Source: a virus. From it: a stretch of 30,660 bases of DNA. The position numbers and the translations under genes were made by a program. The stretch is from IMG/VR virus record IMGVR_UViG_3300036852_000048, positions 1 through 30,660 of that record. One strand, 5' to 3'. Positions 1 to 30,660 of the stretch are shown piece after piece. Each line of letters begins with the position of its first letter. Position 1 is the stretch's first letter. The notes under the pieces are model-generated. The model had not been told where the DNA came from. It was given only the letters and a program-made list of their open reading frames with translations, and did no database searches.

Positions 1-134
1 CCGTTCTTGTCGTACAAATCGCACGCGACGCCTAGACAGCAGAACTTGTTGCCTACGCGCAACGCCTTTTGCCCCTGCTCGTATTTGCCGGAGCGCAGAG
101 CAGTTATCCACTCCATCATGTGTTCAACGTTCAT
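1..134 (-). CDS. Small phage protein of the FCCLG type, N-terminal part only
   Basis: The leftward frame starts at an ATG (134-132) and runs off the left edge after 44 codons. The visible protein begins MNVEHMMEWITALRSGKY and contains the run KFCCLGVACDLYD. This N-terminus (a W-x-x-A-L-R-S-G-x-Y stretch followed by F-C-C-L-G-V-A-C-D) is common in small phage proteins of unknown function. An SD-like AGAGG lies about 10 nt before the ATG. A perfect 17-bp palindrome (150-166) lies immediately upstream of the SD, so transcription or translation of this gene is probably repressor-controlled. Function is unknown. The paired cysteines could bind metal or act as a redox pair, but the C-terminus is not in the window. 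Confidence 0.75.
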   Translation of the reverse strand, partial: MNVEHMMEWITALRSGKYEQGQKALRVGNKFCCLGVACDLYDKN

Positions 135-149
135 TATTGCACCCTCTTT

Positions 150-166
150 TGTCAACATTGTTGACA
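150..166. promoter_or_regulatory. Operator-like perfect palindrome, copy 1
   Basis: TGTCAACA-T-TGTTGACA, two 8-bp arms around one central base. It sits 15 nt upstream of the ATG of the leftward gene at 134. The same palindrome recurs at 1233-1249 and 2291-2307 with only the central base changed. Three copies, all upstream of leftward genes, point to a shared repressor. Confidence 0.75.
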
Positions 167-206
167 TCATGCACTGCGTCTAACATACCGCGTTAAACAG
201 CAATGC

Positions 207-241
207 GCCCAGCCACACCTATTACAAGCATGTGGCCGGGC
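207..241 (-). terminator. GC-rich hairpin between two leftward genes, possible terminator
   Basis: GCCC-A-GCCAC pairs with GTGGC-C-GGGC across a 15-nt loop, ten positions with one mismatch. It lies just past the stop of the secreted-protein gene (257). On the leftward strand it is followed only by a short, interrupted T stretch, so it may be a weak terminator or a processing/stabilising hairpin. Confidence 0.45.
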
Positions 242-256
242 AGTGCACTGCGCGTA

Positions 257-517
257 CTACGGGCGCTCGACTGAAGCCTCAGACAAAGGCTCCACTGACG
301 ACTCCTGCGACAGCGGAATGATCGCACCGTAAGACAGTACGCCGATGTCCTCCACCCGTCCGAAGTTGGTCGTGCTGCCGTCGTCGGTGCGGAAGTAATC
401 CGCCGCCACCGTGCTACCGGGACGCGGACGCACCGTGTAGTCGCCATCCTCGGCGATCACGGCGGTAGGCGCAGCCAGAGCGAATAAAGCAGCCACGATT
501 AGAATGTAGTTTTTCAT
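257..517 (-). CDS. Small secreted protein with signal peptide
   Basis: An 86-residue protein. Residues 1-22 (MKNYILIVAALFALAAPTAV and the following IA) form a classic Sec signal peptide: a basic start, a hydrophobic core, and a likely cleavage after A-V-I-A before E-D-G-D. The mature part is about 64 residues, acidic and Ser/Thr-rich, with no recognised domain and no cysteines. A strong SD (GGGAGGTG, about 6 nt before the ATG) decides the start. It is the third or fourth gene of a leftward cluster and is followed by a hairpin. An exported small phage protein could alter the host envelope, for example in exclusion or lysis timing, but nothing in the sequence proves this. Confidence 0.75.
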   Translation of the reverse strand: MKNYILIVAALFALAAPTAVIAEDGDYTVRPRPGSTVAADYFRTDDGSTTNFGRVEDIGVLSYGAIIPLSQESSVEPLSEASVERP

Positions 518-591
518 GTTGTCACCTCCCTTCTATTTGTAGATTTTGCGACATAAGCAGGACAAGCAATGGAAACCGCGTATCAATACAA

Positions 592-1059
592 CTATGCGCC
601 GCAGGTTTCGCACAGCATTCTCCCGTCCCGCATGTTGTAGTACTCATGCTTGCATAAGTCGATGCGGAATCCGCAACCATCGCACAGTGCGTGGTCTACG
701 GTGGGCAATGAGGCCCTGAGCAACCTAGTCTCAATCGCTGCCTCATCCACCCACTGCGATTCAAGGCGCTTGCCTTGGATACGCATATCTCCGGGCCCGC
801 CTAGGGGCTTGGCGTTCGTGTTCGCAGTCATTTTAATACCGCGCCATGCACGCGATGCGATTACACTTGTTCCTACTACACCATCCATACGCGGCCTAGG
901 CGGCGCACCGACGCTGCGTTCAGGCACGAATTTCTCGCGCGTATACCGTGCTTGCGGTTTGTAGTCGCGGAGCGACTGAATATAGGCCGCGCTGGCAGCC
1001 TTACGCTCCGCTAACATGCGTTCACGCGCTGCTAGTACCTCGGGCGATACGCGCGCCAT
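592..1059 (-). CDS. Protein with C-terminal zinc ribbon
   Basis: A 155-residue protein. The N-terminal 60 residues are Arg/Ala-rich and helical (APEVLAARERMLAERKAASA-like). The C-terminus carries C-D-G-C-G-F at about 125-130 and C-E-T-C-G at about 150-154, giving two C-x2-C knuckles that should bind one zinc ion. It starts 15 nt after the stop of the 28-codon gene upstream with only a weak SD, so translation is probably coupled to it. The zinc ribbon suggests nucleic-acid or protein binding. No catalytic motif is visible and I cannot name the family. Confidence 0.7.
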   Translation of the reverse strand: MARVSPEVLAARERMLAERKAASAAYIQSLRDYKPQARYTREKFVPERSVGAPPRPRMDGVVGTSVIASRAWRGIKMTANTNAKPLGGPGDMRIQGKRLESQWVDEAAIETRLLRASLPTVDHALCDGCGFRIDLCKHEYYNMRDGRMLCETCGA

Positions 1060-1074
1060 GGGCTACGCCGTTGG

Positions 1075-1161
1075 CTACTTGTCGCCAAACTCGGAGTTCA
1101 GCCACACCCACAGCGTAATGAATGCAAACAAATAGCCGACTGCCGCTTCGGTGTCGTACAT
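1075..1161 (-). CDS. 28-residue single-pass membrane peptide
   Basis: The frame encodes MYDTEAAVGYLFAFITLWVW and ends LNSEFGDK. A hydrophobic, aromatic helix spans residues 8-21, and short acidic/polar ends flank it. The SD is excellent (GGAGG, 6 nt before the ATG), which is the main reason to believe so short a gene. It is the first gene of the small leftward operon 1161-257 and lies 71 nt downstream of operator copy 2. Small phage membrane peptides often act on host membrane proteins or in lysis, but the role here is unknown. Confidence 0.65.
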   Translation of the reverse strand: MYDTEAAVGYLFAFITLWVWLNSEFGDK

Positions 1162-1231
1162 TACTGGCCTCCGCATACTACATATAGACGGTTTCTGAAA
1201 CCCTACCACGGGTAGTATGCGCTACCCTCGC

Positions 1232-1250
1232 CTGTCAACAATGTTGACAG
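1232..1250. promoter_or_regulatory. Operator-like perfect palindrome, copy 2
   Basis: C-TGTCAACA-A-TGTTGACA-G. The core is the same 17 bp as copies 1 and 3, here extended by one more matching base on each side. It is upstream of the leftward operon that begins at 1161. The arms contain TTGACA on both strands, so the site could also overlap a -35 element, but I see no convincing -10 at the right distance. Confidence 0.75.
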
Positions 1251-1447
1251 CTCAAACTTGGCAGTGGGTCGCCCCCTCACCGCGCCACCGCGCGCTAGCC
1301 CATAGCACCCTATGCGTTTCCTGCCCCGTAGGGGGCGCATACTCCGCATCTACGCGGGATTGCTAGCCTTGCCTCGTACCGGGCTTATGCAGACATGGCA
1401 AAGCGCCGGGCCCTGTACCAGCGACCCGGCTGCTTGCTATTTCGTCC
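1251..1447. other. Non-coding spacer with GC hairpins
   Basis: No frame here looks like a gene. It holds two hairpins. One is GCCCC-GTA-GGGGGC near 1323-1336. The other (GCCGGG 1405-1410 with CCCGGC 1425-1430) lies just beyond the stop of the leftward HTH-like gene at 1448 and could serve as its terminator, although no long T run follows. Confidence 0.5.
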
Positions 1448-2173
1448 CTACGCCGCTTCGTCCGCTACCTCACCCGTCTCGACTACCGGGCTGTCCTGCA
1501 TGGTTGGCAGCACGCCAGGGACACCCGCGTGCATCATGTCCGCGAGCGCCGCCTGTACGTCTTGCCCCGCCTTGATTGCAGCGGTGATCTCCCTGCCCTC
1601 CGCGTCCAGGACTGGCAGTGTCATGCTATCCAGCCCCTTGATGCTGCACCCCGCGTCCGCCCATGCCTGGACATACGCGATGAGCGCAGCCTTGCCTACC
1701 GCTAGCCCGATGATCGCCTTGCCTTTGGCCTTGCCCGAGATCAGCGTCTCAAGCGACTTAAGCGCGGCGTTGACCGCGCTACGCATCGCCTTGTCCGCTG
1801 GGGCAAGCGCCGTAGGCGACTTGTGGGCCTTGACATGCTCCACAAGCTTGTACGTCGCCATTCCCGCGATAGCGTCAAGCCAGTTGCCAAACCCGTCAGG
1901 GACGGGTACAGCATTGTCTTGCCCGTCAGCCTCAAGCGCCCGTGCGACCACGAAATAGCGGTCGTAGGACGTGTCAGGCTTGCGGCCCGCAAGCTTGGCA
2001 GCCTTGCGGAGCGAATACCCCGAGCGGATTAGATCAGCGGCCAGTCTGATCGCCCTGGCCCGCTTCGGCCCGCGCTCGGGCGCTACCTCAGCCACGGCTG
2101 CCTCGAAACGCCCATACAGCTCGACAGCCTGAGCGTCCAGCGCAGCCTGCTCTTTCTCTGAAATCTTCGCCAT
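1448..2173 (-). CDS. HTH-like protein, candidate regulator
   Basis: A 241-residue protein beginning MAKISEKEQ. The ATG at 2173 has an AAAGGAG SD about 12 nt upstream. The frame is open further upstream, but that stretch is arginine-rich and unlike a protein start. Residues about 60-85 (L-I-R-S-G-Y-S-L-R-K-A-A-K-L-A-G) look like a helix-turn-helix of the kind used by homeodomain-like DNA-binding phage proteins. The middle is Ala/Lys-rich and helical (V-N-A-A-L-K-S-L-E-T-L), and the C-terminus is acidic. Operator copy 3 lies 118 nt upstream of the start. It is therefore a candidate for the protein that binds the palindromes, or for a gene controlled by them. Both are inference. Confidence 0.65.
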   Translation of the reverse strand: MAKISEKEQAALDAQAVELYGRFEAAVAEVAPERGPKRARAIRLAADLIRSGYSLRKAAKLAGRKPDTSYDRYFVVARALEADGQDNAVPVPDGFGNWLDAIAGMATYKLVEHVKAHKSPTALAPADKAMRSAVNAALKSLETLISGKAKGKAIIGLAVGKAALIAYVQAWADAGCSIKGLDSMTLPVLDAEGREITAAIKAGQDVQAALADMMHAGVPGVLPTMQDSPVVETGEVADEAA

Positions 2174-2290
2174 TGTGTTGTGTGCTCCTTTCTGCGCCCC
2201 TGTCTGAGCGCGACTGCACGCCGCGAGTCTGCCTGCCCGTTGCCCATGTAAGACGGCCCTCAGGGGCCGCTTATTCACCCGATTACAACT

Positions 2291-2307
2291 TGTCAACAAT
2301 GTTGACA
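2291..2307. promoter_or_regulatory. Operator-like perfect palindrome, copy 3
   Basis: TGTCAACA-A-TGTTGACA, identical to copy 2. It lies between the leftward -10 candidate at 2363-2368 and the start of the HTH-like gene at 2173, so a bound repressor would block or stall leftward transcription. Confidence 0.75.
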
Positions 2308-2362
2308 CGCACGCTCTAATCGCATGGTCCCATGTGACGAGAATAAGACGAATGCGCACCGC

Positions 2363-2368
2363 ATTATA
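2363..2368 (-). promoter_or_regulatory. Leftward -10 element candidate
   Basis: The leftward strand reads TATAAT exactly, with TTATTG 17 nt upstream as a modest -35. A better TTGACG is present but with only a 14-nt gap. Transcription from here would reach the HTH-like gene at 2173 through operator copy 3. Confidence 0.4.
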
Positions 2369-2482
2369 TTCACAATGCAGCGCGTCAATAATAACGACGC
2401 ATTGCGTTAATACCCGGGATCGCTCAAAGGACCGCGCGCGCCCTGGACCCCAGCGCGCTCGCATGCGCGCCTCTGGCCTGAG

Positions 2483-2513
2483 ATGCGCGCGCGCGTGTAC
2501 GCGCATGTGTGTG
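2483..2513. other. 31-nt alternating purine-pyrimidine tract
   Basis: Every step from 2483 to 2513 alternates purine and pyrimidine, and most steps are CG or TG. Such tracts form Z-DNA under negative supercoiling. It lies in the divergence region between the leftward and rightward transcription units. Confidence 0.6.
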
Positions 2514-2779
2514 ATGCGGAAGCGGAAACCGGGAAGCGGGCACGCCCGCTCGTGGGAGCAGTCAGAGAAATTTTTTGGCGATTCGAGATCGCTGCGTTAT
2601 GTTGTAATACGAGTGTTGCAGGCGGATATTACAGCGCGGCAGCGCTGTGTATAATCGCCATTCTAATAAGTATGATTACTATAGTTATTAGCACATAGTA
2701 TAAGAGCATGATTGGCAAAGTTCTTGTGTAGTAATAATATTGAATTAGCAATGAGCTATTAGAATTATTTCGTATTTCG

Positions 2780-2915
2780 AGGGGAATTTCCCCTTTGCAG
2801 GGGGAATTAACCGAGAAATACCCAAGCATTTCTTGCGTAAATAGTCTGGGGCTAAAGCCCCAGCTAAGTGTCAGCAGGGTCGGCGGCTCGCTTCTGTTGT
2901 TTGAGCCGACCCTGC
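2780..2915. other. Three perfect hairpins upstream of the main rightward promoter
   Basis: AGGGGAA-T-TTCCCCT (2780-2794), CTGGGGC-TAAA-GCCCCAG (2846-2863) and an 11-bp stem GCAGGGTCGGC (2874-2884) with GCCGACCCTGC (2905-2915). None is followed by a T run, so they are not ordinary rho-independent terminators. They may form a small RNA, insulate the promoter, or be part of a replication origin. Confidence 0.55.
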
Positions 2916-2933
2916 ATGTTCGTCAGTTTCTGC

Positions 2934-2962
2934 TTGACAAGCCGTCAGGCTTGTGTTATACT
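2934..2962 (+). promoter_or_regulatory. Near-consensus sigma-70 promoter P1 with inverted repeat in the spacer
   Basis: TTGACA (2934-2939), a 17-nt spacer, TATACT (2957-2962). The spacer region carries a perfect inverted repeat ACAAGCC-GTCA-GGCTTGT (2937-2954) that begins inside the -35. It would start the rightward late transcript near 2969. Confidence 0.85.
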
Positions 2963-2979
2963 AAGAGTATAAGCATATA

Positions 2980-3020
2980 GTAAGTATATAAGCATATATA
3001 GTATTTGTAAGTATATAAGC
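2980..3020. repeat. 14-bp direct repeat in the 5' leader
   Basis: GTAAGTATATAAGC occurs at 2980-2993 and again at 3007-3020, 27 bp apart, within an AT-rich run of TATA steps just downstream of P1. Confidence 0.7.
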
Positions 3021-3049
3021 TAACGTAAGTACTTCGTACTTACTAGCTT
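3017..3049 (+). promoter_or_regulatory. Strong hairpin in the 5' leader of the rightward transcript
   Basis: AAGCTA (3017-3022) pairs with TAGCTT (3044-3049), and GTAAGTAC (3025-3032) pairs with GTACTTAC (3036-3043) over a TTC loop. That gives 14 bp with a two-base bulge. Located between P1 and the first gene, it could stabilise the mRNA or control translation. Confidence 0.65.
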
Positions 3050-3087
3050 ACAAGTATTTATAAGTTTATACGAAGATAGGAGAGAGT

Positions 3088-3195
3088 ATGAGAGAGGAAA
3101 GAAACATGAAACAAGCACGCGTCGTAATGTCCGTGATCTTTGTGGTATGTTCTAGTTGGCCTCTGGTTATCTTACTGTTAGTATTGGGGTATTAA
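3088..3195 (+). CDS. 35-residue membrane peptide, first rightward gene
   Basis: It begins MREERNMKQARVVMSVIFVV and ends in a hydrophobic stretch LVILLLVLGY. Residues about 13-34 are a single transmembrane helix with a basic N-terminus, so the N-terminus is likely cytoplasmic. The ATG at 3088 has an AGGAGAG SD 3-8 nt upstream. A second in-frame ATG at 3106 also has a purine-rich GAGGAAAG before it, so the shorter 29-residue form cannot be excluded. It is the first gene after promoter P1 and its structured leader. It has no recognisable family. Confidence 0.6.
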   Translation: MREERNMKQARVVMSVIFVVCSSWPLVILLLVLGY

Positions 3196-3203
3196 GAAAG
3201 TTC

Positions 3204-3232
3204 TTGACTCGGTGTGTCAGACATGGTATAAT
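3204..3232 (+). promoter_or_regulatory. Near-consensus sigma-70 promoter P2
   Basis: TTGACT (3204-3209), a 17-nt spacer, TATAAT (3227-3232). The spacer holds the small palindrome TGTC-A-GACA (3215-3223). The predicted start point is near 3239, only a few bases ahead of the next gene. Confidence 0.85.
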
Positions 3233-3238
3233 GGAACT

Positions 3239-3460
3239 GTGAAGACAAATTCGGCAGAAAGCAGATCGGAACGTGATGTTATCAGCCCGGTTGGGCTGGT
3301 GGTTGTGTTCTGTATGCTGGTTATTACATTGACTGTAGGTACTTTTTCTTATCGGCACGGACTCGACGCAGGTCGAGCCGATGCTGCTCACGATACCTGG
3401 AATACAGCGTACCAAATCGGACTTGAGTACGGAAGGGCAGAATGCTCAGCACCTCGGTAG
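3239..3460 (+). CDS. Small membrane-anchored protein, possible leaderless start
   Basis: The frame encodes a hydrophilic N-terminus (K-T-N-S-A-E-S-R-S-E-R-D), one transmembrane helix (P-V-G-L-V-V-V-F-C-M-L-V-I-T-L-T-V-G) and a polar tail with a G-L-E-Y-G-R-A-E-C stretch. The GTG at 3239 coincides with the predicted +1 of P2, so translation from P2 would be leaderless. With transcripts from P1, a GTG at 3212 is also possible. The last 19 nt overlap the next gene. The membrane anchor and position near the start of a late operon would fit a lysis or membrane function, but there is no family match I can name. Confidence 0.55.
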   Translation: MKTNSAESRSERDVISPVGLVVVFCMLVITLTVGTFSYRHGLDAGRADAAHDTWNTAYQIGLEYGRAECSAPR

Positions 3461-3837
3461 ATTTTCCTGGATTGTCTAAGCTTCGCCAGATGGGCCAGCG
3501 TATGGCGCAGATGCGCCGTGGTGGCATGCAGGGCAACCCGAGTAATCCTGCGGGCGGCATGATGGGCGGTATTCCAGAATTCAACCCGAGCCTAAACGCG
3601 CCTCAGAACGTGCCTGGTGCTACGTTCATGGGTGGTGGCGAAGCGGGTCAGGACGAAGAAGCCTTGATGGGCGCTTCAACTGGCGAGACAATCGCTCCGG
3701 GCGCTACGCCTCAAGCGCCAGAATTAATGCCTCGGCCTATTGCGCCTCCGGCTACTAGTTCGCTACGCGACGTAAGACCGAGAGGTCTTGGCAGCTATCG
3801 CCAAGCAGGTATGAGTCGTAGTAGGGGTATGATCTAA
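3442..3837 (+). CDS. Gly/Met/Pro-rich virion-type protein
   Basis: A 131-residue protein of low complexity: repeated G-G-M, N-P and P-G steps (M-R-R-G-G-M-Q-G-N-P-S-N-P-A-G-G-M-M-G-G), a Pro-rich middle and a basic C-terminus with R-S-R-G-M-I. The SD GGAAGGG is 4-10 nt upstream. It overlaps the membrane-protein gene and its stop overlaps the next ATG (TAATG). Extended Pro/Gly/Met proteins of this type are common near phage portal and terminase genes and may be minor virion parts. No specific function can be read. Confidence 0.65.
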   Translation: MLSTSVDFPGLSKLRQMGQRMAQMRRGGMQGNPSNPAGGMMGGIPEFNPSLNAPQNVPGATFMGGGEAGQDEEALMGASTGETIAPGATPQAPELMPRPIAPPATSSLRDVRPRGLGSYRQAGMSRSRGMI

Positions 3838-4349
3838 TGGCAGCGCCTATCACCCCGTTTGGTCCGAACTTCGGTACGGGCGTTCCACCGCTGCAGTCGC
3901 AGCAGCCTAGCCCAGGCATGGGTATCGGGCAGGTGTTCCAACGCCTTCGCCAGAAGCCTCCGACCGGCATGGATTACATGAACCTGCCGCTGGGCGCTGG
4001 CGAGGAAGAAGCGATCCCGGGCCAGAACGTGCCGATGCCACAACGAGGCCCTTCGGGGCGTAACGTGCCAATGACTATTACTCCTGGCACGATGACCGAT
4101 ACCGAGCCCGCAGCGCAACAGATCATGGGGCTTGACGAGCAGATGAACCAGAACTTCGGAATGGGGTCCGGGCCTCTTGGCCAGCCGATGCAGGAATTCC
4201 CAGGACGCCCGATGGACCCGATGGAGCTGGATGATTTAATGCAGCAGCTTCGGGAAGAGATGCAGCAGGATATCGTCGGCAATGCGTCACCGCAAGATCG
4301 TGTATTCAAAACTGCGTCATCGCTGGGAAAGTATAAGTTCCAAAGATAG
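3837..4349 (+). CDS. Pro/Gly/Met/Gln-rich virion-type protein
   Basis: A 170-residue protein. The first 130 residues are disordered in character, rich in P, G, Q and M (P-G-M-G-I-G-Q-V-F-Q-R-L-R-Q-K-P-P-T-G-M). Residues 128-150 form an acidic amphipathic helix (D-D-L-M-Q-Q-L-R-E-E-M-Q-Q-D). Its composition matches the preceding gene, so the two may be related or act in the same structure. Its start overlaps the upstream stop by one base, which implies coupled translation. Function is unknown. Confidence 0.65.
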   Translation: MAAPITPFGPNFGTGVPPLQSQQPSPGMGIGQVFQRLRQKPPTGMDYMNLPLGAGEEEAIPGQNVPMPQRGPSGRNVPMTITPGTMTDTEPAAQQIMGLDEQMNQNFGMGSGPLGQPMQEFPGRPMDPMELDDLMQQLREEMQQDIVGNASPQDRVFKTASSLGKYKFQR

Positions 4350-4352
4350 CGT

Positions 4353-4526
4353 ATGCAGTTCTTCACGATTTGTCCTTGTCCTAATTGCCGAGAAGATGTG
4401 TGGCGGCATGATGACTACGAAGCATACAGAACCAAAGGCAACATCAAGCGGTATTCCTGTTTCAAGTGCGGTGAAGACCTGTTCCTCGATAGACTACCAC
4501 CTACCAGAATTTTAGGAGACGAGTAA
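4353..4526 (+). CDS. 57-residue zinc-ribbon protein
   Basis: The protein starts MQFFTICPCPNCREDVWRHD. C-P-C-P-N-C is followed about 28 residues later by C-F-K-C-G-E-D-L-F. Two C-x2-C knuckles separated by a short basic stretch make a small zinc ribbon. Its stop overlaps the following ATG. Such microproteins are usually nucleic-acid-binding or protein-docking modules; which one cannot be decided. Confidence 0.65.
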   Translation: MQFFTICPCPNCREDVWRHDDYEAYRTKGNIKRYSCFKCGEDLFLDRLPPTRILGDE

Positions 4527-4771
4527 TGGCAAACCAAGTAAGTTATGACAATAAGGGAATCTTCCACATCATCGATGACAACAGCGTACACGTATTTCGT
4601 CGTACTGAGGGTGTAGTCGAGAACGGTAGCCCTGATGTTGCTGGTTGGGAGACGAGCTACCTGATTACGGCTAAGCTTACGTCCGCTGGTCAGGGCACGC
4701 CAACTGGCGCTCCTGGTACCTACGCTGCTGCAACCGTAGATGGTTCAACTGGCGTTCTATCTCACAGCTAA
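4526..4771 (+). CDS. Small beta-rich protein of unknown function
   Basis: An 81-residue protein, MANQVSYDNKGIFHIIDDNS at its start. Alternating hydrophobic residues (S-Y-L-I-T-A-K-L-T) and a Gly/Thr/Ala-rich C-terminus (G-T-P-T-G-A-P-G-T-Y-A-A-A-T-V) suggest a small beta sandwich or decoration-type fold. It has no cysteine and no membrane segment. An AGGAGACG SD lies within the end of the preceding gene and the start is TAATG-coupled. I do not recognise the family. Confidence 0.6.
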   Translation: MANQVSYDNKGIFHIIDDNSVHVFRRTEGVVENGSPDVAGWETSYLITAKLTSAGQGTPTGAPGTYAAATVDGSTGVLSHS

Positions 4772-5004
4772 TGAGTTGCGATCACTCTTCTCAAGAACAG
4801 CCTAAGGCTGAAACCAGCGGCTACGTGCAAGTTCAACCCAATCAGCAGACGGGTGGAATTACTGGCGGTGTCTTCGGTGTGTGTCCCACATGCAATCGAT
4901 GCCCAACCTGCGGACAGTACAGATACTACTATCCCTATTACCAACCGAACGTAACGTATAATCTGTGTGGTGGCGGCGAAGGCTATTCAGGTTATCGGCA
5001 ATGA
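4771..5004 (+). CDS. Cys/Tyr-rich microprotein
   Basis: A 77-residue protein. Cysteines cluster in C-P-T-C-N-R-C-P-T-C-G at about 38-48, which gives four ligands for one zinc ion. A strikingly aromatic run Q-Y-R-Y-Y-Y-P-Y-Y-Q-P-N-V-T-Y follows and the tail is Gly/Tyr-rich. Start and stop overlap both neighbours. The combination of a zinc knot and a Tyr-rich tail is unusual. It may be a virion-bound adhesive or a structural cross-linking segment, but this is speculative. Confidence 0.6.
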   Translation: MSCDHSSQEQPKAETSGYVQVQPNQQTGGITGGVFGVCPTCNRCPTCGQYRYYYPYYQPNVTYNLCGGGEGYSGYRQ

Positions 5005-5132
5005 TTCGCAAGAACAAGTCTAATTACCAGGTTGTGTCAGAAGCCGGTAAGAACTTAGGTAAGTTCAAGACTCGTGCAGAAGCAGAAAAACATCTGCGCG
5101 AGGTCGAATATTTTAAGCATAAGAAAAAGTAA
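5001..5132 (+). CDS. 43-residue basic phage microprotein
   Basis: It encodes MIRKNKSNYQVVSEAGKNLG and ends with the basic helix A-E-A-E-K-H-L-R-E-V-E-Y-F-K-H-K-K-K. The pattern of a short beta hairpin followed by a helix containing R-A-E-A-E-K-H-L-R-x-V-E-Y-F-K is one I have seen repeatedly in short phage proteins upstream of terminase genes. No function is established that I know of. It overlaps both neighbours by four or one bases (ATGA/TAATG). Confidence 0.65.
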   Translation: MIRKNKSNYQVVSEAGKNLGKFKTRAEAEKHLREVEYFKHKKK

Positions 5133-5212
5133 TGGATTGCATTTGCGGCGGGAAGTATGATCCGCTGCTGGGCGAAGTCAGGCACGCAGACGGATGTCCC
5201 GTAGATGGATAA
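5132..5212 (+). CDS. 26-residue cysteine peptide
   Basis: It encodes MDCICGGKYDPLLGEVRHAD and then GCPVDG. Three cysteines and one histidine (C3, C5, C22, H19) could hold a zinc ion. It is included because both ends couple exactly (TAATG) with the neighbouring genes, which keeps the chain of starts unbroken. It is otherwise too short to be sure. Confidence 0.45.
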   Translation: MDCICGGKYDPLLGEVRHADGCPVDG

Positions 5213-5586
5213 TGAAATCCTGGAAAGCGAACGAGTACGCGACCGCGAAACTCTTAGGGGGCAAGCGTCGGCGTCAGCGACTGTACAAGAAGCAAGGCGC
5301 AGACGTGAACCTCGACGTAGCGGACATCGAAGTCAAGACCCGCAAAGTCTTGCCGAAATGGTTAGTGGCAGCGCTGTCGAAGATTTCGTCACCGGTAAAA
5401 CTTTCACTGATCTTCTGGATCAAGGACGGAGAGCCGATAGATCAGGGGTTGGCGGTGATGTCAGTACACCAAGCGAGGATGCTGCTCGACCTTTATCGTT
5501 CCTCGCTTACCTCGGAAAAGTCAGCTTCAACGCAGACGGTGAAGCAACAATTACCTTTGAGTCACAGTTTGGTTTGGATGAAATAG
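5212..5586 (+). CDS. Holliday-junction-resolvase-like nuclease
   Basis: A 124-residue protein beginning MKSWKANEYATAKLLGGKRR. The fold signature of the PD-(D/E)xK nucleases is visible: an N-terminal helix with E8, then G-A-D-V-x-L-D (about 30-36), then the core strand I-E-V-K-T-R-K (about 40-46) holding the E-x-K pair. The motif order matches short phage resolvase-like proteins in which the E-V-K-x-R is followed by L-P-x-W-L. The start overlaps the upstream stop (TAATG); an earlier in-frame start at 5194 is less likely. Its likely role is trimming branched DNA before packaging. Confidence 0.7.
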   Translation: MKSWKANEYATAKLLGGKRRRQRLYKKQGADVNLDVADIEVKTRKVLPKWLVAALSKISSPVKLSLIFWIKDGEPIDQGLAVMSVHQARMLLDLYRSSLTSEKSASTQTVKQQLPLSHSLVWMK

Positions 5587-5642
5587 TTCGACTCAAAGAT
5601 TACCGAAACCAAATTATCGAAGTGTTTATTCGGAGAGTCTAA
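5358..5642 (+). CDS. Overlapping-frame protein with conserved-looking C-terminus
   Basis: This frame runs out of phase with the nuclease gene and continues 56 nt past its stop. The last 45 residues look like a genuine folded protein (K-V-S-F-N-A-D-G-E-A-T-I-T-F-E-S and I-I-E-V-F-I-R-R-V), while the part inside the nuclease gene is low-quality Arg/Ser-rich. The real start is unclear. Either an unusual start codon near 5490 is used, or a -1 frameshift fuses this tail to the nuclease. The coordinates use the only ATG (5358) that gives a modest length. The stop overlaps the ATG of the next gene, which supports translation of the frame at its end. Confidence 0.4.
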   Translation: MVSGSAVEDFVTGKTFTDLLDQGRRADRSGVGGDVSTPSEDAARPLSFLAYLGKVSFNADGEATITFESQFGLDEIVRLKDYRNQIIEVFIRRV

Positions 5643-5905
5643 TGCCGGGTCTTAGTCGTTATCAATTTCTGGGTTCAGACTTGTCGTCTAATCCTCGTGA
5701 TGCAATGGACCCGCGTAATCCAGCTCTGGCCGTGAATCGTGATCCGAACTATTCACGTAACCCACGTCCAAACGCGCCAATTCAAGAAGAGCCGTTCACG
5801 GTTCCTGAAACTGGTATGATGCAGGATGCTCGCCGTCAAGGCGCGCAGCAGCAGCCAGGCGCAACGAATCTGTTGGAGCTACTTCGTAGACTCGGAATTA
5901 TCTAG
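5642..5905 (+). CDS. Asn/Pro/Arg-rich virion-type protein
   Basis: An 87-residue protein starting MPGLSRYQFLGSDLSSNPRD. It is rich in N-P, R-N-P and Q-Q steps and ends with a leucine-rich amphipathic helix N-L-L-E-L-L-R-R-L-G-I-I. That C-terminal helix recalls a docking peptide for a partner protein. It sits between the nuclease and the transglycosylase-like gene with TAATG coupling upstream. The family is unknown. Confidence 0.55.
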   Translation: MPGLSRYQFLGSDLSSNPRDAMDPRNPALAVNRDPNYSRNPRPNAPIQEEPFTVPETGMMQDARRQGAQQQPGATNLLELLRRLGII

Positions 5906-5907
5906 TT

Positions 5908-6657
5908 ATGGGTCACGAGCGTAGCCGCACAGGCCGCACGCCTACCGGTGCGGTGAACGTATATGGGCCAGATGCTGAGACTCGCTCGCGTCGTGGTTCT
6001 GTACTAGACCCAATCTACCAATTCGAGCGTTCCGAATACAAAGACATTCCAACTGCTGTCAACGCAGCAGCGACTCGTTCGCGGATGGGAAATGTCCCTG
6101 GTTGGAATCCCAGCTTGTCCGATCTGCTACGCTCTAACCCTCAGATCGGATCAGGGGTTCCTGTTTCTGTAGGCGAGCCATCGGAAATCGCAACTGGTCG
6201 TCGATTGTCGCCTGTCGAAATTTCGCTGCTGCGCCAAGCTGCAAAACAGCATGGTATCGATGCCGGCATGTTGCGCGCACTTGCAATGGTTGAGCAAGGT
6301 CCTAGAGTCGAAGGCCCTGAAGGGCCAACGAAGGGACTTGGTGTCGTGTCTGTGCCCGCGCCAACGCTGGAAGCCCAAGCTGATGTGGCGAGCCGGACAA
6401 CAGCGAATACGCTTGGTAGATATCGTCGTGCATTTGGCAAGGAGCCTATCGAGGCCCGCGAATACACGCCAGATTTCTTGAAGTACTTCTCGCGCGGTGG
6501 TCCAGGCTATCCTGGCTATGCACCGCTTGGTGCTACAAACGACCCAACGAATCTTAACCAAAGCCATCTGCATAGACTGCTGCAACACTACGAACCCGAT
6601 ACTGGCATTCGCAATCTTAGTGATTTGATGCCGTTTGTGACAGGACCTGCGAGATAG
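5908..6657 (+). CDS. Lytic-transglycosylase-like virion protein
   Basis: A 249-residue protein. The first 95 residues are Arg/Pro/Ser-rich and probably extended. Residues about 108-190 resemble a diverged SLT transglycosylase: a helix A-A-K-Q-H-G-I-D-A-G-M-L-R-A-L-A-M-V-E-Q-G, where the glutamate would be the catalytic one, then K-G-L-G-V-V-S and a later helix T-L-G-R-Y-R-R-A-F-G. A C-terminal R-G-G-P-G-Y-P-G-Y-A-P-L-G stretch matches the Y-x-G-x-G region only loosely. If right, it cleaves peptidoglycan during DNA injection. It lacks a signal peptide, which fits a virion-carried enzyme. The assignment is moderate only. Confidence 0.5.
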   Translation: MGHERSRTGRTPTGAVNVYGPDAETRSRRGSVLDPIYQFERSEYKDIPTAVNAAATRSRMGNVPGWNPSLSDLLRSNPQIGSGVPVSVGEPSEIATGRRLSPVEISLLRQAAKQHGIDAGMLRALAMVEQGPRVEGPEGPTKGLGVVSVPAPTLEAQADVASRTTANTLGRYRRAFGKEPIEAREYTPDFLKYFSRGGPGYPGYAPLGATNDPTNLNQSHLHRLLQHYEPDTGIRNLSDLMPFVTGPAR

Positions 6658-6660
6658 ACT

Positions 6661-7245
6661 ATGCCACAACCAATGCCTGGTACTGGTTTTGGAAGTATGT
6701 CTCTTCGCGATCTGTTGGATCGTCTTGTTTCTGGTGCGGTACCTCCGGGTTTTGATCCGTCTACGCCTGAGTCTGCGGTTCGTACGGGTCCGGGTGTTGG
6801 TCAGTCTCTGGACATTGCGCAGAACGAGGGCCGTCTCGCTGGTATCGCTAATCTGGCGAAATTGACACAGATGGGTCGCGGTGGTATGGGCGATCCGGTG
6901 GTTAGTGCGAAATCAGTGCTGTCAAAGTACCGTCCGAAGTGGAGCAGCGGCGAACCAGGCCCAACGATTCGTGAGTGGCTGAAAGGCCAACCGGGTAGAA
7001 CGGAATCACCACAAGCTGCATCTGAGCGACTTGACTTTGCCGATGACATTACCATCCCGTACCGGGCAGGCGGTGAAGGACTCAACGAAGTCCTACAACC
7101 TGGGGCCGGTTCCTTTTCAGCGCGATTGAGTCCTACTCGTGAGTTTCAACGAAATCCGAGTCAGGCTCCGGAGCGTAAATCTGTGCTTCATAATCTCTAT
7201 CAGCAATTACTCGAAGCCAATATCTTTGGTCAGACACACAACTAG
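6661..7245 (+). CDS. Virion-type protein of unknown function
   Basis: A 194-residue protein. It opens with a Pro/Gly/Met segment like its neighbours, then L-R-D-L-L-D-R-L-V-S-G (helix), a Gly-rich linker M-G-R-G-G-M-G-D-P, and a polar C-terminal half ending in a helix H-N-L-Y-Q-Q-L-L-E-A-N-I-F. There are no cysteines, membrane segments or catalytic motifs. It lies directly after the transglycosylase-like gene with a 3-nt gap, so they may be partners in an ejected complex. Confidence 0.55.
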   Translation: MPQPMPGTGFGSMSLRDLLDRLVSGAVPPGFDPSTPESAVRTGPGVGQSLDIAQNEGRLAGIANLAKLTQMGRGGMGDPVVSAKSVLSKYRPKWSSGEPGPTIREWLKGQPGRTESPQAASERLDFADDITIPYRAGGEGLNEVLQPGAGSFSARLSPTREFQRNPSQAPERKSVLHNLYQQLLEANIFGQTHN

Positions 7246-7253
7246 GGCTACTA

Positions 7254-7421
7254 ATGGCTAATCAACTAGATCGACAGATCAGAGAAACACCAGAACGCGT
7301 GCAGACTGGACAAGATGTAATTAATCGTGCCATGCTGTCTGATACTCGCAAAAAGGCGGGTACGACTGGCACGCAAGGTGAAATGACATACGGTGCTGAT
7401 CCAGGTTACGGCGGCGCGTAA
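7254..7421 (+). CDS. 55-residue charged protein
   Basis: It encodes MANQLDRQIRETPERVQTGQ, then a helix D-V-I-N-R-A-M-L-S-D-T-R-K-K-A-G and a Gly/Tyr-rich tail. The start follows the sequence GGGCTACTA and its stop overlaps the next ATG. It is highly charged and probably helical. Its position immediately ahead of the small terminase suggests a late role, but it has no recognised family. Confidence 0.55.
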   Translation: MANQLDRQIRETPERVQTGQDVINRAMLSDTRKKAGTTGTQGEMTYGADPGYGGA

Positions 7422-7873
7422 TGCCGTTCCAGCCCGGCAAATCGGGCAATCCGCTTGGACGCCCTAAGCGTGATCCCAACGCGCCGACCGAAGTATCGGT
7501 TCGTCGTGCACTAGAGCGTGTCGTCAGATCGCGTCCCGATCTGCTAGAAGACGCCATTGAGCGTCTCCTACGTGGTAGCCGATCTACCCTCGGCATGCTA
7601 GAACTTGCAGCAAAGCTGACTCGGGAACTTGGCGAGGAATCGCAAGCTACCAAAATCGCAATTGTGTTTACTGGCACTCTCGATCCTGCGAAGCTGAAGC
7701 AGGTAGACGCCAAGGTGATCGAATGCCCAGCAGAATCGAAGGACAAGGAAACTCTCAACGACTTGTCATTGACTACAAGCCAGGACCTGTCTCTTCCGAC
7801 TTCATTCAAGACCCAACCTTTTGTTGCGGACTCTACGGACCGCTTGGTACCGGCAAGTCAACCGCAGGAGTAA
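7421..7873 (+). CDS. Small terminase-like protein (DUF5681 type)
   Basis: A 150-residue protein. The N-terminus F-Q-P-G-K-S-G-N-P-L-G-R-P-K-R-D is the hallmark of DUF5681 proteins, which lie directly before large terminases and probably bind DNA as the small subunit. Helices at about 25-75 (V-R-R-A-L-E-R-V-V and L-L-E-D-A-I-E-R-L-L) would form the oligomer core. The last 50 residues are Ser/Thr/Lys-rich and are encoded by the same DNA as the start of the large terminase. The overlap of 151 nt is long for a phage. Confidence 0.75.
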   Translation: MPFQPGKSGNPLGRPKRDPNAPTEVSVRRALERVVRSRPDLLEDAIERLLRGSRSTLGMLELAAKLTRELGEESQATKIAIVFTGTLDPAKLKQVDAKVIECPAESKDKETLNDLSLTTSQDLSLPTSFKTQPFVADSTDRLVPASQPQE

Positions 7874-9219
7874 TCAAGTCGTGGCTCTACAGTCAAGCGT
7901 ATCCGGGAGCCCGTATCGCAATCATCCGAGATTCATACCCCGCTTTGCTGGACACGACTGTAGTTACCTTCTTGGATTGGTTGCCAGACAGAATCGCAGG
8001 TACATACGCCAAAGCACGAAGAATCTTCTACTTGAATACTGGCGATCCGAACAAGCCTGCGGAGATTCTGTTCAGAGCCGGTGATGACAAAGATGACATT
8101 AACAACGTTCTTTCCCTCGATCTTGCTGCTGCATTCTTCGATGAACCACAGGGGGGCTTGGCTCTCAAATCCGAGCGAACAACTCGTGAACCGGGTATCG
8201 ACCAAGAGTTGTTCCGGATGGTGCTCTCGCGCGTAGGCCGTCAGAAGGGCTTTACGCCTATGGCTTGGATGACGGGTAACCCTCCAAGTCCGTCACATTG
8301 GATTGCTAAAGCATTCGGTTACTCTGGCTCCGGCGTTCCTGCAAACCCATTCGAAGATTTTAAGCTTCGATTGGTCGATAAAGAAGAGAATGCTCATAAC
8401 CTCACTCCTGGCTATTATGATCGTCTGCATCGCTTGTTTGGTTACGGCACTCCTCTTGCGCGACGTTTCATAGACGGCGAATGGATCGAATACTCAGACC
8501 TACAACCCTTTAACGCGTCCTGGATCAACTACTATGACCACATCCCTTCTGAGGGAATGGTAGTGAAGATCGGTGTTGATCCCGCGATTTCTGACGATCC
8601 TCGTTCGTCTCGCAGTGCTTTCGTTGCTATTGGGCAGTGCGTTGCCTCTGATTTGCGTGGTCACCTTCTTGTGTTATCTACGGAAGCTGGTCATTGGTCG
8701 GCATACGAACAGGCTGACCGAATTCTCAAGATGGCGAAACTCTACAAAGCACGGTCAATCGTTGTCGAAGACGTTGCCTTTCAAAGATCGCTCAAGGAAA
8801 TCCTAGAGCGGGAGATGCGTCAACGTGGTTTGGTGGTTGCGGTGGAGTTACAAAAGCCAGACGGCGACAAGTTGCGTCGTGCGAATCGTTGGTCGCCTTT
8901 CGTTGAAGATGGTACGATTCTATTTGCGCCAAATCAGAAAGATTTGATTGACTCCATGATGGCTGTGCCGACTGAAAAGGCGGCATGGGATTTGGTCGAT
9001 GCATGCGGAATCGCAGTGACAGCTTTTCAGCCGATGCTCGGCGAACGAGAACGTATCGGTCCCACGCCAAACAGTGCAGCTAAGGAACGTGTTGCTGCTT
9101 ACGTATCGCCAAAACACAACTTCGTCACACGGAACAAACCTGCTAATCTCAAACTCAAGAGCCCGTTCTACAAACACCGTAGAGCGGGATATCAGAATCT
9201 GACAGGACGAACTATCTAA
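7723..9219 (+). CDS. terL: Terminase large subunit
   Basis: A 498-residue DNA-packaging motor. The ATPase half shows Walker A G-P-L-G-T-G-K-S-T (39-47), Walker B L-A-A-A-F-F-D-E (134-141) and the coupling motif W-M-T-G-N-P-P (182-188). The nuclease half shows the RNase-H-fold acids at V-D-P-A-I (D286), V-V-E-D (E349/D350) and D-L-V-D-A-C-G (D426). Length and motif order are typical. The start lies 151 nt inside the small-terminase gene; the residues from L-V-I-D-Y-K-P onward look like a real terminase N-terminus, so the overlap is probably genuine. It packages DNA into proheads together with the portal encoded at 9706. Confidence 0.93.
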   Translation: MPSRIEGQGNSQRLVIDYKPGPVSSDFIQDPTFCCGLYGPLGTGKSTAGVIKSWLYSQAYPGARIAIIRDSYPALLDTTVVTFLDWLPDRIAGTYAKARRIFYLNTGDPNKPAEILFRAGDDKDDINNVLSLDLAAAFFDEPQGGLALKSERTTREPGIDQELFRMVLSRVGRQKGFTPMAWMTGNPPSPSHWIAKAFGYSGSGVPANPFEDFKLRLVDKEENAHNLTPGYYDRLHRLFGYGTPLARRFIDGEWIEYSDLQPFNASWINYYDHIPSEGMVVKIGVDPAISDDPRSSRSAFVAIGQCVASDLRGHLLVLSTEAGHWSAYEQADRILKMAKLYKARSIVVEDVAFQRSLKEILEREMRQRGLVVAVELQKPDGDKLRRANRWSPFVEDGTILFAPNQKDLIDSMMAVPTEKAAWDLVDACGIAVTAFQPMLGERERIGPTPNSAAKERVAAYVSPKHNFVTRNKPANLKLKSPFYKHRRAGYQNLTGRTI

Positions 9220-9338
9220 TGGCGACTGTTTGGTGTCCACGCTGCAAGTGTCTCGAAGTGATCGATAAGTACAGTCCCAAGTGCGGTCATGCTGGTGCGG
9301 CAGGTCCAAGCGGTCGACTTGGCACGGGACGTAAATAA
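9219..9338 (+). CDS. 39-residue zinc-ribbon peptide
   Basis: It starts MATVWCPRCKCLEVIDKYSP and continues K-C-G-H. C-P-R-C and the later C-G-H can supply four ligands. The tail is Gly/Arg-rich (G-R-L-G-T-G-R-K). TAATG overlaps at both ends make it a link in the coupled chain between terminase and portal. Function is unknown. Confidence 0.6.
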   Translation: MATVWCPRCKCLEVIDKYSPKCGHAGAAGPSGRLGTGRK

Positions 9339-9514
9339 TGGCTAAGATCAGTCATGAAACATTGACTAAGCCTCGTGTGACCCCGATGGCCGGAAATCGT
9401 AAGGCTACCGAACGGTTCTGCCAGAAGTGTCAGAAGTGGCACAAGACATTCCGCCATATCGATGGCAAAGAAATTTGTCCTGAAGATTACCAAACGATGT
9501 CCGAGAGACTTTAA
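9338..9514 (+). CDS. 58-residue zinc-finger-like protein
   Basis: It encodes a basic N-terminus and then F-C-Q-K-C-Q-K-W-H-K-T-F-R-H-I-D-G-K-E-I-C. C-x2-C with downstream histidines and a third cysteine suggests a C2HC-type zinc site. The start overlaps the upstream stop. It is one of several zinc microproteins in this operon and has no recognised family. Confidence 0.6.
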   Translation: MAKISHETLTKPRVTPMAGNRKATERFCQKCQKWHKTFRHIDGKEICPEDYQTMSERL

Positions 9515-9539
9515 GAATCGGAGAAGAATTAAGTAGTGG

Positions 9540-9716
9540 ATGGCAAGTACGCCGGATAAACTTGTTGGGTTTATGTGGTTTGAACATGCACAGGGGAAGA
9601 GAGCAGTTTTTGCTTGTGCTGATAATGGTACTTGGTGGTCCTGCTGGATTGCACTTGGACCAGACCGTCAACCTATTCTTAGTGACTGGATGAGATTACT
9701 ACCAAATGGCGCTTAG
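9540..9716 (+). CDS. 58-residue tryptophan-rich protein
   Basis: It starts MASTPDKLVGFMWFEHAQGK and has W-W-S-C-W-I-A-L-G in the middle. Alternating short strands and five tryptophans suggest a compact beta fold. An SD-like GGAGAAG lies about 15 nt upstream, and a GTG three bases before the ATG is out of frame. The last 11 nt overlap the start of the portal gene. Function is unknown. Confidence 0.5.
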   Translation: MASTPDKLVGFMWFEHAQGKRAVFACADNGTWWSCWIALGPDRQPILSDWMRLLPNGA

Positions 9717-11571
9717 AGCACCAGACGCAGATGAGCAACGGAACGATCCTCGGGCTGCTGCCGAAGGTCTCTCTGCTGCCATCAAGCTGAACGAACAGCA
9801 TCTTGTCGAGCTAGTCAAGTTCCAGAAGAAGGCTTCGGAAGACGCACAAATGCGTCTGCGCCGCCAGTGGCAGTATTGGTGGGACTTGTGGGAGAATAAA
9901 GTCGACTTCTCGGACAAGGAAGACTGGCAGGCCAAGATTTGGGTGCCTAAGGTCTTCAGTGCTGTTGAGCAAGGTACGTCGCTTATTCAGCGCGCCCTTC
10001 TTGACACGCCTGACTCTTTCGGGATGGAAGGTGCTGACGAACGCGACATTCAGCTAGCTGGTATCTGGCGTCCGCTGATTCGCATGTTGATGGATCGTTC
10101 CAAGTTCCCGTACAAGTTTGCTGATGCAGCGAAGGTTGGATTCATCACAGGTGTTGCTGGCTATCTGAAGTTCCGCTGGGTAACGACTCTCGTTCCTGTG
10201 TTGTCTTCACTCAGTTTCGATCAGATGAATCGACCAGAACCTGCGTTCTCGAATGCTGAGTACAGCTTCATGGCGATAGATACGGTTATGCCGTGGAACA
10301 TTCGCCGTGATCCTGAATCTCGCCCCCGCGAAAATTTCAGCGGCTCTTATCTCTACCATTCTGAATGGAAGGGCCGTCCTGCCTTAAAGGCTATGGCGGC
10401 TGCTGGATGGGACAAAGCGAAAATTGATTCGCTGTTGGCTACGAAGACTCCTGCTACAGGTGACTTCATGACCACCGTCCAGATAGAAGAGCGCGATAAG
10501 TTCTATGAGACCGGCAAGGCGCACAAATTCCGCGTGCCGTATCTGGTGGACGAGGGTTGGCTAGACGTTCTCGATGAGAACGGTGATGTTGTCTATCCTA
10601 ATGCGTTGATGGTTCACGCGCACGACAAGATTGTGTTTGGTCCGCATCCTAATCCGCTGTGGCAGACTGATCTATCGACGGGTCGTCGCAAGTGGCCGTT
10701 CCTAGCTTCTACCCCCATTATACACCCATTCCGATTCGAAGGTCGTGGTATTGTTGAGCAAGACGCAGCACTGAGCACGTTGTTCAGCAACGTATTCATG
10801 TTGTGGGCCGATTCTCTGAACTGGACGGTCAACAAGCCTACTGAAGTTAACCAGGATGCTCTAGTAGACTGGGAAGACCTAGAACACTTCCCTGGTAAGC
10901 TGTGGGTCAAGCACGGTCACGAAAAGGCGTTGATTCCTGCCGAAGTCGGCAACGTCGATACAAACCAAGTGCTGGCGTCATTGAACTACATTGACCAGAA
11001 CCGTCAGAACAGCAACTTCATCACCGACTACGCAGTAGGCTTGCCGGGTTCTCGTGCCGAAGTAACTAAAGGCGAAGTCCAAATCAAGACTGGTCAGAGT
11101 ATGGCCATCTTCGAGACGATGGGCAAGAATCTTGAACAGCTTGGCCGAGAAGCGGCTGAGATGATCTACGGCTTCGCGTTGCAATTCATCGATAATACAA
11201 GCAACCCGAATTTCGAGCGTATGCTCGGTCCGCAGCGTGGAGCGATCCTGTCGCAGATGCAGATTCAGGAGCGCATTGAAGCATTGCAAGGTCAGTTTGA
11301 CTTCAAGTTTACTGGCGTCAGCCAGGCATTGATGAAGTCGGACCAGCTACAGAAGATCATGCAGTTTAGTACGCTGGCTTCTTCGCCGATGTTCGCTGGT
11401 TCTGTACGACCTGATCAGTTGCTACGCATCATCGCCGACTTGCTAGGTGTAACAGACCGCATCGATATTATGCCGGTACCACCACCAATGCCGATGGCAA
11501 TGCAACAAGCTAGCGCGGCGATGCCACCAACCCAAGGGAACGGAATCCCCAAGCCGCCAGGAGGCGCGTAA
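9706..11571 (+). CDS. Portal protein (head-to-tail connector)
   Basis: A 621-residue protein in the place and size expected for a portal. Visible features are the N-terminal helix pair (H-L-V-E-L-V-K-F-Q and Q-Y-W-W-D-L-W-E-N-K), an aromatic G-Y-L-K-F-R-W strand, the wing region with P-W-N-I-R-R-D-P, the V-P-Y-L-V-D-E-G-W strand, and a long helical part (F-E-T-M-G-K-N-L-E-Q-L-G-R-E-A-A-E-M-I-Y). The C-terminus is Met/Pro-rich (P-V-P-P-P-M-P-M-A-M-Q-Q). It should form the 12-subunit ring that docks the terminase. The assignment rests on position, length and overall pattern, not on one diagnostic motif. Confidence 0.82.
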   Translation: MALRAPDADEQRNDPRAAAEGLSAAIKLNEQHLVELVKFQKKASEDAQMRLRRQWQYWWDLWENKVDFSDKEDWQAKIWVPKVFSAVEQGTSLIQRALLDTPDSFGMEGADERDIQLAGIWRPLIRMLMDRSKFPYKFADAAKVGFITGVAGYLKFRWVTTLVPVLSSLSFDQMNRPEPAFSNAEYSFMAIDTVMPWNIRRDPESRPRENFSGSYLYHSEWKGRPALKAMAAAGWDKAKIDSLLATKTPATGDFMTTVQIEERDKFYETGKAHKFRVPYLVDEGWLDVLDENGDVVYPNALMVHAHDKIVFGPHPNPLWQTDLSTGRRKWPFLASTPIIHPFRFEGRGIVEQDAALSTLFSNVFMLWADSLNWTVNKPTEVNQDALVDWEDLEHFPGKLWVKHGHEKALIPAEVGNVDTNQVLASLNYIDQNRQNSNFITDYAVGLPGSRAEVTKGEVQIKTGQSMAIFETMGKNLEQLGREAAEMIYGFALQFIDNTSNPNFERMLGPQRGAILSQMQIQERIEALQGQFDFKFTGVSQALMKSDQLQKIMQFSTLASSPMFAGSVRPDQLLRIIADLLGVTDRIDIMPVPPPMPMAMQQASAAMPPTQGNGIPKPPGGA

Positions 11572-11795
11572 TGCCAGTCGCAAAGGGTCAGAAGGGCGTA
11601 CAACAAGAACTCCACAAGTTCAAAGAGGGCAAGCTTCATAGTGGCTCTTCCAAAGGACCGGTGGTAACGGATCGCAAGCAAGCTATTGCTATCGCAATGA
11701 GCGAAGCTGGTTTGAGCAAGAATCAGAAGAAGGCCGTACACGGTTCTGGGGCATTTACGGAACAAGAAATCGCCCAAGGATATCGGAGAGTTTAA
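11571..11795 (+). CDS. Small DUF6496-like basic protein
   Basis: A 74-residue protein with E-L-H-K-F-K-E-G-K-L-H-S-G-S-S-K-G-P followed by V-T-D-R-K-Q-A-I-A-I-A-M-S-E-A-G. The pairing of F-K-x-G-x-L-H-S-G-S-x-x-G-P with R-K-Q-A-I-A-I-A is seen in a widespread short phage and bacterial family (DUF6496-like, as I recall it). No biochemical role is known to me. It follows the portal with TAATG coupling. Confidence 0.7.
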   Translation: MPVAKGQKGVQQELHKFKEGKLHSGSSKGPVVTDRKQAIAIAMSEAGLSKNQKKAVHGSGAFTEQEIAQGYRRV

Positions 11796-11953
11796 TGGGA
11801 AGCATGGGAACGACTTCCGCTCCAAGCGTGAAGGTTGTTAAGGCACCTGAGAAGCAGAAGGTTCTGAGCAAAGACAATCCTCAGAGCAATCCGAAGAAGG
11901 CTGGCGTTTGCCATAAAGTCGACGCGCCTCCGGTGAATACGCCAAAATACTAA
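11795..11953 (+). CDS. 52-residue lysine-rich protein
   Basis: It encodes a Lys/Pro/Ser-rich chain (V-K-V-V-K-A-P-E-K-Q-K-V-L-S-K-D-N-P-Q-S) with one C-H pair near the end. It is probably unstructured alone. Coupling to the neighbours (TAATG upstream, a 1-nt gap downstream) supports translation. Function is unknown. Confidence 0.5.
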   Translation: MGSMGTTSAPSVKVVKAPEKQKVLSKDNPQSNPKKAGVCHKVDAPPVNTPKY

Positions 11954-11954
11954 T

Positions 11955-12305
11955 ATGCAGTGGTCACTCGGTAAGACTAAAGGCCAAGGCGCGGCAATCC
12001 GCAAAGTGCTGGAAGCTGGTCAGGAACGTAAAGACCAGCAGCTAGCCGAGCGTGGGCAGCGGATCATGGCTTCGGGAGTCTGGGAGAAGGACTTCTTCCC
12101 CATGATTTCTCGACTGCACGATCTGTGGCTTGATAAGGTAAAGCAAGGTGAAGCGCACATTGATTCCCTTAAGTCTTTGGACGATCTTGTTTCTCTTATT
12201 GATGGCTCTGTACAACTTGGTGCGGGAGCAATGAACCGCATCGCTGAACGCCGACTAAAAGCTTCCGAAATTAAACAGAAGATTGATGAAGCAGTAGCAG
12301 TCTAA
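11955..12305 (+). CDS. Helical protein between portal and scaffold
   Basis: A 116-residue, largely helical protein (A-I-R-K-V-L-E-A-G-Q-E-R-K-D-Q-Q-L-A-E-R; later D-D-L-V-S-L-I-D-G-S; C-terminal E-R-R-L-K-A-S-E-I-K-Q-K-I-D-E-A). It has a basic N-terminus and no cysteines. Its position between portal and scaffold suggests a head-assembly role. No family is recognised. Confidence 0.6.
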   Translation: MQWSLGKTKGQGAAIRKVLEAGQERKDQQLAERGQRIMASGVWEKDFFPMISRLHDLWLDKVKQGEAHIDSLKSLDDLVSLIDGSVQLGAGAMNRIAERRLKASEIKQKIDEAVAV

Positions 12306-12345
12306 ACCTACCCAGGTACTGAATCCTGGACTCTAGGAGATTATA

Positions 12346-13272
12346 ATGGAACCTAACGTAACAAATCCAGCAGTACCTGCGGCCCCCGCCGCACCAGCCC
12401 CTGCACCAGTAGCAGTAGCACCACCGGCCCCGGATATTCCGGCTTCGCCGACTGCGCCAAGACCATCGTTAGCAGATGCTCAGCTAACGGGTCCGGTTAC
12501 ACTGCCGACGGTTGCACCGGCCGCTCCAGCAGCACCAGCTACTCCGGCCCCACTGGGTTCGCCTGAGGCAGCAGCACTAGCGGAGCAAAGAGTCAAAGAC
12601 GCGCAACGTAAGATGCATGAGGCTACCGCCGATGCAGCGAAGATGCGCAACCAGCTTAACAACATCCTGAATCATCCGCTGCTCGGGCCTGTTATCCAAA
12701 AGGTAACAAATCCCCAAGCGCCTACTGATACAGTAGACGATGAGGTTAAGCAGGCATGGAAGGCATATCAGGCAGCGCCGAGTGACGAGGAAGCATTCCG
12801 TCATCTGCTTGCGACTGCGGAGGAACGCTCGAAGAAAGCGGTGCTGGCAGATTTGCAGCAACGTCAGATCGAGCAGACTAACCGCGCTCGCGCTCAGCAG
12901 CGTGATCTTCTGGTGGCGAAAGCCATTAACAAGGAAGTGAGCGAAAAGGCTCCTGATGTTCCGATTGAGCTGTTCTGGGCTATGTCTTCAAAGGCAGAAG
13001 CTGAGACACCGATGGAACTAGTAACCGTAGCTGAAAAGTTGGAATGGCAAATCACTCGCGCCGTCGATCTTGCGAGAGCCGTAATAGGTTCCCGTACGCA
13101 GGTGGCGCAGCAGACAACACAACAATCGCAGGGGGTTCGTCAAACCGCTGCCGTTGTGATGCCATCCGGTTCGCAGGCAGGTTCTGGTCCTGGCGGTTCA
13201 CCTACAGCCCCAACGACCTTCGTTGACCAGCTTAGGGCTGTTCAAGCCCGTAAGATTCCCGCTTCGACATAA
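12346..13272 (+). CDS. Scaffold-like protein
   Basis: A 308-residue protein directly before the capsid gene. Residues 1-85 are almost only Ala, Pro, Val and Thr (A-A-P-A-A-P-A-P-A-P-V-A-V-A-P). The middle (about 75-235) is a charged helical region, including E-Q-R-V-K-D-A-Q-R-K-M-H-E-A-T-A-D-A-A-K. The C-terminus returns to Gln/Ser/Gly-rich and ends in V-D-Q-L-R-A-V-Q-A-R-K-I-P. A disordered N-terminus, coiled middle and short basic C-terminal capsid-binding tail is the usual scaffold plan. The SD CTAGGAGATT is nearly identical to that of the capsid gene, so the two are tuned alike. Confidence 0.7.
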   Translation: MEPNVTNPAVPAAPAAPAPAPVAVAPPAPDIPASPTAPRPSLADAQLTGPVTLPTVAPAAPAAPATPAPLGSPEAAALAEQRVKDAQRKMHEATADAAKMRNQLNNILNHPLLGPVIQKVTNPQAPTDTVDDEVKQAWKAYQAAPSDEEAFRHLLATAEERSKKAVLADLQQRQIEQTNRARAQQRDLLVAKAINKEVSEKAPDVPIELFWAMSSKAEAETPMELVTVAEKLEWQITRAVDLARAVIGSRTQVAQQTTQQSQGVRQTAAVVMPSGSQAGSGPGGSPTAPTTFVDQLRAVQARKIPAST

Positions 13273-13293
13273 TAACTTCTAGGAGATTCTAAT

Positions 13294-14247
13294 ATGGCTG
13301 AGTTCACATGGACACTAGACGCGCCTGCGGGTGCGTTCAAGAACCATGCTCTTAGCATGAAGCTTCGTGAAGCCGCTGTTGCTGAGTCCAAGTTCATGCA
13401 GTATGTGCAAGTTGAGCCTGGATACGGCCGCAAAGCTGGTGAGACGATCACCATCTCACGCGTGAAGAACATCGCAGAGCCTACCTCTGCAAAGTTCGGC
13501 GAGCGTGACCGCGTGCCTATCGATACCTTCGCTATGAGCACTACGTCAATCACGGTCAGCTATTTCGGCCGTGGTATTGAGTATACCGAGCAGAGCGAGC
13601 TACTTTCTGAGTTCGACCTAACGGACAAGATTCAGAAGAAGCTTAAGCAGCAGATGCAGCTAACGCTGGATACGGCTGCTGCCGGTGCATTCAAGACGGC
13701 ACAAATTAAGTTCATCCCAACGTCACTTACTGGTGGCGTGTTCGATACGGACGGTACGGCCTCTACGCAGGCGACTGAGAACCTTTCAGTAGCTCACGTG
13801 AAGGTTATCCGCGACTATCTAGCTGATACCATTCACACCCCCGGCTACGGTGGTGGCGAAGAGTATGTCTGCCTAGCGTCTGTAAAGGCGCTTCGCGGAA
13901 TCAAGAACGATCCTGAGTTCGTGCAGTGGAGACAGTACATCCAGCCGGGCGACGCCTTCCTAAAGGGCGAAGTCGGTAAGATCGAGAACATTCGCTTCGT
14001 TGAAGTAAACCACACCAATGCGCTTGCTAATAACAAGGGCTTGGCTGGTGTACTCGGTGAGGCGCTTGTCTTCGGTGACGACGCTGTTGCAATGGCTGTA
14101 GTCATGGACCCTGAGCTACGTGCAGCTATTCCTGGTAACTTCGGTTTGCAGAACGCAGTTGCCTGGATCGGTATGCTAGAGTTCGGTATCGTCTGGGACA
14201 CGGCTAACGACGGCGAAGCACGTGTCATCCACGTAACGAGTTCATAA
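13294..14247 (+). CDS. Major capsid protein, N4-gp56 type
   Basis: A 317-residue protein. The segment R-G-I-E-Y-T-E-Q-S-E-L-L-S-E-F-D-L (about 89-106), the preceding strand T-S-I-T-V-S-Y-F-G, and the early G-E-T-I-T-I-S-R are typical of the N4-gp56 capsid family with its HK97-like fold. The C-terminal half contains A-L-V-F-G-D-D-A-V-A-M and the final beta strand R-V-I-H-V-T-S-S. A strong SD (TAGGAG) is 7-12 nt upstream. Codon choice is narrow (mostly AAG for Lys, GGT/GGC for Gly), as expected for the most abundant protein. Confidence 0.88.
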   Translation: MAEFTWTLDAPAGAFKNHALSMKLREAAVAESKFMQYVQVEPGYGRKAGETITISRVKNIAEPTSAKFGERDRVPIDTFAMSTTSITVSYFGRGIEYTEQSELLSEFDLTDKIQKKLKQQMQLTLDTAAAGAFKTAQIKFIPTSLTGGVFDTDGTASTQATENLSVAHVKVIRDYLADTIHTPGYGGGEEYVCLASVKALRGIKNDPEFVQWRQYIQPGDAFLKGEVGKIENIRFVEVNHTNALANNKGLAGVLGEALVFGDDAVAMAVVMDPELRAAIPGNFGLQNAVAWIGMLEFGIVWDTANDGEARVIHVTSS

Positions 14248-14261
14248 GGAGGAATGACACA

Positions 14262-14696
14262 ATGTCTGCTGTTTATCATGATTATGTAGATATCGCTCGA
14301 TTCGCGGGTGCGACTAACGCGGGTCTGTCGGCCGCTACTGCGGGTGATGTGTGGTTCATTACGGTACCATATAAGTGCCAAGTACGCCGTTGGGCACTTG
14401 TGTGGCTAACTACTGACGCCACTGACGCTGTTCTTGAATTGGATAAGCTTCCTACTGCCGGTGATGCATCTACTGGTCGTGTGAACCTGCTTTCAATTAC
14501 CAAGGATGCTGTCAACCGCCAGGGTAAGTATATCTATAAGGACCCAACGACCTCGGTTGTACTGAACGAGGGCGACCAGGTTGTTATCGAAGTAACTGCC
14601 AACGTTTCTGCTGCTTCAACGTTCGCGCCAATTCTATTGGTCGAGCGTATGCCTGAACAGCCTGCGAACCAGGCTGACATGCTAGCTTCTGCCTAA
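14262..14696 (+). CDS. Capsid decoration-like protein
   Basis: A 144-residue beta-rich protein (W-F-I-T-V-P-Y-K-C-Q-V-R-R-W-A-L-V-W-L-T-T; Q-V-V-I-E-V-T-A-N-V-S-A-A-S-T-F). It follows the capsid gene by 14 nt with a strong AAGGAGG SD. Size, position and the beta-sandwich character fit a head decoration or cement protein. No catalytic motif is present. The identity is inferred mainly from context. Confidence 0.6.
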   Translation: MSAVYHDYVDIARFAGATNAGLSAATAGDVWFITVPYKCQVRRWALVWLTTDATDAVLELDKLPTAGDASTGRVNLLSITKDAVNRQGKYIYKDPTTSVVLNEGDQVVIEVTANVSAASTFAPILLVERMPEQPANQADMLASA

Positions 14697-14842
14697 GCTT
14701 AATTAGTCAGGCTGAGGGGCGCGTCTCAGTATATAAAACCGCGCAACAAACTTCAATCTACCCATACGGCTGTCAGAATACTGACGGTGAGCCCCTTGAA
14801 TCCCTTGCGGGGAGGGTGAACCGGTGGGTCAAAGGATAAAAT
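14697..14842 (+). promoter_or_regulatory. Structured intergenic RNA leader
   Basis: 146 nt without a gene. Hairpins visible are CTGAG/CTCAG (14712-14729), GTCAG-AATA-CTGAC (14772-14785) and CCCC/GGGG (14792-14812), the last continuing into a G-rich strand (AGGGTGAACCGGTGGGTCA) just before the SD of the next gene. The compact set of stems next to a ribosome site suggests a cis-acting RNA element. I do not recognise a known riboswitch class. Confidence 0.45.
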
Positions 14843-15202
14843 ATGGCTGCTTTAACTGCTGCAAGTTGGACTGTAGTTGTAACTAACCGCAAGCTGAATG
14901 CAAACTCTCGTGAGCGTGTAACTGAAGGTACGCTTGCTCTTGCCGGTACTGATACCTATCCTACTGGCGGTGTGCCACTTCCAGACAAGGGTAAGTTTGG
15001 TATGGTGCGTGAACTAGCAAATCTTGATCTGTTTGGCCAGGCGGCTGCTACGACGCAGTATCTAACCAAGTACGACAAGACAAACTACAAGATGCAGTTC
15101 TACGAGGAAGAGGCCGCTGCTGCTGGTGGTCCGCTTCTAGAAGCTGACACGGCTGAAGTGCCGGGTGCACGTACGTACTTTTTCGTCGCTACTGGTTGGT
15201 AA
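14843..15202 (+). CDS. Virion protein, beta-rich
   Basis: A 119-residue protein starting MAALTAASWTVVVTNRKLNA. Short alternating strands (S-W-T-V-V-V-T; K-M-Q-F-Y-E-E-E; R-T-Y-F-F-V-A-T-G-W) suggest a small beta fold. An AAAGGAT SD precedes it, downstream of the structured leader. It lies last in the capsid block and its stop is 6 nt ahead of the tRNA promoter. It is possibly a second decoration protein. Confidence 0.6.
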   Translation: MAALTAASWTVVVTNRKLNANSRERVTEGTLALAGTDTYPTGGVPLPDKGKFGMVRELANLDLFGQAAATTQYLTKYDKTNYKMQFYEEEAAAAGGPLLEADTAEVPGARTYFFVATGW

Positions 15203-15208
15203 TTCTGC

Positions 15209-15237
15209 TTGACACGTGCTTCGGCGCGTGATATACT
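15209..15237 (+). promoter_or_regulatory. Sigma-70 promoter P3 for the tRNA array
   Basis: TTGACA (15209-15214), a 17-nt spacer, TATACT (15232-15237). The spacer carries CACGTGC-TTCG-GCGCGTG (15213-15230), an inverted repeat with a UUCG loop that would also form an RNA hairpin on transcripts coming from the capsid genes. Its position directly before the tRNAs shows that they can be made independently of the late mRNA. Confidence 0.85.
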
Positions 15238-15244
15238 AGAAGTG

Positions 15245-15377
15245 TAGATACATTATTGCGGGGTCGTAAAGACGGCCCAACGTCTCTCGGCGTTATCCGA
15301 GGGATGCGAGCTAGTGACGGTGGCCACCGAGCACAATCCCTCGGCCGGGGGTGTTCGCATAATTACATTGTTGATGA
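15245..15377 (+). other. Structured leader before the first tRNA
   Basis: It holds AGACG/CGTCT (15270-15285), a 9-bp stem CCGAGGGAT (15297-15305) with ATCCCTCGG (15336-15344), and inside it the 12-bp palindrome CGGTGGCCACCG (15318-15329). GGGGTCG at 15260-15266 is complementary to CGACCCC at 15462-15468, beyond tRNA-Pro. There is no cloverleaf. Confidence 0.5.
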
Positions 15378-15456
15378 CAGGGTGTAGGAAAGTCCAGTTT
15401 AATCCGCCCGGCCTGGAACCGGGAGAACGGTGGTGCGAATCCATCCGCCCTGACCA
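15378..15456 (+). tRNA. tRNA-Pro (UGG)
   Basis: Acceptor CAGGGTG with CGCCCTG, A73 and encoded CCA. Anticodon stem CCCGG/CCGGG with loop CCTGGAA, so the anticodon is TGG. T stem GGTGG/CCATC, loop TGCGAAT. Base 33 is C instead of the almost invariant U. Starting with C1 fits tRNA-Pro. D arm GGA/TCC with a long loop. Confidence 0.85.
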
Positions 15457-15534
15457 TTTTGCGACCCCTACCTGTTCGGGGCCGTCGCTTGCGACGGAGG
15501 GCAGCGAGCACGCTGCGGGGGACGCGTTTCTGAC
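15457..15534 (+). other. Tandem perfect hairpins between tRNA-Pro and tRNA-Gly
   Basis: CCGTCGC-TT-GCGACGG (15482-15497) and GCAGCG-AGCA-CGCTGC (15501-15516) stand back to back. An alternative stem GCGAC (15461-15465) with GTCGC (15484-15488) competes with the first. There is no cloverleaf. These could be RNase III/E processing signals. Confidence 0.5.
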
Positions 15535-15610
15535 CTGGGTGTAGTGTTTAACAGCAGCACGCGTTTCTACCAAAAATGAAGTCGGGGTGCAACTCCCCGT
15601 ACCCGGTCCA
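15535..15610 (+). tRNA. tRNA-Gly (ACC)
   Basis: Acceptor CTGGGTG with TACCCGG, T73 (usual for Gly) and CCA. Anticodon stem CGTTT/AAATG, loop CTACCAA, anticodon ACC. T arm CGGGG-TGCAACT-CCCCG. An unmodified A34 in a Gly tRNA is rare in bacteria. It would read GGU, the favoured Gly codon in this operon. Confidence 0.85.
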
Positions 15611-15617
15611 GTTTCAT

Positions 15618-15693
15618 GCGCGATTAGCTATCTGGGGATAGCGCCCGCCCTACAAGCGGGGCAAGGTGGGTCCGATTCCTACATTGCGCACCA
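15618..15693 (+). tRNA. tRNA-Val (UAC)
   Basis: Acceptor GCGCGAT with ATTGCGC, A73, CCA. D stem GCTA/TAGC. Anticodon stem CCCGC/GCGGG, loop CCTACAA, anticodon TAC. C33 replaces U33, as in the neighbouring tRNA-Pro. T arm GTGGG-TCCGATT-CCTAC. Confidence 0.87.
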
Positions 15694-15835
15694 GTTGTAA
15701 CAGGAGAGATTCAAAGGTGTAACCCGAGACCCCCTCGCTCGTGGGGGATAACGTGGGGCGCGCGGTTTCCCAACTCGGTGCAATGAATCATAAGAACGAG
15801 GCGTCGAATCACACGCCTACTCTCCGTAAGTTCGT
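15694..15835 (+). other. Structured 142-nt spacer element, no standard tRNA
   Basis: It is closed by GGAGAG (15703-15708) with CTCTCC (15820-15825), with internal stems CCCCC/GGGGG (15730-15747) and AGGCG/CGCCT (15799-15818). The outer stem and the terminal 5-bp hairpin resemble acceptor and T arm, but there is no T-loop sequence, no CCA and the middle is far too long. It may be a degenerate or intron-split tRNA, or an unrelated small RNA. Confidence 0.45.
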
Positions 15836-15919
15836 GCCCTCTTGATGTAATGGCAGCCATGCTAGTTTTAGAAACTAGTGCCGAAAGGCGTAGAGGTTCG
15901 ACTCCTCTAGAGGGTACCA
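15836..15919 (+). tRNA. tRNA-Leu (UAG)
   Basis: Acceptor GCCCTCT with AGAGGGT, A73, CCA. Anticodon stem CTAGT/ACTAG, loop TTTAGAA, anticodon TAG. Long variable arm GCC-GAAA-GGC, the class II mark of Leu. T arm AGAGG-TTCGACT-CCTCT. Confidence 0.93.
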
Positions 15920-16015
15920 ATTTGACGCACCGGCCAATGCCAGGAAGTGTACATTACCTGGGAACATTGAGAGTGAGGGCTTATGCTATGCCGGTATCGA
16001 GCCCTGCCAATTCGT
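15920..16015 (+). other. Spacer with a CCA-ended minihelix
   Basis: CCAGG/CCTGG (15940-15961) is followed by a hairpin AGGGCT (15976-15981) with AGCCCT (16000-16005), which is immediately followed by GCCA. The second hairpin thus looks like an acceptor minihelix, but with only 18 nt inside it cannot be a tRNA. Confidence 0.4.
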
Positions 16016-16099
16016 AGCCATATGGCGGAACAGCAGACGCGGCGGACTCAAAACCCGCTGCCGCAAGGCGTGAGGGTGCGATTCCCTCTATGGCCACCA
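16016..16099 (+). tRNA. tRNA-Leu (CAA)
   Basis: Acceptor AGCCATA with TATGGCC, A73, CCA. The first pair is A1-C72, a mismatch. Anticodon loop CTCAAAA, anticodon CAA, with an A31-C39 mismatch at the loop base. Variable arm GCC-GCAA-GGC confirms class II. T arm GAGGG-TGCGATT-CCCTC. Confidence 0.85.
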
Positions 16100-16209
16100 A
16101 TGTTGCGTGGAGTCCACCCAGTCGGGGAATAACTGTGGACCTAGTGGGGGTTTTACTTGCGTGGGCTCTGCCTGCCCCCTTGACTAGCAGAGCATCTGGC
16201 CCGACATAT
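16100..16209 (+). other. Structured spacer between tRNA-Leu and tRNA-Ile
   Basis: Stems GTCCAC (16112-16117) with GTGGAC (16135-16140), and CTCTGC (16166-16171) with GCAGAG (16187-16192). An alternative pairs GGGGG (16146-16150) with CCCCC further down. There is no cloverleaf and no CCA end. Confidence 0.45.
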
Positions 16210-16283
16210 ACGTGCTTGGTGTAACAGCAGCACTGCCGCCCGATTAGCGGTAAGCCATGGTGCAAATCCATGAGCACGTACCA
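16210..16283 (+). tRNA. tRNA-Ile (GAU) with unusual anticodon loop
   Basis: Acceptor ACGTGCT with AGCACGT (perfect), A73, CCA. D stem GTG/CAC. Anticodon stem GCCGC/GCGGT, loop CCGATTA, anticodon GAT. Two normally fixed loop positions differ: C33 for U33, and U37 for a purine. T arm CATGG-TGCAAAT-CCATG. The amino acid follows from the anticodon only. Confidence 0.75.
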
Positions 16284-16286
16284 AAT

Positions 16287-16360
16287 CGCTGCTTCATCCA
16301 ACAGCAGGATGCCTGCCTTATTAGCGGGTCATGAGAGTGCGAATCCCTCAGCAGCTACCA
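16287..16360 (+). tRNA. tRNA-Ile (UAU) with unusual anticodon loop
   Basis: Acceptor CGCTGCT with AGCAGCT; positions 1 and 72 (C-U) do not pair. A73, CCA. D stem ATCC/GGAT. Anticodon stem CCTGC/GCGGG, loop CTTATTA, anticodon TAT, with U37 as in the previous tRNA. Bacteria usually read AUA with a modified CAU anticodon, so a UAU tRNA is uncommon. T arm with one mismatch. Confidence 0.7.
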
Positions 16361-16361
16361 T

Positions 16362-16438
16362 CTCCCATTAGCTCAGTGGACCAGAGCGCGGAGCTTCTAC
16401 CTCCAAGGTCGAGGGTTCGAATCCTTCATGGGAGCCCA
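16362..16438 (+). tRNA. tRNA-Arg (UCU)
   Basis: Acceptor CTCCCAT with ATGGGAG, C73, CCA. D stem GCTC/GAGC. Anticodon loop CTTCTAC, anticodon TCT. T arm GAGGG-TTCGAAT-CCTTC. It reads the AGA/AGG codons that are rare in many hosts. Confidence 0.9.
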
Positions 16439-16560
16439 GAAATTAGGACCAGCTAGCTTGGCGTGTGCCGTCATAAGCTTGCTTCGGCAAGGAAAGGGCC
16501 ACGGGAAGGGGACGCCCTTCTTAGGTTACAGCCCGTGGCAGTCGGGCCTGGTTCAACATC
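16439..16560 (+). ncRNA. Highly structured 120-nt RNA candidate within the tRNA array
   Basis: It is closed by GGACCAG (16446-16452) with CTGGTTC (16548-16554). Inside are AGCTT/AAGCT with an inner GGC-GTGT-GCC, a CTTGC-TTCG-GCAAG hairpin with UUCG tetraloop (16478-16491), and an 8-bp stem GCCACGGG (16498-16505) with CCCGTGGC (16532-16539) enclosing AAGGG-GACG-CCCTT. Some stems are mutually exclusive. The folding quality is higher than expected for a spacer. It has no anticodon arm and no coding piece I can recognise, so it is neither a tRNA nor a clear tmRNA. Confidence 0.5.
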
Positions 16561-16638
16561 GTCCCTATAGCTCAGTTAGATTAGAGCATTCAGCTACGAA
16601 CTGAAAGGTCGAGGGTGCAAGTCCTTCTAGGGATACCA
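16561..16638 (+). tRNA. tRNA-Arg (ACG)
   Basis: Acceptor GTCCCTA with TAGGGAT, A73, CCA. D stem GCTC/GAGC. Anticodon stem TTCAG/CTGAA, loop CTACGAA, anticodon ACG (A34 normally becomes inosine in Arg). T arm GAGGG-TGCAAGT-CCTTC. Confidence 0.92.
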
Positions 16639-16643
16639 TATAT

Positions 16644-16714
16644 GGACGGGGCGTAAGACGCAAGCGTGTCTCCAAAACATGCTATCGTGGGAGCGTTACC
16701 TACACCGTTCGCCA
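16644..16714 (+). tRNA. tRNA-Trp (CCA) with shortened D arm and odd T loop
   Basis: Acceptor GGACGGG with ACCGTTC, G73 (correct for Trp), CCA. Anticodon stem CGTGT/ACATG, loop CTCCAAA, anticodon CCA. T stem GTGGG/CCTAC but loop AGCGTTA instead of a TTCGAAT type. Only 14 nt lie between acceptor and anticodon stem, forming GCGT-AAG-ACGC. It is 71 nt in total. Confidence 0.75.
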
Positions 16715-16715
16715 C

Positions 16716-16791
16716 TGGCCGTTAGTATAATGGCAATTACAGCGGACTCTTAATCCGCACGATGGGGGTTCAAGTCCCCTGCGGCCAACCA
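16716..16791 (+). tRNA. tRNA-Lys (CUU)
   Basis: Acceptor TGGCCGT with GCGGCCA, A73, CCA. Anticodon stem GCGGA/TCCGC, loop CTCTTAA, anticodon CTT. T arm GGGGG-TTCAAGT-CCCCT. It begins two bases after tRNA-Trp ends. Confidence 0.92.
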
Positions 16792-16798
16792 GTTTCAC

Positions 16799-16872
16799 TC
16801 CCTTGTGATGTAGCGGCAGCATACTTGGCTGTTAACCATGGCGCGTTGGTTCGAATCCAGCCGAGGGAGCCA
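16799..16872 (+). tRNA. tRNA-Asn (GUU)
   Basis: Acceptor TCCCTTG with CGAGGGA, G73 (usual for Asn), CCA. D stem ATG/CAT. Anticodon loop CTGTTAA, anticodon GTT. T arm GTTGG-TTCGAAT-CCAGC. Confidence 0.92.
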
Positions 16873-16948
16873 TTCAGGGACGCCTTAAGGTATGGATAAG
16901 AGCCCATGCGGTTCGGTCGTGCGCACGACCGTCCATCCTAAGTTCAAC
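16873..16948 (+). other. Perfect-palindrome hairpin element between tRNA-Asn and tRNA-Ser
   Basis: An outer stem of about 11 bp (16884-16896 with 16932-16942) encloses the 16-bp perfect palindrome GGTCGTGCGCACGACC (16915-16930). There is no cloverleaf. It is similar in style to the other spacer elements. Confidence 0.5.
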
Positions 16949-17035
16949 GGTAGCTTCGCATAACGGCATTGCACTTGGTTGCTAACCAAGCGACCTGCGA
17001 GGGTTGTGTAGGTTCGAATCCTACAGCTACCGCCA
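16949..17035 (+). tRNA. tRNA-Ser (GCU)
   Basis: Acceptor GGTAGCT with AGCTACC (perfect), G73 (Ser), CCA. Anticodon stem CTTGG/CCAAG, loop TTGCTAA, anticodon GCT. Long variable arm. T arm GTAGG-TTCGAAT-CCTAC. Confidence 0.94.
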
Positions 17036-17046
17036 TTTAGTTTCAC

Positions 17047-17138
17047 GGAAGATTAGTCTAGCGGCAAGGCACCTGTCTTGAAAACAGGCGAATCGGTGAA
17101 GAGCCGATGCACAGGTTCGAGTCCTGTATCTTCCGCCA
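17047..17138 (+). tRNA. tRNA-Ser (UGA)
   Basis: Acceptor GGAAGAT with ATCTTCC (perfect), G73, CCA. Anticodon stem CCTGT/ACAGG, loop CTTGAAA, anticodon TGA. Variable arm ATCGG/CCGAT. T arm ACAGG-TTCGAGT-CCTGT. Confidence 0.95.
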
Positions 17139-17140
17139 AT

Positions 17141-17215
17141 TGCCTCTTAGCTCAGTAGTAGAGCGAGGGTCTGAAAAGCCCTGCGTCGCTGGTGCGAACC
17201 CAGCAGAGGCAGCCA
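17141..17215 (+). tRNA. tRNA-Phe (GAA)
   Basis: Acceptor TGCCTCT with AGAGGCA, CCA. D stem GCTC/GAGC. Anticodon stem AGGGT/GCCCT, loop CTGAAAA, anticodon GAA. T arm GCTGG-TGCGAAC-CCAGC. The discriminator is G, whereas bacterial Phe tRNAs usually have A73. Confidence 0.9.
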
Positions 17216-17216
17216 A

Positions 17217-17291
17217 TGTGGTGAGAGGTCTGGTGACCCATCTGGTCTCATAAGCCAAGAAGGCTGAGTTCGATTCTCAGCACCGCAACCA
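17217..17291 (+). tRNA. tRNA-Met (CAU), elongator type
   Basis: Acceptor TGTGGTG with CACCGCA, A73, CCA. Positions 1-72 pair (T-A), so it is not an initiator. Anticodon loop CTCATAA, anticodon CAT; the stem has one mismatch and one wobble. Short D arm GGTC-TGGT-GACC. T arm CTGAG-TTCGATT-CTCAG. A C34-modified Ile tRNA cannot be excluded. Confidence 0.85.
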
Positions 17292-17295
17292 TTAT

Positions 17296-17367
17296 GGGGA
17301 TGTGCGTCGGGACGCGAATCTTCCTTGCAAGAAGGTTCCGAGGGTTCAACTCCCTACTTCTCCACCA
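17296..17367 (+). tRNA. tRNA-Ala (UGC)
   Basis: Acceptor GGGGATG with CTTCTCC. The third pair is G3-U70, the established identity element for alanyl-tRNA synthetase. A73, CCA. Anticodon stem TCTTC/GAAGG, loop CTTGCAA, anticodon TGC. The D arm is very short (GCGT-CGGG-ACGC). T loop TTCAACT. Confidence 0.85.
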
Positions 17368-17374
17368 GTTCCAC

Positions 17375-17449
17375 GGTGTTTGTAGATCAACAGCAGATCG
17401 TCGCCCTGTGAAGGCGAAAATGAGGGGGCGGAACCCTCCAATCACCCCA
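17375..17449 (+). tRNA. tRNA-His (GUG) with non-standard T loop
   Basis: G-1 at 17375 faces C73, the histidine identity pair. Acceptor GTGTTTG with CAATCAC (one mismatch), CCA. D stem GATC/GATC. Anticodon stem TCGCC/GGCGA, loop CTGTGAA, anticodon GTG. T stem GAGGG/CCCTC, but the loop is GGCGGAA, lacking the T54-T55-C56 pattern. Confidence 0.82.
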
Positions 17450-17456
17450 GTTGTAC

Positions 17457-17532
17457 GGTTCGTAAGACAACAAGTGGAGTCGCTCCCCTGTCACGGGAGA
17501 GACGACGGGGGCAGTACCCGTACGAATCGCCA
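17457..17532 (+). tRNA. tRNA-Asp (GUC) with non-standard T loop
   Basis: Acceptor GGTTCGT with ACGAATC, G73 (Asp), CCA. Anticodon stem CTCCC/GGGAG, loop CTGTCAC, anticodon GTC. T stem ACGGG/CCCGT with loop GGCAGTA, again without the TTC pattern. Confidence 0.82.
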
Positions 17533-17538
17533 GTACGA

Positions 17539-17612
17539 GTCGACTTAGTATAGTGGCAGAATCCGCCTTTCGTAAGGACGGGGCGAGGGTTCGATTCCTT
17601 CAGTCGGCTCCA
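17539..17612 (+). tRNA. tRNA-Thr (CGU)
   Basis: Acceptor GTCGACT with AGTCGGC, T73, CCA. Anticodon stem CGCCT/GGACG (one mismatch), loop TTCGTAA, anticodon CGT. T arm GAGGG-TTCGATT-CCTTC. The D stem is weak. Confidence 0.85.
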
Positions 17613-17617
17613 TTTCT

Positions 17618-17705
17618 GCAAGCATAGTCAAGCGGCCAACGACGGCGAGCTGTAAACTCGCAGGCATTGCGACCTACGGTGGTTCGAATCCATCTGCTTG
17701 CACCA
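17618..17705 (+). tRNA. tRNA-Tyr (GUA)
   Basis: Acceptor GCAAGCA with TGCTTGC (perfect), A73, CCA. D stem GTC/GAC. Anticodon stem GCGAG/CTCGC, loop CTGTAAA, anticodon GTA. Long variable arm as expected for bacterial Tyr. T arm GGTGG-TTCGAAT-CCATC. Confidence 0.95.
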
Positions 17706-17708
17706 TTT

Positions 17709-17783
17709 CACCCTATCTTCTAACAGACAGGAAAGCGCCCTCTCAAGGCGCGAATCGGGGTGCGACTCCCCGTGGGGTGACCA
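17709..17783 (+). tRNA. tRNA-Glu (CUC)
   Basis: Acceptor CACCCTA with TGGGGTG, A73, CCA. Anticodon stem GCGCC/GGCGC, loop CTCTCAA, anticodon CTC. T arm CGGGG-TGCGACT-CCCCG. C1 is unusual for Glu. Confidence 0.88.
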
Positions 17784-17790
17784 ATTCAAT

Positions 17791-17864
17791 GATGCCTTGG
17801 CTGAGCAGTCAAGCGCGCGGCTGCAACCCGCGAGAGGTTGGTGCAACTCCAACAGGTATCTCCA
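17791..17864 (+). tRNA. tRNA-Cys (GCA)
   Basis: Acceptor GATGCCT with AGGTATC, T73 (correct for Cys), CCA. Anticodon stem CGCGG/CCGCG, loop CTGCAAC, anticodon GCA. T arm GTTGG-TGCAACT-CCAAC. Confidence 0.92.
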
Positions 17865-17870
17865 TTTCAC

Positions 17871-17944
17871 TTTGGGTTCGTTTAACGGCAGGACCGGGGT
17901 CTCTGAAGCCCCAGATGTTGGTTCGATTCCAGCACCCAAAGCCA
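17871..17944 (+). tRNA. tRNA-Gln (CUG)
   Basis: Acceptor TTTGGGT with ACCCAAA, weak T1-A72 pair and G73 (both typical of Gln), CCA. Anticodon stem GGGGT/GCCCC, loop CTCTGAA, anticodon CTG. T arm GTTGG-TTCGATT-CCAGC. It is the last tRNA of the array. Confidence 0.93.
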
Positions 17945-18026
17945 TCCCGGGGGCCGCGCATCCAGTGGGATACCCCCACACAACGCGGACAAATCCACTC
18001 TGCCCGTCCGGGCACGGAGAAACCAA
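17945..18026 (+). promoter_or_regulatory. Hairpin-rich junction between tRNA array and late mRNA
   Basis: CCGCG (17954-17958) pairs with CGCGG (17984-17988), and TGCCCG-TC-CGGGCA (18001-18014) is a perfect palindrome ending two bases before the GGAG SD of the next gene. There is no T run, so transcription probably continues. The stems could guide cleavage of the last tRNA from the mRNA or modulate initiation. Confidence 0.5.
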
Positions 18027-18440
18027 ATGCAAGTTCTACACATTGGCCAAGGCAAGTATCTACGCGTCGATCACAGTTTCGCTGATGCTGGCGAACCCGC
18101 TCGTTATGGTATGGTAGGCGGTCGTACAGTCCTACTCAATGAAGGCAGCAGACAGAAGCCTGAAATTTATATGTGCGACGGCGGCTTCTTCTACAAGAAT
18201 GGCCAGCCCGTTGAGAATGTATCGGATGTTGAATACCTTCCGCAGCCATATCGCAAGCTTGCTACTGAGTTCGTGAATAAGGACAAGAAGCCCGCTGCGC
18301 CGATTGCGGAGACGAAGGAAGAGGCCGTGATTCCGAAGAAGGGCCGTGGCCGTCCCAAGAAGAACGCAGCGCAGCCTAAGGCGAAAGTAGTCATCAAAGA
18401 CGAGAACAGCCTGCTCGAAGTAGCCGGCTACAAGGACTAA
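18027..18440 (+). CDS. Protein with AT-hook-like tail
   Basis: A 137-residue protein. The N-terminal 85 residues form a compact alpha/beta part (V-L-H-I-G-Q-G-K-Y-L-R-V; R-Y-G-M-V-G-G-R-T-V-L-L-N-E-G). It then has a Pro/Lys-rich linker with the AT-hook core K-G-R-G-R-P-K-K (about 107-115), which binds the minor groove of AT-rich DNA. A short acidic helix ends the protein. The SD GGAG is 8 nt upstream. It is the first gene after the tRNAs and may contact packaged or host DNA. Confidence 0.65.
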   Translation: MQVLHIGQGKYLRVDHSFADAGEPARYGMVGGRTVLLNEGSRQKPEIYMCDGGFFYKNGQPVENVSDVEYLPQPYRKLATEFVNKDKKPAAPIAETKEEAVIPKKGRGRPKKNAAQPKAKVVIKDENSLLEVAGYKD

Positions 18441-18443
18441 CAA

Positions 18444-18809
18444 ATGGCAACAGCACAATATACGCGTGTCCAACCCGGTGCGGGAGAAGATATCCCTACC
18501 GGTGTTGTTATTTATGAATGGGTACTAGCTGCGGCTGGTGATGACGGTGTGGGTGTTGTTGCGCCACAATTTTCAAGCAAAGTTGTACAAAGAATAGCCG
18601 GAACGGGCACAGTCAACATTCAAGGTTCTCTTCATCTGAAAAGTGAAACTGCGGTTTGGGGCGATCTACGCAGTCCAAACTCAACTGACATTTCGCTTGC
18701 TGATAATAACCCAATTCAAATTCTAGAAGATTGTGTTCAAGTTCGTCCTGTGACTGCTACCGCTGGTGCTACGGTTCGTCTTATGGTCACAACCACGAGT
18801 CGGAGATAG
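18444..18809 (+). CDS. Beta-rich virion protein
   Basis: A 121-residue protein with repeated short strands (G-V-V-I-Y-E-W-V-L; K-V-V-Q-R-I-A-G-T-G-T-V-N-I-Q-G-S-L; R-L-M-V-T-T-T-S). Its character is that of a small beta-sandwich structural protein. There is a 3-nt gap to the upstream stop. No specific family is recognised. Confidence 0.6.
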   Translation: MATAQYTRVQPGAGEDIPTGVVIYEWVLAAAGDDGVGVVAPQFSSKVVQRIAGTGTVNIQGSLHLKSETAVWGDLRSPNSTDISLADNNPIQILEDCVQVRPVTATAGATVRLMVTTTSRR

Positions 18810-18812
18810 TCA

Positions 18813-19349
18813 ATGAGTAATGCTCAGGCTCGTAGTACAGTAAATGCTGTTCTGTCACTTCTTGGACCAGGAGGCGCATTAGCTCCTCAACTTGAACGTT
18901 TGAAAGAACATCTTACAACTGCGCTCAATGCTGAACAGGAAGTTGCCGATCTTCGCAAACAACTTGCGCCGCTTCAGGCTGAACTCGCGGCGCTACAAGC
19001 TGATACGAAACTTGCGTCTGAGCAGTATGCAGCGAAGTCAGCCGAGATCAAGAGTACGCTTGGTAGCTTACAGAAGGCAAATGAAGACCAAGAATCAGCA
19101 TGGCGCGAGAAGATCAATGCGCTGAAGTCTCAAGCTGATGAACTTGAGCACGCTCGTGACGAAGCACGTGCTGCGTTAGCTCGCAAGATGCAGCAGGACC
19201 AGACGGATGCTGGCAAAAAGCAAGCGGAGCTGCGTGATGCGCACGACGCGGCGGTGCTTGCTTATAAACTCGAAGAAGATGCGGTACGTTCTAGACTTGA
19301 GTCTGCTAAAGCAGAACTCGCTGCGTTCCTTAAGCGCGTTGGAGGCTAA
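18813..19349 (+). CDS. Coiled-coil protein
   Basis: A 178-residue protein that is almost entirely helical from about residue 25 on, with Leu/Ala heptads (L-R-K-Q-L-A-P-L-Q-A-E-L-A-A-L-Q; D-E-L-E-H-A-R-D-E-A-R-A-A-L-A-R-K). The N-terminus has a Gly-rich turn (L-L-G-P-G-G-A-L-A-P). It could be a fibrous connector or an assembly chaperone. It is too short for a tape measure of a long tail. Confidence 0.65.
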   Translation: MSNAQARSTVNAVLSLLGPGGALAPQLERLKEHLTTALNAEQEVADLRKQLAPLQAELAALQADTKLASEQYAAKSAEIKSTLGSLQKANEDQESAWREKINALKSQADELEHARDEARAALARKMQQDQTDAGKKQAELRDAHDAAVLAYKLEEDAVRSRLESAKAELAAFLKRVGG

Positions 19350-19350
19350 C

Positions 19351-19818
19351 TTGCCATTCTACTACGACGTAACGCGTGAAACTTCTACCAACGGCACGAC
19401 TCAGACGCTGAGCACGCACCTTCGCTCGGTTCCTGCTGCGGCTGTACCTTCTGGCATTGTAGGCATCTATGCCAACGCCCGCCATGGCACTGCCGGTGGT
19501 GGTGTGATCTATGGCATCCGTCCAGGCACGACTGGTTCTGGTGGTACGGCTTCTACCGAGAACAAGAAGCATCCTGACAATCCAACGGCTGGTCTAGCGT
19601 GGCTAGACGATGCAACCGCTATTACCCCCGGTGGTACGCCCCAGGTACAAGCTACAGTTGGCATCGCCCAGACCGGCGGTCAGGGCGGTTGGGTTGCTCT
19701 TGAGAAGGACATGGCCCTTCAGATGAAGGCTGCTGGTGTCGGTTTCGAGATTGGTTCGAAAGCTATCGGTACGGCTGTGCCGATCAACGTTACCCTGGAC
19801 TGGTTCGAAACGACGTAA
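19351..19818 (+). CDS. Virion protein starting at TTG
   Basis: A 155-residue protein beginning (M)PFYYDVTRETSTNGTTQT. The TTG at 19351 has a very good GGAGG SD 6 nt upstream. A longer version starting inside the previous gene would need out-of-frame overlap and lacks an SD. It is Gly/Thr-rich and beta-like (G-I-V-G-I-Y-A-N-A-R; P-I-N-V-T-L-D-W-F-E). It is likely a small head or tail structural protein. Confidence 0.65.
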   Translation: MPFYYDVTRETSTNGTTQTLSTHLRSVPAAAVPSGIVGIYANARHGTAGGGVIYGIRPGTTGSGGTASTENKKHPDNPTAGLAWLDDATAITPGGTPQVQATVGIAQTGGQGGWVALEKDMALQMKAAGVGFEIGSKAIGTAVPINVTLDWFETT

Positions 19819-20060
19819 TGTCTGATACCAACGTCCTGGCGGACGGCGTTGCTCTCCCGGACGCCCGCCTGGACTTCTGGGCGCGGCGTAAGCGCACAGA
19901 GTTTGTCTTCAACGGCCAAGCCTTTGAGATGGTGTTCTGTGTGAACTGTGGCGAGAAAGGCGGGGCAGTTTATAAAGGCTGTCCCGTCTTTTTCTTGTGT
20001 GATGGTTGCGTCGGCAAATGGGGCCCACCTCCGGGAGCTATCGAGGTAGAGGTTACGTAA
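19818..20060 (+). CDS. Zinc-ribbon protein
   Basis: An 80-residue protein. C-V-N-C-G (about 42-46) and C-D-G-C-V (about 62-66) form a two-knuckle zinc ribbon after an aromatic/basic segment D-F-W-A-R-R-K-R-T-E-F. Both ends couple through TAATG overlaps. The amino-acid pattern matches other zinc microproteins of this genome. Function is unknown. Confidence 0.65.
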   Translation: MSDTNVLADGVALPDARLDFWARRKRTEFVFNGQAFEMVFCVNCGEKGGAVYKGCPVFFLCDGCVGKWGPPPGAIEVEVT

Positions 20061-20467
20061 TGGGCGCTCAAGGTACGGCTGTGCTAGACTTTGGTGTGTT
20101 TCCCGGCAAATCTGATGCGAGCGTGGATGTAACAGGCCAAGCAGCGATTGTGTCTGGTAGTTTGGTCGAAGCCTGGATTCGTCCTGTAGCGACTGCTGAC
20201 CATACCGATACGGAACATATGGTCGAGACCTTGAAGGTCTTTGCGGCTAATATTGTTGCTGGCACAGGGTTCACGATTTATGGATTCAACACGAGCCAAG
20301 TTAATGAACCGTTATTTCCCGGACCAGCGTTGCCTGCGACTACAGTTATTGCCGCTGCCATTACTATGACTCAGAATGGAATGATTGAAGTTTCCCCTTT
20401 GGCGGGTATAGGCGGTAGTGGAACTCGAATATATGGTGCGTGGACTGTAGCATGGGTGTGGAACTGA
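20060..20467 (+). CDS. Beta-rich virion protein
   Basis: A 135-residue protein, MGAQGTAVLDFGVFPGKSDA at its start. The TAATG-coupled ATG at 20060 is preferred over an earlier in-frame start inside the zinc-ribbon gene. Pattern: V-T-G-Q-A-A-I-V-S-G-S-L-V-E-A-W-I, then F-T-I-Y-G-F, ending in W-T-V-A-W-V-W-N. The strand-rich fold and aromatic end are typical of phage tail or head accessory proteins. Confidence 0.6.
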   Translation: MGAQGTAVLDFGVFPGKSDASVDVTGQAAIVSGSLVEAWIRPVATADHTDTEHMVETLKVFAANIVAGTGFTIYGFNTSQVNEPLFPGPALPATTVIAAAITMTQNGMIEVSPLAGIGGSGTRIYGAWTVAWVWN

Positions 20468-20477
20468 AGGAGAAGAC

Positions 20478-20735
20478 ATGCAAAGAGCGTTTGTGACTGT
20501 TACACGAATGCAAGTTAATCTAGCGAATCTCGGCATATCAATTTTTGCCGATGCTCATTATTCAGACGGAGCGAGTGGTGACCAGGTTGATGCGATGATT
20601 ACAACTACGGCACTTGTTGATGCGTCTCCACGAGCTATCATAGATGCAGTTGTGGACGAAGTATTAGCGCAACAGCCTACAGGCTATGATATCCACAGAC
20701 GTGATATGGTAGTTACGAGTCTCGAACGTGGTTGA
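20478..20735 (+). CDS. Small alpha/beta protein
   Basis: An 85-residue protein with a strong AAGGAGAAG SD. It begins with F-V-T-V-T-R-M-Q-V-N-L and has a helix A-S-P-R-A-I-I-D-A-V-V-D-E-V-L-A-Q-Q followed by a short strand M-V-V-T-S-L. No cysteine or membrane helix. The family is unknown. Confidence 0.55.
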   Translation: MQRAFVTVTRMQVNLANLGISIFADAHYSDGASGDQVDAMITTTALVDASPRAIIDAVVDEVLAQQPTGYDIHRRDMVVTSLERG

Positions 20736-20741
20736 TGAGAT

Positions 20742-20993
20742 GTGCGATTAGAAGGCACGTTTAATCAATTCCAGCAATTTATTACCAATAATGGTGCGCC
20801 GTCACAGTTCGTATATGCAGAAGATAATGCCGCCGTGGTAACAACCTGCGGTGGAGTTTATGGAAACGCTGCTTTTCTTTTCGATTTTAAAGACAAACCC
20901 TCAACGTCTAATTTCTTAGTGTTCATCACGTCAGTATTCGCAACTGCGACGCCTGTGGAGAAAATACAGCATGGCCATTCAGATTCAGGGTAA
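20742..20993 (+). CDS. Small protein with GTG start
   Basis: An 83-residue protein starting (M)RLEGTFNQFQQFITNNGAP. It is beta-rich with one C-G-G-V-Y-G turn and ends by overlapping the next gene by 23 nt. An ATG two bases upstream is in a different frame. The start codon choice is moderate only. Confidence 0.5.
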   Translation: MRLEGTFNQFQQFITNNGAPSQFVYAEDNAAVVTTCGGVYGNAAFLFDFKDKPSTSNFLVFITSVFATATPVEKIQHGHSDSG

Positions 20994-21633
20994 CGGCGGC
21001 GTCGTCGCCGAAATTGATGGAACCACCTTTCGTGCACAACGTTCTGTGCCGAAGCCTATTGACCATGGCGCGCTCGGACATTATCGACTAGCAACTACCG
21101 TAGCTCTCGTAGTAACACAAGCTGCTAACGGCACCTTATTCTCGTTTCGTTGGGGTAATGCGACAAATCTCTGCGTTATCCAGAAACTGCGTCTTGCGCT
21201 GATACAGACTGCTGCTGCTACAGCAACGATCATGCCATCTTATCAGGTTGTCCTTGCCCGAAGTTTTACCGTCTCCGATTCGGTAGGTACAGCGATCACA
21301 CTGACTGGCAACAACATGAAGAAACGTACCAATATGGGCACAACGCTAGTCACCGATATTCGAAAGTCTGCTGTGGCTGCTGGGCTAACGGCCGGTACGC
21401 GAACACTTGATGCTGAACCTATTCTCGAAATGCCAACAAACTCTACGATTACGACTCCAAATGCCATTTTGTATGAAAAGCAACTTGATACTGATGCAGG
21501 TGATGGAGTACATCCTATTGTGTTGGCACAAAACGAAGGATTCATTGTACGTGGACCGACCGTCGTATTTGGTGCAGCGGGTACCGCGAACCTAGCAGTC
21601 GAAGTTGCTTGGGCTGAAGTAGCCGCATACTAA
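20971..21633 (+). CDS. Structural protein, beta-rich
   Basis: A 220-residue protein. Strand-rich with Thr/Ala/Val (A-L-V-V-T-Q-A-A-N-G-T-L-F-S-F-R-W; F-I-V-R-G-P-T-V-V-F-G-A-A-G-T-A-N-L-A-V-E-V-A-W). The C-terminus resembles the last strands of phage decoration or tail-fibre-tip sandwiches. It has one Cys only and no catalytic motif. The start overlaps the preceding gene by 23 nt. Confidence 0.6.
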   Translation: MAIQIQGNGGVVAEIDGTTFRAQRSVPKPIDHGALGHYRLATTVALVVTQAANGTLFSFRWGNATNLCVIQKLRLALIQTAAATATIMPSYQVVLARSFTVSDSVGTAITLTGNNMKKRTNMGTTLVTDIRKSAVAAGLTAGTRTLDAEPILEMPTNSTITTPNAILYEKQLDTDAGDGVHPIVLAQNEGFIVRGPTVVFGAAGTANLAVEVAWAEVAAY

Positions 21634-21634
21634 A

Positions 21635-22156
21635 ATGAGTCTGCTGCTGGCGTTTCAGGGCGCGCCGCCAGCGGCCGAAGCTGAAACGCTCGCGCCGCTC
21701 AGTGTACGTCTAGGCTATCGCGGGTACTCTCGCGCACTTGCGTACGTATGGAATCCCGCGCGTGATGTAGATGTAGCACCGATAGCCGACAGCACGTACG
21801 CACAGCTCGTGGTCCATATCCCCTTCAAGGGTTACGACCGCAACCCGTATCTTCGGAATACTGCACAAGACCTAAGTGTCGTTGTTCCGTTTGATCTGCC
21901 ATCATTCCTAGCCAAGCCGCAGTACAAGCCGCTTGGTCGTAATCCGTATCTATGGAATACGGCGCAAGACTTCAGTTTCGTCGCGTCTGTTGAAGAATCA
22001 ACGCTCGCACAATTCGTTGTGCGTCTTAATATTCGCGGGCAGTGGTGGATCGTACCAGCATACGTATTCAATCTAGCACCACAAGACGAAGACGCGCCTT
22101 CAATCATAGTGCCTGGTGGCACATACATTCCAACGTTTAGACCTAGACGGAGATAA
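21635..22156 (+). CDS. Protein with internal tandem repeat
   Basis: A 173-residue protein with three related segments of about 60 residues: Y-V-W-N-P-A-R-D-V, N-P-Y-L-R-N-T-A-Q-D-L-S and N-P-Y-L-W-N-T-A-Q-D-F-S, each preceded by an R-x-G-Y/R-G-Y/Q-W strand and followed by a hydrophobic segment. The repeats suggest a modular fibre or adhesin. The C-terminus is Pro/Arg-rich. No family is known to me. Confidence 0.6.
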   Translation: MSLLLAFQGAPPAAEAETLAPLSVRLGYRGYSRALAYVWNPARDVDVAPIADSTYAQLVVHIPFKGYDRNPYLRNTAQDLSVVVPFDLPSFLAKPQYKPLGRNPYLWNTAQDFSFVASVEESTLAQFVVRLNIRGQWWIVPAYVFNLAPQDEDAPSIIVPGGTYIPTFRPRRR

Positions 22157-22158
22157 GT

Positions 22159-23052
22159 GTGGCAAATACAAAGATCAGCGCGCTTCCTACAGTCGTAACG
22201 CCTGCGATCACGGATCAATTCGCCGTAAACCAGGGTGGCGCGTCTAAGAAGGAAACGCTGCAACAGATTGCTGGCGCTAGTGGTCTGTTTTCTCCAAATG
22301 GCACCTCACGTCTTCGTGTAGCCAGCACGACGAGTCTGGAACTTGGTATTGGTATCGTTCCTCTGTTCGTCAACAGCCTCTGGCAACAACGTGCGCTTCC
22401 CTCAGTTATTACAATCGGTACTGGTGGTCTAAGCACTAACACCACGTACTATGTATACATGTTCGATAACGCCGGTACGTCTACATTAGAACTCTCTACC
22501 ACAACGCATGCAAAAGACAGTACCTATGGTGTAGAAACCAAGTCTGCCGATGCGACGCGCACGTATGTTGGTGTTATTCGTACAGACGCATCCACGCAGT
22601 TCACTACCGATCTTACGAACTCGTGGTTCGGTGAGCCGAAAGTTTGGTCTCTTTCATCTGCTGGTAGCAGCACTACGTCCGGTACGTTTGTCGATGTAAC
22701 CAGTTCCTCTATCACGGTTTTACCACACAGCACAGTCAGCCGATTCAAAGTAAACTACAGTTTTGCGCTGAACATTACAAATACAGCCAGCCAGAACAAC
22801 GGAATTACGGTTCAGCTTTTAGACAATGGCTCGGTTGTTACAAACAGTGCTCGTGTAGCTAATGCTCCGAGTGCTGCGGGAGGCACTGGTGCGGGCGCGA
22901 ATGGTGGTTATACTTATCTTTCTGCGCCTGGGGTAGCTACAACAGTTATCTACAAACTTCAACATAAGAGTGATAATACTGGTAGTTCTCCTACTGCAAC
23001 TACTAGCAATATTCTTGCCTATATCGAAGAACTTCGTCAGGCTAATGCTTAA
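22159..23052 (+). CDS. Tail-fibre-like protein
   Basis: A 297-residue protein with GTG start. The N-terminus (K-I-S-A-L-P-T-V-V-T-P-A-I-T-D-Q-F-A-V-N-Q-G-G) is the type found at the start of many phage fibre or appendage proteins, where K-x-T-L-x-Q-I follows. The rest is Ser/Thr/Gly-rich beta repeat (S-S-I-T-V-L-P-H-S-T-V-S-R-F), typical of receptor-binding or fibre-tip regions, and ends in I-L-A-Y-I-E-E-L. It probably contacts the host surface. Confidence 0.7.
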   Translation: MANTKISALPTVVTPAITDQFAVNQGGASKKETLQQIAGASGLFSPNGTSRLRVASTTSLELGIGIVPLFVNSLWQQRALPSVITIGTGGLSTNTTYYVYMFDNAGTSTLELSTTTHAKDSTYGVETKSADATRTYVGVIRTDASTQFTTDLTNSWFGEPKVWSLSSAGSSTTSGTFVDVTSSSITVLPHSTVSRFKVNYSFALNITNTASQNNGITVQLLDNGSVVTNSARVANAPSAAGGTGAGANGGYTYLSAPGVATTVIYKLQHKSDNTGSSPTATTSNILAYIEELRQANA

Positions 23053-23945
23053 TGGCTAATTACGACACGGGCCGCGATATCCTAATCAACGTATTGTCTC
23101 GTGCCGATGAACTCGAAATCGGTACGGCAGAGCGTGAAGAGGAAGCGAAGACATATATCCAGGCAGCCTATATCTCTGTACTGAGTGAGGGCTACCCATG
23201 GCCGTTTGCTCGCAAAGACCCGCCTGGTGTGCTCACAACCAACCGTGAACGTACAGGCTCAGCTACGTTTACTGTCTCTAGCACGGCTGGCACATTCTCC
23301 GTAGCACCTGACGTAAGTTTGGCGGGTCGTAAGATTTTCGCAGAGACCGACGAAGTAGTATACCGTATTAGTTCGCATCTTGCGAACACGACTGCGTTTG
23401 TCCTAGACAGCGTGTTCCTGGGTACGTCGGGTTTGTACAACGTACATGTATTTCAAGACGAATATAGTCTAGCCACTGATTTCCTACGACCAGTCACGCA
23501 TAAGTTCTTGCGCCCTGCCGATAGTCGTCATATGGTGGAGTTGATTGGTATTGACGAGCTAGAGGGCAAGTACGGCTCTCGCTTGCAATGGAGTGGTACA
23601 GACTCACCGCGCTACTGTGCATTCATCGGCGATCAGAAGATTCGTATTTGGCCGTGGACGACACTCAGCAAGCGTTTCGAGTATAAGTACATCTTCCATC
23701 CCGGTGTGTTAGATTTTACTGGTGCAGCGGCTACAGACACGCCCATCATCAAGCCCGCAGAAGATCGCGTTGTTATTTCGTTACTTGCCGTAGGCAACCT
23801 GTTGGTTGACAAGAATGATGACCGGGCGAGCCTATTCCTAGACGCAGCCGTATCCAAGATTAGTTCTATGAAGCGCTTGCAGCAAACCAAGTCTCGCGCG
23901 CGTGTATGGGTAGGCGCGGGAAGCAACGTATCAACGATTAGATAA
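23052..23945 (+). CDS. Head-tail adaptor, tail-tubular-A-like
   Basis: A 297-residue protein. N-terminal helices (G-R-D-I-L-I-N-V-L-S-R-A-D-E-L; E-A-K-T-Y-I-Q-A-A-Y-I-S-V-L-S) followed by P-W-P-F-A are typical of podovirus adaptor (gp8 or tail tubular A) proteins that bind under the portal. The C-terminus has R-V-V-I-S-L-L-A-V-G-N-L-L-V and a long helix. Start TAATG-coupled. The match is by pattern and position. Confidence 0.65.
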   Translation: MANYDTGRDILINVLSRADELEIGTAEREEEAKTYIQAAYISVLSEGYPWPFARKDPPGVLTTNRERTGSATFTVSSTAGTFSVAPDVSLAGRKIFAETDEVVYRISSHLANTTAFVLDSVFLGTSGLYNVHVFQDEYSLATDFLRPVTHKFLRPADSRHMVELIGIDELEGKYGSRLQWSGTDSPRYCAFIGDQKIRIWPWTTLSKRFEYKYIFHPGVLDFTGAAATDTPIIKPAEDRVVISLLAVGNLLVDKNDDRASLFLDAAVSKISSMKRLQQTKSRARVWVGAGSNVSTIR

Positions 23946-23948
23946 GAC

Positions 23949-25616
23949 ATGGCATTTCGTGGCGTCGAGACCAACGTCGAGCTGGCGAAGTACGGTCTGG
24001 TTGGCTCGCGTAACCTCGCAGCCGTTCCAGTTACCGCACTTCTGCAAGCCCGTAATCTAAGTCTAGATACGGGTTCTATTACCCGTGCGGGCGGTGCTGC
24101 GAAGTATAACGGCGGTGACGAAGCCGATCTTCTAGAGATGGAAGCGTCTACAGATACTTACCTTCTAGAAGACGGTTCTGGCGGCTACTTACTAGAAGGT
24201 GACGGCCCTCCTCTCCAAGCTGGGATTGTGGGTCTTCGTGACTGGTTCCCTGTTGACACACTGCAGCGCCTAATTGCTTGTCTTAACGACGGCACGATAT
24301 GGCGTGATACTAGCGGCGAAGGATTCTTTGCGGTAGCTAAAAGTGGATTGAGCACTAGTTCAATCTATGTATTCGCCGAAGGCGGTTCTGAGATTATCGG
24401 CAACAACCGCAAACTGTTTATTACGACAGGTTTCGATCAGGTTCAGGTGTTTCGTGGCGATACAGCAACGACTGGCAACATCAATACTGGTGTAGCTGGT
24501 AAGCCCGATGATTGGACAGGTACAAACCAACCCAAGTCTATCTTCTTCCATAACGGTAGATTGTGGGGTGTACTGAACCACATTCTGTATGGTAGTACGG
24601 TCACGGACCACGAAGATTTCAAGAGCGCTGGAAGCGTAACTATCCCGGTACAGACCGGCGAAGGTTCGTACATTCAGGGCGGTATCTCCTTCAAAGGCAG
24701 GCTCTTCCTTTTCAAGTGGCCAAACGGTATCTATTGGTTGGATGATTCAAGCAGCACGCAAGCCAACTGGTTGATTAAGCGTCTGACAAAGAGCACCGGG
24801 CTTGCCAGCCCGAATGCGCTCTGCCAGGTTGATGACGACGTATTGTTCCTGTCCGAGATCGGACACATTCATATCCTGAGCGGTATTCAGGACTTTGGTG
24901 ACGTGCAAAACAGTGACCTGTCCGCACTCAACGAACTAACGTCGTATATTCGTGACAACATCGATACGAGCAAATCTTCGCTTGAACGCTCATGGGCAGT
25001 GTATTATCCAGAGAAGAAGCAAGCCAGATTTGCGATGCGTAGTCTAGGTAGCGCGTTCAACGACATTCAGTTCGTCGTTGACATGAACCGCAAGAACACA
25101 CCACGTATTCATATTGAAGACATCACAGAAGGTGGTGCTTTGGCGGTACGACAAGATGCAAACCGTGTAGAGCGTCCTATTACTGGTGATACCCACGGCA
25201 TTGTGTGGCTGCTAGACCAAGACGCAACCAATAAAGACGGTGCTGGTTATAGCACAGAATTCCAACTTCCACACACAGATTTTGCTTGGTTCCATGAGAA
25301 GCTTGGAAGCGTCCGTAAGAACTACGCATATCTTGAAGCAATTATGCAACCGACGGGCAACTTCACGCTATCATTCGATATATATTATGATGGTGTCCTG
25401 CGAGACACTGTCACAATGAATACCGGTTTGTCAGGTTCTGCGCTAGGCAGTTTCGTAATCGGTGAAGATGCTTTGGGTGGCGAATCGTTGTTGAACACTC
25501 GTAAGCGTTTGAGAGGTTCGTCACGTCGTTTGTCGTTGGTTGGAAGACAAAGTGTGGCTGATGAGAAATTTATTCTATCGCAGTTGTCGATTGGCCTTGT
25601 GCCGGGAAGCGCGTAA
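23949..25616 (+). CDS. Tail nozzle-like protein, tail-tubular-B-like
   Basis: A 555-residue protein. N-terminal segment G-V-E-T-N-V-E-L-A-K-Y-G-L-V-G-S-R-N, then a series of beta-blade-like units (I-G-N-N-R-K-L-F-I-T-T-G; S-I-F-F-H-N-G-R-L-W-G; G-R-L-F-L-F-K-W-P-N-G-I-Y-W-L-D-D), as in podovirus nozzle proteins with a propeller domain. Pairing with the adaptor gene just upstream is the usual order. It likely closes the tail tube. Confidence 0.65.
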   Translation: MAFRGVETNVELAKYGLVGSRNLAAVPVTALLQARNLSLDTGSITRAGGAAKYNGGDEADLLEMEASTDTYLLEDGSGGYLLEGDGPPLQAGIVGLRDWFPVDTLQRLIACLNDGTIWRDTSGEGFFAVAKSGLSTSSIYVFAEGGSEIIGNNRKLFITTGFDQVQVFRGDTATTGNINTGVAGKPDDWTGTNQPKSIFFHNGRLWGVLNHILYGSTVTDHEDFKSAGSVTIPVQTGEGSYIQGGISFKGRLFLFKWPNGIYWLDDSSSTQANWLIKRLTKSTGLASPNALCQVDDDVLFLSEIGHIHILSGIQDFGDVQNSDLSALNELTSYIRDNIDTSKSSLERSWAVYYPEKKQARFAMRSLGSAFNDIQFVVDMNRKNTPRIHIEDITEGGALAVRQDANRVERPITGDTHGIVWLLDQDATNKDGAGYSTEFQLPHTDFAWFHEKLGSVRKNYAYLEAIMQPTGNFTLSFDIYYDGVLRDTVTMNTGLSGSALGSFVIGEDALGGESLLNTRKRLRGSSRRLSLVGRQSVADEKFILSQLSIGLVPGSA

Positions 25617-26087
25617 ATGAAGAACAAGTTCGGTATAGAGGTTCCGACGATGCTGGACGAGCGCCATCAGCGCCATCAGTTCAAGGAATCTGTCAAGAAG
25701 TGGGACTACTGCACGATCAACGAATTCGGCCAGGTGGAAGAAGTGTTTTGTAAGTGCTGTGGCTGCCGAATCATGGGTCTGCGTGACTGGGGCGATCCTG
25801 AGGTTTACGATTCTAAAGATGCTCAGAATACTCTCGTTGTGCGCCAGCGCGTGCGTGTGATGCCTTTTAATAATTATGCAATGGTCATGATGGAGATGGA
25901 CAACGGCTCCCAACATCTCACCACAGCCTGCACAAACTGCTGTGACGAATTGCGTGCAACCGATTCCGACAAGCTGCGTGATTACTACGTTGCTGATCTA
26001 GCCAGTTTGGCAGAAACAGCTTCAACTGAGCGAGAGATGGCAGTCGTAGATAAGTTGTATGAACGTATACCTATGAGAGTGCTATAA
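25617..26087 (+). CDS. Zinc-binding protein
   Basis: A 156-residue protein. C-K-C-C-G-C (about 45-50) and, about 60 residues later, C-T-N-C-C-D-E-L suggest a zinc site with the intervening strand M-V-M-M-E-M-D-N-G. The N-terminus is basic and helical (E-R-H-Q-R-H-Q-F-K-E-S-V-K). The start overlaps the upstream stop (TAAATG). No family is known to me. Confidence 0.6.
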   Translation: MKNKFGIEVPTMLDERHQRHQFKESVKKWDYCTINEFGQVEEVFCKCCGCRIMGLRDWGDPEVYDSKDAQNTLVVRQRVRVMPFNNYAMVMMEMDNGSQHLTTACTNCCDELRATDSDKLRDYYVADLASLAETASTEREMAVVDKLYERIPMRVL

Positions 26088-26416
26088 TGGCGTTCCCCTA
26101 CACACACATTACGCGTTCCAACGGTACCATTCTGACGGCTTCTATCTATAACACGGACCATCAGAACCATATCGACAATAACATTCCAACCAGCATCGAT
26201 GACTACTCTTCAACTATCGCTATTATGCAGACCGTTACTGATCCTGGTGAAGTGAGCACGGAAAGCCAGCCTACTACGCTCGCAGGAGAGTTGGAACGTA
26301 TTCGTTTCGCTATTAAAGAAATGAAGGGTAAGAATCAGTGGTATGAAACTGCAGTAACGGATTTGTCTAAGCTTGCACCTGGTACCGTGATTCTCGAAAC
26401 ACAAGTCTTCACATAA
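26087..26416 (+). CDS. Fibre-associated protein
   Basis: A 109-residue protein with F-P-Y-T-H-I-T-R-S-N-G-T-I-L-T-A-S-I-Y-N followed by T-D-H-Q-N-H-I-D-N-N and D-D-Y-S. That segment, with asparagine/aspartate/histidine turns before a helix (E-L-E-R-I-R-F-A-I-K-E-M), is typical of the virion-attachment domain of phage fibres. It is probably a short attachment unit next to longer fibre genes. Confidence 0.6.
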   Translation: MAFPYTHITRSNGTILTASIYNTDHQNHIDNNIPTSIDDYSSTIAIMQTVTDPGEVSTESQPTTLAGELERIRFAIKEMKGKNQWYETAVTDLSKLAPGTVILETQVFT

Positions 26417-26428
26417 GGACAAGGACTA

Positions 26429-26785
26429 ATGGCTACGTTTTCTAAGAGCAAACTTTCTGGTTCAACCGACGGTAAGGGTGTCCTTGTCGTAGCATCTGCT
26501 ACTCCTGGCACGACTATTCATACGGCCGGTGCAGTAACGGGTGATGACAACTTCGACGAAATCTGGTTGTGGGCTATGAATACGGACACGACTGCCCGCA
26601 AACTGACGCTTGAAATCGGTGGTACGACGGTCGGCTTCCTGGACGAAGTAACCATCGGCCCTGAAGAGGGTTTTGTATTGGTCTGTCCGGGTCTAATTCT
26701 GCAGAACGCGGCTGTGCTTGCGGCATTCGCATCAGTAGCTAGCGTAGTCAACCTACATGGATTCGTGAACAAGATTCGTGCCTAA
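26429..26785 (+). CDS. Small virion protein before the repeat-peptide cassette
   Basis: A 118-residue beta-rich protein (G-V-L-V-V-A-S-A-T-P-G-T-T-I-H-T-A; K-L-T-L-E-I-G-G-T-T-V-G-F-L-D-E-V-T-I). AAGGAC SD-like sequence. A hydrophobic C-terminal stretch A-A-V-L-A-A-F-A-S-V-A-S-V is not long enough to be a clear membrane helix. It is likely a decoration or tail-tip protein and TAATG-couples to the repeat-peptide gene. Confidence 0.6.
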   Translation: MATFSKSKLSGSTDGKGVLVVASATPGTTIHTAGAVTGDDNFDEIWLWAMNTDTTARKLTLEIGGTTVGFLDEVTIGPEEGFVLVCPGLILQNAAVLAAFASVASVVNLHGFVNKIRA

Positions 26786-27171
26786 TGTATTGGCGTCGTA
26801 ATCTCAATGTTGCAGATGGCATCGGTGTACGTGCAACAAAGTGGCCTGGTAGACCGCACATTATTAACCAGCACTCTGATGTTGCACACAGCGATGCTGC
26901 GCACTCAGACGTAGCGCACACTGACGCTGCCCATTCCGATTCATCATCGCACAGCGACGTAGCGCACAGCGACGTGGCCCATGGTGATGCCCAAGACAAG
27001 CAGCATACTGACTCTCCGCATAGTGATACTGCACACAGCGATTCTACGTCGCATTCTGATGTAGCCCACGGTGACGTGGCTCACACAGACGTGGCTCATG
27101 GTGACGTAGCACACATTGATACAACAACTCCGGGACAGACTTCGCAGCTAGGCCACGGACGTAAAATCTAA
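26785..27171 (+). CDS. His-x-Asp repeat peptide, candidate modification substrate
   Basis: A 128-residue protein. Residues 1-29 form a leader-like part (M-Y-W-R-R-N-L-N-V-A-D-G-I-G-V-R-A-T-K-W) that is basic and aromatic. Residues 30-112 are 16 units of H-(S/T/G/I)-D, mostly in five-residue steps H-S-D-V-A, with two matching six-residue units (H-S-D-S-S-S and H-S-D-S-T-S) that mark a twofold super-repeat. Residues 113-128 are a Thr/Gly-rich tail ending G-H-G-R-K-I. No cysteines. Its stop overlaps the GNAT-like gene, and a radical SAM/SPASM enzyme lies two genes further on. It could be a RiPP-like substrate or a metal-binding virion repeat. Confidence 0.7.
   Translation: MYWRRNLNVADGIGVRATKWPGRPHIINQHSDVAHSDAAHSDVAHTDAAHSDSSSHSDVAHSDVAHGDAQDKQHTDSPHSDTAHSDSTSHSDVAHGDVAHTDVAHGDVAHIDTTTPGQTSQLGHGRKI
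26872..27120 (+). repeat. Coding repeat of H-x-D units
   Basis: 16 units encode H-x-D, usually as 15-nt steps. His and Asp codons change between units (CAC/CAT, GAT/GAC) and the spacer codons vary freely, while the protein pattern holds. That indicates selection on the peptide rather than recent DNA slippage. Confidence 0.8.
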
Positions 27172-28337
27172 TGGCACTTACGCCTCCTAACGATTTGTCA
27201 CTACATCCGCTCTGGAATCACGCTGTGTCGTGGTGTCATTATGAGAGCCTGCCGGTTGACGATGAAACGATCAATCCGCTCATGGACCAATTCCAGAATC
27301 TCAATCTGGTTCGTCCTGTACTTCCTTATGAGTTCACCCAGGTACCCGGGCTAGCGATTCGTTGGGCAACTGAAGAAGATATCCCGGCAACAGCCGAAGT
27401 AACGCTTAAGGGAGGCAACTATCCCGACGGACATCCAATTGATAAGATGCTTCGTCAGGCTATTAATGATCCTTTGGTCTGGGCGATGATTTGGGAACTA
27501 GATGGACAGCCCATTCAATTTGAAGCTATCACGCTCGGTCCTTCCGAAACCGTCTATATTAATTATCTTGTACACTTCAAGCGCACATATGCGCAATGGG
27601 TGTGGGGAGCATGTGAGACTCCGGTACGTGATTGGTTAACTGAACGCGGCTACAAGGTATTAAGATCGATGATGCGTAAGGAGCGTGCGGCATATAGACT
27701 TGAGCGCACAAAGAAAGTATACGACCTCAAGCAGATCGGTGAGGCCGGTAACTATGTGCGTCTTGAGTGGGCACTCCAAAGCGATACGTTGCCTAAGTTT
27801 CCTGCAAGAAAAACCGCAGGTATAGGTTGGGAATACACATACAAGAACGTATGGTTTCGTGAGATGAAGGATTCCGAACTTGCAACTGTACAAGACGCAA
27901 TTCGTGAGATGTTCACTGCTGCCGGTCTTAAGAACGGAGACGATGCTGCGAATCTGTTAGCGGAACGTTACCGTCTTGAGAAAGCCACAGTATTGCTAGG
28001 TTTTACAAACGGCAAGATTGCGTTCGTTCGCACTGCGCGCGAGCGCGAGCCAGGCCAGGCTGCTGTTGCTAATCTTAATCCGCTAGTGCTAAACAACGAA
28101 TCGCGTATCATGTCATACGTTGGTTTAATGTGGGTACGTTTGTTAGGTTATACATCTGCAGTTATGTTCATCCCGGCATGGCAGTATCGTTCGCCGAAGA
28201 TGAAAGCGTATCTGGCACAGATCGCTCCTTATATGACTACCTTTGAAGAGCATCCTCACTATGACGGGCCAGTATACGAAGTAGGGATCAAGGACTTTGA
28301 TCCTGTGTTAAAGGTTAATATCGAAAGCTGGGCATGA
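27171..28337 (+). CDS. Double GNAT-like protein
   Basis: A 388-residue protein. The first half (about 60-205) has W-A-T-E-E-D-I-P-A-T-A-E-V, a V-Y-I-N-Y-L-V-H strand, a helix with L-T-E-R-G-Y-K-V-L-R-S and a final strand Y-V-R-L-E-W-A-L, the order expected for a GNAT fold. The second half (about 225-385) repeats the scheme (V-W-F-R-E-M-K-D-S-E-L; T-V-L-L-G-F-T-N-G-K-I-A-F-V-R-T-A; P-V-Y-E-V-G-I-K-D-F). I do not see the usual R/Q-x-x-G-x-G/A acetyl-CoA loop in either half, so the acyl donor or even the reaction (for example aminoacyl transfer) may differ. It is coupled to the repeat peptide. Confidence 0.6.
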   Translation: MALTPPNDLSLHPLWNHAVSWCHYESLPVDDETINPLMDQFQNLNLVRPVLPYEFTQVPGLAIRWATEEDIPATAEVTLKGGNYPDGHPIDKMLRQAINDPLVWAMIWELDGQPIQFEAITLGPSETVYINYLVHFKRTYAQWVWGACETPVRDWLTERGYKVLRSMMRKERAAYRLERTKKVYDLKQIGEAGNYVRLEWALQSDTLPKFPARKTAGIGWEYTYKNVWFREMKDSELATVQDAIREMFTAAGLKNGDDAANLLAERYRLEKATVLLGFTNGKIAFVRTAREREPGQAAVANLNPLVLNNESRIMSYVGLMWVRLLGYTSAVMFIPAWQYRSPKMKAYLAQIAPYMTTFEEHPHYDGPVYEVGIKDFDPVLKVNIESWA

Positions 28338-28864
28338 TTCTGATAGAAAGCGACAGAGCCGGAGAAATCTGGCAAATGTTTGCGGATGCGTGGGGGCCGA
28401 AGGTTCTGTTGGATGCTTATGAGTGGACTGAGCCACACAAGACCGCACGCCCCTTAGAAACGTTCTACGAATACTATGACGAGGAGTTGTTAGTAGGCTG
28501 GGGTTCGTTGACAAAGCATCCATTAGCACAAGAATACTGGTTGTCTCTTGGCCTCTTCCCCAACACTGTCGACAAGCATTATTTCCGCCCGCTTAAGAAC
28601 GCACTGGTTGAAGAAGCGTTCAGTAAAGGCGCTAAGATAGTCCAGTCACTTATTATGGACAGTAATCCAGAACATCAGAATAACACAATGTCCCGTTGTG
28701 CATCTGGTCGGTCTGACGGTTGGAAATACTCCGGTCAAGTCTGGTATCCAGTCCCGTATAAGTTGTTTAGTGTGACGCGTGAGTTGTGTCCAAAGTGTAA
28801 GTATGTACTGCAGTACTGTCAATGTTGCGGTGGACATGATTTCTTGCACGGAATGGAAACCTAA
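28334..28864 (+). CDS. GNAT-like protein with cysteine knuckle
   Basis: A 176-residue protein. The core (about 45-150) has the GNAT-like order: strand E-L-L-V-G-W-G-S-L, Y-W-L-S-L-G-L-F, helix L-K-N-A-L-V-E-E-A-F-S-K-G-A-K-I-V, strand S-L-I-M-D-S-N-P-E-H-Q-N-N, then G-W-K-Y-S-G-Q-V-W-Y and a last strand K-L-F-S-V-T-R. The tail carries C152, C155, C162, C164, C165 and H168, a metal site. It overlaps the upstream gene by 4 nt (ATGA). It may modify the repeat peptide or the host. Confidence 0.6.
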   Translation: MILIESDRAGEIWQMFADAWGPKVLLDAYEWTEPHKTARPLETFYEYYDEELLVGWGSLTKHPLAQEYWLSLGLFPNTVDKHYFRPLKNALVEEAFSKGAKIVQSLIMDSNPEHQNNTMSRCASGRSDGWKYSGQVWYPVPYKLFSVTRELCPKCKYVLQYCQCCGGHDFLHGMET

Positions 28865-29982
28865 TGTCAGGGTTGACTCTAGTCCCAATTGCAGGTTGCA
28901 ATATGGGATGCAACGGCTGCTATGAGGGCGAGATTTTCCGTCAGAACGGTAATAAGCCGCTGCCGTATGATCTGGAAGCCATCAAGGCGAAGATCAAGTC
29001 AGGCCCTCGCGGGCCTGCGGTATTACACGGCGGTGAGATTACGCTCATGCCGGTCCCGGATATCGAGAAACTGTGCGAGGCTATCAAGGAAGATGGCCGC
29101 ACGATTTCAATGCAGACCAATGGAGCGCTGATTACCCCCGCTCTGATGAAGGTTCTGAAGGATTATGAGGTAAATGTAGGAGTTAGCATCAATGGACCCT
29201 CTATCCTTAACCGTGATCGGCGCGCTGCGCCTCATACTACGAAGATTCCTGAAGAAATTCTCATCAAAGCTACTGACAAACTAACGGAACGCATCGAGAA
29301 CAACATCTTTCGCATGCTCGACGCGGGTATTTGGGCCGGACTTATCACGGTTCTGAGCCAAACCAACGCCGGTAACGACAGCAAGATCAACCTGCTGATC
29401 GACTGGGGCCTCATGATGGAGGCTCGCGGTGTAAAGAACCACAGATGGAACCTCTTACACCAGGATTTCGACACTCCTAGAGTGGAATTAACGCCAGAGC
29501 AGGCGTTGCTGGTGTATAAGAAGCTAATTGGTACGACTTTTGAGAATTCAACACGCTCTTGGGAGCCGTTCCGCAACATGTTCCGCAATATTGACGGCAC
29601 ACAGAATCGTGAATGTTGGTTCAGTCCCTGTGATCCGTACCATACCGCAGCCGTACACGCGGTTTTCAATGATGGCAGTGAAGGAAACTGTTTACGTACC
29701 GCAAAAGACGGCATTCCGTACCTGCGTGCAGAAGATGGCGAGCAACATCACCGTCAGGAGTTACTCATTTCGATTCCATTTGCTGATGGTGGCTGCGGGG
29801 GTTGTCCTTGGTGGAAGGTTTGCTACGGTGGCTGTCCGGGTGAAGCTGTAGACGGTGATTGGCGCAACAAGACGAGATTCTGCACGACGTTCATTGGAAC
29901 GTACGAGCACCTAGTCGAGAAACGGAGAGCATATGGCGCTGATTGGCGTCCCCGATTTGCTGACGAATCTACCAAAGACTAA
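28864..29982 (+). CDS. Radical SAM/SPASM enzyme
   Basis: A 372-residue protein. The cluster motif C12-x3-C16-x2-C19-Y binds the [4Fe-4S] that cleaves S-adenosylmethionine. H-G-G-E (55-58) supplies the GGE motif of the SAM site, and S-M-Q-T-N-G (82-87) and V-G-V-S-I-N-G (105-111) match core barrel strands. The C-terminal half has C251, C256, C276, C311, C314, C320, C324 and C340 in the order of a SPASM domain holding auxiliary clusters, as in peptide-modifying maturases (anSME, PqqE-like, RiPP enzymes). Its neighbour in the same operon is the H-x-D repeat peptide. It is likely a peptide or protein modification enzyme. Confidence 0.85.
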   Translation: MSGLTLVPIAGCNMGCNGCYEGEIFRQNGNKPLPYDLEAIKAKIKSGPRGPAVLHGGEITLMPVPDIEKLCEAIKEDGRTISMQTNGALITPALMKVLKDYEVNVGVSINGPSILNRDRRAAPHTTKIPEEILIKATDKLTERIENNIFRMLDAGIWAGLITVLSQTNAGNDSKINLLIDWGLMMEARGVKNHRWNLLHQDFDTPRVELTPEQALLVYKKLIGTTFENSTRSWEPFRNMFRNIDGTQNRECWFSPCDPYHTAAVHAVFNDGSEGNCLRTAKDGIPYLRAEDGEQHHRQELLISIPFADGGCGGCPWWKVCYGGCPGEAVDGDWRNKTRFCTTFIGTYEHLVEKRRAYGADWRPRFADESTKD

Positions 29983-30660
29983 CTTCGTTCGCACCGTATA
30001 CCACAACGAAGCAGCACGCCAGCGATTCGCTCCGTTCCTAGCCGAATACGGCAATGCGTGGCTCGAAGCCGAGCAAATGAGCGTGCTAGAGGATATTCGC
30101 CCGCTATGTTTGCAGCCTATGTCGCAACCCGAGTACCTCGCGTTCCTGCCTTGGGCTCATGACAACGGATTGCACGCGCGAGTGAAACGATTCGCGGGGG
30201 CATTCCAAGGATTCTCGCATTACTACACTGAAGGTTCCGACATTCTGGTGGTAGCGATGAGCAAAGAGCGGGACATGGTCGAATCCGACAACTGTGAGCA
30301 GTTTCTTGGATATCCAGAATGCTGCCAAACCTTCTTCGCTGCCAATTTTCCTAAGTATATAGACCCAGTGTTGCAATGGGCCAACTACGAAGACTCTGTA
30401 GTCACAGATTCAGCCTGCAACCCTGTACTTAGACCGCTAGGCGTGCGGGGAGTATCACATATCCCGTGCAGTACGCTTTGTTCCGAGTCAATCTCGGTTC
30501 GTAATGCGATGCGGCGTGTCCTACCGCTAGAACTAGCCATGATTGCTGATGATGTACTGACCGCTCCCATGTCCTGGGACTGCTACCGTGGTATCGCTAT
30601 CGTAAAGACTCCATGGTTCCGTACAATCTATCGCAGCGTACCCTATAAAAACAAGGTTGT
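29933..30660 (+). CDS. DUF483-like cysteine protein, C-terminus outside window
   Basis: The open frame runs from an ATG at 29933 (GGAGA SD 8 nt upstream; 50 nt overlap with the SAM gene) to the window edge, 242 codons. F-L-G-Y-P-E-C-C (125-131) and H-I-P-C-x3-C (176-183) with C121 and C162 recall the G-Y-P-x-C-C and H-x-P-C-x3-C signatures of DUF483 proteins, whose role is unknown to me. The N-terminal 100 residues are mixed alpha/beta. Its place next to the radical SAM enzyme suggests a partner in the same pathway, for example carrying the peptide or a metal. Confidence 0.6.
   Translation, partial: MALIGVPDLLTNLPKTNFVRTVYHNEAARQRFAPFLAEYGNAWLEAEQMSVLEDIRPLCLQPMSQPEYLAFLPWAHDNGLHARVKRFAGAFQGFSHYYTEGSDILVVAMSKERDMVESDNCEQFLGYPECCQTFFAANFPKYIDPVLQWANYEDSVVTDSACNPVLRPLGVRGVSHIPCSTLCSESISVRNAMRRVLPLELAMIADDVLTAPMSWDCYRGIAIVKTPWFRTIYRSVPYKNKV

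Follow-up and report, generated by a model that had tools for sequence, protein, structure and literature searches.

Gene organization of the locus

The window, i.e. the entire stretch of viral DNA analyzed here (IMG/VR record IMGVR_UViG_3300036852_000048), is a record of 30,660 bases coding for a terminase, a portal-like protein and a major-head protein, followed by co-oriented virion-region genes that run into a terminal gene cluster. This cluster comprises five overlapping ORFs that share the same orientation and lie 3' of the virion genes:

26429..26785, + strand: virion-region gene, phrog_30535; the array start overlaps its end
26785..27171, + strand: HxD array protein (P0001), 128 aa with 16 HxD; predicted substrate
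27171..28337, + strand: 388-aa protein, unclassified; 'double GNAT-like' in the original prediction
28334..28864, + strand: 176-aa protein, unclassified, with a C-terminal Cys-rich stretch, CPKCKYVLQYCQCC
28864..29982, + strand: radical SAM (rSAM)/SPASM enzyme (P0004), 372 aa; predicted to mature the array
29933..30660, + strand: DUF483-like partner (P0005), 242 aa seen, its 3' end cut by the end of the record

Relatives of the phrog_30535 gene are also found 5' of the array in L030-L032. The original prediction had the five genes chained by stop-start overlaps: this holds for the TAATG joins at 26783-26787, 27169-27173 and 28862-28866 and for the ATGA join at 28334-28337, while the rSAM/DUF483 junction is a 50-nt overlap rather than a stop-start join. 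The joins are consistent with translational coupling. Elsewhere in the window, positions 15378-17944 hold 20 tRNA genes in 2.6 kb, an unusually high number for a 30.7-kb virus record; tRNA-His is present among these and tRNA-Asp is absent.

The two middle ORFs (27171-28337 and 28334-28864) had been read as a double GNAT and as a GNAT with a cysteine knuckle, respectively. Neither assignment was confirmed: both ORFs recovered no Pfam, NCBIfam or PHROG match above cut-off, no relatives in phage and viral collections and no significant PDB match, and an hhalign comparison with a GNAT-looking neighbor family (A5) gave no support. The AlphaFold (AF2) model of the 388-aa protein is unusable (pLDDT 33), and the 176-aa protein shows only a sub-threshold match to Zn_ribbon_6 (E 0.033). 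Counterparts of both ORFs are missing from all other loci compared, which places them outside the conserved system. Thus, they are accessory in the window and unexplained, and the conserved unit consists of three genes, those for the array, the rSAM and DUF483, in place of the five-gene set initially proposed. Ten loci, all belonging to one phage group, encode a small GNAT-looking protein 3' of DUF483 (L008:12898-13281, L012:12593-12979, L027:10831-11319 and 7 more), and an annotated GNAT gene adjoins the rSAM on a Halorussus plasmid (L251). These neighboring genes may connect to the earlier GNAT impression.

Phyletic spread of the conserved three-gene unit

A tblastn search with the rSAM gave matches covering most of the query only in the Thermus phages phiLo, phiMa and Cumys, along with one short and weak match, and the same three phages were recovered with DUF483. 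Identity to the Thermus phage proteins is 33-35% for the rSAM and 26-27% for DUF483. In Cumys, the gene directly 5' of the rSAM (Cumys_13) codes for a 343-aa protein with 54 HxD motifs, and in phiLo HxD proteins are encoded a few kilobases from the rSAM/DUF483 genes. A scan of viral contigs with the single P0004 sequence returned no match, so that alignment queries were needed; scans with rSAM or DUF483 alignments then recovered 38 more loci. A separate HxD-rich ORF is present in 39 of the 41 loci that were found by rSAM or DUF483 only (Thermus phages included). Across 68 distinct rSAM loci, DUF483 is present in 66 and an array in 61, the latter being located at most 100 bp 5' of the rSAM in 38. 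Hence, the rSAM family rarely occurs without the array and DUF483; its occurrence beside unrelated genes is what the original prediction had named as evidence against itself.

Beyond the viral contigs, a DUF483 scan of 84,980 species genomes turned up the complete unit on contigs with diverse bacterial (e.g. Sphaerisporangium, Chengkuizengella, Limnochordales, Chloroflexota and Pirellulales) and archaeal (Thermoprotei, Desulfurococcales, Micrarchaeota and Halovenus) assignments. A haloarchaeal plasmid from Halomicrococcus (L252) shows the gene order baseplate J, array, rSAM, DUF483. On the above-mentioned plasmid of Halorussus aquaticus (L251), the rSAM and DUF483 genes occur with no visible array within 17 kb; this copy is possibly a repurposed or decayed one. 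The L251 pair adjoins GNAT and MFS genes.

Co-occurrence as seen from the array

To guard against circularity, viral contigs were also searched with a DNA pattern for HxDxxHxDxxHxDxxHxD alone, without any protein query. Fixed criteria delimited 36 loci with irregular arrays: in 29 of these an rSAM of the family is encoded within the fetched stretch, and in three more (L123, L217 and L199) it is encoded elsewhere in the same record. The remaining four comprise two with DUF483 in the record and two on fragmentary records (10 and 36 kb). In a scan with a period-4 pattern, 11 of 13 arrays were accompanied by a family rSAM; the records of L453 (17.6 kb) and L469 (40 kb) contain arrays and neither enzyme. 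Perfectly regular or low-complexity HxD repeats were in no case accompanied by a family rSAM, and an FxN pattern scan yielded no new case, returning only pentapeptide repeats and chance matches. Loci from the different scans lie partly on the same contigs and the counts are not fully independent. A wide occurrence of the repeat protein without the rSAM gene had likewise been raised as counter-evidence in advance; irregular HxD arrays (29/36, plus the three above) are instead rarely found without the rSAM family.

Sequence features of the arrays

The window array contains 18 His and 18 Asp residues, with its HxD motifs mostly at a spacing of 5, and also of 6 and 8. Its 16 HxD motifs compare with a mean of 2.5 and a maximum of 8 in 20,000 shuffles, bearing out the 16-unit repeat originally described in this 128-aa protein. 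Synonymous codons are mixed along the array, which argues against a recent repeat at the DNA level and indicates that the motif has been kept at the level of the protein rather than the DNA. An origin by chance or as low-complexity sequence is ruled out by the shuffling together with the codon mixing.

For the statistics on the motif, arrays were chosen by HxD only and the His residues of those motifs were then excluded. Among all array His residues 97.7% have Asp or Asn at +2, in arrays that are defined by HxD alone. Once the HxD His residues are removed, Asp or Asn is found at +2 from 57% of Trp, 45% of Tyr and 41% of Phe residues as against 0-15% for every other residue (Fisher OR 14, p 1e-134 for enrichment at Trp/Tyr/Phe). 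The true motif is aromatic-x-[Asp/Asn] and not HxD alone, which coincides with the signature of triceptides (three-residue cyclophanes), the products of three-residue cyclophane forming enzymes (3-CyFEs). In L015 the array is mainly of FxN type (37 FxN and 6 HxD), although its rSAM shares 64% identity with rSAMs that accompany HxD/YxD arrays. A Mantel test gave only a weak signal of co-evolution between enzyme and array (r 0.16-0.21, p 0.04-0.017).

The radical SAM/SPASM enzyme

The window rSAM matches the Pfam Radical_SAM profile (PF04055, E 7e-14). Across 32 members of the family, the CX3CX2C motif and C256, C276, C311, C314, C320, C324 and C340 are invariant, with C251 conserved in more than 90%; these cysteines cover the radical SAM core and the SPASM ligands for two auxiliary clusters. 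In profile comparisons the best solved relative is the anaerobic sulfatase-maturating enzyme (anSME) 4k36, aligned over the full rSAM and SPASM length (E 3e-28). The radical SAM/SPASM assignment of the original prediction is upheld by these three lines of evidence. All 32 rSAMs also match the cyclophane-maturase models AmcB, YhhB, DynA, GrrM, XyeB and FxsB far below the cut-offs of these; for P0004, the top 3-CyFE score is 53 bits to YhhB against a cut-off of 445, and no curated 3-CyFE family cut-off is reached. Sulfatase maturases and other SPASM enzymes appear at similar E-values in the same NCBIfam scan and, given that anSME is also the nearest solved structure, sequence alone leaves the reaction unfixed. 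Judged by motif and fold family, the enzyme is best described as triceptide-enzyme-like and as lying outside the described 3-CyFE families.

In 49 of the 68 loci, the rSAM has a C-terminal HxD tail of its own, typically of the form HGD...HGDHTD; the Cumys rSAM ends in HGDYTDHGDAPHGDHWDG. Such a tail may mean that the enzyme brings along a substrate of its own, or that it uses the tail to bind arrays. The window rSAM itself lacks an HxD tail. The tails (e.g. L003, L006, L007, L014, L020, L026, L030 and others) often display PHGDHTD close to the end.

These tails bear on a reading in which the array stays unmodified as a metal- or pH-sensitive binding surface of the virion, with the rSAM and DUF483 acting elsewhere, for instance in DNA modification. 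His/Asp-rich chains bind metals. The paper on Cumys and phiMa also proposes a possible role of the locus in DNA modification, citing cyanobacterial rSAM/DUF483 homologs that lie close to deazapurine DNA-modification genes (PMC11437467). However, the replacement of Asp by Asn, and of His by Phe, Tyr or Trp, fits poorly with metal binding, which the latter swaps disfavor as the main explanation, and the two-way co-occurrence of array and rSAM together with the HxD tails ties the enzyme to the motif. Accordingly, we give an unmodified array little credence.

The DUF483 partner

On its own P0005, the 3' end of which is cut by the end of the record, scores 15.8 bits against PF04467, below the Pfam cut-off of 25; it is through the family profile, with 26 of 33 members matching PF04467 at E<=0.01, that the initial DUF483-like call is supported. 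P128, C130, C131 and C183 are invariant in the 33 sequences, as are E47 and D144 in a trimmed set of 29. The AlphaFold (AF2) model of P0005 is confident (pLDDT 90.6) and has no Foldseek match at E<=0.001; the best VIA-align match is to 2guk (Z 7.2 over 92 residues) and may reflect a common arrangement. Fusions of the rSAM and DUF483 are seen in L049, L054 and L061, and between roughly one third and one half of the DUF483 members are fused to a class I methyltransferase domain. Distant DUF483 proteins, mostly from DPANN archaea, mostly occur without an array or a family rSAM, implying that DUF483 is a wider family. Our guess is that DUF483 handles the substrate or acts as the partner in a second step.

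The fused methyltransferases and the nearest solved full-length relative, anSME, both lend some weight to a ring-free modification of Asp/Asn (or of the aromatic residue) in the same substrate, e.g. β-carbon oxidation as by a sulfatase maturase, epimerization or methylation, with the methyltransferase providing a second step. The β-carbon is the position that anSME oxidizes. Nevertheless, a change confined to Asp leaves it unexplained why an aromatic residue of any type, and almost nothing else, is found at -2, and since the methyltransferase is missing in many loci it is not a core step. We therefore regard ring-free chemistry as rather unlikely, albeit a more serious contender than an unmodified array.

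Association with virion proteins

In several viruses the arrays lie on tail or other virion proteins: the array is a segment of a lambda-J-like tail protein (phrog_5616, E 6e-57) in L007, of a LamG virion protein in L013 and of a collagen-like fiber in L199, and arrays are located 3' of baseplate genes in Cumys (L002) and L252. Many arrays are likewise segments of proteins of 600-1400 aa, and the recurrent neighbor genes resemble phage structural genes. Thus, the simplest reading of arrays on virion proteins and of their structural neighbors is the maturation of a part of the virion. The window record shows no clear tail-tip protein. Small stand-alone arrays, such as the 128-aa P0001, resemble RiPP precursors, and could suggest that the repeat protein, once modified, is not a virion part and that the infected cell instead releases it, internally or to the outside, as a peptide with a bacteriocin-like or host-manipulating role. 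Against this, the arrays within large proteins include those of the tail tip J homolog and the LamG virion protein, and no transporter or peptidase family is prominent among the recurrent neighbors; a released peptide is in our estimate improbable. Comparative genomics, with the co-occurrence holding in both directions, lends strong support to the proposal that the SPASM enzyme has the repeat protein as its substrate and that the setting is that of the virion.

Proposed mechanism and relationship to known systems

Taking these observations together, we consider it probable that the unit is a virus-encoded, triceptide-like system that cross-links the aromatic-x-Asp/Asn repeats of a virion protein. 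In the predicted scheme the SPASM rSAM, aided by DUF483, would act on many aromatic-x-Asp/Asn motifs, mostly of the His-x-Asp type. The most likely reaction would be abstraction of a hydrogen from the Asp/Asn β-carbon, which would then be bonded to the ring of the aromatic residue at -2, resulting in a row of three-residue cyclophanes along the chain. These might stiffen the chain and shield the tail tip or fiber from proteases; the modified array may accordingly serve in stiffening, protease resistance or receptor binding. The broader proposition, that viruses of both bacteria and archaea install tens to more than 100 cyclophanes on their tail-tip or fiber proteins, as a previously unknown enzymatic maturation of the virion spanning two host domains, is offered more tentatively, and we would stop a little short of an even chance for it.

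A precedent for the chemistry is presented by the triceptides, with links from residue i to i+2 that include C2(His)-Cβ(Ala), C3(Tyr)-Cβ(Asp), C7(Trp)-Cβ(Asn/Asp) and C4(Phe)-Cβ(Asn) (PMC11002830). The enzymes that form them (XncB, OscB, YxdB, HaaB and YhhB) are likewise SPASM rSAMs acting on an aromatic-x-residue motif, the last residue of which is frequently Asp/Asn. Whereas their substrates are RiPP precursor peptides, those considered here are virion proteins of up to more than 1000 aa with dozens of motifs; further, unlike the triceptide systems, the viral one includes a DUF483 partner, and its rSAM falls far below their curated family cut-offs. anSME, in contrast, modifies a single Cys/Ser in sulfatases, and no sulfatase was noted in passing among the loci compared here. 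The His-Xaa-Ser system (HxsA-D), to which the locus had originally been likened, similarly combines a SPASM rSAM with a protein containing many His-x-y repeats. However, it is defined by two rSAMs (HxsB and HxsC) and HxS repeats, while here there is one rSAM and HxD; no Hxs model is among the matches of the window proteins, and the window's own record has a single Radical_SAM match. The aromatic-x-[D/N] motif favors cyclophane chemistry and disfavors the His-Xaa-Ser system.

The original prediction knew of no phage system with this gene set. That needs qualifying, as an rSAM module was named in the Thermus phages Cumys and phiMa in a 2024 paper in Viruses, which also notes similar loci in prophages and cyanobacteria (PMC11437467). 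This module shares the rSAM, DUF483 and a third gene, the Cumys_13 array, and is the same system by homology. By a term search, the repeats go unmentioned in the main text of that paper; the same text draws no link between the module and virion proteins or archaea (PMC11437467). A literature search covering few subscription papers returned no paper on phage cyclophanes or HxD arrays.

If the proposal is correct, widespread viruses would modify their own structural proteins by radical chemistry so far seen chiefly in small natural products of peptide origin, giving them a new way to harden or functionalize their particles. It would also provide a function for DUF483, an explanation for histidine-aspartate-rich virion proteins, and very large natural cyclophane polymers made by a cross-linking enzyme broadly tolerant of His, Phe, Tyr and Trp. 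The system is directly testable in the isolated phages phiLo, phiMa and Cumys of Thermus thermophilus HB8, all of which carry it.

Accessory domains and genes

Many array proteins have a common N-terminal domain in which 'GSxWVEGxxLHYIDxxGxEW' is repeated three times (L002:5928-6200, L012:9171-9450, L027:7255-7550, L047:6126-6400 and L252:7353-7650); it is possibly a docking or recognition domain, and its occurrence extends from Thermus phages to haloarchaea. These array proteins often terminate in HxDQPxxV. The product of the gene 5' of the array (L002, L012, L021, L027 and L033) often terminates in 'PVG[TA][DN][KR][WFY]', an ending also found on the J-like protein of L007. Four related loci have one additional unclassified gene, coding for about 180-245 aa, between DUF483 and the rSAM (L009:2036-2668, L010:3370-3999, L015:5463-6200 and L022:2786-3325). 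Finally, a glycosyltransferase-2-like part is fused to the DUF483 of L014, and an N-terminally similar protein is encoded near the arrays of L037, L038, L133 and L232.
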